Source of the DNA: Jeotgalicoccus saudimassiliensis
GTDB taxonomy: Bacteria > Bacillota > Bacilli > Staphylococcales > Salinicoccaceae
DNA: 64,000 nt
NCBI RefSeq assembly: GCF_000756715.1
Contig: NZ_CCSE01000001.1
Span: 124,001 to 188,000 of the forward strand
Reading direction: 5' to 3'
The stretch's first letter is position 1; each line of letters begins with the position of its first letter. Positions 1-64,000 of the stretch are shown piece by piece. Position numbers and translations under genes: made by a program. Under the pieces are notes generated by a model that did no database searches, was not told the DNA's origin, and saw only the letters and a program-made list of their open reading frames with translations.

Positions 1-40
1 TTATAAGGATTTTTAATCAAATATGGAAGGAAAATATCTA

Positions 41-1234
41 ATGAAAGTTAAACTTCTTTTTACAGTTGTATTAATAATATTATTAATAGGTTGTGACTCA
101 AATTCTGAAACAGGCGCTGCTAAATCTAAAGATTATTATGTATTAAATGAAGAATTTCAAGAAATAGGTAATATATTAGGGAGTCAGGATATTGTAATTT
201 TAGGTGAAAGTACACATTGGTCTGCAGATATCACTGAGAAAAAAGTCGAGCTTATAAATTATCTGGCAGAAGAACACGGCTTTAATAAACTGTTTTTAGA
301 AACCGGGGATTCGGAATTTAATTATTATAAAAACAAAGGATTGGATATGAAAGAAGGAGTGGCTGAACAGTATCATCAGTCAATATTTAATGATTATTTA
401 ACGGGTGACCATGAAAATATTAAAGCATTACCTATGGATTGGGCGCCAGTATTTACGACTAACAGAGCGAGTCATATTTCTCTGCTTGAAGAAAACATTA
501 CAGAAGAAATCAGTTTGTATAGTAAGGATTTAGCTGAGGAATTTAAAAAATCTGAGTTTGCTTTACGAGATTGGTTCAGTAAAGGATTATTTTTAAACCA
601 GCACGTTGGGAATCTGGAAAGACCAAGAGACGTCTATGAAGAGATTAGAAATGAAACATTCTTTAGTGAACTCCCGCAAGCATCCCAGGATTACATAGAA
701 TCAAGACATGAGAATATCAAGAATTATTATTCAAAAATAAATTTTGATAATGCACTTGTCGAGTATTATGATTATCGTGAAATAGGGATGGCCGATAAGG
801 TTCTGGCACAAATGGAAGATGATGATAAAGCAATTGTATGGGTGGCGAACGGACATTCAAACTATGATGTCACTAAAATAGATAATACCCACGAAGTTTT
901 TAAAGTAGAACGAAAAGACGAAAGAACTGAATCATTAGGAGCATTGTTGAGAGACAGTGAACACGATGTCTATAACATTGGCCTTTACTATAATGAAGCG
1001 GACACTTATAAATTACTGCCGGAACATTATGAAACACCAAGAAAAACTGATGATGATACATTAGAGGGATACATTGGCAACAGGGTTCAGGAAGATGTAT
1101 TTATAGACTTTGAGACGAGTGGATTTCTTGAAGAAAAATTATATACAGCGTTTGTCATTGGTGCTTATGATTATAAGATGGTCCCGCAAGAACAATATGA
1201 TGGATTAATTTATCTAGATCATCTGCTGGAATGA
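41..1234 (+). CDS. erythromycin-esterase-like lipoprotein
   Basis: A 397-residue protein of the erythromycin esterase (Ere) superfamily, predicted to be a membrane-anchored lipoprotein. Residues 1-17 are a short hydrophobic signal ending in the lipobox L-I-G-C with Cys18. The Ere-type motif G-E-S-T-H (Glu56, His59) follows, then a later F-L-E-T-G-D-S-E block and a G-H-S near residue 280, matching the spaced Glu/His residues of the family. The ATG at 41 is preferred over an in-frame ATG at 23 because the GGAAGG ribosome site at 25-30 sits 10 bases upstream and the signal peptide then starts correctly. Known Ere enzymes hydrolyse macrolide lactones in the cytoplasm; an exported version is unusual, so the substrate is unknown. 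The promoter lies outside or at the window edge. Confidence 0.75.
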   Translation: MKVKLLFTVVLIILLIGCDSNSETGAAKSKDYYVLNEEFQEIGNILGSQDIVILGESTHWSADITEKKVELINYLAEEHGFNKLFLETGDSEFNYYKNKGLDMKEGVAEQYHQSIFNDYLTGDHENIKALPMDWAPVFTTNRASHISLLEENITEEISLYSKDLAEEFKKSEFALRDWFSKGLFLNQHVGNLERPRDVYEEIRNETFFSELPQASQDYIESRHENIKNYYSKINFDNALVEYYDYREIGMADKVLAQMEDDDKAIVWVANGHSNYDVTKIDNTHEVFKVERKDERTESLGALLRDSEHDVYNIGLYYNEADTYKLLPEHYETPRKTDDDTLEGYIGNRVQEDVFIDFETSGFLEEKLYTAFVIGAYDYKMVPQEQYDGLIYLDHLLE

Positions 1235-1281
1235 TTTAAAGGAATAAATAAGAGTCATATTAAATTCTGGGAGATAAAAAT

Positions 1282-2025
1282 ATGGAAACTACTTGGGCAA
1301 ACGAATTTTATAAAATGCAGTATGAGTTTATAGGTGATTATCCGGTGGAGTTTTATAAAGAATCTACACTTGAAATATTGGAGCAGGCTGGTAAACCTGT
1401 ATATTCAGCGCTTGAACTTGGTGCATGGGACGGCAGTCTGGCACGTGCGCTTTCAAAGCATGTAAATAAAATAACTACGGTTGAATTAATTAAGGAAATG
1501 ACAGACAAAGCTGAATCTCTCAATCCGGATAATATCGAAACGATTCACGGCAGTTTTTATGATGTACAACTGACAGAGAAGTTTGATGCAGTTATTTATA
1601 TCGACGGCTTTGGTGTCGGTACGGATGATGCTCAGTTAAAACTGCTTAGGAATATTAAACATTGGATGGCTGATGACGGCTGTGCACTCATTGATATTTA
1701 TCAGCCGGAGCACTGGAAAAAGGCTGATGGTGTTGAAATGTACCCTGATCCTGAAAATATGCCGCATATAAAACGAAGATATTCATACGATTTTGAAGAA
1801 AATGTCATGATGGACACATGGTGGCATAAAAAAGATGAGAAGCTGAACAATACTCAATATTTGAAATGCTATACACCTGACGAAATATATAATCTGTGCA
1901 AACAGGCAGGGTTAAATATCACTGGATATTTTCCGCATGGCGCGATGGATTATGAAAGTATGAAGTATCATGAACATGCTTCGCTGAAAGAGTGTCTGTC
2001 GTATAGGATTAAAGTAGTTAAATAG
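1282..2025 (+). CDS. SAM-dependent methyltransferase
   Basis: A 247-residue class I (Rossmann) methyltransferase. Motif I (L-E-L-G-A-W-D-G, about residues 45-52) binds S-adenosylmethionine, an acidic T-T-V-E-L strand follows at the motif II position, and a D-A-V-I-Y-I-D-G strand lies at the motif IV position. A GGGAG site at 1269-1273 precedes the ATG. The C-terminal half (tyrosine, tryptophan and histidine rich) is probably the substrate cap; the substrate cannot be read from the sequence. It lies 47 bp after the Ere-like gene with no terminator between, so the two may share a transcript, which ends at the hairpin at 2049-2084. Confidence 0.8.
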   Translation: METTWANEFYKMQYEFIGDYPVEFYKESTLEILEQAGKPVYSALELGAWDGSLARALSKHVNKITTVELIKEMTDKAESLNPDNIETIHGSFYDVQLTEKFDAVIYIDGFGVGTDDAQLKLLRNIKHWMADDGCALIDIYQPEHWKKADGVEMYPDPENMPHIKRRYSYDFEENVMMDTWWHKKDEKLNNTQYLKCYTPDEIYNLCKQAGLNITGYFPHGAMDYESMKYHEHASLKECLSYRIKVVK

Positions 2026-2048
2026 CCAATCAATAAATTTACACATAA

Positions 2049-2084
2049 GAAGAGCACACTTTCCATTTGGAGAGTGTGCTCTTC
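2049..2084. terminator. bidirectional Rho-independent terminator
   Basis: Perfect 12-bp stem (2049-2060 with 2073-2084) and a 12-nt loop, with T-rich sequence on both sides. It lies between the convergent methyltransferase and AI-2E family genes. Confidence 0.9.
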
Positions 2085-2096
2085 TTGTTTCTTCAG

Positions 2097-3179
2097 TTAT
2101 GAGACATTTTCTGTTGCGGTGTCTTTAATTTCCTGACGTTTCTCGTAGATGTTAATAACGATAGTTTTAACTACAGCATAGAATGGAATTGCCAGGATTA
2201 TTCCCCAAATACCTGCGATGTTACCTGCTGCGAGTATCAAAGTAATAACCGTCAATGGGTGAACACTCAGCGCATTCCCCATCACATTCGGCGTTATGAG
2301 GTTCCCTTCAATTTGCTGTGCAATAAGCATAATGATTCCTACATATACAGCCATAATCGGATCCTGGAACAGTGCAATAATGATTGCCGGAATTACTGCA
2401 ATATAAGGTCCTAGGAATGGAATAACATTGGTTACTACACCAATAAGTGCGAGTAAGAATGCATAATCCAGACCGATGATTAAGTAACCAGTCAGTAGCA
2501 GAATTCCTACAACTAAGCTGACTAATAGTTGCCCGACAATATATGATTTTAAAGTGTGGTCTACATCGCCAAGTGTTTTACGAACCCATGCTTTTCTGTC
2601 TCCGGAGAAGAATTTTGAAACAAAAGGTGCGAACTTCTTGTGGTCAATCATAATATAAATCAGGAAAAACGGCACGAGTACCAGTGCAAGCACTCCCGAA
2701 AACAGGCTCATTATGAATGAACCGATACCTGAGCCGATAGTTGCTGCCCAGTCTGTTAATTGCCCGGACACGTTGCTGATCTGATCCTGAACTGCGGTTG
2801 GCATATGTTCACGCTGTGTCAGGAAATATTCTACATAACCTTCTACAGTGTTAATAATTTCCGGAGCATTATCGATAAGCGAATTGACCTGCTGAGTAAC
2901 GATAGGTGCGATAAGAATATAAAATAACCAAATAAGTAATCCCATCAAAGCAATAATAATGATGATAGCTGACCACTTTGGGAATTTATGATTCATCAGA
3001 AAATGCAAAATCGGGCGGGTTAAATAGAAAAGTACTCCGCCAATCAGCAGAGGTACAAATATAGTCTGTATCACGGTGAAAATTGGAGAGAAAATCGCCT
3101 GCAGTTGAATAAGTAATAAAATAATAATTAAAGTAAAAATTACAGCGACTGCTGTTTGAAACCAGCGTTTTTGTGTCAT
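2097..3179 (-). CDS. AI-2E family transporter (YueF/YtvI/PerM type)
   Basis: A 360-residue polytopic membrane protein of the AI-2E transporter (UPF0118) family. Two N-terminal helices, a third around residues 70-90, a soluble segment (about 90-150), then five or so helices follow; the conserved G-P-Y-I-A-V-I-P-A block near residue 255 is typical. Members export small solutes or act in Na+/H+ antiport in some halotolerant Gram-positives; the actual cargo here is not known. The start is supported by GGAGG just upstream (AGGAGGCTTTTCTATG on the minus strand). It appears monocistronic and ends at the shared terminator at 2049-2084. Confidence 0.85.
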   Translation of the reverse strand: MTQKRWFQTAVAVIFTLIIILLLIQLQAIFSPIFTVIQTIFVPLLIGGVLFYLTRPILHFLMNHKFPKWSAIIIIIALMGLLIWLFYILIAPIVTQQVNSLIDNAPEIINTVEGYVEYFLTQREHMPTAVQDQISNVSGQLTDWAATIGSGIGSFIMSLFSGVLALVLVPFFLIYIMIDHKKFAPFVSKFFSGDRKAWVRKTLGDVDHTLKSYIVGQLLVSLVVGILLLTGYLIIGLDYAFLLALIGVVTNVIPFLGPYIAVIPAIIIALFQDPIMAVYVGIIMLIAQQIEGNLITPNVMGNALSVHPLTVITLILAAGNIAGIWGIILAIPFYAVVKTIVINIYEKRQEIKDTATENVS

Positions 3180-3367
3180 AGAAAAGCCTCCTCATATCTT
3201 ATGTATATACCCAAATGAGAGTAGAATATGGGAGGAATAGAGATTTAGTAAACGCATCTGGCTAGGAAATTCATAAAAGTAACAAATAATATATGTTAAC
3301 TATTAAAGAGGTTCCAGCAAGAATAAGATTGTATACGGTATACTATATACAGTGTGTAATTTCGATA

Positions 3368-3814
3368 TTATTTAAGCTGCACATTCCAAGATTCATCATA
3401 ATAAAATTCGGAAAGAGTATCAGAATCCATTACCCGGAACATCTCATTAAAATCATTGGCCAGGTTATATGTACCAAGTTCATACTTATCAATCCAGAAT
3501 ACTTCACCTTCATCAGATGAACGGAGATTACCGGAATACTGATTTGTTTTATACATCAGTACAATATATCTTTCATCATCTTCAGTCTGAAACTGTTTCG
3601 TACCGCATATTTGCGGATTTTTTATAACCAGACCTATCTCTTCAAACACTTCACGAATCACCGAATCCACAAAAGACTCATTCTTTTCAACTTTTCCACC
3701 GGGGAAAGTAACACCCGGCCAATTACTGCTGACCCGATCCTGTATTAATATTTGACCCTTATCGTTTTCTATCATACACATGTTGGTAATTATCGTTTTT
3801 TCTGCTTTGGACAT
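3368..3814 (-). CDS. NUDIX hydrolase
   Basis: A 148-residue NUDIX pyrophosphohydrolase. The full Nudix box (G-x5-E-x7-R-E-x2-E-E-x-G) is present around residues 38-60: Gly-Gly-Lys, then Glu, then R-E-V-F-E-E-I-G. The N-terminus (T-N-M-C-M-I-E-N-D) and a fold ending in W-I-D-K-Y-E-L resemble the MutT/8-oxo-dGTP group, though the substrate is not certain. A GGAGGTCACC ribosome site directly precedes the ATG. It is the last gene of a same-strand run from the S41 protease at 6348 and lies 27 bp after the GNAT gene. No clear terminator is visible downstream. Confidence 0.88.
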   Translation of the reverse strand: MSKAEKTIITNMCMIENDKGQILIQDRVSSNWPGVTFPGGKVEKNESFVDSVIREVFEEIGLVIKNPQICGTKQFQTEDDERYIVLMYKTNQYSGNLRSSDEGEVFWIDKYELGTYNLANDFNEMFRVMDSDTLSEFYYDESWNVQLK

Positions 3815-3841
3815 GGTGACCTCCGAAAAAATAATTGATAT

Positions 3842-4333
3842 TTAGCTAAGATTCCAACCGTATAATCTTTCTATAGACTGCTTTCCACCGTATTCAACTG
3901 TTCTCGTACCTATAAACTTTCCGCCTAGTTTTTCATAAAATATTGTAGAGAGATTATCTTCAAATACGGAAAGTATCATATTTGTATAATTTTGTTCGAT
4001 TAAAGTTACTTTAACAATTTCGAATAAATCTTTGCCGATACCTTTACCTTTTTGATCAGGTAGAACATGAATAGCGTGCAATTCTGCTTCAAATTCTGGA
4101 TGCTCTTGAAGTCTGTTTGAACCGCATCCGACAAAGGCAACTATCATCTCATCGATTTCATATACGAATAAAGTATTTACTTCTAACGATTTTTTAATAC
4201 CCCTGGTAATCTTATGTACACTCATTTGATTTAAATAGTCTTTAGGAACAATATTTTTAAAATTTACTTGCCAGCTATGTACTAAAATCTGTGCAATATT
4301 TTCAGCGTCATCTAAATTTGCTTTTCTAATCAT
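3842..4333 (-). CDS. GNAT family N-acetyltransferase
   Basis: A 163-residue GCN5-related acetyltransferase. The N-terminus (M-I-R-K-A-N-L-D-D-A) is the usual first strand, and the acetyl-CoA pyrophosphate loop is Q-K-G-K-G-I-G-K-D-L around residue 100. The ATG at 4333 is chosen over an upstream in-frame start at 4369 because GGGAGG lies at the right spacing and the family begins here. It overlaps the end of the upstream DUF5694-like gene by 8 bp, so the two are translationally coupled. Acceptor substrate unknown. Confidence 0.85.
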   Translation of the reverse strand: MIRKANLDDAENIAQILVHSWQVNFKNIVPKDYLNQMSVHKITRGIKKSLEVNTLFVYEIDEMIVAFVGCGSNRLQEHPEFEAELHAIHVLPDQKGKGIGKDLFEIVKVTLIEQNYTNMILSVFEDNLSTIFYEKLGGKFIGTRTVEYGGKQSIERLYGWNLS

Positions 4334-5051
4334 AAGTGCCTCCCATATTATTATTTTCAACCCAGTCATAAAAAGTCATGACATTGAACTTATTCGATGC
4401 TTCCAAAAATTGTTTTAAAATATAAACGTGACCAGAACCGACTATAACTATTACTTGATCATTGTTATTTAAATTCTGAGTGATGTTATTAACCATAATC
4501 ATATTTCTTTTATACCACCATGTCAGCCAGGGGATTGAAATATTCCAATCATCCCCAAGCAGCATCATTTGACCATACAATACTTCATCCATTTTATAGC
4601 TTTCAGGTTTATTCAGTTCCAAAGTGATTTTATATGAGTCATTCAATTTACTGAGTTTATCATGATGAGACTGTATCTCTTCAATCAGTTCAATGAATGA
4701 TACATCGTTGTTTTGAGCCCATTCATAAACACCACTCATTCCATTAACCCCGTAACCTTGTTCCATCCAGTCCATTGCAATGACAGATTTAAGATTTAAC
4801 TGTTTAGCAGTATAAAATCCCAAATCATAAGCTTCATTTTTATAGAAAACAACTGGATTATATCTATTGAAGCTGTCATTAATAACGTCCTGTATTTTTT
4901 CTTCCTGTTCAATACATATACGAGTTGGCTGGAATTTGATTAATGAATCTCTGAAAATGTTCACACTGTCTAAAAACTGCTCATCTGGGTCAGAGTGACT
5001 GAAAATTTCATGATAATGCTGAGTGCCTACAATCATAATTTCCGGTTTCAT
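4326..5051 (-). CDS. DUF5694/TraB-GumN-like protein
   Basis: A 241-residue cytosolic protein. It opens with P-E-I-M-I-V-G-T-Q-H-Y-H, the G-T-x-H signature of the TraB/GumN/DUF5694 hydrolase-like group, has a conserved I-C-I-E-Q-E region near residue 45, and ends with a V-G-S-G-H-V motif near residue 213. Together these resemble the two-histidine metal site of that superfamily, whose members have proposed metallohydrolase activity. The exact family is from memory and not verified. GAGGAGAGACC precedes the ATG. It sits between the S41 protease (41 bp upstream) and the GNAT gene (8-bp overlap) in one operon. Confidence 0.6.
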   Translation of the reverse strand: MKPEIMIVGTQHYHEIFSHSDPDEQFLDSVNIFRDSLIKFQPTRICIEQEEKIQDVINDSFNRYNPVVFYKNEAYDLGFYTAKQLNLKSVIAMDWMEQGYGVNGMSGVYEWAQNNDVSFIELIEEIQSHHDKLSKLNDSYKITLELNKPESYKMDEVLYGQMMLLGDDWNISIPWLTWWYKRNMIMVNNITQNLNNNDQVIVIVGSGHVYILKQFLEASNKFNVMTFYDWVENNNMGGTYD

Positions 5052-5091
5052 TTTGGTCTCTCCTCAAAGTATAAAATAAGTAGATTTTAAA

Positions 5092-6348
5092 TTATCGTTC
5101 TTCTAAAAAATTTAAAGCAATGTTCATATCTATATCTGCCTGAAGATGTTCTGGTGTCCATTTCACGTAAGTATCAGGCTTTACTCCCGTGTCTTTGATT
5201 CCACTATCGAGAGAAACCATTCTGGACGTTGGGTAATACAACGAGAATTTTTCCTCCCAATCTTTATTAATTAAGTTGGAATAATCGTTTAACCCAGCTG
5301 TAGGCCTTCCTATGACAGCCACTTTAGCCGATCTGCTGGCAATGTCTACAAATATATCACCTGCACTGCCGCAATATGCATCGGCTAGTACAATTATATT
5401 TTTAGGGAATTCAGAACCTTCAACTTCAAATTCTCCACCATTTTCAAAAGAAACGAAACCTTTACCGGAATTGTCTTGAAAGAAAGTAATCATGTTATCT
5501 AAGCTTTCTTTAAAAGATGTATCTGTTGTCTTGTCTTGTAATGATTTAAGCCCCTTAATCTGCAAATCTGCCGTTCTTTTTGTGATATTAAAATCCATTT
5601 TATAATTATCGAGGTTAATAATTGTTTTTCCTTCTGGAAAAAGTAAAGGTAAAAGCTGTTCAAAGCTTGAATCGCTGCCACCTCTGTTTTGACGTACATC
5701 TATAATTAAGTTTTCCAAATCACTTAATCTTTCCTGATTAGAGGCTATAATCTTTTCTATAGGATCCGGTGAAAAGAAATCAGTTAAAGTCATATTAAAA
5801 GTATTATGATTTAGCTTTTCTAAAGAATGAATGGGTGTGTACTGCTGCTTATCATAAAGTTTCAGATTGAAACTTGTAACCTCGCGATAATTATTCTCTA
5901 TGTACAATGTATTGTACTTTTCAATAATATTTTCCCATCTCTGCCGTTCAGGTATTTCATCTCTCAATTCTCTTTTATGTTTAAGAGATAACTCACTTAC
6001 TGTAAGCTTATCTAAAGCGATTACTCTATCTCCTGCATTCAATCTTGTTTCGCTCATAACCTCAGTAACGTAGAGAACATCGTTAAAACGTCTTACTTTA
6101 AAGCCGATATCCTTATTTGTTTTGGATTGCTCATCTTTAGCAATGAAAAACATATGTGGATCTTTAAAGTCTAGTAGATAATCATTAATAATGTTTATAA
6201 AAGTATAATCATCTAACTGATGTTGATTACTTAATTCTCGAATATTCTCACGATATCTATCAGGTGAATCCCATCCTTGTTTATCTTTATGTCCGGCATA
6301 ATCATTCTGCATAATATCAACAACTTCATTAAAAATATCTATATACAT
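5092..6348 (-). CDS. S41 family peptidase (tail-specific protease-like)
   Basis: A 418-residue peptidase of family S41. The C-terminal catalytic core contains V-L-A-D-A-Y-C-G-S-A-G-D-I-F near residue 325, where the Ser of G-S-A-G is the expected nucleophile, and an upstream L-I-I-D-V-R-Q-N-R-G-G-S strand is typical of the fold. A PDZ-like segment (F-K-V-R-R-F ... L-N-A-G-D-R-V) is present around residues 80-110. No signal peptide or membrane helix is visible, so unlike CtpA/CtpB this copy is predicted cytosolic. It heads a four-gene reverse-strand operon. The 155-bp gap to the phosphatase carries divergent promoters. Confidence 0.82.
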   Translation of the reverse strand: MYIDIFNEVVDIMQNDYAGHKDKQGWDSPDRYRENIRELSNQHQLDDYTFINIINDYLLDFKDPHMFFIAKDEQSKTNKDIGFKVRRFNDVLYVTEVMSETRLNAGDRVIALDKLTVSELSLKHKRELRDEIPERQRWENIIEKYNTLYIENNYREVTSFNLKLYDKQQYTPIHSLEKLNHNTFNMTLTDFFSPDPIEKIIASNQERLSDLENLIIDVRQNRGGSDSSFEQLLPLLFPEGKTIINLDNYKMDFNITKRTADLQIKGLKSLQDKTTDTSFKESLDNMITFFQDNSGKGFVSFENGGEFEVEGSEFPKNIIVLADAYCGSAGDIFVDIASRSAKVAVIGRPTAGLNDYSNLINKDWEEKFSLYYPTSRMVSLDSGIKDTGVKPDTYVKWTPEHLQADIDMNIALNFLEER

Positions 6349-6503
6349 AAATTCACCCTGTCTTTTAAGTAGAACTAGTAAATACGATTTTATTCAATTA
6401 TAGCTTTACTATCTGTTTTGTAAACGTTTACTAATTATAGTAATCTTAAATAAAGACTTGAACGCAAATGCACGGATAATCAAAAACATCATGGAGGCAA
6501 TTC

Positions 6504-7208
6504 ATGCAGCGAACATTAATTATTAGTGATATTCACGGGGAGTTAAAGCTTTTTAATAAATTGCTGAAAAAGATAAAATATAATGCTGATAAAGATCAGC
6601 TAATCTTACTTGGTGATTACATAGACCGCGGTCCGGATTCCAAAGGAGTATTGGACCGTGTGATGGCATTAAAGAAACAGGGTGCAATTGTTTTAAAAGG
6701 AAACCATGATGACATGATGATCGCTGCTGTGGATAATAAACCGGATGCATGGAAACGATGGGAAAGAGCAGGGGCACTTTCTACATTGGAGAGTTACAAT
6801 TCATCTATCAAGAGCATGGAGCTGCCTGAATCGGATGAGTTTAAAGAACATGTAGCGTTCATAAGAGAAATGGATTATTTTTATGAACAGGATAATTATA
6901 TATTCGTTCATGCAGGTATCAGACCGGATATTCTGTTTGAAGAAAACGAACGTCACACATTTCTATGGATCCGTGAATTATTTTATGAGAAATACTCGGA
7001 TTATAAAACAGTTGTCTTTGGTCATACACCGGTCTCTATAATCCGTAAAAAGAAAAATCACAATATTTACTTTGGTGAGAATAATATTATAGGAATTGAT
7101 GGAGCTGCGACATATGGCGGTCAGTTAAATTGTTTGGAGTTACCCAGCAGAAAAACATACCATGTTAGAAAGAAATGTTTGTCTAAAATTTTCAAAAGAA
7201 AACATTAA
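6504..7208 (+). CDS. metallophosphoesterase (PPP/ApaH-like phosphatase)
   Basis: A 234-residue calcineurin-like phosphoesterase. The metal-binding signature motifs occur in order: S-D-I-H-G (residues 8-12), G-D-Y-I-D-R-G (about 37-43), G-N-H-D (about 66-69), H-A-G (about 136) and G-H-T-P (about 172). This is the layout of bacterial serine/threonine phosphatases and diadenosine tetraphosphatases (PrpE/ApaH), which cannot be told apart here. GGAGG at 6492-6496 sets the ATG at 6504. The C-terminus is a basic tail (K-I-F-K-R-K-H). Confidence 0.88.
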   Translation: MQRTLIISDIHGELKLFNKLLKKIKYNADKDQLILLGDYIDRGPDSKGVLDRVMALKKQGAIVLKGNHDDMMIAAVDNKPDAWKRWERAGALSTLESYNSSIKSMELPESDEFKEHVAFIREMDYFYEQDNYIFVHAGIRPDILFEENERHTFLWIRELFYEKYSDYKTVVFGHTPVSIIRKKKNHNIYFGENNIIGIDGAATYGGQLNCLELPSRKTYHVRKKCLSKIFKRKH

Positions 7209-7277
7209 TAAAAAATCCAAATCTAATCATTATGATAGTTTTACTATTAGTTAACCAGATACAAAGGATGGGAAAAT

Positions 7278-7694
7278 ATGAGTGTTAAAGTTAAAAGGAA
7301 GTTGTGGATATTTGCAGCATTCATTCCTTTGCGGATAAGATATAACAATAAATCAGTCGGTACACTATATGGTTCACAGGAATTGGAATTTCCAGCAGAA
7401 GACGAAGGTGAACTGAAGTACCATCAGCCAATTGGTTGGGATGATCAACTGAAAGTTAAAGCAGGTGATGTTGTACAGATTGAAGAAACAATGTTTGGAA
7501 AAGTACTGAGTACTCTTCTGATTCTATTCTTTCTTTATTTAACATTGAGTATATTTGAGGTGATAGATTTTACAAGCTATTCCAATTATGAACAGCTGCT
7601 CAGTGCCGAACGTATTGCATTGGGAGGATTACTGATTGTCGCATTAATTGGCTTCTTCTTTAAAACACATAAACTGGTCTTGCTGAACAAGTAA
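7278..7694 (+). CDS. small membrane protein, paralogue of the 8828 gene
   Basis: A 138-residue protein with no family I can name. Residues 1-73 form a soluble beta-rich N-terminal region (I-R-Y-N-N-K-S-V-G-T-L-Y-G, then V-K-A-G-D-V-V-Q-I-E-E-T), followed by two membrane helices at about residues 77-95 and 113-131. The soluble part aligns along its length with the product of the gene at 8828, sharing the order V-K-R-x-x-W, N-x-K, L-x-Y-x-Q-P, V-x-x-G-D-x-V and E-T-x-F-G. The start is set by AAGGATGGGA. It is followed by a terminator at 7704-7739. Confidence 0.75.
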   Translation: MSVKVKRKLWIFAAFIPLRIRYNNKSVGTLYGSQELEFPAEDEGELKYHQPIGWDDQLKVKAGDVVQIEETMFGKVLSTLLILFFLYLTLSIFEVIDFTSYSNYEQLLSAERIALGGLLIVALIGFFFKTHKLVLLNK

Positions 7695-7703
7695 GAGATA
7701 CAA

Positions 7704-7739
7704 AAATCCCACAAACCGAAAGCCCGGATTGTGGGATTA
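7704..7739. terminator. bidirectional Rho-independent terminator
   Basis: An 11-bp stem containing TCCCACAA paired with TTGTGGGA, followed by a T-run on the plus strand and an A-run before it. It separates the 7278 gene from the convergent interrupted small gene at 7748-7942. Confidence 0.85.
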
Positions 7740-7747
7740 ATTTTTAA

Positions 7748-7942
7748 TTAATAAGTTCTAAATATTTCCAAAATTAATGCAACGCCGCAGAATATTACGC
7801 TAAAACTCACTGCAAAGATAATTACATTTTTCCACGGCAGTCTTTTGTCATCACGATTCATAAAGTTAACAAAAGTTGAAACTGCAAAGGTTGTTGCAAG
7901 AAAAAGAAGGAAAATAATAAGCTATTCTATAACTACTTCCAT
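7748..7942 (-). pseudogene. small two-helix membrane protein gene with in-frame TAG at codon 7
   Basis: On the minus strand an ATG at 7942 is preceded by a good ribosome site (AAGAGGA, about 8 bases upstream) and opens a 64-codon frame ending at TAA 7748. Codon 7 is TAG (plus-strand 7922-7924). Past that stop the same frame continues as a clear membrane protein: a hydrophobic stretch (L-I-I-F-L-L-F-L-A-T-T-F-A-V), a charged turn (N-R-D-D-K-R-L-P-W-K), and a second helix (V-I-I-F-A-V-S-F-S-V-I-F-C-G-V-A). The composition and helix-turn-helix layout argue that this was a real gene. It may now be a pseudogene, or translation may restart downstream. It precedes and is co-oriented away from the P-loop kinase gene at 7964. 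Confidence 0.5.
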
Positions 7943-7963
7943 TTTAAAATCCTCTTATCTATT

Positions 7964-8527
7964 CTAGTTGTTATTAATCCAACCAATTATTTTCTCACTC
8001 GACTCTTTAACGCTTAACGATGTCACATCCAGCTTGAGATATTTATCTTCCTGAATTTCATTGTCGTATGAATTCAGTCTGTGCTTCTCAGCCGAACTCG
8101 TCAGTTCTGCATGTGAGAACTCCACATTCCGTTTCGAAGGCTTCTTCTTCAGCCTGTACTCAGTCGTGTTCCGTCTGATTCTCTCATCCAAATCAGCTGC
8201 CAGTTCCACGAAGTAAATGTCATGTGAGTCTTTCTTAAAGATGTTTTTAACTGTATTGATGTAATCCCTGTCTTCCTGCATATCAAACGCCCAAACAAAG
8301 GTAAAAATTATTCCTGCATGTGACTCATCTTCGGCAATATGTTCAAAAATACCCATACGGATTTGATCAGATAATCTAAACGTATCCTTATTCCAGCCGA
8401 TATACGGCCATATCGCATCCAGCGTGACATGATTGTGCAGCAGCGGCAGATTAAACGCTGAACCAACTTTTTCTCCTATAGTCATCTTACCCACAGCCTG
8501 CGGACCAAATATCAATATAATCTTCAT
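7964..8527 (-). CDS. P-loop nucleotide kinase-like protein (AAA_18/shikimate-kinase-like)
   Basis: A 187-residue protein starting with a beta strand and Walker A loop (I-L-I-F-G-P-Q-A-V-G-K-M-T, residues 4-16). The spacing and length fit small P-loop kinases, and a LID-like basic segment (R-I-R-R-N-T-T-E-Y-R-L-K-K-K-P-S-K-R) lies near residues 110-130. Substrate is unknown; such stand-alone kinases are often annotated only as AAA family. GGGGGAT lies upstream of the ATG. It is divergent from the 8641 gene, sharing a 113-bp promoter region. Confidence 0.75.
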   Translation of the reverse strand: MKIILIFGPQAVGKMTIGEKVGSAFNLPLLHNHVTLDAIWPYIGWNKDTFRLSDQIRMGIFEHIAEDESHAGIIFTFVWAFDMQEDRDYINTVKNIFKKDSHDIYFVELAADLDERIRRNTTEYRLKKKPSKRNVEFSHAELTSSAEKHRLNSYDNEIQEDKYLKLDVTSLSVKESSEKIIGWINNN

Positions 8528-8640
8528 AAGAATATCCCCCTGACACTTGTGTTATTAGGAGTTTACCACATATAAAATATGATAAGATAAGTATAAATAC
8601 ATAAATAGAGAAGAGTGTAATAACGAAGGGGATAAAGACT

Positions 8641-8838
8641 ATGAATAATGGGTCGGTTATTATTTTATATGTTCTGCTCACACTCAACGCCTTACGTTAC
8701 GGAACTTACATCCTGGAAGGTCACTCAAGCTCATATTACATTACAATGCTCAGTCTGAACTTACTGGTAATAATCTTTACGATTACTTACAGAGCGGTTA
8801 AAGCGAAGAAATCATCAGAAGCGGATATTGCGGAATAA
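8641..8838 (+). CDS. small membrane protein, unknown
   Basis: A 65-residue protein with two predicted membrane helices (about residues 5-25 and 31-51) and a short basic-acidic tail (A-K-K-S-S-E-A-D-I-A-E). AAGGGGAT lies upstream of the ATG. Its stop overlaps the possible TTG start of the next gene, so it is the first gene of a tight operon of four small membrane-associated products (8641-9793). I do not recognise the family. Confidence 0.65.
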   Translation: MNNGSVIILYVLLTLNALRYGTYILEGHSSSYYITMLSLNLLVIIFTITYRAVKAKKSSEADIAE

Positions 8839-9289
8839 TGCTTTAAAGGGGATAAGCAGGGAGATTACTGTTAAAAGGAGAACCTGGTTACAAGGAGCGA
8901 TGATGCCTGTCAATTTAAAACTGAATGGAAAAATTGTTTCCTCACTTTACATTAATCAGGGGAAATCTATCCCGGTAACAGAGGGTACATCACAACTGGA
9001 ATATACTCAGCCGCTTGACCGAAGTCATCAGATTCAAGTTCGTCCTGGAGACACAGTTATTCTAAAAGAAACGAAATTCGGTATGTTCTCAAATCTTTTC
9101 TTCTTTCTTACTGTCATTTACTACATTGCAATGGGACAGGAGATTTTTCAGAATGGTTTTCTAAATAATTTTAGTGCTGTAAGTGTAATAGCTTTAATAT
9201 TATTAACAATGGTAGTCATTCTTGGAATAACAACATTATTTTTTAATCAATATAAATTCGTAATAGAAAATAATTCATCTGAGGAGTAA
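8828..9289 (+). CDS. small membrane protein, paralogue of the 7278 gene
   Basis: Up to 153 residues: a beta-rich N-terminal region then two membrane helices (about residues 90-108 and 118-140). It aligns with the 7278 product from V-K-R-R-T-W onward (L-N-G-K, L-E-Y-T-Q-P, V-R-P-G-D-T-V, E-T-K-F-G). The start is uncertain. TTG at 8828 overlaps the previous stop; the pair of ATGs at 8900 and 8903 has AAGGAG at 8892-8897, but that start would remove the first conserved strand. The paralogue comparison favours a start upstream of 8870. Function unknown. Confidence 0.65.
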   Translation: MRNNALKGISREITVKRRTWLQGAMMPVNLKLNGKIVSSLYINQGKSIPVTEGTSQLEYTQPLDRSHQIQVRPGDTVILKETKFGMFSNLFFFLTVIYYIAMGQEIFQNGFLNNFSAVSVIALILLTMVVILGITTLFFNQYKFVIENNSSEE

Positions 9290-9295
9290 TTCATA

Positions 9296-9619
9296 ATGGA
9301 TACATTTATCGCAATATTATTCGCAGCATTCGTATTTTATTTTGTGATTAAATATGCAGTCAGACAGGCGATTATTGAAGCAAAAGTAAATGAGTCCAAG
9401 CTGAGTACACAAGTCAGGGCAAATGACTTATTCAACAAGATACAGAATACGCAATATGAAATTACAGGTGAGACGAAGTCTGAAGAAGTGAAATTGAAAG
9501 CAAAAGAAATTTACGATACCAGTTTTGATATTTTAATTTCAGACAGTGCAGACGAAGAGAAACTCAGACAGCTTAAAATTAAAAAACAGGAGATGATTCT
9601 GTTAAAAAGTGAGGGATAG
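9296..9619 (+). CDS. membrane-anchored helical protein, unknown
   Basis: A 107-residue protein with one N-terminal membrane helix (about residues 3-20) followed by a charged, largely helical cytosolic tail (K-S-E-E-V-K-L-K-A-K-E-I-Y-D and K-L-R-Q-L-K-I-K-K-Q), possibly a coiled coil. GAGGAG upstream lies within the 3' end of the 8828 gene, 6 bp away, so the two are co-transcribed. Family not recognised. Confidence 0.65.
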   Translation: MDTFIAILFAAFVFYFVIKYAVRQAIIEAKVNESKLSTQVRANDLFNKIQNTQYEITGETKSEEVKLKAKEIYDTSFDILISDSADEEKLRQLKIKKQEMILLKSEG

Positions 9620-9622
9620 GTT

Positions 9623-9793
9623 ATGAACCGATCAAAAGATGATGAATACATTGATCCAGCCAAGTTACGTTCAAAGAATAAAAGACAACTTGCAGAACCT
9701 ATGAGTAAGGCTGATACAGCATTCGGGATATTCGAGATAATATTCTATATACCTCGTCTGCTTATTCAGGTAATTAGAGCAATCTTTAATTAA
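9623..9793 (+). CDS. short protein with C-terminal amphipathic or membrane helix
   Basis: A 56-codon ORF starting at ATG 9623, preceded by GAGGGATAGG and only 3 bp after the stop of the 9296 gene. The product has a charged N-terminus (N-R-S-K-D-D-E-Y-I-D), a basic middle, and an aromatic hydrophobic C-terminal segment (F-G-I-F-E-I-I-F-Y-I-P-R-L-L) that could be membrane-bound. Position in the operon, ribosome site and a terminator directly after its stop all support it as a real gene. No known family. Confidence 0.6.
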   Translation: MNRSKDDEYIDPAKLRSKNKRQLAEPMSKADTAFGIFEIIFYIPRLLIQVIRAIFN

Positions 9794-9828
9794 AAATGGT
9801 GGCAGATATTTTGTCTGTCACCATTTTT
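9792..9828. terminator. bidirectional Rho-independent terminator
   Basis: A 15-bp stem (9792-9806 with 9814-9828, one G-U pair) bounded by A5 and T5 runs. It separates the small-membrane-protein operon from the convergent gene at 9827-10288. Confidence 0.92.
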
Positions 9829-10288
9829 ATGCAATATAAAAGATAAAAAGAATAAGTGCTGCGAATCCCCCGATTACGAGAATCAGAATGATATTTTCAA
9901 AGCCTGCTTCAGTCCCCTCATGCACATTTTCCGGTGTTTTAAGTGATTCCGGAGGAACGGTTTCAACTGATCTCACATTAATGACTTTCAGAACTAAAAG
10001 TACGACTGCAGCAAACAGTCCGAGGACATATGTGAAACCAATGAAGTAATAAAATTCCGGACCTGAATTAAAAATGCTCCGGTTATTGGTCAAAGTATAT
10101 CCCATCGTGACATATGCCAATACGAGTAAAATTATAAACAGAATGATTGTCAGTACTGCTGTTATGATAAGTGAAAGTGATTTTCTGTTCTGATGATTCT
10201 TCAATAGTGCAGAAACTGGTATATAGAAAATTACTTTAACTATCGGGTATATACATAAAATTAACAGAAACATTAAAAAAACAGTCAT
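9827..10288 (-). CDS. four-helix membrane protein, unknown
   Basis: A 153-residue hydrophobic protein with four likely membrane helices (about residues 2-22, 40-65, 83-103, 130-152) and a soluble loop rich in Pro and Glu (T-V-P-P-E-S-L-K-T-P-E-N) between helices 3 and 4. The ribosome site is weak. Its stop lies within the bidirectional terminator at 9792-9828. The next gene upstream on the same strand (SDR, ends 10313) is 24 bp away, so they are probably one transcript. Confidence 0.6.
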   Translation of the reverse strand: MTVFLMFLLILCIYPIVKVIFYIPVSALLKNHQNRKSLSLIITAVLTIILFIILLVLAYVTMGYTLTNNRSIFNSGPEFYYFIGFTYVLGLFAAVVLLVLKVINVRSVETVPPESLKTPENVHEGTEAGFENIILILVIGGFAALILFIFYIA

Positions 10289-10312
10289 AGCATCATTCCC
10301 GACGATTTAGAT

Positions 10313-11152
10313 TTACAGATGAGTTAAATTCAGCACATCAAGTGTTGCTGATATTAGAGAGGTACGTGCATCTATATCATTACCGTGTTTTTTAATTTTG
10401 ACGATGTTTCCGTTATGCATATATTTACCATTATACCTTTCAGGGGCTTCCACAGCTTTTACTGTTGAGGTGCTGCCTTCTATTGGTGACAGGAAAAATG
10501 GATCAAGCATTTTATAAACTATATTGCCAATGCGTTCATTTTCAGGTGTTTTACCTAAGTTAGTCGATACAGCACCGGGATGAACCGCGGTCGTTTTTAA
10601 GCCCTGGTCCTGATATGAATCATAAAGTGCCTGCATCAGATACAGCGTTCCAAGTTTTGATTTACCGTAATTCGTAACCGGATTGAATTTCTTCCGTTTA
10701 AAGTACGGTGCGGTAATCGGCGAGAACTTATATCCATCCGATGATACGACGACAATCTGTTTTACTTCACTGTTAAGTACAAGCGGGATGAGCAGATGTG
10801 TCAGATAGAAATGACCGATGTAGTTTGTTCCCATCATCATTTCAAATCCGTCTTTTGTTTCCTGTCTTGTTAACGAAACGACTCCTGCATTCAAAATCAG
10901 GTGATTGATGGAATCATACTTATCTTTCATTTCAGCCGCTGCTTTTTCTATTGAAGACAAATCGCTTAAGTCACAGTGAATTAAATCCACTTTAACATCA
11001 GATTGAGCTGCTATTTCATTTTTTAATTCTTCGCCTTTATTTAAATTACGGACAAGCAACACCATCCGGTCGCACTTATCCGTTAATTCCATTACTGTTG
11101 CTCTTCCGATGCCGGAAGTCGGGCCTGTAATTGCCAGTATATTTTCCTTCAT
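10313..11152 (-). CDS. short-chain dehydrogenase/reductase (retinol-dehydrogenase-like)
   Basis: A 279-residue classical SDR oxidoreductase. The NAD(P)-binding T-G-P-T-S-G-I-G motif is at residues 9-16, N-A-G at about 89-91, the catalytic Ser in V-V-S-S-D-G near 139, and Tyr and Lys in N-Y-G-K-S-K-L-G near 162-168. The Arg after the second strand (L-V-R-N-L-N) suggests NADP preference. The length and the post-catalytic V-H-P-G-A-V-S-T motif match the retinol dehydrogenase-like or WW-domain oxidoreductase-like group. Substrate unknown. Confidence 0.85.
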   Translation of the reverse strand: MKENILAITGPTSGIGRATVMELTDKCDRMVLLVRNLNKGEELKNEIAAQSDVKVDLIHCDLSDLSSIEKAAAEMKDKYDSINHLILNAGVVSLTRQETKDGFEMMMGTNYIGHFYLTHLLIPLVLNSEVKQIVVVSSDGYKFSPITAPYFKRKKFNPVTNYGKSKLGTLYLMQALYDSYQDQGLKTTAVHPGAVSTNLGKTPENERIGNIVYKMLDPFFLSPIEGSTSTVKAVEAPERYNGKYMHNGNIVKIKKHGNDIDARTSLISATLDVLNLTHL

Positions 11153-11236
11153 CTGATCACCCTCTGCTGTTAGTTTTGTTATTTACTTATTACCCTTACA
11201 AGCAATATAAACTCAATTATCTTTAAAGAACAAAAA

Positions 11237-11264
11237 AACCTTCTGACTTAGCTGTCAGAAGGTT
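11237..11264 (-). terminator. Rho-independent terminator overlapping a stop codon
   Basis: An 11-bp perfect stem (11237-11247 with 11254-11264), then T7 on the minus strand. It overlaps the last codons of the MFS gene ending at 11248, so the stop codon lies within the hairpin. Confidence 0.9.
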
Positions 11265-12471
11265 CTACTATAAACTTATCAAAGTTATTCTCTTTTTTAT
11301 TGCCGATAATCGTAATCAGTATAAATGCCAGTACATATATAACAAGCAGTATCGTCATCGTGTAATTGTGATTCTGTGTTGAGTCATAAATAAAGCCGAT
11401 TACAAACGGGAACAGTCCGCCGATAATACAGCCGCCTGTCTGCATCATTGCAGTCCACGAGTTCGCACCGTTTGCAGTCAGTGTTTCATCAAGCGGCAGC
11501 ATTAACGCTGCAGAGTATAATCCGCCAAGCGGGATACCCATCATAAATGCAGCGATCCACATTAACGTGTGATCTCCTGTCCAGAACAATAATGTCGCAG
11601 CAGTTCCTGCAGCAAGGATAAAATAAATCCAGTTTCTTCGTGCCGGATATTTCTCCATCATTATTGGCAGCAGCAGGTTAAAGATAACCTGAACGGACAT
11701 CACAGCACTTAACAGCATACCGCCCTGAATCATTGTCATACCGTTTTCGACTGACATCGGTACAAGCCATGTGATTGTCGAGAAATAGAGAGCGGCCTGC
11801 AGAGCATAAAACAGCATGAACAGATAAGGTTTAATCTGTTTCCACGGCGAAGGAAATTTGTACTTAACTTTAGAGACTTCCTGCTTAGGGAGCTTACTTT
11901 TATCGCCGGTTTTCAAAACGAAAGCTACAACGAGGACGCCGAATAAAGCGAATGCCGACCATATTGCCAGTGCAAACATAAATGAGTCGGATACCTCAAA
12001 AAAGATTCCTGTTAAAGCAGCACTTGCTGCAGAACCCAGACTCATAAAGAACGTTGAAATTCCGATAGCGATAGCTGCGTGTCCCGGGAAATACTTCTTA
12101 ATGACAGAAGACATTGTCGGACCAAGTACTGCGATCGCGAGACCGATTAGAAATGCAGTAATCAGTAATGTTGAGAATCCGGGTACAAAACCGCGAAGTG
12201 CAGTTGCAACACCTAAAACTGACAGCATAAGTATTAATGTAAATTTAGAACCGTACTTTTTATTAAGAACAGTAGCAAGTGATGCAAAGATTCCCATACA
12301 TAGAACGGGAACAGTAGTCAGAAGACTGGCCTGTGCATTGGACAGGGACAGTGACGTGCGGATCGTATCCATAAGCGGGCCGACGGATGTAATGCCTAAA
12401 CGGAGATTAAGTGAAATGGCAGCAATGACGAAAAGCAGCAGAAAAGTATTCTTATTATAAATTTTATTCAA
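11248..12471 (-). CDS. MFS transporter, CynX/NimT-like
   Basis: A 407-residue major facilitator with 12 predicted helices. The N-terminal pattern (S-L-N-L-R-L-G-I-T-S-V-G-P-L) and overall length match the CynX/NimT (cyanate and nitroimidazole) subfamily. The start codon is TTG at 12471, with GGGGGAC upstream. It is transcribed divergently from the LysR gene at 12596, a typical regulator-target arrangement. Transported compound unknown. Confidence 0.82.
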   Translation of the reverse strand: MNKIYNKNTFLLLFVIAAISLNLRLGITSVGPLMDTIRTSLSLSNAQASLLTTVPVLCMGIFASLATVLNKKYGSKFTLILMLSVLGVATALRGFVPGFSTLLITAFLIGLAIAVLGPTMSSVIKKYFPGHAAIAIGISTFFMSLGSAASAALTGIFFEVSDSFMFALAIWSAFALFGVLVVAFVLKTGDKSKLPKQEVSKVKYKFPSPWKQIKPYLFMLFYALQAALYFSTITWLVPMSVENGMTMIQGGMLLSAVMSVQVIFNLLLPIMMEKYPARRNWIYFILAAGTAATLLFWTGDHTLMWIAAFMMGIPLGGLYSAALMLPLDETLTANGANSWTAMMQTGGCIIGGLFPFVIGFIYDSTQNHNYTMTILLVIYVLAFILITIIGNKKENNFDKFIVEPSDS

Positions 12472-12595
12472 ATCTTGTCCCCCAGTGTTTACCGTTATTC
12501 ATATCTTTATACTTATGATAGCATTGAAATTGATATACATAAAATATTAATATAATTGGTTTTAGTTACTTTTATCATATACATGAGGTGGGAAC
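12472..12595. promoter_or_regulatory. divergent promoter region between MFS and LysR genes
   Basis: A 124-bp AT-rich intergenic region between two divergent starts. LysR proteins normally bind here, but I cannot single out one T-N11-A operator among many AT-rich candidates. The assignment rests on gene arrangement only. Confidence 0.45.
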
Positions 12596-13510
12596 ATGGA
12601 CATTCGTCAATTACGGTACTTTATAGTCATTGCTGAGGAGAAGCAGGTCTCCGCTGCAGCAAAGAAACTGTTTATGTCACAGCCTCCGTTAAGCCAGCAG
12701 CTGAAAAATATGGAGCAGTCTCTCGGAGAAAAACTGTTTGAGAGAAGCGGAAAGTTTTTGGAACTGACAGAAGCGGGTAAAACATTATATAAATACGCTA
12801 TTGAAATTACACAGATGATGGAAGAAGCAAAAAGTGAAGTCGCAGACGTCGGTGCCGGCATGGACGGCAGATTATCAGTCGGTATTAATACATTTTCATT
12901 ATCCAATATTAACGAAGTGTTTCATGACTTCAGAAGCAGATTCCCGAAAATAAAATACAGAATCCAACAGAACGAATCATCTCTGTTATGTTATTTACTG
13001 AAAGAGCGGGAAATAGAGCTGGCAATCGTGAGACTGCCTCTGGAAATTAACGATTTTACGCTGCAGCATTTATACAGCGAGCCATTTTATGTTGTGACTT
13101 CAAAAGAGAAGAAATTGTTTAAAGGGAATGCGACACTGAAAGAAATTGGTAAATATCCGCTGGTTCTCCCAAGTATTGAAGGACTTGGGGTATATTATTC
13201 AATACACGAAGCATTTTCAAAAGCAAAAATACAGCCGGACGTTATTGCTGAGTTCTCCGATTTAAAACTGATGATGGAACTCGTATCCACCGACTTCGGT
13301 ATATCAATTGTGCCTGAATCACTGCTTCATCTGTACAGCGAGTATCCGGTCAATGTTCATAAAATCCCAGAATCAGAAAGTTTGACAGGAGACGTCGGTT
13401 TAATCTGGCTGAAAGACCACAGGCTGTCAAAAGCAGCACAGAACTTCGCAGATATGCTGACAGCAGCTGTAAGAGAGAAACCGGGGAATGAAGAATTATA
13501 CAAGAGGTGA
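12596..13510 (+). CDS. LysR family transcriptional regulator
   Basis: A 304-residue LysR regulator. The N-terminal winged helix-turn-helix (residues 1-60) is classical: M-D-I-R-Q-L-R-Y-F, then V-S-A-A-A-K-K-L, then Q-P-P-L-S-Q-Q-L. A co-inducer-binding domain follows from about residue 90. GAGGTGGGAA precedes the ATG. It probably controls the divergent MFS gene, and it may also control the downstream same-strand genes: the spacing to the next gene is a few bases and there is no terminator up to the dipeptidase. Confidence 0.9.
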   Translation: MDIRQLRYFIVIAEEKQVSAAAKKLFMSQPPLSQQLKNMEQSLGEKLFERSGKFLELTEAGKTLYKYAIEITQMMEEAKSEVADVGAGMDGRLSVGINTFSLSNINEVFHDFRSRFPKIKYRIQQNESSLLCYLLKEREIELAIVRLPLEINDFTLQHLYSEPFYVVTSKEKKLFKGNATLKEIGKYPLVLPSIEGLGVYYSIHEAFSKAKIQPDVIAEFSDLKLMMELVSTDFGISIVPESLLHLYSEYPVNVHKIPESESLTGDVGLIWLKDHRLSKAAQNFADMLTAAVREKPGNEELYKR

Positions 13511-13515
13511 GGTTT

Positions 13516-13725
13516 ATGAAGAATTTATTTGCAGGTGCCGCAAAGCTGATTAAGAGAAAAGATGTCGAGAAAGATAAAGCATATAATAATAATGTAGACC
13601 AGGAAAAAGTGAACAGAAATATTGAAGCAGCAGAAGAGAGACTGGCAGAACCCGGTCTCACGATGTGCCAACGTCAAGAATATCAGAAAGCACTGGATGG
13701 TCTGAAAAAATATAAAAAATATTAA
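13516..13725 (+). CDS. small charged protein, unknown
   Basis: A 69-residue hydrophilic, mostly helical protein (A-A-K-L-I-K-R-K-D, then E-E-R-L-A-E, ending L-K-K-Y-K-K-Y). The ATG at 13516 is preferred over a GTG at 13507 because the AGGTGAGG ribosome site spans the GTG. It starts 5 bp after the LysR stop and is followed 24 bp later by the BASS transporter, so it sits inside that operon. Family not recognised. Confidence 0.6.
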   Translation: MKNLFAGAAKLIKRKDVEKDKAYNNNVDQEKVNRNIEAAEERLAEPGLTMCQRQEYQKALDGLKKYKKY

Positions 13726-13749
13726 TCAAACAGAGAGAAGGATATAGAC

Positions 13750-14691
13750 GTGCTGAACAGCTTTAACAGCAAAATACAGTCATTGATGCCGATACTCACA
13801 CCGCTGTGTGTGGTGCTTGGCGTAATATTTCATAATATCGGCGGACATCTGTTATTTTTAGTGCCGATTCTATTTGCGTTTATGACATTTACAGGCAGTT
13901 TAGGAATGAGATTCACCGATGTAAAAGTATTTAAAAAACATCCCGGCGCTATTTTATTTGTTATTTTATTTTTACATATTTTAATGCCGGTATGGGCGTA
14001 TTTTTTATCATCCTTTATTTTTGACGATCACCTGCTCGTCATCGGATTTGTGATTTCAGTTGCAGTGCCGACGGGGGTCACGAGCATTATCTGGATTAGC
14101 ATATGCAGGGGGAACTTTCCGCTCGGGCTGTCAATTATCTTAATCGATACGCTGCTTGCGCCGTTTATACTGCCGGTCATTCTGGATGCACTTGCCGGCG
14201 AAGCGATAAAGCTTGATACCGCATCAATTATCCTGGATCTAATCTGGATGATCGTCCTGCCGTCGATTTTAGGCCTGGTAATCAGTGAATTAAGAAAAGG
14301 CCAGGTGAAAGAGATGAGCCAGATGCTCGCACCGTTCTCAAAACTTTGTCTGTTCGGTATTGTTGCCATTAACAGCAGTGCTGTTGCGCCGTTTTTAACA
14401 GATATTACTTTGGAACTGATCGGGGTCATTCTGTTCGTCTTTATACTTGCCGGATCCGGTTACGGTCTCGCTTTAATACTCGGACATTTACTTTTCAGAA
14501 ATACACAGACTGTCACTTCACTCGTCTTTTTAGGCGGTATGAGAAATATTGCCATCGGTACAGTTATTGCTGTAACTTACTTCCCGCCAAAAGTTGCTAT
14601 GCCTGTCGTATTTGGAATGCTATTCCAGCAAGTACTCGCATCGCTGTATGCCAAAGTCGTCAATAAATATCAGGTGAAGTATGAAGTGTAA
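13750..14691 (+). CDS. bile acid:sodium symporter (BASS/SBF) family transporter
   Basis: A 313-residue membrane protein with about 10 helices, starting at GTG 13750 (AGAAGGAT upstream). The S-V-A-V-P-T-G-V-T-S segment near residue 105 and the G-G-M-R-N-I-A-I-G-T segment near residue 265 are the two conserved sodium-site regions of the family. BASS members import organic anions by sodium symport. Here it is followed 21 bp later by isoaspartyl dipeptidase, so a small acidic peptide or amino-acid-derived anion is a plausible cargo, as inference. Confidence 0.8.
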   Translation: MLNSFNSKIQSLMPILTPLCVVLGVIFHNIGGHLLFLVPILFAFMTFTGSLGMRFTDVKVFKKHPGAILFVILFLHILMPVWAYFLSSFIFDDHLLVIGFVISVAVPTGVTSIIWISICRGNFPLGLSIILIDTLLAPFILPVILDALAGEAIKLDTASIILDLIWMIVLPSILGLVISELRKGQVKEMSQMLAPFSKLCLFGIVAINSSAVAPFLTDITLELIGVILFVFILAGSGYGLALILGHLLFRNTQTVTSLVFLGGMRNIAIGTVIAVTYFPPKVAMPVVFGMLFQQVLASLYAKVVNKYQVKYEV

Positions 14692-14712
14692 TTAATTACA
14701 GGAGATGATTTA

Positions 14713-15861
14713 ATGATTACTTTAATAAAAAATGCTGAAGTGTATGCACCGGAAAGTTTAGGCAGACAATCAATACTGCTGCTCAACGACAAGATTGCGA
14801 AAATTGGAGAGGTTAGTGAAGAATCACTTGCCGGCCTTGGTGTGGATTATAAAATCATCGAAGCTAGCGGAAATATCGTTACACCTGGCTTTATCGACCC
14901 GCATATCCATCTGCTTGGCGGTGGTGGAGAAGGCGGATTTGCAACGCGTACTCCCGAAGTTCAGCTCAGTGATCTGATTCAGTCAGGCATTACGTCAGTA
15001 GCAGGATTATTAGGAACAGACGGTACAACACGCCATTTAAGTTCACTGTTAGCTAAAGCACGGGGACTTGAAATTGAAGGTATCTCTACATATATTTACA
15101 CGGGAAATTACGATGTGCCGACACCGACGATTACAGGGAATGTTAAAGACGATGCGATTTTAATTGATAAAGTTATCGGTACTGCAGAAATCGCTATATC
15201 AGACTCACGCTCGGGACAGCCGAGTGTCCATGAACTGGCAAAGATTGTCGGACAGACAAGAGTCGGCGGCATGCTGAGCGGCAAAGCAGGCATCACTCAT
15301 TTTCATACAGGACCTGGAAAAGCTTATCTATCGATACTGCATCAATTGCTGGATGAATATGAACTGCCAGCATCGAATCTGCACGTCACACATGTCACAC
15401 GCAGCAAAGAACTGTTTGATGATGCAATCAAACTCGCAGCACGAGGCGCATTTGTAGATATTACTGCAGATGAAGAAACATTTGAGTGGATTTCGTATTA
15501 TAAAGAGAACAATGGAGATATGTCGAAACTGACAATCTCAACAGACGGCAACGGCAGCCTGCCGGTGTTTAATGAAGAAGGCGAACTGCTTGGACTGGGA
15601 GTAGCCAGTACACGAACGATGTTTGAACAATTGATTAAGACGATTAAAGCTGGAAAGCTGACAGTGGAAGAAGCATTGAGACTGGTTACAGCCAATACAG
15701 CAGAAGCATTGAAGCTGGAAAATAAAGGTGTCATAGCAGAAGACAGAGATGCAGACTTGCTTGTTCTGTCTAAAGACACATATGAAATCGAGCATGTCAT
15801 CGCCAAAGGACAGCACATGATTGAAAACGGTGAAGTGCTTGTGAGGGGAACGTTTGAGTAA
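14713..15861 (+). CDS. iadA: isoaspartyl dipeptidase (beta-aspartyl peptidase, M38)
   Basis: A 382-residue amidohydrolase. The metal-binding D-P-H-I-H-L follows G-F-I-D at residues 58-66, and a G-G-G-G-E-G-G-F loop comes directly after, as in IadA. Later motifs (H-F-H-T-G-P-G near 198, H-V-T-H near 225, S-T-D-G-N-G near 275) complete the binuclear zinc active site. IadA cleaves beta-aspartyl dipeptides arising from damaged proteins, releasing aspartate. AGGAGATG precedes the ATG. Lies in the LysR-BASS operon and just upstream of a GNAT gene (CDS gap 40 bp) and asparaginase. Confidence 0.92.
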   Translation: MITLIKNAEVYAPESLGRQSILLLNDKIAKIGEVSEESLAGLGVDYKIIEASGNIVTPGFIDPHIHLLGGGGEGGFATRTPEVQLSDLIQSGITSVAGLLGTDGTTRHLSSLLAKARGLEIEGISTYIYTGNYDVPTPTITGNVKDDAILIDKVIGTAEIAISDSRSGQPSVHELAKIVGQTRVGGMLSGKAGITHFHTGPGKAYLSILHQLLDEYELPASNLHVTHVTRSKELFDDAIKLAARGAFVDITADEETFEWISYYKENNGDMSKLTISTDGNGSLPVFNEEGELLGLGVASTRTMFEQLIKTIKAGKLTVEEALRLVTANTAEALKLENKGVIAEDRDADLLVLSKDTYEIEHVIAKGQHMIENGEVLVRGTFE

Positions 15862-15901
15862 TAACTGTATGGATTTTAATTACTTGGAAAAGGAGGACAT
15901 T

Positions 15902-16369
15902 ATGGAACTCGTAAAATACAATTCGCAGTACGACAATCTCATCAACGATTATTATTTACCGGAAGATCAGCTTTACTACAGTGCCATGCCTAGTGAAGCG
16001 GTTGAGATTTCAAGAAACAATAACGACAGGCACACCATTCTCGGTTTGGACGATAGCGAACTAGTTACGTTCTTTATCCTCCATGAAAATGATGCGGTGC
16101 AGCCTTATTCCAATCAGCCGAATGATATTTTACTGCGTTCGTTTTCTACCAACTACAAACATCAGGGCAAAGGCTACGCGAGAAAAACGCTCGAACTGCT
16201 GCCTGACTTTATGAAAGAGCATATCCCGCATATCGACGGTATTGTTCTTGGAGTTAACGTCAAAAACACTGCAGCCCAGGGCTTATATAAAAAGTGCGGT
16301 TATGTCGACGAAGGCAACCGTGTTATGGGCAGCAAGGGCGAGATGATTGTGATGAAATATTATCTGTAA
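15902..16369 (+). CDS. GNAT family N-acetyltransferase
   Basis: A 155-residue acetyltransferase. The acetyl-CoA loop is H-Q-G-K-G-Y-A-R-K-T near residues 96-105, and the terminal N-T-A-A-Q-G-L-Y-K-K-C-G-Y motif is typical of GNATs. The start at 15902 (AGGAGGA at 15891-15897) is chosen over in-frame upstream starts that overlap iadA. In the operon with iadA; substrate not known, though an amino acid or dipeptide amine would fit the setting. Confidence 0.85.
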   Translation: MELVKYNSQYDNLINDYYLPEDQLYYSAMPSEAVEISRNNNDRHTILGLDDSELVTFFILHENDAVQPYSNQPNDILLRSFSTNYKHQGKGYARKTLELLPDFMKEHIPHIDGIVLGVNVKNTAAQGLYKKCGYVDEGNRVMGSKGEMIVMKYYL

Positions 16370-16440
16370 AACGGTTACATACTTGTAATTATTGTTATAC
16401 TGAGGAAGATTAAAAAGTTTTACATAAAGGGGAATGGAGT

Positions 16441-17409
16441 ATGTCACATATTAAACTGCTTACAACGGGCGGAACAATTGCCAGTAAACGCGATCCCGAG
16501 ACAGGACTGCAGCAAACGGGTTTAATCAGCGGCGAAGAACTCGCAGAAAAACTTAATTTGCACGAGAATATTAATATCAGTGTGGAAGAGATTATTAAAG
16601 TCTCAAGCAGTGCCATCACATTCGAGAATCTGATAACGATAAAAGACGCAGTGCTCAATGCACTTGAGGATGATGACGTGGACGGTATCGTTATTACACA
16701 TGGCACAGATACGCTGGAAGAGACATCTTACTTCTTAAGCCAGGTTATTCCGGCAGGGAAGGCTGTTGTCGTTACAGGTTCACAGCGCGGACCGGAGTTA
16801 ATCGGTACCGATGCTTATGCGAACCTCCAGGATTCGATTACATTGGCTGCAGATGCCGATGCCGCTAAAATCGGCGTCAGCGTATTATTTAACTCAAAAA
16901 TATTCATGCCGAGATTCGTGAAGAAAATGAGCGCGATGAACGTCGACGGTTTTGGCGGCGGAGGCACCGGTTATTTAGGCCTGGTGGACGGACACGATGT
17001 GAAAATCTATCAGCATCCGGCTCACAGCAATACATATAATGTAGAAGGGCAATTGCCGGAAGTCGATATTATTAAATGTGCATTAGGTACGGATGCGAAA
17101 TTTATCGACTGTGCCATCGATCATAAAGTTGCAGGGCTCGTCATTGAAACGATGGGGCGCGGGCATGCGAATGATTTCGTGGCTGCCGGCGTGAAAAGAG
17201 CAGTTGATGCAGGTATTAAAGTTGTAATTACGAGCGCATCCGACGAAGGTGACGTTAAGGTCGCGTATGACTTTTCAGGCGGGATTTCAAAATTCGAAAA
17301 AGACGGTGCTGTAAATGGTGGCTCGTACGACAGCAAAAAAGCGAGATTGAAACTCGCAGTAATGATAGCTGCAGGAGAAGAAGTCACTGCAGAAGATTTT
17401 AAATACTAA
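16441..17409 (+). CDS. ansA: L-asparaginase, type I
   Basis: A 322-residue asparaginase converting asparagine to aspartate and ammonia. Both catalytic threonine motifs are present: T-T-G-G-T-I-A-S (residues 7-14) and H-G-T-D-T-L-E-E (about 87-94). No signal peptide is visible, so it is cytosolic. GGGGAATGGAG precedes the ATG. A TATACT-like -10 with a GTTACA-like -35 lies in the 71-bp gap after the GNAT gene, so it can be expressed alone as well as with iadA. Confidence 0.93.
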   Translation: MSHIKLLTTGGTIASKRDPETGLQQTGLISGEELAEKLNLHENINISVEEIIKVSSSAITFENLITIKDAVLNALEDDDVDGIVITHGTDTLEETSYFLSQVIPAGKAVVVTGSQRGPELIGTDAYANLQDSITLAADADAAKIGVSVLFNSKIFMPRFVKKMSAMNVDGFGGGGTGYLGLVDGHDVKIYQHPAHSNTYNVEGQLPEVDIIKCALGTDAKFIDCAIDHKVAGLVIETMGRGHANDFVAAGVKRAVDAGIKVVITSASDEGDVKVAYDFSGGISKFEKDGAVNGGSYDSKKARLKLAVMIAAGEEVTAEDFKY

Positions 17410-17414
17410 GCAAT

Positions 17415-17454
17415 AAAAAGACCGTAGCAAATGGGGATTTGCTACGGTCTTTTT
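17415..17454. terminator. bidirectional Rho-independent terminator
   Basis: A 17-bp perfect stem (17415-17431 with 17438-17454) and a 6-nt loop, with A5 and T5 forming the arm ends. It lies between the convergent ansA and sugar dehydrogenase genes. Confidence 0.95.
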
Positions 17455-17464
17455 GATTTAGGAG

Positions 17465-18787
17465 TTATTCTGCTGCAGTAACTTTATAAATCATACCGCC
17501 ATCAGTGGCTGCAATAAGCGCGCCGTCTTCGGTGATAAGAATATCACGGAATCGTTCGCCTTCGTCAGTTAAGAGACGTTCTTCCCCGACAATCATATCG
17601 TCTTCAATGACGACACGGACGATATAGTTCGGTGCTAAACCGCCGATGAACAGGTTGTTCTCCCATTCAGGAATTGCATCGTTATCATAGAATGACATAC
17701 CGCTTGGTGCACTTGTTGGATCCCAATAGTATCTTGGTTCAACAAAGCCCTGTGCATCGTGTTCTGAAATACCATCATTGATTAATTCCCCGGTATATTC
17801 GATGCCATAAGACACAATTGGCCATCCATAGTTAGAACCTGGTTCAATAATATTCAGTTCATCCCCGGCTTGCGGACCGAATTCAACAATCCATAAGTCT
17901 CCGGTTTCAGGATGGAAGTCCACACCTTGAATATTACGGTGACCGTAGCTGTAAATACCATCCAGTGCGTCTTCATCTTCGATAAATGGATTCGTATCTA
18001 CTGCTTCCCCGTCTTGCGTAATGTGAATTACTTTACCCAGGTAAGCATCTAAGTCTTGCGCACGTTCGCGAATTGGATCATCTGAACGCTCCCCGGTTGT
18101 TAAGAACAGGTTGCCATCATCATCAAACATAATACGTCCGCCGTAGTGTAAGGTACCATCATACGCCGGTTCTGCCTGGAAGATGACTTCAAAATCTTCA
18201 AGCGATGTCTCATCTTCTGACAGCACACCTTTACCGACAGCAGTTAAGGTACCCTCATCAACATCTTGAGCAAATGTCATAAATATTAATCTTGATTCTT
18301 CGAAATCAGGTGCAATAGTTACATCAAGTAAACCGCCCTGATCTTCGTTATTTACCTCCGGTGTACCTGTGATTGGTTCTGAAACAGAACCATCTTCAAG
18401 GTTTACAATAAGAAGTTCTGCCGAATCTCTTTGTGTAACAAGTAAGCGGTTTGTATCAAACTCTTCCATACCCCAGGACACCCCAAGACCCTCAGCAATA
18501 ACTTCTACATTTAATTCTGTTTCAGTCTCTACTGCAGGTGCTCTTGTTTGCTCCGGAAATGCCGGCTCAAACTCAGTCACTTTTGGTTCGGACTCAGCAC
18601 TTTCTTCAGTTGCAGTCTCTGAATCCTCAGTTGATTCCTCTGTTGCAGTCTCAGATTCTTCAGTTGCCATCTCCGAATCATCAGTTGATGCTTCGTCTGA
18701 ACTGCCGCTATTGTCACATGCCGCCAAACCCAATACGAAAATCAGCAATGTAAGGAACATGAATCTTGACCATGAAACCTTCGGCAT
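17465..18787 (-). CDS. PQQ-dependent sugar dehydrogenase-like lipoprotein
   Basis: A 440-residue secreted lipoprotein of the glucose/sorbosone (soluble aldose) dehydrogenase family. The signal peptide ends in L-G-L-A-A-C (Cys near 24). A strongly acidic linker (about residues 27-68) carries repeats of T-E-E-S-E-T-A, then a six-bladed beta-propeller follows. Family blocks include S-W-G-M-E near 100, H-Y-G-G-R-I-M-F near 205, and the loop E-F-G-P-Q-A-G-D-E-L-N near 300. The ATG at 18787 has GAGAGGA upstream; the longer frame to 18844 has no signal. Known family members oxidise sugars with PQQ, but no PQQ biosynthesis gene is seen here. Confidence 0.85.
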   Translation of the reverse strand: MPKVSWSRFMFLTLLIFVLGLAACDNSGSSDEASTDDSEMATEESETATEESTEDSETATEESAESEPKVTEFEPAFPEQTRAPAVETETELNVEVIAEGLGVSWGMEEFDTNRLLVTQRDSAELLIVNLEDGSVSEPITGTPEVNNEDQGGLLDVTIAPDFEESRLIFMTFAQDVDEGTLTAVGKGVLSEDETSLEDFEVIFQAEPAYDGTLHYGGRIMFDDDGNLFLTTGERSDDPIRERAQDLDAYLGKVIHITQDGEAVDTNPFIEDEDALDGIYSYGHRNIQGVDFHPETGDLWIVEFGPQAGDELNIIEPGSNYGWPIVSYGIEYTGELINDGISEHDAQGFVEPRYYWDPTSAPSGMSFYDNDAIPEWENNLFIGGLAPNYIVRVVIEDDMIVGEERLLTDEGERFRDILITEDGALIAATDGGMIYKVTAAE

Positions 18788-18995
18788 TTTTTTCCTCTCC
18801 CTTTCTAATATATTCAAGTTTAGTTTCCTGAAACCTGGTACCAAAAATTATTAGAACGTTTAAATCATAAAGGGGAATACGAAGCTTCTTTTAAATTAAT
18901 TTTATCACAATTTTCAGAAAAATAAAGAATCCAGTTCTGGAACTGCACATGAGTTTTATAAATTTAGGAATGGATTCACTTCGGTATTTTTGTCT

Positions 18996-19484
18996 TTATA
19001 TCTCTGTAGTGGATGTGACACAGCTTCCGCCTGAACCATACTTATTCGATGTTTTATTACCGGGAAGGATGAACAAGAATAAACTGTACAGGGCGATTAT
19101 CACGCCGAGAAGAAGGCTTAATGTGCTGACTATTAATACAGCAGCAATTGTATTAGTACCGCCAGTGCCGGCCCAGGCAAACATTCCTATAAAAGCTACA
19201 ACACCTCCTATAGGCGCTGCGACAGCACTGATAGGAAAAAGGATTGCAAACAGCATCGTACGATTTGTATCATGCAGACGCCTGACCGTTACAGTAAATG
19301 AAGGCACCATCGTAATCAGCACAACATATCTTCCAAGCGGAACGTCTATGATTGCTCCAAAGTAAAAAAAGAAAAGAAAGATAAAAATGTGAGTCAGAAA
19401 AGGTACCCAAAAGTCAGAACGGGTCGATCTTCCAGTGAAGTCGAAAATACGTTTCCAGAAATCAATGTAACTTTTAATTATCAT
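18996..19484 (-). CDS. DUF805 family membrane protein
   Basis: A 162-residue membrane protein. The N-terminal amphipathic block Y-I-D-F-W-K-R-I-F-D-F-T-G-R-S-T-R-S-D-F (residues 6-25) is the DUF805 signature, followed by W-V-P-F and about four helices, and R-R-L-H-D-T-N-R near residue 70 is a second conserved DUF805 block. The function of the family is unknown. GGGGGAT lies upstream of the ATG. The C-terminus ends in a glycine and serine tail with a single Cys. Confidence 0.85.
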   Translation of the reverse strand: MIIKSYIDFWKRIFDFTGRSTRSDFWVPFLTHIFIFLFFFYFGAIIDVPLGRYVVLITMVPSFTVTVRRLHDTNRTMLFAILFPISAVAAPIGGVVAFIGMFAWAGTGGTNTIAAVLIVSTLSLLLGVIIALYSLFLFILPGNKTSNKYGSGGSCVTSTTEI

Positions 19485-19562
19485 GTAATCCCCCTAAAAT
19501 TGTAGAGTGTAATTATTCACGTATGTTTTTATTACATTATACAATAATTAGTTGTAAACAGG

Positions 19563-19740
19563 ATCCGAATCATGCTGTTGCTCATGCGGTCGTAAATTAA
19601 CAATTGACCGGATGAGACTATTCCATCCGGCTGCAAATTATTATTCAACCGTATGTGATGTTTTCATACGACCGTAAGGCAATTATCAACCGCATGAACC
19701 AAGCTCATCCGGACGCAGCGAAGTTTTCAACCGCATGTGA
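19563..19740. repeat. degenerate tandem repeat array, 41-bp period (array C)
   Basis: Between the DUF805 gene and the end of the alpha/beta hydrolase gene. The motif TCAACCG(C/T)ATG or TTGACCGGATG starts at 19604, 19645, 19686 and 19727, exactly 41 bp apart each time. Each unit has a second half-site TCAT(C/A)CG(G/A) about 18 bases later, with facing ATGA and TCAT. A weaker unit may start at 19563. No open frame or promoter is evident in this gap. Confidence 0.75.
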
Positions 19741-19764
19741 ATGAATATCAGCAAGACTGCTTTG

Positions 19765-20625
19765 TTATTTATCAAATTCAAGAATATGCTGTGCGACTTC
19801 TTCGCCTTTTTCTTCAAGCAGGTAGTGACCGCAGCTTTTAAGTTCATAGCCGGTCACGTTATTTATGGATTGCTGCCATATATCTTCAACCGGCAGGCCG
19901 GACAGATTGCCTTTTTCTCCCCAAAGCAGCAGTGTATCTATATTTAATTTGTCTGCTGATTCCAGCTTTTCCTGATATTCCGGTAAATCAAATTTGTACG
20001 AGGCTCTGTAATCACTCAATGCTGCTTTTACTGCTCCCGGCTTTTTCCAGTGTGAGAGATACTCATCCCACGAACCATCTGAACTTAATAGTTCGAATAA
20101 ACCATCACCCCGGCTTAACAGAAATTTTAAATATTCTTCTTCTTTGCCTGAGATTAAAGTCTCCGGTAAATCAGGCACAACCTGAAATACCCAGTGCCAA
20201 TATTTTTTCGCAGCTTCTTGTGCCGATAAAGAATAGACATATTCCATCGGCATAATTTCAATTAAAGCGAGGCGGTTAATTAACTCCGGATTGTCATAGG
20301 CCAGTCTGCGTGCAACACGTGCACCGCGGTCATGACCGACAACGTAAGCATCCGTGACATTTTGTGCAGCGAGAATTTCAGCGATGTCCTGAGCCATAAT
20401 TTTATTTGTATAGTTTTCAATACCTTCAGGTTTGTCAGAATCACCGTAACCCCTTAGATCGACTGCGATAATTTTATAATGTTCTTCAAGATGAGGAATT
20501 ACATTACGCCAAGTAATCCAGCTTTGCGGAAAACCGTGAAGCAGCAGGCAGACCGGACCGTCATCGATTCCGCCTGTAACGTAATGCAGTTTTGTATTAT
20601 CTATAGTTATGTAATGACTTTTCAT
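19765..20625 (-). CDS. alpha/beta hydrolase (epoxide hydrolase / haloacetate dehalogenase-like)
   Basis: A 286-residue alpha/beta hydrolase. The oxyanion region H-G-F-P-Q-S-W (about residues 30-36) and the nucleophile elbow V-G-H-D-R-G-A (about 98-104, Asp nucleophile) are those of epoxide hydrolases and fluoroacetate dehalogenases. The catalytic His lies near the C-terminus in C-G-H-Y-L. The ATG at 20625 is preferred to an upstream TTG at 20634 because AGGAG lies 10 bases away. The gene is flanked by 41-bp repeat arrays on both sides. Confidence 0.85.
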   Translation of the reverse strand: MKSHYITIDNTKLHYVTGGIDDGPVCLLLHGFPQSWITWRNVIPHLEEHYKIIAVDLRGYGDSDKPEGIENYTNKIMAQDIAEILAAQNVTDAYVVGHDRGARVARRLAYDNPELINRLALIEIMPMEYVYSLSAQEAAKKYWHWVFQVVPDLPETLISGKEEEYLKFLLSRGDGLFELLSSDGSWDEYLSHWKKPGAVKAALSDYRASYKFDLPEYQEKLESADKLNIDTLLLWGEKGNLSGLPVEDIWQQSINNVTGYELKSCGHYLLEEKGEEVAQHILEFDK

Positions 20626-20708
20626 GATTATCAATCTCCTTCTTTATGTGTCTATACCCATAAATACACAGTTTTGATAAACGACATTGAGACGTAGACT
20701 GTTTTTTG

Positions 20709-20890
20709 TCTCATTGTGACTTGCTCATTGGGAAGATAATTGTGTATCTTCTCATTGTGGTGAGCTCATTGAGTCAAATATTGATAATCGTCCCATCGTG
20801 AGCCGTTCATCGGGAAGAAAGCCATTCATTGTCTCAATGAGCGGAATCTTCATACAGCCGCAACGCAGCATTCAGCCGCATGAGCGCCGA
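20709..20890. repeat. degenerate tandem repeat array, 41-bp period (array D)
   Basis: Upstream of the hydrolase gene, in a 371-bp gap. The core A of CTCATTG-like words falls at 20713, 20754, 20795 and 20836, exactly 41 bp apart. The rightmost part (TTCATAC at 20849, then CCGCATGAGC at 20876) matches array C in sequence and spacing: 23 bp between TTCATAC and the following TCA(A/G)CCGCATG in both. Arrays C and D are therefore related. Apart from the array, I see only the promoter and ribosome site of the 20997 gene in the rest of the gap. Confidence 0.72.
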
Positions 20891-20996
20891 CAAGCACAAA
20901 AATCACACCTGAATCTCGCCGCACCAAGCCATTTATCATTCCATAAAAGCCTCTAAATGATACAATGGCGTTAACATTATTTTAGGAGGCACACAC

Positions 20997-21404
20997 ATGG
21001 AATCGATTACGTTAATGGAAGCTTATGCGATTGAAACTTTAAGAGGAAATGGCATCAGCAATGATAAAATTATTCAAAATATTAAAGCCAACGATCTTGA
21101 GGAATTCAAGGCTGTTAAAGAAAATATGGACTTTGATGCCTTAGTGGAACTGAGCAAAAATGCTGATTTTGAAGCGATTGTGAACGACGGCTACAAAGTG
21201 AAGTTCCTGACTTTCAACGGCCTGAAGAATTTAATCAAGATGAAATTCGGCAAGTTTGCCGATGAGGATTACCAGGTGGATGAGTTCGTCATTTCAGGTC
21301 TTGAACTCGATAAAGACCAGCAGCAGGATTTGGAAAACATCCTTTCTGCGAACTGGACACTGGAAAGTGAAGCTGGCGGCGTAACTGTCAAACCGACAAA
21401 GTAA
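20997..21404 (+). CDS. conserved-looking hypothetical protein
   Basis: A 135-residue acidic, soluble protein with no family I can name. The N-terminal part is helical with N-D-K-I-I-Q-N-I-K-A, the C-terminal half is more beta-like (V-D-E-F-V-I-S-G-L-E-L). TAGGAGGC at the correct distance from ATG 20997 and a TACAAT-like -10 near 20960 support expression. It lies 25 bp upstream of the quinone oxidoreductase gene with no terminator, so the two are one operon. Confidence 0.7.
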   Translation: MESITLMEAYAIETLRGNGISNDKIIQNIKANDLEEFKAVKENMDFDALVELSKNADFEAIVNDGYKVKFLTFNGLKNLIKMKFGKFADEDYQVDEFVISGLELDKDQQQDLENILSANWTLESEAGGVTVKPTK

Positions 21405-21429
21405 GCAATTACGAAGGAGGTTATTTTTA

Positions 21430-22419
21430 ATGAAGGCTATATACCATGAAGGTGTGCAGAGTCTCGAAGGGATTCAGTACGGTGAAGTCGAACAGGATAA
21501 AATCGACGACGGCGAAGTCGTCGTGAAAATGAAGACTGCCGGATTAAATCACAGGGATTTATTTATCCCGGCGAGGCATAACGAAAATGATCCGCCGATT
21601 GTACTCGGTTCGGATGGTGCAGGGGTTGTGGCGCAGATTGGTGCCGGCGTCAAAAATGTTAAAGTCGGCGACGAAGTCATTATCAATCCGTCGCTCGGCT
21701 GGGAGAAAAACAGTGCGGTGCCGCCTGAAGGGTTTGAAATTACGGGCTTTCCGTTTAACGGCACTTTCGGAGAGTACATGACGATTCCGGCAGAGAATGC
21801 CGTACCGAAACCGGCGCATTTAAACTGGGAGGAAGCAGGTGTGCTCGCATTATCTGCGATGACAGCTTACCGTGCGCTGTTTACACGCGGTCAGCTTGAA
21901 GCGGGGCAGACGGTACTGATTCCGGGTGCAACCGGCGGTGCGGGGACGTTTCTCATGCAGTTTGCCAAAGCTGCAGGTGCGACTGTCTATATCACTTCCC
22001 GTTCTGAAGAAAAACGTCAGGAAGCGCTGAAACTCGGTGCCGATAAAGCGATTGATTCAGAACGTGACTGGCACGAACAGCTCGACGGGAAAAAAGTCGA
22101 TTTAGTCATTGAAAGCGTCGGCGCGGCAACGTTCAACAAATCTGTTGACCAGCTGAAGCGCGGCGGCACTTTAGTGGCGTTCGGAGCTTCTGCAGGAGAC
22201 ACCGTCGATTTTGATCTGCGCAAATTTTTCTACGGTCAGTTTAATCTGCTCGGTTCGACGATGGCGAGTACAGATGAGCTTAACGACATGCTTGATTTCA
22301 TTGAAAAACATAACATTAAACCGGTAATGGACAAATCTTATAAAATGGAAGATTTTAAAGAGGCGTTCGACCGTCTCGACAAAGCCGGCATGATGGGGAA
22401 AATTGCATTTACTTTATAA
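21430..22419 (+). CDS. zinc-type alcohol dehydrogenase / quinone oxidoreductase
   Basis: A 329-residue medium-chain dehydrogenase. The N-terminal GroES-like part contains G-L-N-H-R-D-L-F and a V-L-G-S-D-G-A-G-V-V segment. The nucleotide fold follows with V-L-I-P-G-A-T-G-G-A-G-T-F near residues 156-166. The structural zinc cysteines are absent, so this fits the quinone oxidoreductase (zeta-crystallin) type using NADPH. AAGGAGGTT precedes the ATG. Co-transcribed with the 20997 gene. Confidence 0.85.
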   Translation: MKAIYHEGVQSLEGIQYGEVEQDKIDDGEVVVKMKTAGLNHRDLFIPARHNENDPPIVLGSDGAGVVAQIGAGVKNVKVGDEVIINPSLGWEKNSAVPPEGFEITGFPFNGTFGEYMTIPAENAVPKPAHLNWEEAGVLALSAMTAYRALFTRGQLEAGQTVLIPGATGGAGTFLMQFAKAAGATVYITSRSEEKRQEALKLGADKAIDSERDWHEQLDGKKVDLVIESVGAATFNKSVDQLKRGGTLVAFGASAGDTVDFDLRKFFYGQFNLLGSTMASTDELNDMLDFIEKHNIKPVMDKSYKMEDFKEAFDRLDKAGMMGKIAFTL

Positions 22420-22444
22420 TATTTAAATTATTCGAAAATTCTTA

Positions 22445-22473
22445 TTGCAAATTGTAAGAAGATAATTTATGAT
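22445..22473 (+). promoter_or_regulatory. sigma-A type promoter for the exporter leader
   Basis: TTGCAA at 22445-22450 and TATGAT at 22468-22473 with a 17-bp spacer, 38 bases before the leader ATG. The transcript would start near 22480, covering the leader ORF and attenuator. Confidence 0.65.
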
Positions 22474-22511
22474 TGATTTGTGACAAAAATATGAACAGGA
22501 GGTAAGGCGTT

Positions 22512-22592
22512 ATGAAATTTCTACACAACAAAACTACACAGATTACAATTTCACAACCAAATATCGGTACCTCTCTAATTTCACAACTATAA
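22512..22592 (+). CDS. 26-residue leader peptide of the ABC exporter operon
   Basis: A short ORF with a strong ribosome site (AGGAGGTAAGG, 22497-22507) before ATG 22512 and a TAA at 22590. The product begins M-K-F-L-H-N-K-T-T-Q and ends S-L-I-S-Q-L, rich in Thr, Ser, Ile and Gln. It has no membrane or catalytic features; its likely role is regulatory. Codons 20-22 (acc tct cta) contain the octamer CCTCTCTA that can pair with the 5' arm of the terminator downstream. This is the architecture of the bmrB leader in Bacillus subtilis, though the peptide itself differs. Confidence 0.7.
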   Translation: MKFLHNKTTQITISQPNIGTSLISQL

Positions 22593-22648
22593 ATTATTCG
22601 GGATAATTATATATTTTGAAAATGGAGAGGCATATCCTCTCTATTTTT
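22570..22648 (+). promoter_or_regulatory. attenuator: antiterminator / Rho-independent terminator switch
   Basis: The terminator is TGGAGAGG (22623-22630), loop CATAT, CCTCTCTA (22636-22643), then T5. An identical CCTCTCTA lies at 22570-22577 within the leader ORF, so the 5' arm can pair equally with either copy (8 bp, one G-U). The two structures exclude each other. If a ribosome stalls or is absent early in the leader, the upstream copy is free and transcription can continue into the exporter genes. A ribosome finishing translation covers part of the upstream copy and favours termination. Confidence 0.7.
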
Positions 22649-22760
22649 ATGCCTGTTTTTAGCGTGCACATTAATAGTGCGCGCTTTTTTGCGCTTTTAC
22701 GAGGGGATACGGACGGAAAAACGAATAATTCAAAGGGGAACTTTGGGAAAAAGGTGAATT

Positions 22761-24494
22761 ATGTTTGGTTACATCAGGAAAATCAGCTGGTATATTTTCT
22801 CGAACAAAAAGCGTTATGCATTTATCGTTATCTTTTTACTGATTGCGAACGTACTCGATATTATTCCGCCGCAGCTGATCGGCCGGACTATCGATTTAAT
22901 TAACAACGGTGAACTGACGCAGGAAATGACGCGCAATATATTAATTATTTTTGCAGCAGTCATTATTTTATCCTACACGGTCAGTTACTGGTGGGGCTAT
23001 CTGCTCTTTGAAGGGGCAATTAAAATCGAATCCATATTACGCAGCAGGCTGATGCGTAAATTTCTGCTCCTGTCGCCGAGCTTTTATGAGCGGAGCAAGA
23101 CCGGTGACTTAATGGCGAAAGCAACGAATGATCTCAGAACAGTCAATATGGCGACGGGATTCGGAATTATTACACTGCTCGATGCCACGACATTTTTACT
23201 GACAATCGTCCTGGTGATGGGCTTTACAATCAGCTGGCAGCTGACGTTCTTTGCGCTCATACCGCTGCCGCTCCTTGCGATTATTGAACAGCGTCTCGGC
23301 AAAATGATTAACAAAAGGCATAAATCATCACAGGAAGCATTCGGTGTGATGAACGATGCGGTGCTGGAAGTCGTCGAAGGTGTCAGACTGACGCGCAGCT
23401 ACGTGCAGGAAGACGCTGAAAATAACAGATTCAAACGTCTGACGGATAACTATTTAAATAAATTTATGAAAGTCGAGAAACTCGATGCTTTCTTTCAGCC
23501 GCTGACGATTATCGTCGTGTCATCCAGTATTGCGATTTCGTTCAGCTACGGTGCAGTACTCGTTAACAGCGGCGCGATTACCGTCGGTGAACTGATTACA
23601 TTTAATGTGTATCTGAACATGCTGATCTGGCCGATGTTTGCGCTCGGCATGCTGTTTAACATTATGGAGCGCGGCAATGCGTCATACGACCGGATCCAGC
23701 ATGTGCTTGATGAGACCGATGATTTAAAAGCAGGCGGGGAAGAGACGGTAAAAGAGACGAATTTCAACTTTAACGAAGTGTCGTTTAAATATCCGACCGG
23801 TAAACACAACAGTCTGGAAAATATAACTATTGAACTGAACAAAGGCGAAACGCTCGGAATTGTCGGCAGGACCGGCAGCGGTAAGTCGACGTTTATCAAG
23901 CAGCTGTTAAAAATTTATCCGGAAGGGACCGGCGATTTAGTTATCGACGGCATTAATATTTCAAATCTTAACCGGGAGAAACTGCGCGAGAAGCTCGGGT
24001 ACGTTTCCCAGGAAAACATTTTGTTTTCGCGCACGGTCAGAGAAAATATTATGTTCGGGAAGCCGGATGCGACAGAAGCGGAAATGATGGAAGCCATCCG
24101 TCTGAGTGCGTTCGATGAAGATTTAAAACGCATGCCGGAAGGTCTCGATACGCTCGTCGGAGAAAAAGGGGTGTCGTTAAGCGGCGGACAGAAACAACGC
24201 ATTTCAATTGCGCGCAGTCTGATCAGACAGCCCGATATTTTAATTCTGGACGATGCGTTAAGCGCCGTCGATGCACGGACTGAACAGAGAATTATTAACC
24301 ATATTAAAAACAACCGTCTGGGCAAAACGACGATTATTATTACGCACCGCCTGTCAGCAGTGCATCATGCCGATAAAATTATCGTGCTCGATAACGGCAG
24401 AATAGTTGAATCCGGCACACATGAGCAGCTGTCTGAAGGCAGCGGCTGGTATTCGGCACAAAACGATTATTTCATTACAGGGGGTGAGTCGTAA
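22761..24494 (+). CDS. bmrC: heterodimeric ABC multidrug exporter subunit, BmrC/YheI-like
   Basis: A 577-residue half-transporter: six membrane helices (about residues 1-310) then an ATPase domain. Walker A is G-R-T-G-S-G-K-S-T (about 372-380), the signature is L-S-G-G-Q-K-Q-R (about 472-479), and Walker B is I-L-I-L-D-D-A-L-S-A-V-D. An Asp rather than Glu follows the Walker B Asp, so this is the degenerate (non-hydrolysing) site of an asymmetric heterodimer. From memory the sequence resembles Bacillus BmrC throughout (P-P-Q-L-I-G-R-T-I-D, R-T-G-D-L-M-A). The start has AAGGTGA upstream. It overlaps the next gene by one base. Confidence 0.85.
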   Translation: MFGYIRKISWYIFSNKKRYAFIVIFLLIANVLDIIPPQLIGRTIDLINNGELTQEMTRNILIIFAAVIILSYTVSYWWGYLLFEGAIKIESILRSRLMRKFLLLSPSFYERSKTGDLMAKATNDLRTVNMATGFGIITLLDATTFLLTIVLVMGFTISWQLTFFALIPLPLLAIIEQRLGKMINKRHKSSQEAFGVMNDAVLEVVEGVRLTRSYVQEDAENNRFKRLTDNYLNKFMKVEKLDAFFQPLTIIVVSSSIAISFSYGAVLVNSGAITVGELITFNVYLNMLIWPMFALGMLFNIMERGNASYDRIQHVLDETDDLKAGGEETVKETNFNFNEVSFKYPTGKHNSLENITIELNKGETLGIVGRTGSGKSTFIKQLLKIYPEGTGDLVIDGINISNLNREKLREKLGYVSQENILFSRTVRENIMFGKPDATEAEMMEAIRLSAFDEDLKRMPEGLDTLVGEKGVSLSGGQKQRISIARSLIRQPDILILDDALSAVDARTEQRIINHIKNNRLGKTTIIITHRLSAVHHADKIIVLDNGRIVESGTHEQLSEGSGWYSAQNDYFITGGES

Positions 24495-26224
24495 TGAAGG
24501 AAATGCTCAGATTACTGCCGTACGTTAAGCAGTACAAAGGAATGTTTTCAGGCGGCATTTTACTCATGATATTAATGGTCGGCTTTGAACTCGCCGGCCC
24601 GCTGATCGCAGCAGCGATTATCGATAACCATATTAAACTTGGAGAGGGCAATATTTTAATCCGGCCGATTTTATATCTCATTGCACTGTTTCTTGCGATA
24701 AAACTCATGCACGCAGCGGCGAGCTACTTTGCACAGATTGTGCTCATATCCGCAGGAACGAAAGCGATTCAGCAGATGCGTCTCGACGTCTTTAAACACG
24801 TCCAGCAACTGCCGATCCGGTATTTTGATAATCTGCCGGCAGGTAAAGTGGTGGCGAGAATTACGAATGATACTGAGTCCATACTCCAGCTGTTTGCCTC
24901 GGTTATTCCGATGTTTATGGTCAGTATATTAACGATTTTCAGCATTACGGCAATCGTCTTTTACGTTCACATGTGGACAGGGATTGTCATGCTGCTGTTT
25001 ATTCCGGTAATTATTATATGGGGTGTGCTGTATAAAAAATATTCCAATGAAAACAATCATATTAAACGCGAAAGAAACAGCGATATGAACGCCATGATTA
25101 ATGAATCGATCAATGGGATGCCGATCATTCAGGTGTTCAACCGCGAAGACCAGATCAAAGAAGAGTTTGAAAAAATCAACAGTGAATACTACGACAGTGC
25201 AAGCAGTCTCGTGAAACTGGAAAGTCTGACAGGTGAAAACCTGGCGAACTCAATCCGTTCACTCGTGTTTGCGATACTGGTGTATATATTTGCAGGCGCA
25301 TTTTTAAACGGTACCGGTGCACTGACAGTCGGGCTGATGTATCTGCTCGTCGATTACATTACGAGATTCTTCAACCCGCTGTTTAACATTATTAATCAGC
25401 TCAGCATATTCGAGCAGGCGCGTGTCGCAGCGGACAAAGTGCTGGAAATGCTCGATGCGGAACCTGAAAAAGAAGAAGGGCACGCACTCGATACGTTCAG
25501 CGGCAACATTTCATTTAGAAACGTCAGCTTTTCTTATGACGGTAAACGGGATGTACTGAAAAATATTAATATCGATGCGGCTCAGGGTGAAACGATTGCG
25601 CTTGTCGGCCACACAGGTTCCGGCAAAAGTTCGATTATTAATCTTCTCATGCGCTTTTATGATCCGGGGAACGGCGCGATTTACTTCGATGAATCCGATA
25701 CGAAGCAGATTGATAAACAGAGTCTCCGCCGTTTTATGTCGATTGTGCTGCAGGATCCGTTTATATACAGCGGGACATTGCTGTATAACGTCAGGCTGAA
25801 CAATGAGAACATTACGGAAAGAGAAGTATTAAAAGCGCTGGAAGATGTCGGGGCGGGACCGCTTATCGCGCGTCTTCCGGACGGCATTCACTCGGAATTA
25901 GCAGAGCGGGGTGCGACGCTGTCACTCGGGGAAAGACAGCTGATTTCATTTGCCCGGGCACTCGCGTTTAATCCGACAGTGCTCGTGCTCGATGAAGCAA
26001 CCAGCAATATCGACTCGGAAACTGAACAGCTGATTCAGTACGCAATGAACGTCGTGTCAAAAGACCGGACAACATTTATTATTGCGCACAGACTGTCGAC
26101 GATTCAGCATGCGGATCAAATTGTACTGCTTGAAAATGGTGAAATTAAAGAACAGGGCAATCATGATTCGTTAATGGAACTTGGCAAAGACTATTACAAA
26201 ATGTATGAAATGCAGATGGGATGA
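24494..26224 (+). CDS. bmrD: heterodimeric ABC multidrug exporter subunit, BmrD/YheH-like
   Basis: A 576-residue partner half-transporter: six membrane helices, then an ATPase domain with Walker A G-H-T-G-S-G-K-S-S (about 374-382) and Walker B V-L-V-L-D-E-A-T-S-N-I-D. It carries the canonical catalytic Glu, while its signature motif is altered to L-S-L-G-E-R-Q. This pairing (one canonical Glu, one Asp) is typical of BmrCD and LmrCD type heterodimers that export drugs. Translation is coupled through the TAATG overlap with bmrC. Expression is probably governed by the attenuator at 22570-22648. Confidence 0.85.
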   Translation: MKEMLRLLPYVKQYKGMFSGGILLMILMVGFELAGPLIAAAIIDNHIKLGEGNILIRPILYLIALFLAIKLMHAAASYFAQIVLISAGTKAIQQMRLDVFKHVQQLPIRYFDNLPAGKVVARITNDTESILQLFASVIPMFMVSILTIFSITAIVFYVHMWTGIVMLLFIPVIIIWGVLYKKYSNENNHIKRERNSDMNAMINESINGMPIIQVFNREDQIKEEFEKINSEYYDSASSLVKLESLTGENLANSIRSLVFAILVYIFAGAFLNGTGALTVGLMYLLVDYITRFFNPLFNIINQLSIFEQARVAADKVLEMLDAEPEKEEGHALDTFSGNISFRNVSFSYDGKRDVLKNINIDAAQGETIALVGHTGSGKSSIINLLMRFYDPGNGAIYFDESDTKQIDKQSLRRFMSIVLQDPFIYSGTLLYNVRLNNENITEREVLKALEDVGAGPLIARLPDGIHSELAERGATLSLGERQLISFARALAFNPTVLVLDEATSNIDSETEQLIQYAMNVVSKDRTTFIIAHRLSTIQHADQIVLLENGEIKEQGNHDSLMELGKDYYKMYEMQMG

Positions 26225-26231
26225 TTTTTGA

Positions 26232-26672
26232 ATGAATACAGAACAATATTGGAACGCGTTTATAAATAAGCATCCGGCATACGCGGAAAAAAGCTATACG
26301 GCATGGCCGTTCGGTGCAGAACCGGATGAGCTTGCAGCACTCACAGCGAACGGCACGAAAACGTTAACGTGCAGCAGTTTAAAAGAATATGAAGTGGAAA
26401 ACGAAAGTCTCCCCGGGGCTGGTGATGTCAGTATCGTGCTCGGTGCTGACAGTACACCGAAATGTATTATCGAAAACACGAACGTGTACACGATTGCTTT
26501 TAAAGACGCAGACGAAGAAATCGCTTATAAAGAAGGCGAGGGCGACCGGTCTTTATCTTACTGGAGACAGGCACACATCGATTTCTTTAACTGGCTGTAC
26601 CCTGAAATGGGACTCGTGTTCAGCGAAGATGAGCAGATCGTCGTCGAAGAGTTTAAATTAATTTACGTATAA
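26232..26672 (+). CDS. ASCH domain protein
   Basis: A 146-residue protein with the ASCH fold, a relative of the PUA RNA-binding domain. The conserved order is K-S-Y-T-A-W-P-F-G near residues 20-28, then A-N-G-T-K-T-L-T near 41-48 and E-G-D-R-S-L-S-Y-W-R near 106-115, which are the usual ASCH loops for a nucleic acid or nucleoside ligand. It starts 7 bp after bmrD, so it could be the last gene of that operon. The physiological role is unknown. Confidence 0.82.
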   Translation: MNTEQYWNAFINKHPAYAEKSYTAWPFGAEPDELAALTANGTKTLTCSSLKEYEVENESLPGAGDVSIVLGADSTPKCIIENTNVYTIAFKDADEEIAYKEGEGDRSLSYWRQAHIDFFNWLYPEMGLVFSEDEQIVVEEFKLIYV

Positions 26673-26777
26673 GGTTATAGCTTAAAGTTATAGCGAACCA
26701 TGAATTTAAACGGTAATGCTATTACTCCGCCCCCGTGCTACTATAAATTCATATAACAAATGAAGGAGTGGTCAGTT

Positions 26778-27902
26778 ATGTCAGTCACAGCAGTTAAAAC
26801 AGCACCGTTTAAATTTGATAACGTCGGGAGTTTTTTACGTCCCGCTGATTTAAAGCAGGCACGTGAAGATTTTAAAGCGGGCAGCATTACTCAGGAGGAA
26901 CTTACTTCAGTTGAAAACGAAGCGATTAAAAATCTGGTCCAAAAACAGAAGGACATCGGTCTGAAGGCAATTACGGACGGGGAGTTCCGCCGTTCATGGT
27001 GGCATCTCGATTTCTTCTGGGGACTGAACGGGGTTGAAAAATCCGATGTTGAAAACGGCTATAACTTCGTTGCGATTGAAACGAGAGCCGAGACTGCGCG
27101 CCTGACAGGCAAAATCAGCGGTGAGAATCATCCGTTTATCGACCATTTTAAATATATTAACCAGTTTGCGGACGGAGATATTATCGCGCGCCAGACGATT
27201 CCGGCACCGGCACAGTTTTTAAGAGAGCTGACGCGCCCGGAAATTAAAGCAGCGACGGAAGCCATTTATCCGGATGAGGCGGAACTCGTTAAAGATATCG
27301 CAGCAGCGTACCGCACGTTCATTCAGGAACTGCATGAAGCAGGCTGTACGAATTTACAGCTGGATGACTGCACGTGGGGCATGATCGTCGATGAGAACTT
27401 CTGGAAAAATAGAACGGACGGACTGACGATCGATATCCTCGCCGAACAATACGTTGAACTGAACAACAGCGCGATTGAAGAAAAACCTGAAGGACTGACG
27501 ATTACGACGCATGTCTGCCGCGGGAACTACCGTTCAACGTGGGCATCATCTGGTGCATACGATAAAATATCAGACGAGTTATTCGGCAGGGAAAATGTTG
27601 CAGGGTATTATCTCGAGTTCGATACGGAACGTGCCGGCGGATTTGAATCGCTTGAAAAAGTGAGCGGTGACAAAAAAGTGGTGCTCGGGCTCGTATCATC
27701 GAAAGTGCCTGAGCTTGAAAGTAAAGCGGAGATTATTTCACGTATTGAAGAAGCGGCGAAATACATCGATAAAGACAGATTATGCCTGAGTCCGCAGTGC
27801 GGATTTGCATCGACGGAAGAAGGAAATAATCTGACTGAAGAAGAACAGTGGGCGAAACTTCAGCTGGTGAAAGAGATTTCCGAAGAAGTATGGGGATCAT
27901 AA
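26778..27902 (+). CDS. MetE C-terminal-like methionine synthase family protein (YxjG/YxjH type)
   Basis: A 374-residue vitamin-B12-independent methionine synthase C-terminal domain protein. It starts like YxjG (F-D-N-V-G-S-F-L-R-P), with D-G-E-F-R-R-S-W-W near residues 66-74, H-V-C-R-G-N near 238-243 and S-P-Q-C-G-F near 340-345, whose His and Cys are the zinc and homocysteine ligands. The start has AAGGAGTGG upstream; an in-frame ATG at 26760 lies before that site. Likely recycles homocysteine or related thiols. I see no S-box or T-box leader in the 105-bp upstream gap. Confidence 0.85.
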   Translation: MSVTAVKTAPFKFDNVGSFLRPADLKQAREDFKAGSITQEELTSVENEAIKNLVQKQKDIGLKAITDGEFRRSWWHLDFFWGLNGVEKSDVENGYNFVAIETRAETARLTGKISGENHPFIDHFKYINQFADGDIIARQTIPAPAQFLRELTRPEIKAATEAIYPDEAELVKDIAAAYRTFIQELHEAGCTNLQLDDCTWGMIVDENFWKNRTDGLTIDILAEQYVELNNSAIEEKPEGLTITTHVCRGNYRSTWASSGAYDKISDELFGRENVAGYYLEFDTERAGGFESLEKVSGDKKVVLGLVSSKVPELESKAEIISRIEEAAKYIDKDRLCLSPQCGFASTEEGNNLTEEEQWAKLQLVKEISEEVWGS

Positions 27903-27909
27903 AATAATA

Positions 27910-27951
27910 AAGACGCTGTACGGGATTTTAAATAAACCCGTGCAGCGTCTT
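27910..27951. terminator. bidirectional Rho-independent terminator
   Basis: A 15-bp stem (27910-27924 with 27937-27951) and a T5 run. It lies between the convergent MetE-like and codA genes. Confidence 0.92.
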
Positions 27952-27958
27952 TTTATTG

Positions 27959-29206
27959 TTATTTACTTAAAAAATCGACTTCGATTTCATTTTTACGGAC
28001 TTCGCGTTTGAATAAGTACTCGCCGTTTCTCACTGATGCGAGCACTTCGGCGCGCTCACGAACTGCCTCGTATGCATCGTGTGCATCCAGGACGATAAAG
28101 TTTGCAGAGTTGCCTGCTTTAATGCCGTAATCTTCGATGTTCAATACGTTCGCACCGTTTGACGTAATCAAATCAAGTGCTTTGTTGATTTCATCGATGT
28201 GTGTGTAGTGCGCCAGATGAATCCCATTGTCGAGAATATTCATCATATTGCCGTTGCCGAGCGGGTACCAGTAATCCGCGATGGAATCCTGTGCGAATGC
28301 AACGTTGTTCCCGTTTTCAAGCAGTTCCTTTACGCGAGTCAGACCGCGGCGTTTCGGATACGCATCTCCGCGCCCCTGCAGGTGCGCATTCTCTGTCGGG
28401 CATGAAATAAAGTTGATTTTCGATTCTCTGAACAGCCCCATCATTTTGTTTGCATAACTCGCTTCAACCGCACCGAAGCTCGTCGTGTGGCTGGCAGTCG
28501 TTTTCGCACCGTAGTCTTTCTCCATAACGAGTGCGTTCAGTACTTCCAGGAAGCGGCTGTTCGGATCGTCGTTTTCATCACAGTGAATGTCGATCATAAC
28601 GTCGAACTCCAAAGCCAGATCTACAATTTGTTTTAACGACTCGACACCGTGTTCATATGAAATTTCGAAGTGGGGAATGCCGCCGACAACGTCAGCCCCC
28701 ATTTCAAGTGCTTTTCTTACGAGCTCAGGGCCGCCTTTATAACGGAAAAACCCTTCCTGCGGGAAAGCCACAAGCTGTAATGTGACAATATCTTTTAACT
28801 CTTCACGCAGCTTTAACAGTGCCTTCATTCCCGTTAAGTTTGGATCCGTTACGTCTACATGCGTACGAATGTACTGAACGCCGTGACTCACTTCTTTTTT
28901 AATGCCCTTTAAAGCGGACTCGCGAACTTTATCTTCTGTTAAATCTTTCTTGTTATCGCTCCAGCGCTGAATACCTTCGAACAGCGTACCCGACACGTTC
29001 GCGTTGCCTTCACCGAGACCGGAGAAAATATAATCGAGGTGCAGGTGGGGATCGACGTAAGGCGGCAGAACCAGTCTGCCTTCAAGATCGACGACCTCAT
29101 CGGCATCGCCGAGGTTTGTGCCGACAGCTTTAAATTTATTATTTTCAACTAAAATTTCCGTTGACTCCGCATCACCATAAATCGTTGCGTTGATAAACTT
29201 CTTCAT
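27959..29206 (-). CDS. codA: cytosine deaminase / amidohydrolase
   Basis: A 415-residue amidohydrolase of the cytosine deaminase group. The first metal motif is D-P-H-L-H-L-D near residues 54-60, then H-V-D near 110, D-I-H-C-D-E near 205, and A-S-H-T near 240, closing with A-Q-D-S near 307. CodA converts cytosine to uracil; close relatives act on other pyrimidines or triazines, so the substrate is probable rather than certain. The ATG at 29206 has AAGGAG upstream; the longer frame to 29416 runs through a terminator and the neighbouring gene and is rejected. Confidence 0.85.
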   Translation of the reverse strand: MKKFINATIYGDAESTEILVENNKFKAVGTNLGDADEVVDLEGRLVLPPYVDPHLHLDYIFSGLGEGNANVSGTLFEGIQRWSDNKKDLTEDKVRESALKGIKKEVSHGVQYIRTHVDVTDPNLTGMKALLKLREELKDIVTLQLVAFPQEGFFRYKGGPELVRKALEMGADVVGGIPHFEISYEHGVESLKQIVDLALEFDVMIDIHCDENDDPNSRFLEVLNALVMEKDYGAKTTASHTTSFGAVEASYANKMMGLFRESKINFISCPTENAHLQGRGDAYPKRRGLTRVKELLENGNNVAFAQDSIADYWYPLGNGNMMNILDNGIHLAHYTHIDEINKALDLITSNGANVLNIEDYGIKAGNSANFIVLDAHDAYEAVRERAEVLASVRNGEYLFKREVRKNEIEVDFLSK

Positions 29207-29325
29207 GTGTAAAACTCCTTGCCTGAATATTGATGTGATACAGTTCCGATTATAGCAAACAGGGCGGAAAATAGCCGGTTTGACACTGTTTAAATCAGTC
29301 ATTTCATTATCACTGCACAAAAAAA

Positions 29326-29351
29326 CGGAATTCCCGCAACCGGGAATTCCG
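29326..29351 (-). terminator. Rho-independent terminator
   Basis: An 11-bp perfect stem (29326-29336 with 29341-29351) and a 4-nt loop, followed by T7 on the minus strand. It ends the GlsB-like gene. Confidence 0.92.
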
Positions 29352-29384
29352 CCGTAATCTTCTGTATTGGTTATCATGAGGTGT

Positions 29385-29645
29385 TTAAGCTTTTTTGTTT
29401 CCTTTAAGCAGTCCAAAGATGAACGATACTACAAGGATTAAAATAATCGCACCAAGCAGTGTACCGATAATGCTCATGCCGCCTAATGTCGGCCCGATGT
29501 CTAAACCAAGTGCGTTACCGATTGATGCACCGATGATTCCGGCTAAAATGTTACCGATAATACCAAATGGGACATCTTTACTTACGATTACACCTGCAAG
29601 CCAGCCTAAAATACCGCCGACGATAATAGTCCATAACCAACCCAT
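29385..29645 (-). CDS. GlsB/YeaQ/YmgE family stress membrane protein
   Basis: An 86-residue membrane protein of the transglycosylase-associated (GlsB/YeaQ/YmgE) family. It has three hydrophobic helices rich in Gly and Ile and the motifs G-I-L-G-W-L-A-G and I-I-G-A-S-I-G-N-A. The family is induced by general stress in many Gram-positives, with unknown biochemical role. TAGGAGGT precedes the ATG. The gene stands alone between a terminator (29326-29351) and the MFS gene. Confidence 0.9.
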   Translation of the reverse strand: MGWLWTIIVGGILGWLAGVIVSKDVPFGIIGNILAGIIGASIGNALGLDIGPTLGGMSIIGTLLGAIILILVVSFIFGLLKGNKKA

Positions 29646-29739
29646 TCTAATTACCTCCTAGAAAATATATAAATAAATGCGGTGTTCTACTTGAATACAT
29701 TGCCTGTTTTTCAAAGTAATAAACATTCACGCGTAAATT

Positions 29740-30924
29740 TTATATAATTTTTTTCGTACTTTTCAGTATGAAAAACAGGAGCAGCGACATGACACCGCTC
29801 GCCGCACTGATCCAGTAAATCGAACTGTAATCCGCATACTCTGCGACGAGACCGAATGTGATTGCCCCGAGGCCGACACCGAGGTCAAATGCCGAAAAAT
29901 ATGTAGCGTTGGCCATGCCCCGTTTTCTGAGCGGTGTCGTATTTATCGCAGTTGCCTGGAGTGCGGGCTGGGCTGTACCGAAACCGAGTCCGTATAAAAT
30001 GGCGCCGGCAAATAAATATACCGGGCTCTTGAGCATCGCAAGCAATGTAAGACCGAGAATGATTAACAGTATGCCCGGAATGAATACAATCGTCAGTCCG
30101 CGCCGGTCGTATATGCGTCCTGCAAAAAAACGTGTCGTGACGAGGGCAAGTGCATACAGCACAAAGTAAATTTGAATGTAGTGGGGGGCGAAGCCCTGCT
30201 GAAATGTGTAGGCAGGGAGAAATGTTGCGATGCCCCCGAACGTAAATGTAATGAAAAATAACAGTGCCGATGCGGGCAGTGCTCTTTTTTCAATGAAGTT
30301 AAAGCGCGTCCGGGACGCGGCATCTTCCTTCATTTCAGAATCCGTCAGCGGCTCCGGTTTAACGTAGCGCACGTTCAATGCGAGTACGAGTGCAATCATT
30401 GTGAGTGTCCCGCAGATGATAAACAGTGTAGAAAACTCAATATGGTTCACTAAAAACAGTCCGAGTGCCGGACCGATTGCGAGTGCGAGATTACCGCTCA
30501 GCCCGAAAAATCCGAGACCTTCCCCGCGCCGGTCTTTTGGAACGAGGTCTGACGCGATTGTACCGGATGCTGTGTTCGACAGTCCCCAGCCGACTCCCTG
30601 CACAATTCTGACGACAACAAGAATGAGTATTGTCGTACTGATTGCGAGTGAGTAAAGAGACAGCACGAGAATCAAAAGGCCGATAAGAAATACCGGCGCC
30701 CGTCCTGTCGTATCGAGAAGCTTACCGCCAAACGGCCGGATTAACAGTGCCGAGAATGTAAATATCCCGACGATAATTCCGACCCACGTTTCATTTGAAC
30801 CGATTTCCTGCACGTATAACGGCAGCGTCGGCAGCGTCATCTGAAACGACGTGAAAATAAAAAAGTTGGCGATGACGATAATGATAAAATCCCTTGTCCA
30901 TATTCTGGACCTTGTGGCAGACAT
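29740..30924 (-). CDS. MFS transporter
   Basis: A 394-residue major facilitator with 12 helices. The loop 2-3 motif G-G-K-L-L-D-T-T-G-R near residue 67 is the conserved MFS motif A, and V-Q-G-V-G-W-G near residue 113 fits a drug/H+ antiporter-like subfamily. AAGGGTGA precedes the ATG. Monocistronic; the cargo is not predictable. Confidence 0.85.
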   Translation of the reverse strand: MSATRSRIWTRDFIIIVIANFFIFTSFQMTLPTLPLYVQEIGSNETWVGIIVGIFTFSALLIRPFGGKLLDTTGRAPVFLIGLLILVLSLYSLAISTTILILVVVRIVQGVGWGLSNTASGTIASDLVPKDRRGEGLGFFGLSGNLALAIGPALGLFLVNHIEFSTLFIICGTLTMIALVLALNVRYVKPEPLTDSEMKEDAASRTRFNFIEKRALPASALLFFITFTFGGIATFLPAYTFQQGFAPHYIQIYFVLYALALVTTRFFAGRIYDRRGLTIVFIPGILLIILGLTLLAMLKSPVYLFAGAILYGLGFGTAQPALQATAINTTPLRKRGMANATYFSAFDLGVGLGAITFGLVAEYADYSSIYWISAASGVMSLLLFFILKSTKKII

Positions 30925-31079
30925 AGATCACCCTTCTTAATAAGTAACGATATTTGTCTTCATTAATATTAAGTCTACATCAGAGTATGAAGTTTTTCAT
31001 CCCGGGCAATGCGGATAGTGTTATTTAAATTGATTTGTATATGATATTATTAAGGAAATTACATACAGGGAGCAGAACA

Positions 31080-31682
31080 GTGAATTTATTAATGATAGAC
31101 AATTACGATTCATTTACATATAATCTCGTTCATTACATCGAGAGCAATCCATATAATGCCGGTATTAAAGTTGTCACACCGGATCAGCTGGACGATAATT
31201 TAATAGAAGAATTTAATATTATCGGACTGATTATTTCTCCCGGGCCGTCACATCCAAAAGACCGCCCGGAAGTTATCGAATTTATAAACAGACATTATAA
31301 GACACTGCCGGTGCTCGGCATATGTCTAGGCCATCAGATGCTCTGGCATATGTTCGGCGGAGAAGTGTCGCGCGGTGAGCGTCCGATTCACGGCCATCCG
31401 TACGACGTGCACCATGACGGTGAAGGACTGTACAAAGGACTGACGTCACCGCTCCGGGGATGCCGCTACCATTCATTAACATGTTACGGCGAGCTTGAAG
31501 ATTTCGAGATTGCCGGACGGACAGCAGACGGTACGAACATGGCAATCCGCCATAAGGATTACCCGGTATTCGGTGTCCAGTATCATCCGGAAGCCATTTT
31601 ATCGGAACACGGCAGAGCGCAGCTCAATAACTTTATACGAATTGCAGTGGAGGAAAGTCATGAGAGCACATACAAAGTTTAA
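31080..31682 (+). CDS. pabA: aminodeoxychorismate synthase glutaminase subunit
   Basis: A 200-residue class I glutamine amidotransferase supplying ammonia to PabB for para-aminobenzoate, a folate precursor. It begins with L-L-M-I-D-N-Y-D-S-F-T-Y-N-L and carries the nucleophile loop G-I-C-L-G-H-Q near residue 79, and V-Q-Y-H-P-E near 168. The GTG at 31080 is preferred (AGGGAG 7 bases upstream); the longer ORF from 31035 has no such site. It overlaps pabB by 23 bp. Confidence 0.9.
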   Translation: MNLLMIDNYDSFTYNLVHYIESNPYNAGIKVVTPDQLDDNLIEEFNIIGLIISPGPSHPKDRPEVIEFINRHYKTLPVLGICLGHQMLWHMFGGEVSRGERPIHGHPYDVHHDGEGLYKGLTSPLRGCRYHSLTCYGELEDFEIAGRTADGTNMAIRHKDYPVFGVQYHPEAILSEHGRAQLNNFIRIAVEESHESTYKV

Positions 31683-33339
31683 AAAGAACGGTACAGTCGA
31701 AAATCTGTACTTTACGAATCCGGTCGAAATCATTACGGCCGGCACGCCGTTTGACGAAGCACTGGACAGGGCGGAACATTATCAGAAAGAAGGATACTAC
31801 GCTGTCATCGGCGTTACTTATGAAAAAGATGATTACGTCATCGGCATATACGATAAAACAGTGTCGTACGCCGAATTTTTAGGCGGCAGACAGCCGGAAA
31901 TGTATCGGATGAGCAGACCGGAACTCAGCGAAACAAAAGAAGAAATTGAGAATAATATACAGGCGGTCAGAAATTACATACTGGACGGCCATACATATCA
32001 GGTGAACTACACGACGCGTCTGTACGGTGATTTCAGCGGCGACAGCCACCAGCTGTTTTTAAAATTAAGCAGCCAGAACAACGGTGACTACGCGATGTAT
32101 ATCGATTATGACGGCAGGCAGATCGTGAGTCTGTCGCCGGAACTGTTTTTTGAAATGGATCCGGAACGACGAATCAAAACGAAGCCGATGAAAGGCACGG
32201 CGCCGAGATCGGAAGACCCGGAAAAAGATCAGGAGAGCTATGAATTTTTAAGGCACTCGAAAAAAGATCAGGCGGAAAACGTTATGATTGTGGACCTGTT
32301 AAGAAACGATATATCCAAAATAGCGAAGCCGGATACAGTAGAAGCGGTGAAACTGTTTACGATTGAGAAGTATCAGACAGTCTACCAGATGATTTCAACA
32401 GTTGAAGCGGACGTCAGAGATAACGTGACGCTAAGCGGTGAGTTTGATGCGCTGTTCCCGTGCGGATCGATTACGGGGGCTCCGAAAGAAATGACGATGC
32501 GGCTGATTGAAAAACTTGAGAAAACGCCGCGCGGATTTTACTGCGGTGCGCTCGGGATTTTATATCCCGATGCGTCATGCGTGTTCAACGTGCCGATCCG
32601 CACGCTGACAATTACGGGTGACCGTTATATTTACAGTGCGGGCGGGGGGATTACATACGATTCGATTCCGTCTGCCGAGTTCGAGGAAATACTGCACAAA
32701 ACATCATTCCTGGAGCAGGGGCAGTACGAACTCATCGAGACGATGCGTTTACAGGACGGTAAAATCCAGCGTCTCGATTACCACGCGAAGAGATTAAACA
32801 ACAGTGCAGCGCACTTTAAGTTCGGGAAACCGGATTTCATACAGGCGCTGCAGTCTTATATAGAAAAAAACAGCATTGACTCCGGTGTGTTTAAACTCCG
32901 CGCGACGCTGTCGCGTGAAGGTGAATTGAACATTTCGCACGCCGCACTCGCTGAGAACAAGCAGCCGGTGACAGCTGTCCTTGCGTCAGCGCCGCTCTAC
33001 GGGGCACCGGATTTTATCGCGCATAAAACAACGGTCAGACATCAGTACGGCGGGAAAACAAATGATTCTGACGTCGTTTTATATTATAATGATAACTTAG
33101 ATATTACAGAGTTTAATATCGGCAGCATCGTCATTAAGGAAGGGGACGCGTTTTACACGCCTCCGCTGTCCGCGGGCATCCTGAACGGTGTCATGCGCCA
33201 GTCCCTGATTGATGAGCAGAAAATCACTGAACAGAACATAACGATGAAGGATCTGCGTTATAAATACGAAAATGGTCAAATTGACTTATTCATGATAAAC
33301 AGTGCGCGGGAATGGGTGGCAATCACACTCGCGGAATGA
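31660..33339 (+). CDS. pabB: fused aminodeoxychorismate synthase component I / aminodeoxychorismate lyase
   Basis: A 559-residue bifunctional protein. Residues 1-350 are the chorismate-binding PabB domain (K-P-M-K-G-T-A-P-R near 173, C-G-S-I-T-G-A-P-K near 267). Residues 360-559 are a class IV PLP aminotransferase-like PabC domain with the expected lysine in H-K-T-T near 457 and N-D-N-L-D-I-T-E near 479. So one polypeptide can make aminodeoxychorismate (with PabA) and cleave it to para-aminobenzoate. GGAGG at 31649-31653 sets ATG 31660; the upstream extension of the frame overlaps pabA. Confidence 0.88.
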   Translation: MRAHTKFKKNGTVENLYFTNPVEIITAGTPFDEALDRAEHYQKEGYYAVIGVTYEKDDYVIGIYDKTVSYAEFLGGRQPEMYRMSRPELSETKEEIENNIQAVRNYILDGHTYQVNYTTRLYGDFSGDSHQLFLKLSSQNNGDYAMYIDYDGRQIVSLSPELFFEMDPERRIKTKPMKGTAPRSEDPEKDQESYEFLRHSKKDQAENVMIVDLLRNDISKIAKPDTVEAVKLFTIEKYQTVYQMISTVEADVRDNVTLSGEFDALFPCGSITGAPKEMTMRLIEKLEKTPRGFYCGALGILYPDASCVFNVPIRTLTITGDRYIYSAGGGITYDSIPSAEFEEILHKTSFLEQGQYELIETMRLQDGKIQRLDYHAKRLNNSAAHFKFGKPDFIQALQSYIEKNSIDSGVFKLRATLSREGELNISHAALAENKQPVTAVLASAPLYGAPDFIAHKTTVRHQYGGKTNDSDVVLYYNDNLDITEFNIGSIVIKEGDAFYTPPLSAGILNGVMRQSLIDEQKITEQNITMKDLRYKYENGQIDLFMINSAREWVAITLAE

Positions 33340-33347
33340 GGTGGCTT

Positions 33348-33554
33348 ATGTTTACAATACTTTTAATTTTACTCATTGTTGCAATTGTTGTACTGACGCA
33401 TTTTGTAGTCACGTACCTGTTGAAAAATGATGTTAAAATCGTCGGAATCGCAATCGGTTTCGTCGGCGTCATTATTGCAATAATTGTTTTTGGCATCGCC
33501 ATGGGCAACTTTACGGAATACGTTGCAGGCGAATTGGAATTCTTTTACCGATAA
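33348..33554 (+). CDS. small two-helix membrane protein
   Basis: A 68-residue protein with two membrane helices (about residues 1-24 and 30-55). The ATG at 33348 (GAGGTGG upstream) is preferred over the start at 33312 inside pabB. It lies 8 bp after the pabB stop and is probably in the pab operon. Family not recognised. Confidence 0.6.
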   Translation: MFTILLILLIVAIVVLTHFVVTYLLKNDVKIVGIAIGFVGVIIAIIVFGIAMGNFTEYVAGELEFFYR

Positions 33555-33567
33555 GAGGAGTGGACTC

Positions 33568-33825
33568 ATGATTTTTGCAAATGGAGATAAAGTAATCACG
33601 TACCAGGAAGATGCGTCAGTCATTAAAAATATTAAAGCGCAGTACGATAAAGACGGATTGAACATTAATAATCCTTATATCGGTGACACGGTATTTACGA
33701 AAAATACAGTCAGCTTTTACTATGACCCGGTCGAAGTAATGGAAAACGAAAATACAATTGAGCCGGCGGCTTATATTATTTCTGTAGTAGAGCCTGTACT
33801 CGGCAGTGTAAGCGGGGGTAAATAA
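33568..33825 (+). CDS. small soluble hypothetical protein
   Basis: An 85-residue soluble protein (M-I-F-A-N-G-D-K-V-I-T-Y, ending in a Gly-rich G-S-V-S-G-G-K). Start at 33568 set by AGAGGAGTGG; an in-frame upstream ATG overlaps the previous gene. One base separates it from the PxpC-like gene, implying coupled translation. Function unknown. Confidence 0.6.
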   Translation: MIFANGDKVITYQEDASVIKNIKAQYDKDGLNINNPYIGDTVFTKNTVSFYYDPVEVMENENTIEPAAYIISVVEPVLGSVSGGK

Positions 33826-33826
33826 G

Positions 33827-34774
33827 ATGAGCTTAATTATTCAGGAGGGCGGTCTGTTAACGATTCTGCAGACGGTCGAAAAACAGACAAATACTGAACA
33901 GAAAAATAATGAATACAACGGTGCGGTCGACAGCCTGTCACCGATGCTTGCAAACAAACTTGTCGGCAACGATGTCAATGAACCGACGCTTGAAATGTCG
34001 GGGCAGCCTGCTGTCATCCAGTTTACGGAACCGACAATCATCGCGTATTCGGGCGGGGATTTTAACGGCCGCGTCAGCGACGATGACATTCAGCCGAACC
34101 GTATTTATCACGTGGACCGCGGAGATGTTTTATCGTTCCAGGGGTCAACGCGCGGCAACAGACTGTACCTGGCAATTGCCGGCGGCATTGCTGTTGAAAA
34201 GTCAAACGTGCTGAAGTCGGGCGATGAAGTGATTATGCGCCGCAACTACACAGCGCTGCACGATGAAATTTTCCACATGATGAACAACAAGCGTAAAGTC
34301 AGCTGGGGAATCGGCATCTATTCACTTGTCGAAGTCTACTTATCGGATACTTATCACATCGTGAAGCGTCCGGATGTACCTGCTGAAGTGTACGAGCGTC
34401 TCGAAGAGCGCGAATACACTGTAACTCAGGAGGAGAACCGCATTCAGCTGTCTGTCGAAGGACAGGAAATTGAGTTTAAGGCACCTGCCTGTGTGAATCC
34501 GGGCGTATTGGGCGGCGTTTATCTCGAAAACGGTCTGCCGACTATCGCACTGAACGATTTCGGGCAGGAAACGGAACTGGCACATATCGGGACAATTCCG
34601 AGCTACCACATGCACAAACTCGGCCAGAAGCGCCGCGGTTCTAAAATTAAATTTAAAGCGGTGGATATCAGCGATGCCCACGCGGAAACGTACGGTCACT
34701 ATTTATGGGTGAACAGTCTGTTTAAAGCGATCGACTACAAAATTTCAAAAGAACTCGTAAAAGAAAAAATGTAA
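33827..34774 (+). CDS. PxpC/KipA-like carboxyltransferase-domain protein
   Basis: A 315-residue member of the 5-oxoprolinase subunit C / KipA / biotin-dependent carboxyltransferase AHS2 family. Family features: an opening E-G-G-L-L-T-I-L-Q-T, A-N-K-L-V-G-N near residue 43, V-D-R-G-D-V-L-S-F near 96 and Y-L-A-I-A-G-G-I near 113. The usual G-R and S-G-A-M-D catalytic-region words are replaced, so it looks diverged. No pxpA or pxpB partner is next to it, unlike the usual oxoprolinase operon. It sits at the end of the pab operon, just before recQ. Confidence 0.7.
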   Translation: MSLIIQEGGLLTILQTVEKQTNTEQKNNEYNGAVDSLSPMLANKLVGNDVNEPTLEMSGQPAVIQFTEPTIIAYSGGDFNGRVSDDDIQPNRIYHVDRGDVLSFQGSTRGNRLYLAIAGGIAVEKSNVLKSGDEVIMRRNYTALHDEIFHMMNNKRKVSWGIGIYSLVEVYLSDTYHIVKRPDVPAEVYERLEEREYTVTQEENRIQLSVEGQEIEFKAPACVNPGVLGGVYLENGLPTIALNDFGQETELAHIGTIPSYHMHKLGQKRRGSKIKFKAVDISDAHAETYGHYLWVNSLFKAIDYKISKELVKEKM

Positions 34775-34954
34775 CATTTACACTAATATTATAAATCTCC
34801 TGTTTCAGCAGGCACTGAATGGTGCAAACTGCAGACGGGAGATTTTTTCGTGTGTTTATTAACGCAAATTACAACAAACTTTAATAAAAATAATGTATAA
34901 TGTAGCAGATAAATTATATAAGAACGACATACATAAATATAGGAATGATATTTT

Positions 34955-36745
34955 ATGGAAGCCATCTTAAAAGAATATTTTGGGTATGAAAAATTCAGAT
35001 ACGGCCAGCAGGAAATCATCGAAAACATTTTAGCGGGTGATAATGCACTGGGCATTTTACCGACAGGTTCGGGTAAGTCGCTGTGCTATCAAATCCCGGG
35101 CTTAATGTTCGAGGGCACGACGCTTGTCATTTCACCGCTGATTTCTTTAATGCAGGATCAGGTGGATTCATTGAAGCGCCGCGGTATTAGTGCGGAATGC
35201 ATCAACTCGACAATGGCAAAGCGCGACCTGAACGATGTAATGGGACGCCTTGTACGCGGGGAACTGCAGTTTTTATATGTGGCTCCGGAGCGTTTTAATA
35301 ACGAAGAGTTTAAAACAGCGGTCCGTCATGCGGAAATACCGTTTGTTGCATTTGATGAGGCGCACTGTATTTCCAAATGGGGACACGATTTCAGACCGAG
35401 CTATCAGAGTATTATTCCCGAGCTGAAGGCACTGCTGCCGGACGTTCAGATTATTGCGGTGACGGCGACGGCAACTGAAGAAGTGGAAGAGAACATACAG
35501 GAACTGCTGAACATTAAAAACAACGCAGTCTTTAAAACGAGCGTCAGACGCGACAACTTAAAACTGTCTGTGAACGGCACGTACCAGCGCGAGCAGTTTA
35601 TTTTATCCTATATAAAAGAACGTCTCGAACAGTCGGGGATTATTTACGTTTCGACGCGTGCCGAAGTGGAAAAACTGTCTGTGTATTTAACGGACAATAA
35701 TATTGAAAACGTAATTTACCACGGCGGGCTCGGCAAAAAAGAGAGAAACGACAACCAGCAGAAATTTGTGTCGGATGAAGTGAAAATCGTCATCGCAACG
35801 AACGCATTCGGTATGGGGATTGATAAGCCGGATATCCGTTATATCATTCACTTCAACCTGCCGGGAGACCTCGAGAGCTACTACCAGGAAATCGGGCGTG
35901 CCGGCCGTGACAGCCGGCCGAGTGACTGTATACTGCTGTCGACACAGCGGGACGTCAACCTGCAGCAGTTCTTTATCGACCGTGCGACCGCGACGGATCA
36001 GTACAAGGACCATATGCGCGAAAAACTCGATTTGATGCTGCAGTACAACAAGACGAGCAAATGTCTGAGCAGTTTTATCGTGAAGTATTTTAACCACGAC
36101 GAGTATGTGGAAGCGTGCGGCCAGTGTTCGAGCTGTCTGTCAGCCGAGCGCACCGAGCCGATGACATCGGAGGCGCGTCTGATTTTGGAACTGGTCCAGG
36201 AAACAGACGGGCAGCTGTCGAAAGAACTTGTCATTCAGGTGCTGCGCGGCGAGAATGCCGATAATATCGTGGCACGCGGCCTGGATTCGCAGGAACGCTT
36301 CGGCGTACTCGATTCATACCGCACGAGCGACGTGAATCATCTCGTTGAAGAACTGATTATGCGCGGCTATGTGCATTGTGCCGGCAATCGCATGCACCTC
36401 GTTGAGAAAAGTCTCGATATACTGAACCGTAAGGTGAAACTGTACACGGTACCGTACCGCAAACATTACAACGAGCGCGTGAACGTTTCGACCGACTCAT
36501 CGCCGAACGAAATATTATACGATAAACTGCTCAGCACCCGTAAGAACCTCGCAGACAAACATAAACTGGACGAAGATGCGATCTTTACAGATCAGATACT
36601 GAAAGAATTCGCGAAGAAAATGCCTCAGTCGAAACAGGACATGATGCACATCCAGGGCGTCGGCAACTACAAACTTAAACACTACTGCCCGTATTTCCTG
36701 GAAGAAATCCGGGAACACGGCGGCAGCGGTGTGACGAGCGGATAA
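34955..36745 (+). CDS. recQ: ATP-dependent DNA helicase RecQ
   Basis: A 596-residue RecQ helicase. Walker A is L-P-T-G-S-G-K-S-L-C-Y-Q (residues 31-42), DEAH box F-D-E-A-H-C-I-S-K-W-G-H-D-F-R-P near 129-144, motif VI Q-E-I-G-R-A-G-R-D near 312-320. A zinc-binding region has C-G-Q-C-S-S-C near 388-394, then winged-helix, and an HRDC domain forms the C-terminal 80 residues. It unwinds DNA for recombination and repair. The ribosome site is weak (AGGAATG). A TATAAT-like box lies about 60 bases upstream. Confidence 0.95.
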   Translation: MEAILKEYFGYEKFRYGQQEIIENILAGDNALGILPTGSGKSLCYQIPGLMFEGTTLVISPLISLMQDQVDSLKRRGISAECINSTMAKRDLNDVMGRLVRGELQFLYVAPERFNNEEFKTAVRHAEIPFVAFDEAHCISKWGHDFRPSYQSIIPELKALLPDVQIIAVTATATEEVEENIQELLNIKNNAVFKTSVRRDNLKLSVNGTYQREQFILSYIKERLEQSGIIYVSTRAEVEKLSVYLTDNNIENVIYHGGLGKKERNDNQQKFVSDEVKIVIATNAFGMGIDKPDIRYIIHFNLPGDLESYYQEIGRAGRDSRPSDCILLSTQRDVNLQQFFIDRATATDQYKDHMREKLDLMLQYNKTSKCLSSFIVKYFNHDEYVEACGQCSSCLSAERTEPMTSEARLILELVQETDGQLSKELVIQVLRGENADNIVARGLDSQERFGVLDSYRTSDVNHLVEELIMRGYVHCAGNRMHLVEKSLDILNRKVKLYTVPYRKHYNERVNVSTDSSPNEILYDKLLSTRKNLADKHKLDEDAIFTDQILKEFAKKMPQSKQDMMHIQGVGNYKLKHYCPYFLEEIREHGGSGVTSG

Positions 36746-36766
36746 AATTGATATGATTGACTGTGG

Positions 36767-36796
36767 AAACCGGGACTCTGGGGAGTCCCGGTTTTT
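36767..36796 (+). terminator. Rho-independent terminator of recQ
   Basis: A 12-bp stem (36767-36778 with 36783-36794) with loop TGGG and a T5 run. It is followed 30 bases later by array A. Confidence 0.93.
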
Positions 36797-36825
36797 GATT
36801 TTGGGGATGTTGCTGACGGGGAGGA

Positions 36826-37276
36826 GGCGCGCCATCGTAACAATGAGGAGCGTTCATAGTCACTTAGACGCGCTATCGTAACAATGAGGAGCGCTCATAG
36901 TCACTTAGACGCGTTATCGTAACAATGAGGAGCGCTCATAGTCACTTAGGCGCGCTATCGTAACAATGAGGAGCGCTCATAGTCACTTAGGCGGGCTATC
37001 GTAACAATGAGGAGCGCTCATAGTCACTTAGACGCGCTATCGTAACAATGAGGAGCGCTCATAGTCACTTAGGCGGGCTATCGTAACAATGAGGAGCGCT
37101 CATAGTCACTTAGGCGCGCTATCGTAACAATGAGGAGCGTTCATAGTCACTTAGACGCGCTATCGTAACAATGAGGAGCGCTCATAGTCACTTAGACGCG
37201 CTATCGTAACAATGAGGAGCGCTCATAGTCACTTAGGCGCGCCATCGTAACAATGAAGAGCGCTCATAGTCACTTA
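36826..37276. repeat. tandem repeat array, 11 units of exactly 41 bp (array A)
   Basis: The word ATCGTAACAATGA recurs at 36834, 36875, 36916, 36957, 36998, 37039, 37080, 37121, 37162, 37203 and 37244, always 41 bp apart. Units are nearly identical, differing at a few sites (GACGCG/GGCGCG/GGCGGG, one GAAGAG for GAGGAG, GCGTTC for GCGCTC). Each unit contains the palindrome GAGCGCTC and facing ATGAG and CTCAT. The array fills the 659-bp gap between the convergent recQ and EamA genes; the region also holds a short C-A-rich pentamer run at 37341-37362. There is no credible ORF, as 41 is not a multiple of 3. Confidence 0.97.
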
Positions 37277-37366
37277 GACATCCCTCTTCCCGATATGAGA
37301 TCTTTATCCCTGATATATTACTCCGGACGCCTTCAATTCCCCAACCCAACCCAACCCAACCAAAAA

Positions 37367-37393
37367 ATCCCCCGCTCACACAAAACGGGGGAT
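37367..37393 (-). terminator. Rho-independent terminator of the EamA gene
   Basis: An 8-bp stem (37367-37374 with 37386-37393) followed on the minus strand by T6, then GGTTGGGTTGGG. It lies just downstream of the gene ending at 37405. Confidence 0.85.
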
Positions 37394-37404
37394 CCAAAAA
37401 ATTT

Positions 37405-38283
37405 CTATCTTGCTTTTTTACCGACAACTTTTAATTTCACCGGGCGGTTCTTCATATACATGTAGTAACTCGCCGAGAAGATAATGATATAACCGAGTAT
37501 CGACAGCATATCGGGAACTTCGTTAAAGATGATTATACTGAACAGTGCGGTAAACAGTATCGTCGAGTAGAAGAAGATTGAAATCTCCTTCGCCGGTGCG
37601 AAGCTGTATGCAATGGTCAGGCCGAACTGTCCGACGGCGGCAAATACGCCCGCCAGCACAAGCATCCAGAACTGGCTCACCGTCATCGGTTCGAATTGGT
37701 AGATAAAGAACGGCAGCAGCGCAACGGTCGAGAAGAACGAGAAGTAGAATACTACCGTATAAAATTTCTCGCGGCTTCCGAGAATCCGGAGCACGGTATA
37801 GGCACCGGCTGCGAATATAGCGCCGAGCACTCCGATAAGCGCGTACATCGTATCGCTCGAGAATGACGGTTTAATAATAAACACCGCACCGATCAGAGCT
37901 ATAATAATCGAGATTATCTGGAATCTCAGTATGTATTCTTTTAAAAATACGGCGCAGAGTATTATAGTAAAGAACGGGCTCAGTTTATTCAGAATGTCGG
38001 CATCGCTCAGCACCATCCGGTCGATGGTAAAGAAATTTAACAGTACTCCGAACAGTCCGAGTGCTGAACGGAGCAGCAGCCAGCCCTGGTTTTCCCTTTT
38101 GCCAAAAAGGCTCTCTCTGTAATAGAGAACGAGTGCCAGCGCAATCAGCATCGAGATAAAATTTCTGAAGAAGGTTTTCTGCACAGTCGGCAGATCACCT
38201 GAGTATTTTACGAAAAGGGACATCAGACTGAATCCAAGAGAAGAAATAATCAGAGCGATGATACCTTTTACAACATTATTCAT
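37405..38283 (-). CDS. EamA/DMT superfamily transporter
   Basis: A 292-residue membrane protein with about ten helices arranged as two EamA repeats (residues 5-135 and 150-285). The first repeat opens with S-L-G-F-S-L-M-S-L-F-V-K-Y, the second has A-A-V-G-Q-F-G-L-T-I-A-Y. Members export amino acids, nucleosides or other metabolites; the substrate is unknown. The ATG at 38283 has GGAG 8 bases upstream and is preferred to an upstream GTG at 38292. Confidence 0.85.
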   Translation of the reverse strand: MNNVVKGIIALIISSLGFSLMSLFVKYSGDLPTVQKTFFRNFISMLIALALVLYYRESLFGKRENQGWLLLRSALGLFGVLLNFFTIDRMVLSDADILNKLSPFFTIILCAVFLKEYILRFQIISIIIALIGAVFIIKPSFSSDTMYALIGVLGAIFAAGAYTVLRILGSREKFYTVVFYFSFFSTVALLPFFIYQFEPMTVSQFWMLVLAGVFAAVGQFGLTIAYSFAPAKEISIFFYSTILFTALFSIIIFNEVPDMLSILGYIIIFSASYYMYMKNRPVKLKVVGKKAR

Positions 38284-38419
38284 TAACAACACTCCAAATT
38301 TATTTGTACGATAATTTCACTATTTTCATCAAATAGACAGGGGAAAAGTTTCGTTAATTTTTTATGATAAAATTTTCAATCTGTTTATCACATATCCACC
38401 GTGCATTACGGCTCCCCGA

Positions 38420-38447
38420 ATAAAAATTTTAGGCATGAAATTTTTAT
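38420..38447. other. inverted repeat upstream of the nrd operon
   Basis: Perfect 10-bp inverted repeat ATAAAAATTT / AAATTTTTAT with an 8-nt loop in the 365-bp gap between the divergent EamA and nrdI genes. It could be an AT-rich operator or a weak hairpin. Apart from it the gap holds the NrdR boxes and promoters. Confidence 0.35.
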
Positions 38448-38506
38448 CTTATCCATTTTTTAACATTGCCTGAAGCATTTTAATATGAGATTATAGAACA
38501 TGTTAA

Positions 38507-38553
38507 ACCATAGATATTGTGCTGATAAAGAGTTTGAAACACAATATGTAGTG
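38507..38553 (+). promoter_or_regulatory. tandem NrdR boxes upstream of nrdI
   Basis: Two matches to the NrdR consensus (ACAC-AT-rich-GTG, 15-16 bp): ACCATAGATATTGTG at 38507-38521 and ACACAATATGTAGTG at 38539-38553, with start-to-start distance 32 bp, about three helical turns, as is usual. A TTGCCT / GATTAT promoter with a 17-bp spacer at 38466-38494 lies just upstream. NrdR with dATP represses ribonucleotide reductase genes. Confidence 0.75.
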
Positions 38554-38648
38554 GTATTGCCAAATATAGCCGGAAAAAGCAAGTATAGAATAAATATAAA
38601 CATAGAACATACGTTCGGTTTATGCTATCCTTGAAAGGAGATGACAAA

Positions 38649-39044
38649 GTGATTATTGCTTATTATTCGATGACAGGTAATATCCGTCGCTTCTTAAATA
38701 GTATGGACATTCCAGACACCTATGAATTATATCAAATAACAGCCGCCAATGTCAGAGAGAAAATCGACGATACATTTATTTTAGTCACACCGACATACGG
38801 CTTTGGAGCTGTGCCTGATACTGTTAAGGAATTTTTAAAGATTAACTCCTATAATATGTTCGCTGTCGCATCGAGCGGCAACCGCAACTGGGGGCAGAAC
38901 TTTGCCAGAGCAGGAGAGTATATAAGTAACGACTACAGCGTACCGCTGTTAATGAAGTTCGAGCTTCACGGAACTCCGGAAGAGCGCGCACAATTTGTAG
39001 TTGAATTAGAAAGGGCAGGGGAATTGCATGAAAGTATTGGATGA
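38649..39044 (+). CDS. nrdI: NrdI flavodoxin-like activator of class Ib ribonucleotide reductase
   Basis: A 131-residue flavodoxin-like protein that delivers the oxidant for assembling the dimanganese cofactor in NrdF. FMN-loop sequence is Y-Y-S-M-T-G-N-I-R-R-F (residues 5-15), with T-P-T-Y-G-F-G near 48-54 and S-S-G-N-R-N-W-G-Q near 75. The start is GTG at 38649, with AAAGGAG 8 bases upstream and correct family length; the longer frame from 38622 overlaps this site. Overlaps nrdE by 17 bp. Confidence 0.9.
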   Translation: MIIAYYSMTGNIRRFLNSMDIPDTYELYQITAANVREKIDDTFILVTPTYGFGAVPDTVKEFLKINSYNMFAVASSGNRNWGQNFARAGEYISNDYSVPLLMKFELHGTPEERAQFVVELERAGELHESIG

Positions 39045-41133
39045 GAAAACATATAACCACGTTGAACTGAACAACGAAGTCACACAGCGCGATGAAACAG
39101 GTTTCTACAAACTTGAAAAAGACCTTGAGGCGCTTGATGTATTTATGGAAGAAGTCGAAGCGAAGACGATTCATTTTGAGTCGGAGCTTGAAAGACTGCA
39201 CTACCTCGTGGATAACGATTTCTACTACGATTTATTCCAGGAGTACAGCGAAGCTGCACTTCAGGATATTATTGATCATGCAGGTGCTATTGAGTTTAAC
39301 TTCAAGAGCTACATGGCAGCGAGTAAGTTCTTTAAAGACTACACATTAAAAACAAACGATAAAAAACAGTACCTGGAAGATTACAGACAGCACGTAGTCA
39401 TCGTCAGCCTGTACCTTGCCAAAGGAAATATCGAGACTGCGAAGCGTTTTATCACTTCGATGATGGAGCAGCGTTACCAGCCGGCAACGCCGACGTTCCT
39501 GAATGCAGGCCGCGCACGCCGCGGTGAAATGGTTTCATGTTTCCTGCTTGAAGTTGACGATTCACTGAACTCGATCAACTATATCGACTCGACTGCGAAG
39601 CAGTTAAGTAAAATCGGCGGCGGTGTTGCGATTAACTTATCAAAACTCCGTGCACGCGGTGAAGCGATTAAAGGTATCGAAGGTGTAGCCAAGGGAGTAC
39701 TTCCTGTAGCGAAGTCGCTGGAAGGCGGATTCAGCTACGCGGACCAGCTGGGTCAGCGTCCGGGTGCAGGTGCTGTTTACTTAAACATCTTCCACTATGA
39801 CCTGCCTGAATTCCTCGATACGAAAAAAGTAAACGCGGATGAAGATATCCGTCTGTCGACAATTTCGACAGGACTCGTTGTACCGTCGAAGTTCTTTGAA
39901 CTGGCACGCGACAACAAACCTTTCAGCTTATTCGCACCACACACGGTGGAACGTGAATACGGTGTGGCACTTGATGATATGGACATGGACGAAATGTACG
40001 ATCAGCTTGTGGCGAATGACAACGTTAAAAAACGCGAATACGATGCGCGCGATATGTTAAATACAATCGCCCAGACGCAGCTGCAGTCGGGCTACCCGTA
40101 CTTAATGTTCAAAGACAATGCGAACAGAGTACATCCGCTCGGCGATATCGGACAGATTAAAATCAGTAACTTATGTACTGAGATCTTCCAGCTGCAGGAA
40201 ACATCCGAAATTAACGACTACGGTACAGACGATGTAATCAAACGCGACATTTCATGTAACCTTGGTTCGATGAACATTGCGAACGTAATGGATTCGGGGA
40301 AAGTGAAAGAAACTGTACATGAAGGTATCGAAGCACTGACACTTGTAAGTGACGATACTTCAATTGCAAACGCACCGGGCGTTAAGAAAGCAAACGATGA
40401 GCTGCACTCTGTAGGACTTGGCGCGATGAACCTTCACGGTTACCTCGCAAAAAATAAAATTTCTTACGAATCCCAGGAAGCAAGAGACTTTGCGAACGTG
40501 TTCTTCATGATGTTGAACTTCCACTCGATCGAAAAATCAATGGAAATCGCTAAAGAACGCGGTGTAACATTTAAAGACTTCGAACGTTCAGACTATGCGA
40601 CAGGCAAATACTTCACACGCTACACTGAGGAAGATATTAAACCTGAGTCGGACAAAGTTGCAGAACTGTTTGAGCACATTCACGTACCGACGAAAGAAGA
40701 CTGGGCGGAGCTGCAGGCGAAAGTTGAAGCGCACGGACTTTATCATGCGTACCGACTTGCGATTGCACCGACACAGAGTATTTCCTACGTGCAGAACGCA
40801 ACGAGCTCGGTAATGCCGATCGTAGATATGATCGAGCGCAGAACTTACGGCAACTCCGAAACGTTCTACCCGATGCCGTTCTTATCGAAAGAGTCAATGT
40901 GGTACTACAAGAGCGCGTTTAATACAGATCAGATGAAATTAATCGATATGATTGCGACAATTCAGCAGCATATCGACCAGGGAATCAGTACGATTCTTTA
41001 CGTAAACTCGGAAATCTCAACGAGAGAGCTTGCGAAATATTACATCTACGCACATCATAAAGGATTGAAGTCACTCTACTACACGAGAAACAAATTACTC
41101 AGTGTTGAAGAATGTACGAGTTGTGCAGTATAA
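39028..41133 (+). CDS. nrdE: class Ib ribonucleoside-diphosphate reductase alpha subunit
   Basis: A 701-residue catalytic subunit reducing ribonucleoside diphosphates. The active-site cysteine is in E-M-V-S-C-F-L-L-E near 167-175, the loop with N-L-C-T-E-I near 378-383, and the C-terminal redox pair in E-C-T-S-C-A-V. Length and lack of an N-terminal ATP cone match NrdE. Adjacent to nrdI (overlap) and nrdF (13-bp gap). Expected control is by NrdR. Confidence 0.95.
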   Translation: MKVLDEKTYNHVELNNEVTQRDETGFYKLEKDLEALDVFMEEVEAKTIHFESELERLHYLVDNDFYYDLFQEYSEAALQDIIDHAGAIEFNFKSYMAASKFFKDYTLKTNDKKQYLEDYRQHVVIVSLYLAKGNIETAKRFITSMMEQRYQPATPTFLNAGRARRGEMVSCFLLEVDDSLNSINYIDSTAKQLSKIGGGVAINLSKLRARGEAIKGIEGVAKGVLPVAKSLEGGFSYADQLGQRPGAGAVYLNIFHYDLPEFLDTKKVNADEDIRLSTISTGLVVPSKFFELARDNKPFSLFAPHTVEREYGVALDDMDMDEMYDQLVANDNVKKREYDARDMLNTIAQTQLQSGYPYLMFKDNANRVHPLGDIGQIKISNLCTEIFQLQETSEINDYGTDDVIKRDISCNLGSMNIANVMDSGKVKETVHEGIEALTLVSDDTSIANAPGVKKANDELHSVGLGAMNLHGYLAKNKISYESQEARDFANVFFMMLNFHSIEKSMEIAKERGVTFKDFERSDYATGKYFTRYTEEDIKPESDKVAELFEHIHVPTKEDWAELQAKVEAHGLYHAYRLAIAPTQSISYVQNATSSVMPIVDMIERRTYGNSETFYPMPFLSKESMWYYKSAFNTDQMKLIDMIATIQQHIDQGISTILYVNSEISTRELAKYYIYAHHKGLKSLYYTRNKLLSVEECTSCAV

Positions 41134-41146
41134 AGGAGATTAGACA

Positions 41147-42115
41147 ATGATTGCAGTTAACTGGAACAAAGAAGATGACATGACTAATGTCTTCTGGCGC
41201 CAAAACATCTCACAGATGTGGGTCGAGACAGAGTTTAAAGTGTCAAAAGATTTATCGTCATGGGCAGGACTGTCCGACGATGAGAAAGATACTTTTAAAA
41301 AGGTACTGGCAGGTTTAACAGGACTGGATACACATCAGGCAGATGACGGCATGCCCCTGATTATGCTGCATACTCCTGATCTGCGTAAAAAAGCAGTTTA
41401 CTCATTTATGGGCATGATGGAGCAGGTTCACGCAAAATCATACTCGCACATCTTTACGACGCTGCTGCCGACTAAAGAAACAGATGATTTACTGGATAAC
41501 TGGGTTATGAAAAACGAACAGTTAAAATTTAAAGCAGACAAAATTGTTACAAACTACTATAAATTACTCGATAAAAACCCGTCAGCCTACGACAGATATA
41601 TGGCACGCGTATCATCGGTCTTCCTCGAATCGTTTTTATTCTATTCAGGATTCTACTATCCGCTTTATTTAGCGGGGAACGGCCGCATGACAACGAGCGG
41701 TGAAATTATCCGTAAGATTTTACTGGACGAATCGATTCACGGTGTCTTCACCGGACTCGATGCACAGGAAATGAAGAGCGAACTGACAGCAGAAGAGCAG
41801 GAGCAGGCGGACAAAGCGATGTACAAACTGCTCGACGAGCTGTACGAGAACGAAGTCGTTTACACGAAGAGCCTGTACGACAAGCTCGGTCTGACTGACG
41901 ATGTATTGAACTACCTTCAGTACAACGCCAACAAGGCACTGGCAAACTTAGGCTTTGAACCTTACTTTGAAGAAAAAGGCTTCAACCCGATCATCGAGAA
42001 CGCACTCGATACGACGACGAAGAACCACGACTTCTTCAGTGTTAAAGGTGACGGCTATGTCCTTGCGTTAAACGTTGAACCGTTACGCGACGAAGACTTC
42101 GTATTTAACGATTAA
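41147..42115 (+). CDS. nrdF: class Ib ribonucleoside-diphosphate reductase beta subunit
   Basis: A 322-residue ferritin-like radical subunit that carries the tyrosyl radical. Metal ligand segments are D-T-H-Q-A-D-D near 64-70, E-Q-V-H-A-K-S-Y near 94-101, E-S-F-L-F-Y-S-G-F near 159-167, and D-E-S-I-H-G near 194-199; the length is right for NrdF. AAAGGAG precedes ATG 41147. Operon ends at the strong terminator at 42125-42157. Confidence 0.95.
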   Translation: MIAVNWNKEDDMTNVFWRQNISQMWVETEFKVSKDLSSWAGLSDDEKDTFKKVLAGLTGLDTHQADDGMPLIMLHTPDLRKKAVYSFMGMMEQVHAKSYSHIFTTLLPTKETDDLLDNWVMKNEQLKFKADKIVTNYYKLLDKNPSAYDRYMARVSSVFLESFLFYSGFYYPLYLAGNGRMTTSGEIIRKILLDESIHGVFTGLDAQEMKSELTAEEQEQADKAMYKLLDELYENEVVYTKSLYDKLGLTDDVLNYLQYNANKALANLGFEPYFEEKGFNPIIENALDTTTKNHDFFSVKGDGYVLALNVEPLRDEDFVFND

Positions 42116-42124
42116 AATATTTGA

Positions 42125-42157
42125 ATCCTCCCCCGGAAAGCCGGGGGAGGATTTTTT
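42125..42157 (+). terminator. Rho-independent terminator of the nrd operon
   Basis: A 12-bp GC-rich stem (42125-42136 with 42141-42152) with loop AAAG and a T6 tract. Followed by GGTTGGTGGG and then array B. Confidence 0.95.
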
Positions 42158-42185
42158 GGTTGGTGGGAGTGCTGCTGATGGTTGC

Positions 42186-42501
42186 GGTCCAACGTAGGAG
42201 CGACGACGGATCAAACCCGGGTGATTGGACCAACGTGAGAGCGACGACGGGTCAAATTTGAGTTGTTGGTCCAACGTAGGAGCGACGACGGGTCAAATTT
42301 GAGTTGTTGGTCCAACGTAGGAGCGACGACGGATCAAACCCGGGTTGTTGGACCAACGTGGGGGCGACGACGGGTCAAACCCGGGTTATTGGACCAATGA
42401 GAGAGCGACGACGGCCCAAATCCGGCTTATTGGACCAACGAGGGGGCGACGACGGGTCAAACCCGCGATATTGGACCAACGTGGGAGCGACGACGGCCCA
42501 A
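42186..42501. repeat. tandem repeat array, 41-bp period (array B)
   Basis: The word GCGACGACGG recurs at 42200, 42241, 42282, 42323, 42364, 42405, 42446 and 42487, always 41 bp apart. Seven complete units and a truncated eighth fill most of the 519-bp gap between nrdF and the FixH-like lipoprotein. Units contain palindromes TTGGACCAA and, in several, AACCCGGGTT. The 41-bp sequence is not the same as array A, though both share GGAGCG followed 6-7 bases later by GTCA. ORFs through here are repeat readings and not genes. Confidence 0.96.
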
Positions 42502-42634
42502 AGCCAAACCAAACCACCTCCCTCCCCAAAATCTTTACATTCCAGTCATAAAAATGTCATGAGCATGAATTTAAACTTACCCCCAAATAATGTATGATTA
42601 ATGGGAGAGAATTATTGGAAATGGGGATACATAA

Positions 42635-43048
42635 ATGAAAATCAAAGCAGGACTTTTATCAGCAATGCTGCTAGCAGGGTTAACACTCGCAGCATGTTCT
42701 GATGAGGGCGAAAATCACGGCGATATGAATCACGACAGTCCGTCAAACGATGAAATCAGATCACTTGAGGTGGATCTGCAGACGCCTGAAAGCATTTCAT
42801 CGGGTGAAGCTGCAGAGTTTACTGCTCACGTGACTTCAAACGAAGAGGATGTCACTGATGCTGACCAGGTGATGTTCGAAGTGCTGAAAGGTGACGAATC
42901 ACTTGAAATGATTGAAGTGGAACATTCGGAAAACGGCGAGTATGTGCTTGAGTATACGTTTGAAGAACCGGGCGAGTACAGTGTGATTGCACATGTCGAT
43001 GCTTTCCAGCTTCACACAATGCCTGAAGAATCCGTGACTGTTGAATAA
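42635..43048 (+). CDS. FixH/YtkA-like lipoprotein
   Basis: A 137-residue secreted lipoprotein: signal peptide with L-T-L-A-A-C (Cys at 21), a short His/Asp-rich spacer (H-G-D-M-N-H-D), then a beta-sandwich domain of the YtkA/FixH-like type (V-D-L-Q-T-P-E-S-I near residue 46 and ending E-P-G-E-Y-S-V-I-A-H-V). Homologous domains are linked with copper or cytochrome oxidase handling, which the His-rich N-terminus would fit, but the role is unproven. ATG follows ATGGGGATACATAA. Confidence 0.75.
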   Translation: MKIKAGLLSAMLLAGLTLAACSDEGENHGDMNHDSPSNDEIRSLEVDLQTPESISSGEAAEFTAHVTSNEEDVTDADQVMFEVLKGDESLEMIEVEHSENGEYVLEYTFEEPGEYSVIAHVDAFQLHTMPEESVTVE

Positions 43049-43094
43049 TAGTGTATTATTATAGTAATACTACGGGCAATTCTAGGAGGATATT

Positions 43095-43766
43095 ATGGAT
43101 CTAACAAGTAAAACTTATATCGTGTCGGGTGCAGCCACTCTGCTCGGCAGGGAGACTGCGCTGGAATTAGCTCAGAATAATGCGAACCTTATACTGGCAG
43201 GGCTTGATTACGCCGAACTTGAAGAAGTGTATGAAACGCTCGAAGGTACGCCGGGTCAGCATAAAATCGTTCTGCTGGAACAGTCGAAGGAAATTGACTG
43301 GCTCGATATCGTCGATGAGATTGAAGAAAACTATGAGTCGCTGAACGGCATCATTCTTGTTCACTCCATTTTCACAGACGATAAAACGGTGTACAACGTC
43401 AGCTTTAACGAGTTTAACGATGTGATGTATGAGCACGTGTGGGGGACTTACCTCGGAATCCGCACGCTGCGTCCGTTATTAAAAGTTGAGAACGATGCGA
43501 AGATTATTAACGTTATCGAACCCGCGTTTGAAGAAGTGTTTGAACGCAACCTGTACTACACAGTAACGGGTGCGATTGAGGCGCTGACGCATTCAACATC
43601 TGTCGAGCTGCGCCGCGAAGATGTCGACGTGTATGCATTAAGTTACCGTCCGACGTATAAAACTACCGAAGAAGAACGTGCGAATCATAAAGCAATTAAA
43701 AAAATTAAAGCAATTTTAAGTCACGATAAAGATATACCGACCGGGGAAACAATCATTATCAGTTAA
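43095..43766 (+). CDS. degenerate short-chain dehydrogenase-like protein
   Basis: A 223-residue SDR-fold protein. The N-terminal nucleotide loop is V-S-G-A-A-T-L-L-G-R (near 8-17), close to T-G-x3-G-x-G but with Leu for Gly. The usual N-A-G is I-L-V-H-S, and the Y-x3-K pair is Y-Y-T-V-T-G, without the catalytic Lys. It may therefore bind nucleotide without acting as an oxidoreductase. AGGAGGATATT precedes the ATG. Followed by a terminator, then the sst operon. Confidence 0.75.
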   Translation: MDLTSKTYIVSGAATLLGRETALELAQNNANLILAGLDYAELEEVYETLEGTPGQHKIVLLEQSKEIDWLDIVDEIEENYESLNGIILVHSIFTDDKTVYNVSFNEFNDVMYEHVWGTYLGIRTLRPLLKVENDAKIINVIEPAFEEVFERNLYYTVTGAIEALTHSTSVELRREDVDVYALSYRPTYKTTEEERANHKAIKKIKAILSHDKDIPTGETIIIS

Positions 43767-43780
43767 GACGGGACCGGGTG

Positions 43781-43805
43781 AGCTGCCTTACAGGCAGCTT
43801 ATTTT
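43781..43805 (+). terminator. Rho-independent terminator
   Basis: AGCTGCCT (43781-43788) pairs with AGGCAGCT (43792-43799), followed by TATTTTT. It ends the SDR-like gene. Confidence 0.85.
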
Positions 43806-43835
43806 TATAATAAACAATAAATATACATAAAGGGT

Positions 43836-43896
43836 TTGAATTGCAAATTCTGACAGTGTATAATGCATGTATGGTTATCAGTGATAATCATTTTCA
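43836..43896 (+). promoter_or_regulatory. Fur-controlled promoter of the sst operon
   Basis: TTGAAT at 43836-43841 and TATAAT at 43859-43864, spacer 17. Directly downstream TGATAATCATTTTCA (43882-43896) matches 14 of 15 positions of the Fur 7-1-7 core TGATAATNATTATCA. Iron-loaded Fur bound here would block transcription. Confidence 0.82.
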
Positions 43897-43912
43897 ATTA
43901 AGGTGGGAAGAC

Positions 43913-44878
43913 ATGATTCAGAAGTTGTTTAGGTTAGATATATTAATTTTCCTACTGATCGTACTATCAATACTATCTATGTTTGTCGGAGTCAGCCAAA
44001 TACATATTACGGACATCTTCACTTTAACTGAAAATCAGATGTCTATTCTTATACATAGCCGCATGCCGCGGACCGTGTCAATCATCATCGCAGGTGCATC
44101 GCTCGCAGTATGCGGGCTCGTTATGCAGCAGCTGACACGTAACAAGTTCGTATCTCCAACGACAGCAGGAACGACAGAATGGGCACAGCTTGGTATTTTA
44201 CTGGGACTGATTTTTTTCCCGGCGATCAGCATGATGGGCAGATTATTTTTCGCAGTCGCGCTTGCACTGCTTGGAACGATGCTGTTCATGAGTATAATTA
44301 CGCGTATTAAATTTAAAGATGTTATATTTGTACCGCTTATCGGAATGATGCTCGGCGGTGTGGTGGCAAGTGTGTCAACGTTTCTTGCACTCCGTGCCGA
44401 TATGCTCCAGGCGATTTCAGGCTGGATGCACGGGAGCTTCTCAACGCTTATATCGGGTAAATATGAAATTCTATATATCAGTATTCCGCTGTTTATCATC
44501 GTATTCCTTTATGCCGCACAGTTTACTGTGGCCGGAATGGGGGAGGACTTTTCGACGAACCTCGGACTGAACTACAAGTTAATCGTTAACATCGGTCTGT
44601 TTTTAACTGCTGCGATGACGGCAATCGTCGTTGTATCAGTCGGGATGCTGCCGTTCCTCGGACTGATTGTACCGAATATCGTTTCGATATTCCGGGGAGA
44701 TCATCTGAAAGGCACGCTGACCATTACAGCGGTTACGGGCGCAATTTTCGTTATGATCTGTGATATTCTCGGGCGTATTATTATCGCGCCGTATGAAGTA
44801 TCAGTCGGTCTGATGATCGCGACAATCGGCAGTGCCATTTTCCTGATCCTCATATTCAGGAGGGTTAAAAATGCATAA
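43913..44878 (+). CDS. sstA: iron-siderophore ABC transporter permease (SstA-like)
   Basis: A 321-residue FecCD-type permease with eight to ten helices. G-A-S-L-A-V-C-G-L-V-M-Q-Q near residues 62-74 is the permease-ATPase coupling region. The ATG at 43913 (AGGTGGGAAG upstream) begins after the Fur box; the longer frame from 43841 would read through the operator. First gene of sstABCD, an importer for catecholamine-iron and related siderophores in staphylococci. Overlaps sstB by 8 bp. Confidence 0.88.
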   Translation: MIQKLFRLDILIFLLIVLSILSMFVGVSQIHITDIFTLTENQMSILIHSRMPRTVSIIIAGASLAVCGLVMQQLTRNKFVSPTTAGTTEWAQLGILLGLIFFPAISMMGRLFFAVALALLGTMLFMSIITRIKFKDVIFVPLIGMMLGGVVASVSTFLALRADMLQAISGWMHGSFSTLISGKYEILYISIPLFIIVFLYAAQFTVAGMGEDFSTNLGLNYKLIVNIGLFLTAAMTAIVVVSVGMLPFLGLIVPNIVSIFRGDHLKGTLTITAVTGAIFVMICDILGRIIIAPYEVSVGLMIATIGSAIFLILIFRRVKNA

Positions 44879-45824
44879 GAATACTAAAGTGATTATTATG
44901 CTGTCACTCCTGTCGATTGGACTGCTTGCGTTTTACACACTATATGGATTAAATCCGGACATATATTTTTATCAGCTGCCGTCGAGACTTAAACGCATTC
45001 TTGCAATCGTTATCGTCGCAGTAGCAATTGCCGTGTCCACGGTTATTTTCCAAACAATCGTTAAAAACAGAATTTTAACGCCGTCGATTATGGGACTGGA
45101 TTCGGTTTACACATTCATTCAGACAGCAATCGTATTTTTAGCGGGCGTGAGCTCGCCGCTGTTATTAAACTCGCAGTACAACTACTTCTTAAGTATGGGT
45201 GTACTCGTGCTGTTTACATTATTTGTCTTTAAGTTTTTATTTAAACTAACGAAAAACAACATATTTCTGCTGCTTTTAATCGGTATTATACTCGGTACAT
45301 TCTTTGGGAATTTATCGACGTTCATGCAGATTTTAATCAGTCCGGAAGATTTCTCAATTCTGCAGGGCACGCTGTTCGGTTCGTTTAATGCAATCGATGA
45401 ATCGCTGCTCGGCATTACGGGAATCATCGTTATACTGATGCTGATCATTATCTTTAAAGATTTCCGCGCGCTGGACGTTCTGTCGCTCGGCCGCGATCAT
45501 GCATTAAACTTAGGCATTAATTATGACCGCAAAGTATCGGGACTGTTAATTATTGTAGCGATACTGGTCTCGGTATCAACAGCGCTTGTCGGACCGATTA
45601 TGTTCCTCGGACTTCTCGTCGTCAACCTGGCGCACGAACTTCTGAAAACATTCAGGCATTCATACCTGATACTCGGTACAGCACTGATCAGCATTATTAC
45701 GCTGGTCATCGGACAGATGGTCGTGCAGTTCGTATTCGGGAATAACATTGAATTAAGTGTTATTATTAATTTAGTAGGTGGAGTTTACTTCATTTACTTA
45801 ATGCTTAGGAGGAATCGTACATGA
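44871..45824 (+). CDS. sstB: iron-siderophore ABC transporter permease (SstB-like)
   Basis: A 317-residue second FecCD permease, partner of SstA. About nine helices; the T-P-S-I-M-G-L-D-S-V-Y block near residues 71-81 is the coupling region and V-G-P-I-M-F-L-G-L-L-V-V-N near 241-253 is family typical. Its ATG follows GGAGGGTTAAAA within sstA, and its stop overlaps the sstC start by 4 bp. Confidence 0.88.
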   Translation: MHKNTKVIIMLSLLSIGLLAFYTLYGLNPDIYFYQLPSRLKRILAIVIVAVAIAVSTVIFQTIVKNRILTPSIMGLDSVYTFIQTAIVFLAGVSSPLLLNSQYNYFLSMGVLVLFTLFVFKFLFKLTKNNIFLLLLIGIILGTFFGNLSTFMQILISPEDFSILQGTLFGSFNAIDESLLGITGIIVILMLIIIFKDFRALDVLSLGRDHALNLGINYDRKVSGLLIIVAILVSVSTALVGPIMFLGLLVVNLAHELLKTFRHSYLILGTALISIITLVIGQMVVQFVFGNNIELSVIINLVGGVYFIYLMLRRNRT

Positions 45825-46636
45825 TTAGTGTTAAGGGAATCACTAAGAAATACGGCAGTAAAACAGTCGTAGATGACGTCTCAATTGACATAGAGAAGGG
45901 TAAGATTACTTCACTTATCGGACCGAACGGCGCCGGTAAAAGTACAGTCATTTCAATGATCACACGTTTACTTGATAAAAATAGCGGAGAAGTTTTACTT
46001 GAAGGCGACAACATTTTCACCCAGCCGCACGGTGAGCTCGCTAAAAAGATTACAATCTTAAAGCAGTCGAACCACCTCGAACTGAAAATTACAGTAAGAG
46101 AGTTAATTTCATTCGGGCGTTTCCCGTATTCAAAAGGCAGACTGAACGATACAGATGAGGAAATCATCGACGAAGCAATCAGCTATATGGGACTGAAGGA
46201 ATTTGAAGACCGTTATCTCGACGAACTGTCGGGCGGTCAGCGCCAGCGCGCTTATATCGCAATGACAATTGCGCAGGATACGGAGTACATTTTCCTCGAT
46301 GAGCCGCTGAACAACCTGGATATGAAGCACTCGGTGCAGATTATGCAGATTCTGCGCAGACTTTGCCGCGACAAGAACAAGACGATTATTATCGTTATTC
46401 ACGATATTAACTTTGCGTCATGCTACTCGGATAACATCGTTGCGCTGAAGGACGGTAAAATTGCAATCAGCGGCACAGCGAATGAAGTAATTACTAAAGA
46501 AGTGCTTGAAGGCATCTATGAAATGGAAATTAATATAGAGTCAATTTGCGGACACAGAATCTGTTTCTACTTCGATGGGGTCATCGAAGGGGATTCGACA
46601 GAACTCGCAGCAAACTATTTAATCGGCAACGCGTAA
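45821..46636 (+). CDS. sstC: iron-siderophore ABC transporter ATPase (SstC-like)
   Basis: A 271-residue FepC-like ATPase. Walker A is G-P-N-G-A-G-K-S-T (about 34-42), signature L-S-G-G-Q-R-Q-R (about 136-143), Walker B Y-I-F-L-D-E-P-L-N-N-L-D (about 155-166) and switch V-I-H-D (about 190). AGGAGGAATC precedes the ATG. Energises SstAB. Confidence 0.92.
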   Translation: MISVKGITKKYGSKTVVDDVSIDIEKGKITSLIGPNGAGKSTVISMITRLLDKNSGEVLLEGDNIFTQPHGELAKKITILKQSNHLELKITVRELISFGRFPYSKGRLNDTDEEIIDEAISYMGLKEFEDRYLDELSGGQRQRAYIAMTIAQDTEYIFLDEPLNNLDMKHSVQIMQILRRLCRDKNKTIIIVIHDINFASCYSDNIVALKDGKIAISGTANEVITKEVLEGIYEMEINIESICGHRICFYFDGVIEGDSTELAANYLIGNA

Positions 46637-46749
46637 CAGCAGCGTCCATTAAAGGAGGTGAGGTTTCGATATTCGAATGTGTTCAGTAAGTAGCGCAGTA
46701 TTTTTTTAGTGGGGGCTAAAAAACATATTAAGAGGAGAACAGAGATAAA

Positions 46750-47877
46750 ATGGAATTTAAAAAATTATACTTAATACTGACTATGGCAGTAATCTTAGTA
46801 CTTGCTGCGTGCAGCGGCGGTTCAGAAGAAGATACATCGACAGAAGAAGGATCAGAAGAAACAGGTACAGAAGAATCAGCAGGAGAAGAGTCTGCTGACG
46901 AAGAATCTTCAGAAGAAGCATCAGCCGGCACAATTGCTTATGACAACCAATTCGAAATCGGAACCGGTGAACGCGGTGAAGAAGGCCAGGGGACACAAAT
47001 CGACGAAACTGTAGAACTTCCAAAAAATTCTGACAAAGTTGTAGTATTTGACCTTGGTGTCGCTTCAACATTCGCAGCACTTGGACTTGAAGAAAACATT
47101 ATGGGACTTCCAAAAGGTGAAAACAATGCTTCACTTGGAAACACAATCTCTGATGTATATGAATCAGACGAAGATTACGTAAATCTTGGCGGACTGAAAG
47201 AGCCGGACTATGAAGCATTGGCAGCGCTCGATCCTGAAATCATTATGATTCACGGCCGTCAGGCAAACTCAAACGTAGTGGGTGAACTTGAAAAAGCAGC
47301 ACCTAACGCTGAAATTATTCACGTTGCTGCAGACAGCTCAAACTACTTTGAAGACGTTAAAGAAATGACGATGTTTATCGGTGAAATGTACGAAGTGGAA
47401 GACAAAGCACAGGAACTTGTAGACGAGCTGGACGCTAAACTTGCAGAAGTTAACGAGAAAGTTGCAGCATCAGAACTGCCGATGCTGTTCATTCAGACTA
47501 ACGGCGGAAACTTATCATTCCACGGTGTAGGCGGACGTTACGACTTCCTTTACAATGACTTCGGATTCACATCAGCAGGTGAACAGACAGAAGAAGCAAC
47601 AGACGGACACGGTAACGAAATCAGCTTTGAATTCATCGCAGAAACCAACCCGGGAATCATTCTTGTAATGGACCGCGGTGCAGCAGTATCTGAAGGTGAG
47701 GCAACATCATCAGACGTACTGGAAAATGAAGTGACTTCAGGCGTTGACGCAATCGAAAACGGCAACGTATATGAACTGAACCCTCAGAACTGGTACTTAA
47801 ACTCAGGCGGTTACTTAACTGCATTATCTCAAGTTGAAGAGATTAATGAAGCAGTAGACGCAGCAACAGCAGAATAA
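46750..47877 (+). CDS. sstD: siderophore-binding lipoprotein (SstD-like)
   Basis: A 375-residue substrate-binding lipoprotein of the FatB/YclQ/SstD group. Signal ends L-A-A-C (Cys at 18), followed by a long acidic linker of Glu, Ser and Thr (residues 20-57), then the two-lobed TroA-type domain with V-V-F-D-L-G-V-A-S-T near 98-107 and I-M-I-H-G-R near 163-168. It captures ferric-siderophores outside the membrane. A 113-bp gap from sstC holds its own AGAGGAG site; it also contains a GGAGGTGAGG followed by a short frame, possibly nothing more than a spacer. A terminator follows. Confidence 0.88.
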   Translation: MEFKKLYLILTMAVILVLAACSGGSEEDTSTEEGSEETGTEESAGEESADEESSEEASAGTIAYDNQFEIGTGERGEEGQGTQIDETVELPKNSDKVVVFDLGVASTFAALGLEENIMGLPKGENNASLGNTISDVYESDEDYVNLGGLKEPDYEALAALDPEIIMIHGRQANSNVVGELEKAAPNAEIIHVAADSSNYFEDVKEMTMFIGEMYEVEDKAQELVDELDAKLAEVNEKVAASELPMLFIQTNGGNLSFHGVGGRYDFLYNDFGFTSAGEQTEEATDGHGNEISFEFIAETNPGIILVMDRGAAVSEGEATSSDVLENEVTSGVDAIENGNVYELNPQNWYLNSGGYLTALSQVEEINEAVDAATAE

Positions 47878-47903
47878 AAATTAAATATGATGATGATATA
47901 CGG

Positions 47904-47934
47904 CCGGAAACCCTGAGGGGTTTCCGGTTTTTTA
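47904..47934 (+). terminator. Rho-independent terminator of the sst operon
   Basis: A perfect 10-bp stem (47904-47913 with 47918-47927), loop TGAG, then T6. Confidence 0.95.
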
Positions 47935-48053
47935 TATAATTATCTTTAGAGTAAGCAATCCGTACGTCAGCTTTCCGGGGCATAGCGTAAGCCTGCAGTA
48001 ATACAATGATGCTGTTTCCCTTCACGAAGCTGCACTAAAAGCGCAGCAAAAAA

Positions 48054-48078
48054 ACCGGCGAATTCAATATTCGCCGGT
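48054..48078 (-). terminator. Rho-independent terminator of murB
   Basis: A 10-bp stem (48054-48063 with 48069-48078) followed by T7 on the minus strand. The 115 bases between this and the sst terminator hold no feature I can support. Confidence 0.9.
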
Positions 48079-48090
48079 CTGAATCAGATT

Positions 48091-49014
48091 CTATTTTTCC
48101 AGTTTATCTCCAATGATGCGGACTTCACGGTGAAGCACAACACCGAATTCATCCTGGATTGTATCCTGTACGTGTTTAATTAATTCTTCGTAGTCGCTTG
48201 CTGATCCGCCGTCGACGTTGACCATAAAGCCAGCGTGTTTTTTAGAAACTTCGACACCGCCGATGCGGTGGCCCTGCAGTCCTGCGTCCTGGATCAGCTT
48301 GCCTGCGAAGTTGCCCGGCGGGCGCTGGAACACGCTGCCGCATGAAGGGTATTCGAGCGGCTGCTTGGATTCGCGTTTTTCTGTCAGTTCGTCCATGACT
48401 GCTTTAATTTCTTCGTGTGTTTTCTCATTTGATAACTCGAATTCGGCAGAAACCACAACGAGGTGTTCTGTCTGCACGCGGCTCGTACGGTAGCCGAGCT
48501 CAAGCTCATCGAGTGTCAGCGTTACAAACTCGCCCATTTCATTAATGGCAGTAACGTGCTTCAGACAGTCTTTGACTTCGCCGCCGTAGGCGCCTGCGTT
48601 CATATAGACCGCACCGCCGACTGAGCCCGGAATGCCGCATGCAAATTCAAGTCCTGAAAGTTCATGCTTCAGTGCCGTTTGTGATGCCTCGATAATTGCC
48701 GCACCGCTTTCAGCAATCAGCGTAACGCCGTCGACAGAAATACGGTTCAGGTTTAACAGGCTGACGACAATGCCGCGTATGCCGCCGTCCCGAATAATAA
48801 TGTTCGAGCCGTTGCCGAGATATGTAACGGGAAGATTGTTTTTCTTACCGAACCTGATCACCGCTGCCGTGTCATCGATAGAACCGGCTTCGACGTATAT
48901 GTCAGCCGCACCGCCTGTTTTTGTATAAGTATATTTATTTAACGGTTCATCAACTTTAACGGCTGATGAAGTCAGTATCTTTTTAAGCTCCTGGGTAAGC
49001 TGTAAGTTATCCAA
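48091..49014 (-). CDS. murB: UDP-N-acetylenolpyruvoylglucosamine reductase
   Basis: A 307-residue FAD enzyme reducing UDP-GlcNAc-enolpyruvate to UDP-MurNAc, an early peptidoglycan step. Features are Y-T-K-T-G-G-A-A-D near residues 29-37, N-G-S-N-I-I near 64-69, [10 protein letters not shown] near 127-136, and [10 protein letters not shown] near 222-231 with the catalytic Ser. These fit type IIb MurB. The start is TTG at 49014, with AGAGGA 8 bases upstream. Confidence 0.95.
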
Positions 49015-49145
49015 ATCAATTGTCCTCTCAAATCATACTTACTGTATATTATAGTTTAAATACCAAAAAATTTAAACTAACATAATATATGATATAATAT
49101 ACCGTATTAAAAGAAAGTAAATTATTCATAAAGCGAGGTTCTTAT

Positions 49146-50042
49146 ATGAATGGCAAATCGCTGATTTTACGACCGCTGATGCTGCTTTTAATAGCAGTGC
49201 TTGCAGCATGCGGCAATAATCTGGAAGCTGATTTACATACTTATGAAAAAAGTACAGAGAAATTGACCGGACTTAATAATGAATTTAATAAAACTGTAAA
49301 TAATATGGATTTTACAAAACTTCAGACGATGTATTACGGGGATGGCGAGACGGATATCGAATATCTGCAGAACTTAAAAACTGAAGTCGATGAAACCCTC
49401 GTGCCGATCACAAAGAGCATGGCCGAGGAACTCGACGGCATCGAAGTGACAAACAGCGAACTTGAGGAACTGCACAGTACTTTAAGTGAGAGTGTTAAGG
49501 TAAAACAGGATTTTACAAGGCAGATGTCATCGTTTTTAAACTCGTATGTCTTATCCATTGATTCAAACGAACAGCTCGTTTCTTTAAGCCAGTCGTTTAT
49601 TACACATCAGGAAGAACGCGACAATATTATCGAATCAGCGGAAACCGCTGAGGAGATTGATGAGATTAACCAGCTGATCGATGTGCTGAATGACAACAGT
49701 GCTGAACTGGACGAACATTCAACGGCCTTCCATAACAAGAAAAGTGTTGAAGAGAAAGAGCAGTATGCGAACGAGATTCTTTTGCCGATGCTCGATGATC
49801 ATATTTCCGCACTGAATGCACTGAATATTTCAACGGGTAAAGCAACCCGTGCCCGTACGATTTCACTGGAGATGTATTATAATTACCGCACGTATTTTGA
49901 AGAACGTAAAAATGTAATGATGTCGGCGGAAAACCTGCAGGAAATATCGCTGCAGAACGTTCTGCCTTTAGTCGAAACAGCTGCAACGCTCGACAGCCAG
50001 TTCAAAGAAACGCTTGAAAGCAAAAAAAATGAGACCCGTTAG
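49146..50042 (+). CDS. EMYY-motif lipoprotein
   Basis: A 298-residue lipoprotein. Signal peptide with V-L-A-A-C (Cys at about 21), then an all-helical, probably coiled-coil extracellular part rich in Glu, Leu and Asn. The motif L-E-M-Y-Y-N-Y-R-T-Y-F near residue 243 is the namesake of a staphylococcal EMYY lipoprotein family, recalled from memory. Function unknown. AAGCGAGG precedes the ATG. A TATAAT-like box occurs in the gap at 49093. Confidence 0.75.
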   Translation: MNGKSLILRPLMLLLIAVLAACGNNLEADLHTYEKSTEKLTGLNNEFNKTVNNMDFTKLQTMYYGDGETDIEYLQNLKTEVDETLVPITKSMAEELDGIEVTNSELEELHSTLSESVKVKQDFTRQMSSFLNSYVLSIDSNEQLVSLSQSFITHQEERDNIIESAETAEEIDEINQLIDVLNDNSAELDEHSTAFHNKKSVEEKEQYANEILLPMLDDHISALNALNISTGKATRARTISLEMYYNYRTYFEERKNVMMSAENLQEISLQNVLPLVETAATLDSQFKETLESKKNETR

Positions 50043-50054
50043 GAGTCTCATTTT
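50026..50054. terminator. bidirectional Rho-independent terminator spanning both stop regions
   Basis: AAAATGAGAC pairs with GTCTCATTTT across a 9-nt loop, with A and T runs on either side. It covers the last codons of the EMYY gene and of the convergent gene at 50048. Confidence 0.8.
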
Positions 50055-50299
50055 TTTATATTGCTGCCGGAATTTTTGCCTGTCTGTATGTTATGTAAAG
50101 GATGCTGCGGATCTTTTACGATTTTCGAAATCATTATATTTCTGATCACTACTGTAATGAGCCAGAACGCAAATACCGCGAGCAGAATCCAGGACATCAG
50201 ACCTTCGTTCTGAAAGTCCAGCAGGAACAGTAAAACAACGATAAACAGAATCGCATTAACAGAATCAAGGAATGTCCAGCGTTTTAATTTTTTAGTCAT
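50048..50299 (-). CDS. small membrane protein, unknown
   Basis: An 83-residue protein with two helices (about residues 11-28 and 32-52) and a basic tail. GGAGGT lies upstream of the ATG. Convergent with the EMYY lipoprotein, divergent from ytxJ. Family not recognised. Confidence 0.65.
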   Translation of the reverse strand: MTKKLKRWTFLDSVNAILFIVVLLFLLDFQNEGLMSWILLAVFAFWLITVVIRNIMISKIVKDPQHPLHNIQTGKNSGSNIKK

Positions 50300-50405
50300 A
50301 AATAAACCTCCAGTTCAGTTGCATTATATCATATGTCATTAATGTGATTTGCTATATTTTTAAATAAGTGATAAATTATATAAAGTTAATGAAAGGTGTG
50401 ATGAA

Positions 50406-50726
50406 ATGTTAACTAAAATAACCAATATAGATGCATTTCAAAATCTAATTAAAGATAAAAATGAATTTTATTTTTTAAAACACAGTAACACTTGTCCGAT
50501 TTCTGCATCGGCATTTGAAGAATTTCAAAAATTCCACTATGAAAGAGACATGGACGGGTATTATTTAATCGTCCAGGATCACCGTGAACTATCAAACTAT
50601 ATCTCTGAAACTTATGAAATAAAACACGAATCACCGCAGGCATTTTATTTCTCAGGAAAAAAAGTGAAATGGCATGATTCGCACAGCAAAATTACATTAA
50701 GCACTCTGGCGAGTGTGGAAGACTAA
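50406..50726 (+). CDS. ytxJ: bacillithiol-system monothiol redox protein YtxJ
   Basis: A 106-residue thioredoxin-fold protein. The single-cysteine motif F-L-K-H-S-N-T-C-P-I-S (residues 23-33) and S-P-Q-A-F-Y-F near 76-82 (cis-Pro) match YtxJ, a monothiol bacilliredoxin-like protein of Firmicutes that make bacillithiol. The likely role is removal of bacillithiol from protein cysteines. AAAGGTGTGA precedes the ATG. Confidence 0.85.
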   Translation: MLTKITNIDAFQNLIKDKNEFYFLKHSNTCPISASAFEEFQKFHYERDMDGYYLIVQDHRELSNYISETYEIKHESPQAFYFSGKKVKWHDSHSKITLSTLASVED

Positions 50727-50752
50727 AAAAACGAGCCGGGGCTCGTTTTTTT
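50725..50752. terminator. bidirectional Rho-independent terminator
   Basis: ACGAGCC/GGCTCGT with loop GG, flanked by A6 and T7. It lies between the convergent ytxJ and GGDEF genes. Confidence 0.92.
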
Positions 50753-50753
50753 A

Positions 50754-51803
50754 TTATCCGATTGGGGCAAACATTACTCTGTTTTGTCCCAGTTTTTTCG
50801 CTTCAAACAGTGCACCTTCCGCTTCTTTCAATAGGTCGCGTTTCGTTGCACCGGCTGTATTTTTATAGCCGACGCCGATCGACACCGTCGCATCGACCGT
50901 ATCAATTTCGTTAATGTGGAACTTCGAAAATTCCACACTGTTGCGGATCGCTTCTCCAAGACGCACGGTTTTATCGAATGACAGGTTCGGAATGACCATT
51001 GCGAACTCCTCGCCCGAATTCCGGAACAGATGACCGCCGGTCGGCACGTAGTTTTTTAACAGCGACGCCATCTGGCTTATAATCTTGTCTCCTGAATCGT
51101 AACTGTGTTTGTCATTATATGATTTAAAGCTGTCGATATCGATGAGCAGGAGACTCAGCGAGTCGTCGTTTTCAAAGTGATCATCGACCAGCTTATCGAG
51201 CGACTTAACGTTGCCGAGCTGTGTCAGATGATCGATGAACTCATCGTCGTCGATGCGTTTGTTTAATTTGTAAATGGCATTAATATCCTCGTACATCATA
51301 TGTGCAACAAATATAATCAGCGATGTTACAACGAGTAGTATTATACCCGTCATTAATGATATATTGTAGAAGAATTGGTTCAGAATAATCATATATAAAG
51401 AAGAGAAGATTATGTTCGTCACAACCAGATTCGTATGCGTAATTTTACGCATAAACGGTACAATCATCAGAAACAGCATGTAAAGTACGATAAATACGAC
51501 GTACGGTGCGATGCTGTGGTCAAAAATGAAATGATAGAAAAAAAACACGACGGCAGCTGACAGAAGACCGTAGTAAAATGTATTATAGGCCGCGAGTATT
51601 AACAGCGGAATAAAGAATAATGCAAATTCGCCCTGCAAAGTGCTGATCGGCACGAGCAGTGATAAGATAGATAATGTAGTCATTAAAAGCGACTGAAATA
51701 AACCTGTTTCCACAATCTTTTTTTCTTCGAAAAACTGAATACGGTAAAAGAGGTATATACCGCTTATAATCAGTGCGATATTTAACAGAAAATCAACAAA
51801 CAT
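50754..51803 (-). CDS. gdpS: membrane GGDEF-domain protein (GdpS type)
   Basis: A 349-residue protein with about five or six N-terminal helices (residues 1-175) of the 5TM-5TMR/LytS type and a C-terminal GGDEF domain. The domain has the L-I-D-I-D-S-F-K metal site near 220-227, but the signature is R-N-S-G-E-E-F instead of R-x-G-G-D-E-F, so the first Gly is Ser. In staphylococci the equivalent GdpS lies next to tarO and has no demonstrated cyclase activity, from memory. AGGAGGCGCGC precedes the ATG. Divergent from tarO. Confidence 0.82.
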   Translation of the reverse strand: MFVDFLLNIALIISGIYLFYRIQFFEEKKIVETGLFQSLLMTTLSILSLLVPISTLQGEFALFFIPLLILAAYNTFYYGLLSAAVVFFFYHFIFDHSIAPYVVFIVLYMLFLMIVPFMRKITHTNLVVTNIIFSSLYMIILNQFFYNISLMTGIILLVVTSLIIFVAHMMYEDINAIYKLNKRIDDDEFIDHLTQLGNVKSLDKLVDDHFENDDSLSLLLIDIDSFKSYNDKHSYDSGDKIISQMASLLKNYVPTGGHLFRNSGEEFAMVIPNLSFDKTVRLGEAIRNSVEFSKFHINEIDTVDATVSIGVGYKNTAGATKRDLLKEAEGALFEAKKLGQNRVMFAPIG

Positions 51804-51947
51804 AGCGCGCCTCCTGACCGGATGAATTATTGTCTATATTATACAATGATTTATACATTTAGGAAAATTATCATTGGATTATTTAAAAAGGAAACATTTT
51901 ATACCGGATATGGTATATTTAATTGGATTAAAAATACGGGTGAGAAT

Positions 51948-52997
51948 ATGTATACTTTATTTATATTATGTATATCGTTCGCGATATCTTTAGTCATCGT
52001 GCCGCTTTTTATATTTATTGCGAAACGCTTCGGGTTTGTAGATTATCCGAATTACCGCAAAGTTCATAAAGTGCCGATGCCGTACCTCGGCGGTGTGGCA
52101 ATACTGCTCAGTTTTACGATTGTAACGCTGTTTGCCCAGCCGGTTGAAACTGAATATAAACCGATTATTATCGGTGCATTTGTGATCTGCCTGATCGGTG
52201 TTATCGATGACAAGTATGACCTGAAGCCGTTTATTAAGTTTCTCGGTCAGCTTGTGGCGATTGCAGTACCGATTTCGTACGGTATTGTCATCGATACGAT
52301 AACGCCGTTCGGCATTGAAATCAACTTCGGTATTTTTTCAATTCTGGTCACTGTTATTTGGCTTGCCGCAATTATTAATGCGATTAATCTGATCGACGGA
52401 CTCGACGGTCTGGCGACGGGTGTCGTGATTATTGCACTGGCCAGCATCGCCGTCATTACAATATTCCAGCAGAATATATTTGTCATGATGCTCTGCATTA
52501 TTTTACTTGGTGCATGTCTCGGATTTCTGCCGTATAACTTTCACCCTGCAAAAACATTTCTCGGTGATAACGGTGCGATGATGCTCGGTTACATTATCGG
52601 TGTCCTGTCGATTATCGGCTTTAAAAACATTACATTTATCTCGCTGTTTTTCCCGATTATTATTCTCGGCGTCCCGTTCATGGATATTTTCTTTGCTGCA
52701 ATACGGCGGTACAGGGAAGGTGTCTCCGTTATGCGGGCAGATAAAAACCACCTGCATCACAGAGTGCAGCAGCTCGGTTTTTCCCACAGGGAGACGGTTG
52801 TGCTGATTTACTTCATTGCACTGCTGTTTGCGATCGGCGGCGTCATTATGTATCTGGCAACTATACCGGGAGCGGTTATTATCGGGCTGCTTCTCCTGTT
52901 CACGATGAACATGGTCGTCGAAGCGACGAACCTGATCGGTTCAAACCGCCGTCCCGTACTGAACTTTTTCCAGAAAATATTTGACCGGATTCCATAG
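51948..52997 (+). CDS. tarO: undecaprenyl-phosphate GlcNAc-1-phosphate transferase (TarO/TagO)
   Basis: A 349-residue polytopic transferase catalysing the first lipid-linked step of wall teichoic acid synthesis. Motifs are Y-L-G-G (47-50), I-D-D-K near 86-89, N-L-I-D-G-L-D-G near 147-154, L-G-D-N-G-A near 205-210, and H-L-H-H near 266-269. The ATG at 51948 with GGGTGAG upstream is preferred to 51822, because the family begins at this helix and the earlier part is AT-rich leader. Same neighbourhood as S. aureus. Confidence 0.92.
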   Translation: MYTLFILCISFAISLVIVPLFIFIAKRFGFVDYPNYRKVHKVPMPYLGGVAILLSFTIVTLFAQPVETEYKPIIIGAFVICLIGVIDDKYDLKPFIKFLGQLVAIAVPISYGIVIDTITPFGIEINFGIFSILVTVIWLAAIINAINLIDGLDGLATGVVIIALASIAVITIFQQNIFVMMLCIILLGACLGFLPYNFHPAKTFLGDNGAMMLGYIIGVLSIIGFKNITFISLFFPIIILGVPFMDIFFAAIRRYREGVSVMRADKNHLHHRVQQLGFSHRETVVLIYFIALLFAIGGVIMYLATIPGAVIIGLLLLFTMNMVVEATNLIGSNRRPVLNFFQKIFDRIP

Positions 52998-53002
52998 CAG
53001 AA

Positions 53003-53632
53003 TCAGATTTTTTCTTCTGCAGTAATAATATCACCGGCTTCATATTCAAAACTGTTGCTGGTAATTTCCTTTAAGGTGTTGACGATGTCGTCAACGCCTT
53101 CTTCTTTTATGTGAAGCAGGTAGCTGACTTTATCAGTATATTCCTGGGACACAATCGTTACATCGGTGGTGCCGAGGAAATGTTCGAATTTACTCGTAAA
53201 TGTATAATCGAGTGTGACTTTAAGCGGGACCATTGGTACTTCGATAACTTTGCCTGCTGCCTCGACAGCGCTCGATGCCCCTTGTGAATACGCGCGGATC
53301 AGTCCGCCGGCACCCAGTTTAATTCCGCCGAAGTACCGCGTAACGACAACAGCCACGTTATACAGCTCTTCTTTTTTCAGAACTTCAAGAATCGGCACGC
53401 CGGCCGTGCCCTGGGGTTCACCGTCGTCATCAGCTTTTTGAATCAGCGCACTTTTGCCGACGATATAGGCGCTGCAGTTATGCGTTGCCGCTTTATGCTT
53501 TTTTTTAATTTCATTAATAAATGCTTTGGCTTCTTCTTCGGATTCCGTCCGTTTGATAAACGATAAAAACCGGGACTTTTTAATGTCTGTTTCAGTTTCC
53601 GCAGTTTTGTAATTCATGTATTTTTGTTCCAT
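53003..53632 (-). CDS. yigZ: YigZ/IMPACT family protein
   Basis: A 209-residue protein of the IMPACT (YigZ) family. The N-terminal half has K-S-R-F-L near 17-21, T-H-N-C-S-A-Y near 49-55, D-D-D-G-E-P-Q-G-T-A-G near 67-77 and V-V-V-T-R-Y-F-G-G-I-K-L-G near 94-106, which are family hallmarks. Bacterial members are linked with translation or RNA binding, without a firm role. The ATG at 53632 has GGAGG 8 bases upstream and is preferred to 53647. Convergent with tarO. Confidence 0.9.
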   Translation of the reverse strand: MEQKYMNYKTAETETDIKKSRFLSFIKRTESEEEAKAFINEIKKKHKAATHNCSAYIVGKSALIQKADDDGEPQGTAGVPILEVLKKEELYNVAVVVTRYFGGIKLGAGGLIRAYSQGASSAVEAAGKVIEVPMVPLKVTLDYTFTSKFEHFLGTTDVTIVSQEYTDKVSYLLHIKEEGVDDIVNTLKEITSNSFEYEAGDIITAEEKI

Positions 53633-53710
53633 TAAAAACACCTCCATAATAGTTTATCATATGTCTGTAATGTAGTAGAATAGTTACGAGATGAATGGGA
53701 GGAGACGCAT

Positions 53711-54583
53711 ATGAAAGTTGCGGTTGTGGTAGATTCAACGAGTTATATACCCGAAAATGTTTTAACTGAACATAACATATATACAATCCCGCTGAACGTA
53801 GTGGTGGGTGATGAAATATATAAAGAAAATGAAATAGACAATAAATGGTATTACGCAGAAATGGCTGCGATGGATGAACTGCCGACAACGAGTCAGCCGT
53901 CAATCGGTGATTATATATTACTGCTCGAGTCGCTGTACCGCGACGGTTACACGGATGTTATCAGTTTCCATCTGTCAGCGGAAATCAGCGGTACGTGCCA
54001 GAATGCGAGAGCGGCGGCAGCGAGTGTCGACGGTATTAACGTACACGTTGTTGATTCTGAAATTGCGGCGGCACCGCTCGGTTTTATGGCGCTGTATGCA
54101 GCGCAGAACATTAATAATAAGACGCTGGAAGAAGTGCTCGCTGATGTCAATGATATGAAACAGAAGCACAGTATGAATGCATACTTCCTTGTCGATACGC
54201 TGACAAACCTGCAAAAAGGCGGCCGGTTATCAAATGCACAGGCATTTATCGGCGGACTGTTAAAAATTAAACCGATACTGGAATTCCAGGACGGTAAAAT
54301 TGTAGCAATCGAAAAAATCCGCACGCATAAAAAAGCGATGGCGAAAATCGAAGCGCTGCTGCAGGCTGAATTTGAAAAGCACGAAGGCAGGAAACTGACT
54401 GCCTGTATTATTCACGGCAATGCACCGGAGATGGGTGCACGTTATAAACAGGAATTTGAAGAGAAATTTCCGCAGGTGAAATTTGTACTGCAGGAATTCG
54501 GTCCGGTAGTCGGCACGCATTTGGGGGAAGGCGCACTCGGCATCGGTTTTACCACTTACAAAGTTGATACGACAGGCTTATAA
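53711..54583 (+). CDS. DegV family fatty-acid-binding protein (FakB-like)
   Basis: A 290-residue DegV-fold protein. Fatty acid phosphate-contact motifs V-D-S-T-S-Y near 8-13, T-S-Q-P-S near 60-64 and H-L-S-A-E-I-S-G-T near 87-95 are those of FakB proteins, which present exogenous fatty acids to FakA kinase. A G-G-R-L-S-N-A near 172 is also typical. GGGAGGAGA precedes the ATG. Syntenic with the degV gene upstream of comFA in staphylococci. Confidence 0.87.
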   Translation: MKVAVVVDSTSYIPENVLTEHNIYTIPLNVVVGDEIYKENEIDNKWYYAEMAAMDELPTTSQPSIGDYILLLESLYRDGYTDVISFHLSAEISGTCQNARAAAASVDGINVHVVDSEIAAAPLGFMALYAAQNINNKTLEEVLADVNDMKQKHSMNAYFLVDTLTNLQKGGRLSNAQAFIGGLLKIKPILEFQDGKIVAIEKIRTHKKAMAKIEALLQAEFEKHEGRKLTACIIHGNAPEMGARYKQEFEEKFPQVKFVLQEFGPVVGTHLGEGALGIGFTTYKVDTTGL

Positions 54584-54595
54584 TTTTATATTTTT

Positions 54596-54628
54596 AAACC
54601 GCAGCTTATTCAGGCTGCGGTTTTTTTA
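54596..54628 (+). terminator. Rho-independent terminator
   Basis: A 10-bp stem (54596-54605 with 54614-54623) followed by T7. It separates the DegV gene from comFA. Confidence 0.92.
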
Positions 54629-54641
54629 TTGGGGGAATATT

Positions 54642-55886
54642 ATGATATTAAATCACAGTGCACCGGACATCATGTTTGAGGCGGGAGTGGAAAATGACCA
54701 CTGCAACCGCTGCGGCAATAAAGACAGGACGCTTTTTTATACGTATTACTCAGAGTATCACAAAAGAGACATTACCTACTGTCTGTTCTGTATTACGCTC
54801 GGCCGTTCGGATTCTGTGACGCCGCTGTACGGTTATCCGACAGTTAGAGCCCGTGACAATATTGATTACAGGCTTGAATTTGAACTGAATGAAATACAAA
54901 AGTCGGCAAGCGCGAGACTGACGGAGGCAATTAAACAGCGGCATAATCTGATGCTCTATGCGGTGACCGGGGCAGGGAAGACCGAGATTACATTTGAAGG
55001 GATAAAGTATGCGCGGCGGAACGGACTGAATGTCGCTTTTGTCTCACCGCGTATCGACGTCGTAAAGGAAGTGTATTTAAGACTCGCTGAAGCGTTTAAA
55101 GGGGTACGCATCGATTTAATGTACAGCGGCGTCAAATCGGTATTTACTAATATGTTTACCGTCTGTACAGTCCATCAGCTGTTTAATTACAAGGATCATT
55201 ACGACGTTATTATCATCGATGAAGTCGATGCCTTTCCGCTGCCGGAAGAGCCTTTGTTAATGGAGACAATTCAACGCGCGGCAGCAGCTGACGGGTCTAT
55301 TATTCTGATGACAGCCACACCGGCAGCCCCGATGAAAAAAATGGCGGGAAAAGATAATATCGTCACCATTGCACGGCGCTACCACGGCCATGATCTCGCA
55401 GTGCCGAAAGTTATTTTTCACAATGCTGAAAAATATATAAATAAAAACAGGATGCCGAAGAAACTGGAATCACTGCTCGATACAATAGTTAATAATCAGA
55501 GAAGAGTGCTCGTATTTTTTCCGGATATAAAAATGATGCAGCGGGCTAAAGCAGTGCTTGAAAATAAATATCCGCGCATGGAGTCTGTATACAGCGGGGA
55601 TGCGGAACGTTTTGAAAAAGTGCAGCGGATGCGCGACGGGGAACTCGATATACTATTAACGACAACAATACTGGAAAGGGGAGTTACTTTTTCGTATCTC
55701 GATGTCATCGTCGTCGACGCGCACCGGTTTGACAGTGCGGGGCTGATACAGATTTCAGGGCGCGTCGGCAGAAAACCGAAAGACCCGACGGGAAATATAT
55801 GGCTGCTCACGGTGTTTAATACGACAGACATCAGGCGGACGATTAAAGTAATACGGGACTTTAACAGAGGGAGGACCGCATTATGA
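54642..55886 (+). CDS. comFA: late competence DNA helicase/translocase ComFA
   Basis: A 414-residue helicase. An N-terminal zinc finger has C-N-R-C near 24-27 and C-L-F-C near 48-51, then a DEAD-like domain with Walker A Y-A-V-T-G-A-G-K-T near 104-112 and D-E-V-D near 192-195. The C-terminal domain has Q-I-S-G-R-V-G-R near 368-375. ComFA powers entry of single-stranded DNA in transformation. The ATG at 54642 (GGGGGAA upstream) avoids the terminator covered by the longer frame from 54564. Its stop overlaps comFC by 4 bp. Confidence 0.92.
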   Translation: MILNHSAPDIMFEAGVENDHCNRCGNKDRTLFYTYYSEYHKRDITYCLFCITLGRSDSVTPLYGYPTVRARDNIDYRLEFELNEIQKSASARLTEAIKQRHNLMLYAVTGAGKTEITFEGIKYARRNGLNVAFVSPRIDVVKEVYLRLAEAFKGVRIDLMYSGVKSVFTNMFTVCTVHQLFNYKDHYDVIIIDEVDAFPLPEEPLLMETIQRAAAADGSIILMTATPAAPMKKMAGKDNIVTIARRYHGHDLAVPKVIFHNAEKYINKNRMPKKLESLLDTIVNNQRRVLVFFPDIKMMQRAKAVLENKYPRMESVYSGDAERFEKVQRMRDGELDILLTTTILERGVTFSYLDVIVVDAHRFDSAGLIQISGRVGRKPKDPTGNIWLLTVFNTTDIRRTIKVIRDFNRGRTAL

Positions 55887-56566
55887 GATGTCTGTACTGT
55901 CATCATAAAGTGAACGGGGAACCGACGCTGATTTCGTTTTTTCAAAGAGATGTGCCGCTCTGTCAGGATTGCCGCAGTGCACTTCTGTTTAAATATCCGG
56001 GTGAACGGTGCGGCAGGTGCCATCAGCTCGTCGTAACCGCAGTTGATATATGCCGCGACTGCCGTCTGCTCGGAGAACTTTATCCTGCTGTCGATAAGAT
56101 GTATACAGTGACAGACTATAACGAGGAAATGAAGCTTCTCCTGCACCGGTATAAATTTGTCGGGGACTATGCACTCAGTGAAGTCATTGCACTGTTAACC
56201 GACTTTAATTTTAAACAGTATGACTATGTTGTGCCGGTTCCGGTGTCAGATTCCAGAATGAAAGAACGGACGTACAATCAGACATCCGTGATACTTAAAG
56301 CGCTCGGGGTTAAATACACGGATATGCTCGGTACAAAAAAGGTGAAAAGACAGTCGGAACTGTCGCGGGCTGAACGGCTGAAAAGTACAAATCCATTTTA
56401 TTTGCTGGAAAATGTTAGAGACATGAACTTATCGGGTAAGAGATTACTCATAGCCGATGACATATACACAACGGGCATTACGATGCACCAGGCGGCTGTT
56501 GCGGTAAAATCTTTAAATTTTCAGAATATTGATGTGTTAACGTTTTCAAAAACGCAGCACATTTGA
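55883..56566 (+). CDS. comFC: competence protein ComFC (phosphoribosyltransferase-like)
   Basis: A 227-residue ComF family protein. The N-terminal zinc cluster uses C-L-Y-C-H near 3-7, C-Q-D-C near 28-31, C-G-R-C near 44-47 and C-R-D-C near 57-60. The C-terminal PRTase domain has V-P-V-P-V-S near 115 and the PRPP loop L-I-A-D-D-I-Y-T-T-G near 192-201. ComFC works with ComFA in DNA uptake. A TTTCAA/TATAAT promoter (56544-56572, spacer 17) for hpf overlaps its 3' end. Confidence 0.9.
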   Translation: MRCLYCHHKVNGEPTLISFFQRDVPLCQDCRSALLFKYPGERCGRCHQLVVTAVDICRDCRLLGELYPAVDKMYTVTDYNEEMKLLLHRYKFVGDYALSEVIALLTDFNFKQYDYVVPVPVSDSRMKERTYNQTSVILKALGVKYTDMLGTKKVKRQSELSRAERLKSTNPFYLLENVRDMNLSGKRLLIADDIYTTGITMHQAAVAVKSLNFQNIDVLTFSKTQHI

Positions 56567-56572
56567 TATAAT
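56544..56572 (+). promoter_or_regulatory. promoter of hpf
   Basis: TTTCAA at 56544-56549, 17-bp spacer, TATAAT at 56567-56572, 38 bases before the hpf start. Confidence 0.6.
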
Positions 56573-56610
56573 AAAGATAGAAACAGAGGTACTTATAAGG
56601 AGGGCTCATC

Positions 56611-57171
56611 ATGATTAGAGTTGAAATCAGAGGCGAAAACATTGAGGTAACAGATGCGATCCGCGAGCATATCGAGGATAAGGTTGCAAAGCTTGAACGT
56701 TACTTCAGCGATGTACCAAATACTCATGCACACGTAAACATCAAGGTACGTAATAACAAACGGGGTAAAGTTGAAATTACGATTCCTATGAAAGATTTAA
56801 CGCTGCGTGCTGAGGAAGGACACGATGATCTTTATGCGGCAGTTGACTTAGTCGTCGACAAGCTGGAAAGACAAATCCGCAAGCATAAAACTAAGATCAA
56901 CCGCAAATTCAGAGAGAAAAATCCTGAGGCCGATTTCTTCAATGCATCAGCGTTTGAAAATGGTGCGCAGGAAGACAATGGAAACAATGACGAGATTGCA
57001 ATTTTCCGTTCTAAGGAATTCACGTTAAAACCGATGGATTCAGAAGAAGCGGTACTGCAGATGAACATGCTCGGACATGACTTCTTTGTCTTTAATGATA
57101 GAGAAACTGACGGTACAAGTATTGTTTACCGACGTAAAGACGGTAAATACGGTTTAATTGAAACAAATTAA
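56611..57171 (+). CDS. hpf: long-form ribosome hibernation promoting factor
   Basis: A 186-residue long-form HPF. Residues 1-100 are the S30AE domain ([10 protein letters not shown] and K-L-E-R-Y-F), joined by an acidic linker ([12 protein letters not shown]) to a C-terminal dimerisation domain from about 125 (K-E-F-T-L-K-P-M-D and [11 protein letters not shown]). It forms inactive 100S ribosome dimers in stationary phase. AAGGAGGGC precedes the ATG. Confidence 0.95.
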
Positions 57172-57186
57172 TGATGAAATTACATG

Positions 57187-57224
57187 AAACCCTGTCGGCA
57201 GTTTAACTGCCTTCGGGGTTTTTT
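57187..57224 (+). terminator. Rho-independent terminator of hpf
   Basis: Stem AACCC.../GGGGTT with inner GGCAG/CTGCC pairing around a TTTAA loop and an internal mismatch, then T6. Confidence 0.8.
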
Positions 57225-57311
57225 AATGTTACATATTTTATTTTCCTATATAATGGTGGTAAAATGTAATGATGTATAAACAGGTAATTTTTCACGAGGG
57301 AGAGAAAATCC

Positions 57312-59837
57312 ATGGGTGTTTTGGATAAATTGTTCGACGGCAACAAAAGAGAGTTAAAAACGTTGCGTAAACAGGCACAGAAAGTGCTTGAACTTGCACC
57401 GGAAATAGAAAAATTAAGCGATGATGATATTAAAAATAAAACTGCTGAGTTCCAGGAACAGTTAAAGACTGCTGAAGGAGACAGAAAGAAAGAAGAGAAG
57501 ATGCTCGACGACATGCTGGCGGAAGCTTTTGCGATTGTCCGTGAAGCATCGAAACGTACGCTCGGCATGGAGCCGTTTGAAGTACAGATCATGGGCGGTA
57601 TCGCATTGCATAAAGGCGACATCGCAGAGATGAAAACCGGGGAAGGTAAGACGCTCACTGCGACGATGCCGGTGTATTTGAATGCACTGACAGGCCGCGG
57701 CGTGCACGTTATTACAGTCAACGAGTATTTATCTGAAATTCAGATGGCTGAACTTGAAGTGCTTTACAACTTCCTCGGTCTGACTGTCGGTTTAAACCTG
57801 AATGCGAAAAACAGCACGGAGAAACGCGAAGCATTTGCGGCGGATATTACGTATACGACAAATAACGAACTTGGGTTTGATTATTTAAGAGACAACATGG
57901 TGACTTATAAACAGGACCGTGTACTCCGGGGCTTAAACTTTACTGTTATCGATGAGGTCGACTCGATTTTAATCGATGAGGCGCGTACACCGTTAATTAT
58001 TTCAGGCAAGGCCAAAGAGCGCGAAACGTATTATGTGCAGGCGCATCAGTTCTCAAAAATGCTTAAAGAAGAAGAGGACTACACATACGACATTAAAACG
58101 CGTAACATCCAGCTGAATGAATCCGGCATGGAGAAAGCGGAAAAATGGTTTAAGATCGACAACCTGTATGACGTTCAGCACGTGAGCCTGCTGCACCATA
58201 TAAACCAGGCGTTAAAAGCGAACTTCTCGATGGAGCGCGACGTGGATTACGTCGTTGAAGATGAAGGGATTTTGATCGTCGACCAGTTTACAGGACGTAC
58301 GATGAAAGGCCGCAGATTCTCAGATGGACTGCACCAGGCAATCGAAGCAAAAGAAGGTGTGGACATTCAAAATGAATCGCGCACGATGGCATCGATTACG
58401 TTCCAGAACTTCTTCCGTCTGTTCCACAAACTGTCAGGTATGACGGGGACGGCGAAAACGGAAGAAGAAGAGTTTATGAATATATACAATATGCGTGTGA
58501 CTCAGATTCCGACGAACAAACCGGTTCAGAGAATCGACAATACTGACAGAATTTACGCAGCGGAAGAAATTAAGCTGCGTGCAGTTGTTGAAGATGTTAT
58601 AGAGCGTCACCGTGCGGGGCAGCCGATTTTAATCGGTACCGTTGCGGTTGAAACGAGTGAGCTGATTTCAAATCTGCTGCGAAAACACGGAATTCGCCAT
58701 AATGTACTGAATGCAAAAAACCACGGACGTGAAGCGGAAATTATTAAAGAAGCCGGTAAAAAAGGCGCGGTTACGATTGCGACGAATATGGCCGGACGCG
58801 GTACGGACATTAAACTCGGCGAAGGTGTGAAAGAACTCGGAGGGCTTGCAGTCATCGGTACGGAGCGCCACGAATCGCGCCGTATTGACGACCAGCTCCG
58901 CGGACGTTCCGGACGTCAGGGTGACGTAGGGGAAAGTACTTTCTACCTGTCGCTTGAAGATGACTTAATGCGCCGTTTCGGTTCTGAAAGAATTCAGGCG
59001 ATGATGGAACGCATGGGTATGAGCGAAGAAGAACTGACGAGCAAAATGATTTCACGCGGTGTGGAATCTTCGCAGAAACGCGTTGAAGGAAATAACTTTG
59101 ATGCGCGTAAACGACTGCTTGAATACGACGAAGTACTTCGTAAACAGCGTGAGATTATATACGGTGAACGAGATGAAATTATCGATCACGACGATGTGTC
59201 GGAACTGTTAAACGACATGATTGAACGCTCGGTGCAGCGTACGGTTGAGTTTTACGATTTAGATAATGAAGAAGATATCGATTACGAACAGTATGTAAAA
59301 ACTCTGACTGATATGTATCTCTCTGAAGATGACATCAGTATTGATGATATCCGCGGCCGCGGTCCGGAAGAAATCTATACGGTTGTCATGGATAAAATTA
59401 AAGCGCATCTCGCTGAAAAAGAAGAGACGCTCGGTACTGAGAAAATGCGTTTATTCGAACGTATGATGATGCTCCGCACGATGGACCAGAAGTGGGTTGA
59501 ACATATCGACAGCATGGACCAGCTGAGAACGGGAATCCATCTCCGTTCATACGGTCAGATTAACCCGCTCCGCGAATACCAGAATGAAGGTATTCAAATG
59601 TTTGAAAACATGCTTGTAAGTATTGAAGACGACACTTCGAAATTCGTACTGAAAACGACAGTGCGCACGGATGAGGAAATGAAACGTGAACAGGTCGTCG
59701 ACAAGAAACAGATGCAGACCGGCGACGGCAAACCGAAAGCGAAAAAGCAGCCGGTAAAACGCCAGGTTAAAGTCGGCAGAAACGATCCGTGTCCTTGCGG
59801 CTCGGGAAAAAAATATAAAAACTGTCACGGACAATAA
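57312..59837 (+). CDS. secA: preprotein translocase ATPase SecA
   Basis: An 841-residue SecA1, the motor for Sec-dependent secretion. Walker A M-K-T-G-E-G-K-T near 104-111, D-E-V-D near 213-216, [10 protein letters not shown] near 494-503 and the zinc-binding end with C-P-C and then C-H (about 825-838) are all present. GAGGGAGAG precedes the ATG. A TATAAT near 57250 serves as its promoter. The next gene, prfB, follows 15 bp after its stop, as in Bacillus and Staphylococcus. Confidence 0.97.
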
Positions 59838-59852
59838 GTTAGGGGAAATTAT

Positions 59853-60954
59853 ATGGAATTAAGCGAAGTAAAAAACTTTTTACAGCACGGCAGAGATAAA
59901 ATAAATGACTTCAGGGGGTCTCTTTGACTTAGAAGAAAAAGAGACTCAAATACAGGAAAATGAAGAGCTTATGCTCGATCCGGATTTTTGGAATGACAGC
60001 GACAAAGCAGGGGAGGTTATTGCTTCAAATAACCATCTGAAGAAAATTGTCGACGGATTCAACTCGCTGAAAAGTTCACTGGATGATATTGAAACATCGC
60101 ACGAACTGCTGCGTGAAGAATACGATGAGGAACTGGCCGAACTGTTGGTAGAATCCGTTAAAGAAACGTCGGAAGCAATAGAAGAGTATGAACTGAACCT
60201 GCTGCTGAGCGGTGAACACGATTCTCTCGATGCGATTTTAGAGCTGCATTCCGGTGCCGGCGGTACAGAATCACAGGACTGGGCGGAAATGCTGCTGCGT
60301 ATGTATCAGCGTTACAGCGAGTCGGAAGGCTTTAAAGTGGAAACGCTGGATTACCAGGGCGGAGACGAAGCGGGCGTAAAGAGCGTGTCTATATCGATTA
60401 AAGGACCGAACGCCTACGGCCTGTTAAAAGCTGAAAAAGGTGTGCACAGACTGGTGAGAATATCACCGTTTGATTCATCCGGGCGCCGTCATACGTCATT
60501 CGCATCATGTGAAGTGACGCCGCAGTTTAAAAATACGGATATTGAAATTGAAATCAATACCGATGAAATTAAAATCGATACGTACCGTTCGAGCGGTGCC
60601 GGCGGACAGCACGTCAACACGACTGATTCAGCTGTACGTATTACGCACCTTCCGACCGGCGTAGTCGTAACATGTCAGAATGAACGTTCACAGATTAAAA
60701 ACCGCGAACAGGCAATGCAGATGCTGAAAGCAAAACTTTATCAGCGTAAACTGGAAGAGCAGCGAGCGGAAATTGATGATATTAAAGGTGAACAGAAAGA
60801 AATAGGCTGGGGAAGCCAGATCAGAAGTTATGTCTTCCACCCGTACTCAATGGTTAAAGACCATAGAACAAATCACGAAACAGGTAACACTGATAAAGTC
60901 ATGGATGGGGATTTATCGCCGTTTATTCATGCGTATCTGCGCTGGAGTATGTAA
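59853..60954 (+). CDS. prfB: peptide chain release factor 2, programmed +1 frameshift
   Basis: RF2 of 366 residues read as 59853-59924 joined to 59926-60954. The first 24 codons end in a CTT followed by in-frame TGA (59925-59927); the classical slip site is AGGGGG (59912-59917), then TCT CTT TGA C. Low RF2 slows UGA reading and the ribosome slips forward by one base to continue as F-D-L-E. The G-A-G-G-Q-H tripeptide region lies near 246-251 and the S-P-F stop-recognition motif near 208-210. AGGGGAAATT precedes the ATG. Confidence 0.97.
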
Positions 60955-60976
60955 TATATATGGAGGTCTGTATTTA

Positions 60977-61315
60977 ATGAAAAAAATGCTGCTGACTGCA
61001 GGCTTTAGTATGGTACTTTTACTCGGGGCATGCGGCGGAAATGAAGAAAACTCGGAAGAAGCCCGCGTTCCGGGTGCCGGACAGGCATCGGCGGAAGACG
61101 GTGAAGCAGTATACCGTGCATCGTCGTGTTTCAGCTGTCACGGGGCTGACCTCGAAGGTGCCTCGGGACCGAATCTGCAGGAAGTCGGTTCGAGGCTGGA
61201 TAGAGAGCAGATCCGTACGATTATTGTTGACGGAACAAATGTTATGCCAGGCGGTATGGTAGAAGATCCAAAAGACCTGGATGCACTGGTTGAATGGCTG
61301 TCGGAACAAAAATAA
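60977..61315 (+). CDS. cccB: membrane-anchored cytochrome c (CccB-like lipoprotein)
   Basis: A 112-residue lipoprotein cytochrome. Signal with L-L-G-A-C (Cys at about 19), short spacer, then one haem site C-F-S-C-H near 50-54 and the axial Met likely in N-V-M-P-G-G-M near 89-95. It transfers electrons to a terminal oxidase on the outer face of the membrane. GGAGG at 60962-60966 fixes the ATG at 60977. In B. subtilis cccB also follows prfB. Confidence 0.9.
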   Translation: MKKMLLTAGFSMVLLLGACGGNEENSEEARVPGAGQASAEDGEAVYRASSCFSCHGADLEGASGPNLQEVGSRLDREQIRTIIVDGTNVMPGGMVEDPKDLDALVEWLSEQK

Positions 61316-61328
61316 TTCAATAGATTTT

Positions 61329-61365
61329 AAAAGACACGGACATCTGAAAAATGTCCGTGTCTTTT
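61329..61365 (+). terminator. Rho-independent terminator of cccB
   Basis: A perfect 15-bp stem (61329-61343 with 61351-61365) ending in T5. The remaining bases up to 61719 hold only the WalR-like site and AT-rich promoter sequence of the next gene. Confidence 0.95.
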
Positions 61366-61556
61366 TGCATGTTCAAAAACAAGAATGTGAAATAATTACT
61401 TATATATCAAATTAAATGTGAATCAATATTTTTGTAAAGTTATATGAGTAAATAAAGTTACTAGTGATGATATCAGTCTTTGACCTAATAATGATGTTGT
61501 TTAAATATATAAATTGTAAAGAAACACCTCCAACATTTCCGTTAAATATCTTTTAT

Positions 61557-61573
61557 ATTACAAGTATATTACA
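61557..61573 (-). promoter_or_regulatory. WalR-type direct repeat upstream of the LysM-CHAP gene
   Basis: On the minus strand the site reads TGTAAT-N5-TGTAAT, an exact fit to the WalR (YycF) consensus TGTWAH-N5-TGTWAH. It lies 147 bp upstream of the hydrolase ATG and about 30-40 bp upstream of AT-rich promoter-like sequence. WalRK controls autolysins in staphylococci, so the link to this gene is plausible. Confidence 0.65.
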
Positions 61574-61719
61574 ATGCGCCTTTTCAATTTTCATTATGCT
61601 ATAGTTTATATCGTGTCTTAATAGATATATTCGAATGAAAAACATCAGACAAAAACATACTTAAAGATTAAAAACATATAACTTTAAAACAAATTATTTG
61701 GCAGGAGGAAATTCACTAT

Positions 61720-63435
61720 ATGAAAAAGACAGTAGTTTCAGTAGCAACTTTAACAGCAATTACAGGTGTAGCGGCGACAACAGTTTCAGCAGATGAGTAC
61801 ACAATATCAAGTGGAGACACTTTATGGGGAATAGCTAACGAAGTCGGCACAACAGTTGCAGATCTGAAAGCTGATAACAAACTTTCAAGTGACGTTATTT
61901 TCCCTGGGGATGTTCTTACAGTTAAAGCTGAGGCAGCTGAAGAAGCACCTGCTCCTGCAAATAATGAATCTACATATACAGTTAAGCCGGGAGATACGCT
62001 TTGGGCAATCGGAGCGGAACTTTCAATGGATTACAATGAAATCATGAAGTTAAACAACCTGTCATCTGATCTTATCTTCGTTGGTCAGGAACTTTCAATT
62101 GATGGAACAGCTACGGCTGCACCAGCTGTTGAAGAAGTACCTGCAGTAGCAGAAGTACAGGCAGTTGAGCCAGCTGCAGAGGCTGTTGAAGAAGAACCAG
62201 CAGTAGCAGAAGTACAGGAAGTTGAACCAGCTGTGGAGGTTGTTGAAGAAGAACCAGCAGTAGCAGAAGTACAGGAAGTTGAACCAGCAGTAGCAGAAGT
62301 ACAGGAAGTTGAACCAGCTGTAGAGGTTGTTGAAGAAGAACCAGCAGTAGCAGAAGTACAGGAAGTTGAACCGGCTGCAGAGGTTGTTGAAGAAGAACCA
62401 GCTGAACCGACAGCAGAAGAAATTGCAGCAGCAGAACAAGCTGAAGCAGATAGAATTGCAGCTGAGGAAGCAGCAGCAGAACAAGCTGAAGCAGACAGAA
62501 TTGCAGCTGAGGAAGCAGCAGCGGCAGAACAAGCTGAAGCAGACAGAATCGCAGCTGAGGAAGCAGCAGCGGCAGAACAAGCTGAAGCAGACAGAATTGC
62601 AGCTGAGGAAGCAGCAGCAGAACAAGCTGAGGAAGACAGAATCGCGGCTGAAGAAGCGGCAGCAGAACAAGCTGAAGCAGACAGAATCGCAGCTGAAGAA
62701 GCGGCAGCAGAACAAGCTGAGGAAGACAGAATCGCGGCTGAAGAAGCGGCAGCAGAACAAGCTGAAGCAGACAGAATCGCAGCTGAAGAAGCGGCAGCTC
62801 AAAAGGCAGCTGAAGAAGCGGCAGCTCAAAAGGCAGCTGAAGAAGCGGCAGCTCAAAAGGCAGCTGAAGAAGCGGCAGCTCAAAAGGCAGCTGAAGAAGC
62901 GGCAGCTCAAAAGGCAGCTGAAGAAGCAGCAGCTGAAGAAGCAGCAGCAGAACAAGCTGAAGCAGACAGAATCGCAGCTGAAGAAGCTGAAGCAGCTGCG
63001 GCTGAAAGAGCAGCAGAACAGGCTGCAGCCGAAGAGGCTGAAGAAGCAGAGCAGCCTGCAGCAGCAACTCCGGTATCAAGTGTTTCAAACGGTAAGAACT
63101 GGTACTCATGGGGAACTTGTGCATGGTACGTGTTTGAAAAACGTTCAGCAATGGGCATGAGCGTAGGAAATAACTGGGGAGATGCTAAGAGCTGGGCTTC
63201 AAATGCACAGTCGGCGGGTTACTCAGTAAACAACACACCTTCAGTAGGTGCGGTAATGCAGGCTCCTGCATACACAAACGGAGCTTACGGCCAGGGGCAC
63301 GTTGCAATCGTTGAACGTGTTAACGGCGACGGATCAATCTTAGTATCAGAAATGCAGTTCGGCGGCGGATTAGGCGAAAAGAACACTAGAACAATCAGTG
63401 CTTCTCAAGTTTCAAGCCACAACTTCATTCACTAA
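61720..63435 (+). CDS. secreted LysM-CHAP cell-wall hydrolase with Ala/Glu repeat linker
   Basis: A 571-residue exported amidase or endopeptidase. Signal peptide (about 1-25, V-S-A-D); two LysM domains (about 27-69 and 85-128, both with S/P-G-D-T-L-W); a linker of P-A-V-A-E-V-Q-E-V-E repeats (130-225); nine or so 15-16-residue A-E-Q-A-E-A-D-R-I-A-A-E-E repeats (230-355); five Q-K-A-A-E-E-A-A-A repeats (nucleotides 62800-62934, 27 bp each); then CHAP (about 450-571) with catalytic Cys in G-T-C-A-W-Y and His in G-H-V-A-I-V. AGGAGG at 61703-61708 precedes the ATG. The antisense ORFs here arise from the repeats. Confidence 0.92.
   Translation: MKKTVVSVATLTAITGVAATTVSADEYTISSGDTLWGIANEVGTTVADLKADNKLSSDVIFPGDVLTVKAEAAEEAPAPANNESTYTVKPGDTLWAIGAELSMDYNEIMKLNNLSSDLIFVGQELSIDGTATAAPAVEEVPAVAEVQAVEPAAEAVEEEPAVAEVQEVEPAVEVVEEEPAVAEVQEVEPAVAEVQEVEPAVEVVEEEPAVAEVQEVEPAAEVVEEEPAEPTAEEIAAAEQAEADRIAAEEAAAEQAEADRIAAEEAAAAEQAEADRIAAEEAAAAEQAEADRIAAEEAAAEQAEEDRIAAEEAAAEQAEADRIAAEEAAAEQAEEDRIAAEEAAAEQAEADRIAAEEAAAQKAAEEAAAQKAAEEAAAQKAAEEAAAQKAAEEAAAQKAAEEAAAEEAAAEQAEADRIAAEEAEAAAAERAAEQAAAEEAEEAEQPAAATPVSSVSNGKNWYSWGTCAWYVFEKRSAMGMSVGNNWGDAKSWASNAQSAGYSVNNTPSVGAVMQAPAYTNGAYGQGHVAIVERVNGDGSILVSEMQFGGGLGEKNTRTISASQVSSHNFIH
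62458..62980. repeat. in-frame DNA repeats in the hydrolase linker
   Basis: Two coding repeat types: 45- or 48-bp units coding for A-E-Q-A-E-A-D-R-I-A-A-E-E-A-A, and five 27-bp units starting at 62800, 62827, 62854, 62881 and 62908. High identity between units suggests length can change by slippage or recombination. Confidence 0.85.
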
Positions 63436-63453
63436 TATACATTAATAGAATCG

Positions 63454-63498
63454 GCGGGAATCAGGTCTATGTTATATAGATTTGTTTCCCGCTTTTTT
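63454..63498 (+). terminator. Rho-independent terminator of the LysM-CHAP gene
   Basis: Outer arms GCGGGAA (63454-63460) and TTCCCGC (63486-63492) with further inner pairing (GTCTAT with ATAGAT), then T6. Confidence 0.88.
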
Positions 63499-63574
63499 AT
63501 ATTTTTGAATATATTACTGTGATTAGGTTATTGTGTATTATATAGAAGGAAAAAAACTCAACGTATAAATAAGT

Positions 63575-63608
63575 ACACTGTCCGACAAAATGATTTATCG
63601 GACAGTGT
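63575..63608. other. perfect 11-bp inverted repeat
   Basis: ACACTGTCCGA (63575-63585) pairs with TCGGACAGTGT (63598-63608), with a 12-nt loop. There is no T-run behind it, so it is either a weak terminator or an operator for the small gene at 63651. Confidence 0.6.
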
Positions 63609-63650
63609 GGCTATCTTAATTTTTATCAAAATTAAAAAGGAGGGGCATTA

Positions 63651-63821
63651 TTGAATATTATTTCGCAGGATCACAATACGGCTGTTGCACTGACTTCTTT
63701 AATTATTCTCGGTTTTCTCAATCTGATTACATTTAAAAAGTTTAAAAAACTGGATGATAAAGTCACTGCAATGCACGAACAGTGGAAGAAGGACAGAGAG
63801 AGTGAGAATCATAAAATTTAA
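63651..63821 (+). CDS. small single-helix membrane protein
   Basis: A 56-codon ORF starting at TTG 63651 with a very strong AAAAGGAGGGG site. The product has a hydrophobic helix (about residues 11-27, V-A-L-T-S-L-I-I-L-G-F-L), then a basic helical tail (F-K-K-F-K-K-L-D-D-K, ending in S-E-N-H-K-I). Function unknown. The 109 bp after it hold only AT-rich sequence and the start region of the next gene. Confidence 0.62.
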   Translation: MNIISQDHNTAVALTSLIILGFLNLITFKKFKKLDDKVTAMHEQWKKDRESENHKI

Positions 63822-63930
63822 CGATTATCCTGTATTTTTCTCTTCACATTTTCTTAACCTTCCGGAACGGTACATTCTCAGTACTGTATGTTAAAATGAT
63901 TAAAATGATATTAGAGGGAAAGTGGATTGG

Positions 63931-64000
63931 ATGACAGGTAAAAAGCTTATTATAGCGGTTGTTTTTATCGCCTTCTTCCTGCTCATCGGTATCAGTATCG
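63931..64000 (+). CDS. start of a membrane or secreted protein gene, cut by the window end
   Basis: ATG 63931 opens a frame (GAGGGAAAG upstream) that runs to the window edge. The first residues M-T-G-K-K-L-I-I-A-V-V-F-I-A-F-F-L-L form a signal anchor. Too short to identify. Confidence 0.55.
   Translation, partial: MTGKKLIIAVVFIAFFLLIGISI

Follow-up and report, generated by a model that had tools for sequence, protein, structure and literature searches.

We propose that the leader preceding the bmrCD drug exporter genes of Jeotgalicoccus saudimassiliensis is a ribosome-mediated transcription attenuator composed of four RNA arms, namely the Shine-Dalgarno sequence (SD) of a short leader ORF, an arm within this ORF and the two arms of an intrinsic terminator (T1). 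On the basis of conservation and of folding with modelled ribosomes, we consider this reading very probable. The quantity sensed would be the position of the ribosome rather than the sequence of the peptide, and the same pairing logic is found before bmrC in most of the Bacilli sampled.

A predicted four-arm leader upstream of bmrCD

The window, i.e. the whole stretch of 64,000 nucleotides that was analysed (contig NZ_CCSE01000001.1), carries the following features in the region of interest (22445–22760) and directly downstream.

22445–22473, forward strand: plausible sigma-A-type promoter, TTGCAA-17 nt-TATGAT (pattern scan, 9/12 matches)
22497–22503, forward strand: leader SD, AGGAGGT, arm 1 (sequence)
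22498–22504, forward strand: GGAGGTA of arm 1, complementary to TACCTCT at 22568–22574 (sequence)
22512 (ATG) to 22592 (TAA), forward strand: leader ORF of 26 codons, MKFLHNKTTQITISQPNIGTSLISQL (strong SD, conservation; predicted translation)
22570–22577, forward strand: arm 2, CCTCTCTA, within codons 20–22 of the leader ORF
22617–22649, forward strand: T1, intrinsic terminator of 14 bp with a T-rich tail (folding, sequence)
22623–22630, forward strand: arm 3, TGGAGAGG, 5' arm of T1
22636–22643, forward strand: arm 4, CCTCTCTA, 3' arm of T1 and repeat of arm 2
22661–22685, forward strand: T2, second terminator-like hairpin of 9 bp with a T6 tail (sequence, conservation, folding)
22761–24494, forward strand: bmrC (yheI) orthologue, ABC exporter half (best solved-structure match YheI chain, 610 bits)
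24494–26224, forward strand: bmrD (yheH) orthologue, second exporter half (best solved-structure match YheH chain, 543 bits)

A preliminary description of this DNA had listed the promoter, the SD, the 26-codon ORF, the terminator and the octamer duplicated in codons 20–22. All of these are read in the sequence at the places given; T2 and the role of the SD as an anti-antiterminator arm had been missed. The promoter assignment is plausible, and the equivalent position in L008 and L009 holds TTGAAA/TTGCAT-17-TATGAT. T1 starts 25 nt past the leader stop codon and thus lies outside the leader ORF, unlike in the published BmrB arrangement. The duplication shared by arms 2 and 4 extends beyond the octamer to 12 nt at 92% (CCTCTCTAATTT/CCTCTCTATTTT). 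The octamer CCTCTCTA occurs three times on the two strands of the 64 kb, against 0.84 expected, and two of the three occurrences are those of the leader, 66 nt apart. The pairing of the SD with the ORF is weak and short (-9.8 kcal/mol). Compared with dinucleotide shuffles, the helices of the window taken alone are not striking (p ~0.12 for SD:ORF, ~0.10 for ORF:downstream); their significance comes from conservation and not from single-genome statistics. A search of the leader against Rfam returned no family at gathering score, and only two sub-threshold chance matches.

The assignment of the downstream genes to a BmrC/BmrD-type exporter, already suggested in the preliminary description, is borne out by the solved-structure search, in which the two BmrCD chains are the best matches and outscore other bacterial exporters by a wide margin. 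Furthermore, a BmrC query run against Bacillus genomes matches the yheI locus best. Relative to the solved YheH chain, BmrD of the window is about 100 residues short, and the alignment begins at its residue 57 and at residue 147 of the chain; the N-terminal/extracellular insertion present in B. subtilis BmrD may be missing.

Proposed mechanism and ribosome-position folding

We infer that the leader ORF is translated. When translation proceeds normally, arm 2 would be masked by the ribosome once it reaches the end of the ORF, so that arms 3 and 4 pair as T1 and transcription stops. If the leader is not translated, arm 1 would pair with arm 2, leaving arm 3 free and again allowing T1 to form; it is because arm 2 would pair with the SD when no ribosome is present, T1 then forming, that the SD is counted as the fourth arm. 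A ribosome stalled near the start, as proposed here for drugs acting on the 50S subunit by analogy with bmrB, would mask the SD and expose arm 2, which could then pair with arm 3. With the 2:3 helix formed, T1 would fail and bmrCD would be transcribed, so that such drugs would act as inducers.

Nascent RNA was folded with the ribosome footprint forced single-stranded, equilibrium folding and a block-shaped footprint being crude stand-ins for co-transcriptional events, and a mutually exclusive antiterminator and anti-antiterminator were predicted around T1. With arm 4 half transcribed and the P-site at codon 14 or earlier, the 2:3 helix had a probability of 0.83–0.99 at the codons tabulated. 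For most P-site positions between codons 1 and 14, P(T1) did not exceed 0.13, the exceptions being isolated, footprint-dependent values of up to 0.8 at codons 9–13. From codon 16 onward, P(T1) was 0.89–0.95, and the switch threshold remained steady at codons 15–18 for footprints ranging from -12/+12 to -20/+20. When T1 was complete, the RNA without ribosome gave a P(1:2) of 0.81 and a P(T1) of 0.92; with the start codon occupied by a ribosome, 1:2 was blocked and P(T1) fell to ~0.3. By prediction, transcription is terminated both when the leader is untranslated and when it is translated to the end, readthrough being restricted to the case of a ribosome held close to the start. This simulates the earlier proposal that a drug-slowed ribosome would leave the upstream octamer free, and the general idea of a translation-sensing transcription attenuator with mutually exclusive hairpins is supported by the ribosome-mask folding together with conservation.

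The second hairpin complicates this scheme. T2 folds with a probability of about 0.97–1.0 in every ribosome state, and readthrough past it is therefore unaccounted for by the simple model. In the Salinicoccus-like relatives L012, L013 and L015, folding predicts that arm 4, once freed, invades T2 (CUCUAUUU/AAAUGGAG); Jeotgalicoccus has a counterpart, a CUAUU/AAUAG match, which the energy model rates as too weak. The possible explanations are a leaky T2, an interaction between arm 4 and T2 that counts in vivo, or an incomplete model.

Conservation within Jeotgalicoccus

The leader ORF is intact, with a strong SD, in all eight Jeotgalicoccus genomes, and its indels are multiples of three, in contrast to those located 3' of the stop codon, which are not codon-sized. 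Inside this otherwise variable ORF, ACCTCT[C/G]TA is nearly invariant across the eight genomes. T1 and T2 are nearly invariant as well, T2 varying only in its loop. The conservation of the octamers in the genus is what the preliminary description had anticipated for an alignment of relatives; the compensatory changes that it had also envisaged are not seen, variation being scarce: T1 displays only G.U/A-U changes, and one uncompensated change affects arm 2 in L008/L009. For L008, no switch was predicted by folding.

Conserved pairing and unrelated peptides across Bacilli

Of 50 Staphylococcales loci, 47 have a leader of such design upstream of bmrC, and the design recurs at this place in most other Bacilli sampled, the B. 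subtilis group included. The three Staphylococcales loci without it belong to one genus, g4 (L038, L039, L040), in which the bmrC orthologue has no leader ORF and is preceded by a hairpin only, an apparent loss of the switch. In the largest Staphylococcaceae genus sampled, no bmrC was found at the cut-off used. The leader peptides are unrelated between genera and the pairing is retained, as illustrated by the 1:2 (GGAGGUA/UACCUCU) and 2:3 (CCUCUCUA/UGGAGAGG) helices of the window, by example helices from g10 (AGGAGGAAAAUA/UAUUUUCCUCCU) and g14 (GGUAGUGA/UCACUACC), and by the helices of L093 (GGUUACG/CGUAACC with GUAACCUGCCUA/UAGCGCAGGUUAC) and L080 (GGAGGUACG/CGUACCUGCC with GUCCGUACCUG/CAGGUGUGGAC).

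Co-evolution was assessed on 94 leaders in 41 genus-level groups, in which the automated choice of leader was sometimes doubtful in distant families, wrong-looking cases being removed manually ahead of scoring and four leaders being set by hand. Pairing of the SD with its own ORF averaged -15.1 kcal/mol, against -11.3 kcal/mol for swapped partners (z -10.5), and pairing of the ORF with its own downstream region likewise exceeded that with cross-genus swapped partners (z -6.2); GC differences between species could inflate this swap test, an effect that two shuffle controls address. In the dinucleotide-shuffle test, Fisher p values were 1.7e-9 (SD x ORF) and 8e-5 (ORF x downstream). The mean switch score was 0.339, against 0.036 (sd 0.025) for codon-shuffled ORFs, and 19 groups exceeded a score of 0.4, where 2.6 were expected. 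For groups g14 and f2, the prediction of a 2:3 helix is not clear. Taken from sequence comparison, these results support the view that the pairing has co-evolved across the leaders.

The same data bear on other explanations. Many resistance-gene leaders use peptide-specific stalling, of the erm/cat type, in which the nascent peptide and the drug arrest the ribosome at one fixed codon. We regard this as unlikely here, although single species may still use it, since peptides unrelated between genera keep no arrest motif, and since stalls at most positions among codons 1–14 give an equal outcome in folding. Still less probable is the view that the hairpins are merely terminators of the upstream oxidoreductase gene (21430–22419) and that the leader ORF is spurious. 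Paired strong hairpins are indeed common between genes and the arm statistics of the window alone are unremarkable; however, a promoter-like site separates the oxidoreductase gene from the hairpins, the ORF and its strong SD are preserved in every relative, indels being codon-sized, the arrangement persists where the upstream genes differ (L008, L009 and other genera), and the switch is abolished by codon shuffling. An amino-acid-starvation attenuator of the trp/leu type, with regulatory codons sensing charged tRNA, would share the arm logic of a leader ORF and alternative hairpins, but it is barely credible for a leader without a run of any one amino acid, with peptides so unrelated between genera that no codon is kept, and with drug exporter genes downstream.

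Two further elements were observed close to bmrC. In the Salinicoccus-like genus g5 (L010–L015), the bmrC SD is covered by a hairpin-like element, TCCCTGG..CAGGGTGG, within the last 60 nt before bmrC. This element has an alternative pairing partner further upstream and could add a second layer of control, at the level of translation. In many Bacilli outside the Staphylococcales, a second short ORF of ~17–26 codons, often with its own SD, ends ~20–48 nt before bmrC. It has a conserved C-terminus (..KESLESG*/..KEKLEGG*) with synonymous codon changes, and it was present in 31/31 Bacillus-type loci checked, e.g. L131 (the yheI upstream region), L064–L089 and L103–L111. This ORF is absent from the window, and no published description of it was found in a limited literature search.

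The B. subtilis leader reconsidered

In B. subtilis, attenuation of bmrB-bmrCD by ribosome-targeting drugs has been proven experimentally, and the terminator was proven by mutation by Reilman and colleagues (PMC4191407). Blocking leader translation lowered expression and abolished induction by lincomycin (PMC4191407), both effects being what the 1:2 arm predicts. The published leader, BmrB, is a 53-residue ORF starting with GTG, with the terminator inside it (PMC4191407). The start-codon mutant of BmrB also carried 5'-UTR changes directed against alternative starts and ribosome sites (PMC4191407), and because of these additional changes it cannot separate BmrB from another candidate. Genome G552 (L131) of the B. 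subtilis group codes for a protein that matches the YheI chain at 100% identity across 569 residues. Here, the annotated BmrB frame (GTG, 53 codons) overlaps, in a different frame, a 23-codon ATG ORF, MPRNLRVYQTVSYWRGKPFVLFS, with the SD GGAAGGAGGGTTTGCT. The ATG and the SD of this ORF are present in 11/11 B. subtilis-group genomes (23–32 codons). The BmrB start codon is absent in four of the 11, and the BmrB frame is shortened to 15–42 codons in six (L133, L134, L135, L138, L139, L140). Substitutions counted by codon position amount to 7/8/7 sites and favour neither of the two frames.

The 23-codon ORF contains GGCAAACC, complementary to its own SD spacer GGTTTGC(T), and its GCGCGG pairs with CCGCGC 3' of the stop codon, further arms reaching the terminator. 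A terminator inside a translated BmrB ORF is mechanistically awkward; a 23-codon ORF ending 61 nt upstream of it poses no such difficulty. In folding simulations with an early-stalled ribosome, the terminator 5' arm was paired upstream with a probability of 0.95, versus 0.41 without ribosome; late ribosome positions also favoured upstream pairing (0.68–0.78), and the simulation lends the switch a support that is only partly convincing. The annotated BmrB may be a misidentified leader, the 23-codon ORF being the actual one.

It can be hypothesised, and we lean modestly towards this view, that these leaders form a class-wide sensor in which the pairing logic is conserved and the peptide and nucleotide sequences are not, with the SD as the first arm across Bacilli and, in B. 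subtilis, the 23-codon ORF in place of BmrB as the true leader of a 1:2/2:3/3:4/4:5/terminator cascade. What was observed for bmrB in a single species would then exemplify a general and predictable way in which Bacilli sense drugs intrinsically, and pairing logic could reveal such leaders in cases that escape homology searches with peptide or RNA. The leader ORF of a textbook-type case would, in addition, receive a correction that can be tested.

Comparison with known systems

The leader of the E. coli trp operon follows a 1:2/2:3/3:4 logic in which the stall is set by Trp codons. The Jeotgalicoccus leader shares this arm logic and differs from it in that arm 1 is the SD itself. The toiL uORF of E. 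coli topAI shows how one uORF can sense several drug classes via different stall positions, but its targets are a ribosome-binding site and Rho instead of an intrinsic terminator (PMC12121999). The proposed logic is also that of the vmlR leader of B. subtilis, in which a drug-stalled uORF prevents an anti-antiterminator from forming, so that an antiterminator blocks the terminator; unlike the present leader, it comprises a tripeptide uORF and an SD reported to be single-stranded, and it controls an ABCF gene (PMC9226507). It also has an extra hairpin hiding the vmlR SD (PMC9226507), whereas a bmrC SD-hiding hairpin, considered as a second layer in the window, was not significant (z -0.85).

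The nearest relative is bmrB-bmrCD itself, with an orthologous exporter and a leader ORF, terminator and alternative hairpins (PMC4191407). Induction by 50S drugs and the need for leader translation are proven there (PMC4191407); the Jeotgalicoccus leader is known from sequence and folding. BmrB contains its terminator (PMC4191407), whereas the 26-codon ORF of Jeotgalicoccus ends before T1. As had been noted previously, its peptide shows no resemblance to BmrB when compared by eye. The terminator outside the ORF and the unrelated peptide point to a variant of the bmrB-type attenuator and not to an independent staphylococcal invention. The preliminary description had considered an independently evolved version, a suggestion at odds with the finding that, across Bacilli and in the B. 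subtilis group too, bmrC is preceded by leaders that share this arm logic while their peptides are unrelated. Moreover, the 23-codon ATG ORF of B. subtilis, with its strong SD and self-complementary arm, matches the Jeotgalicoccus architecture, and if it is taken as the leader, the B. subtilis terminator also lies outside the leader ORF. Among bmrB-type attenuators, the Jeotgalicoccus leader is a local version with a different terminator placement and an unrelated peptide.
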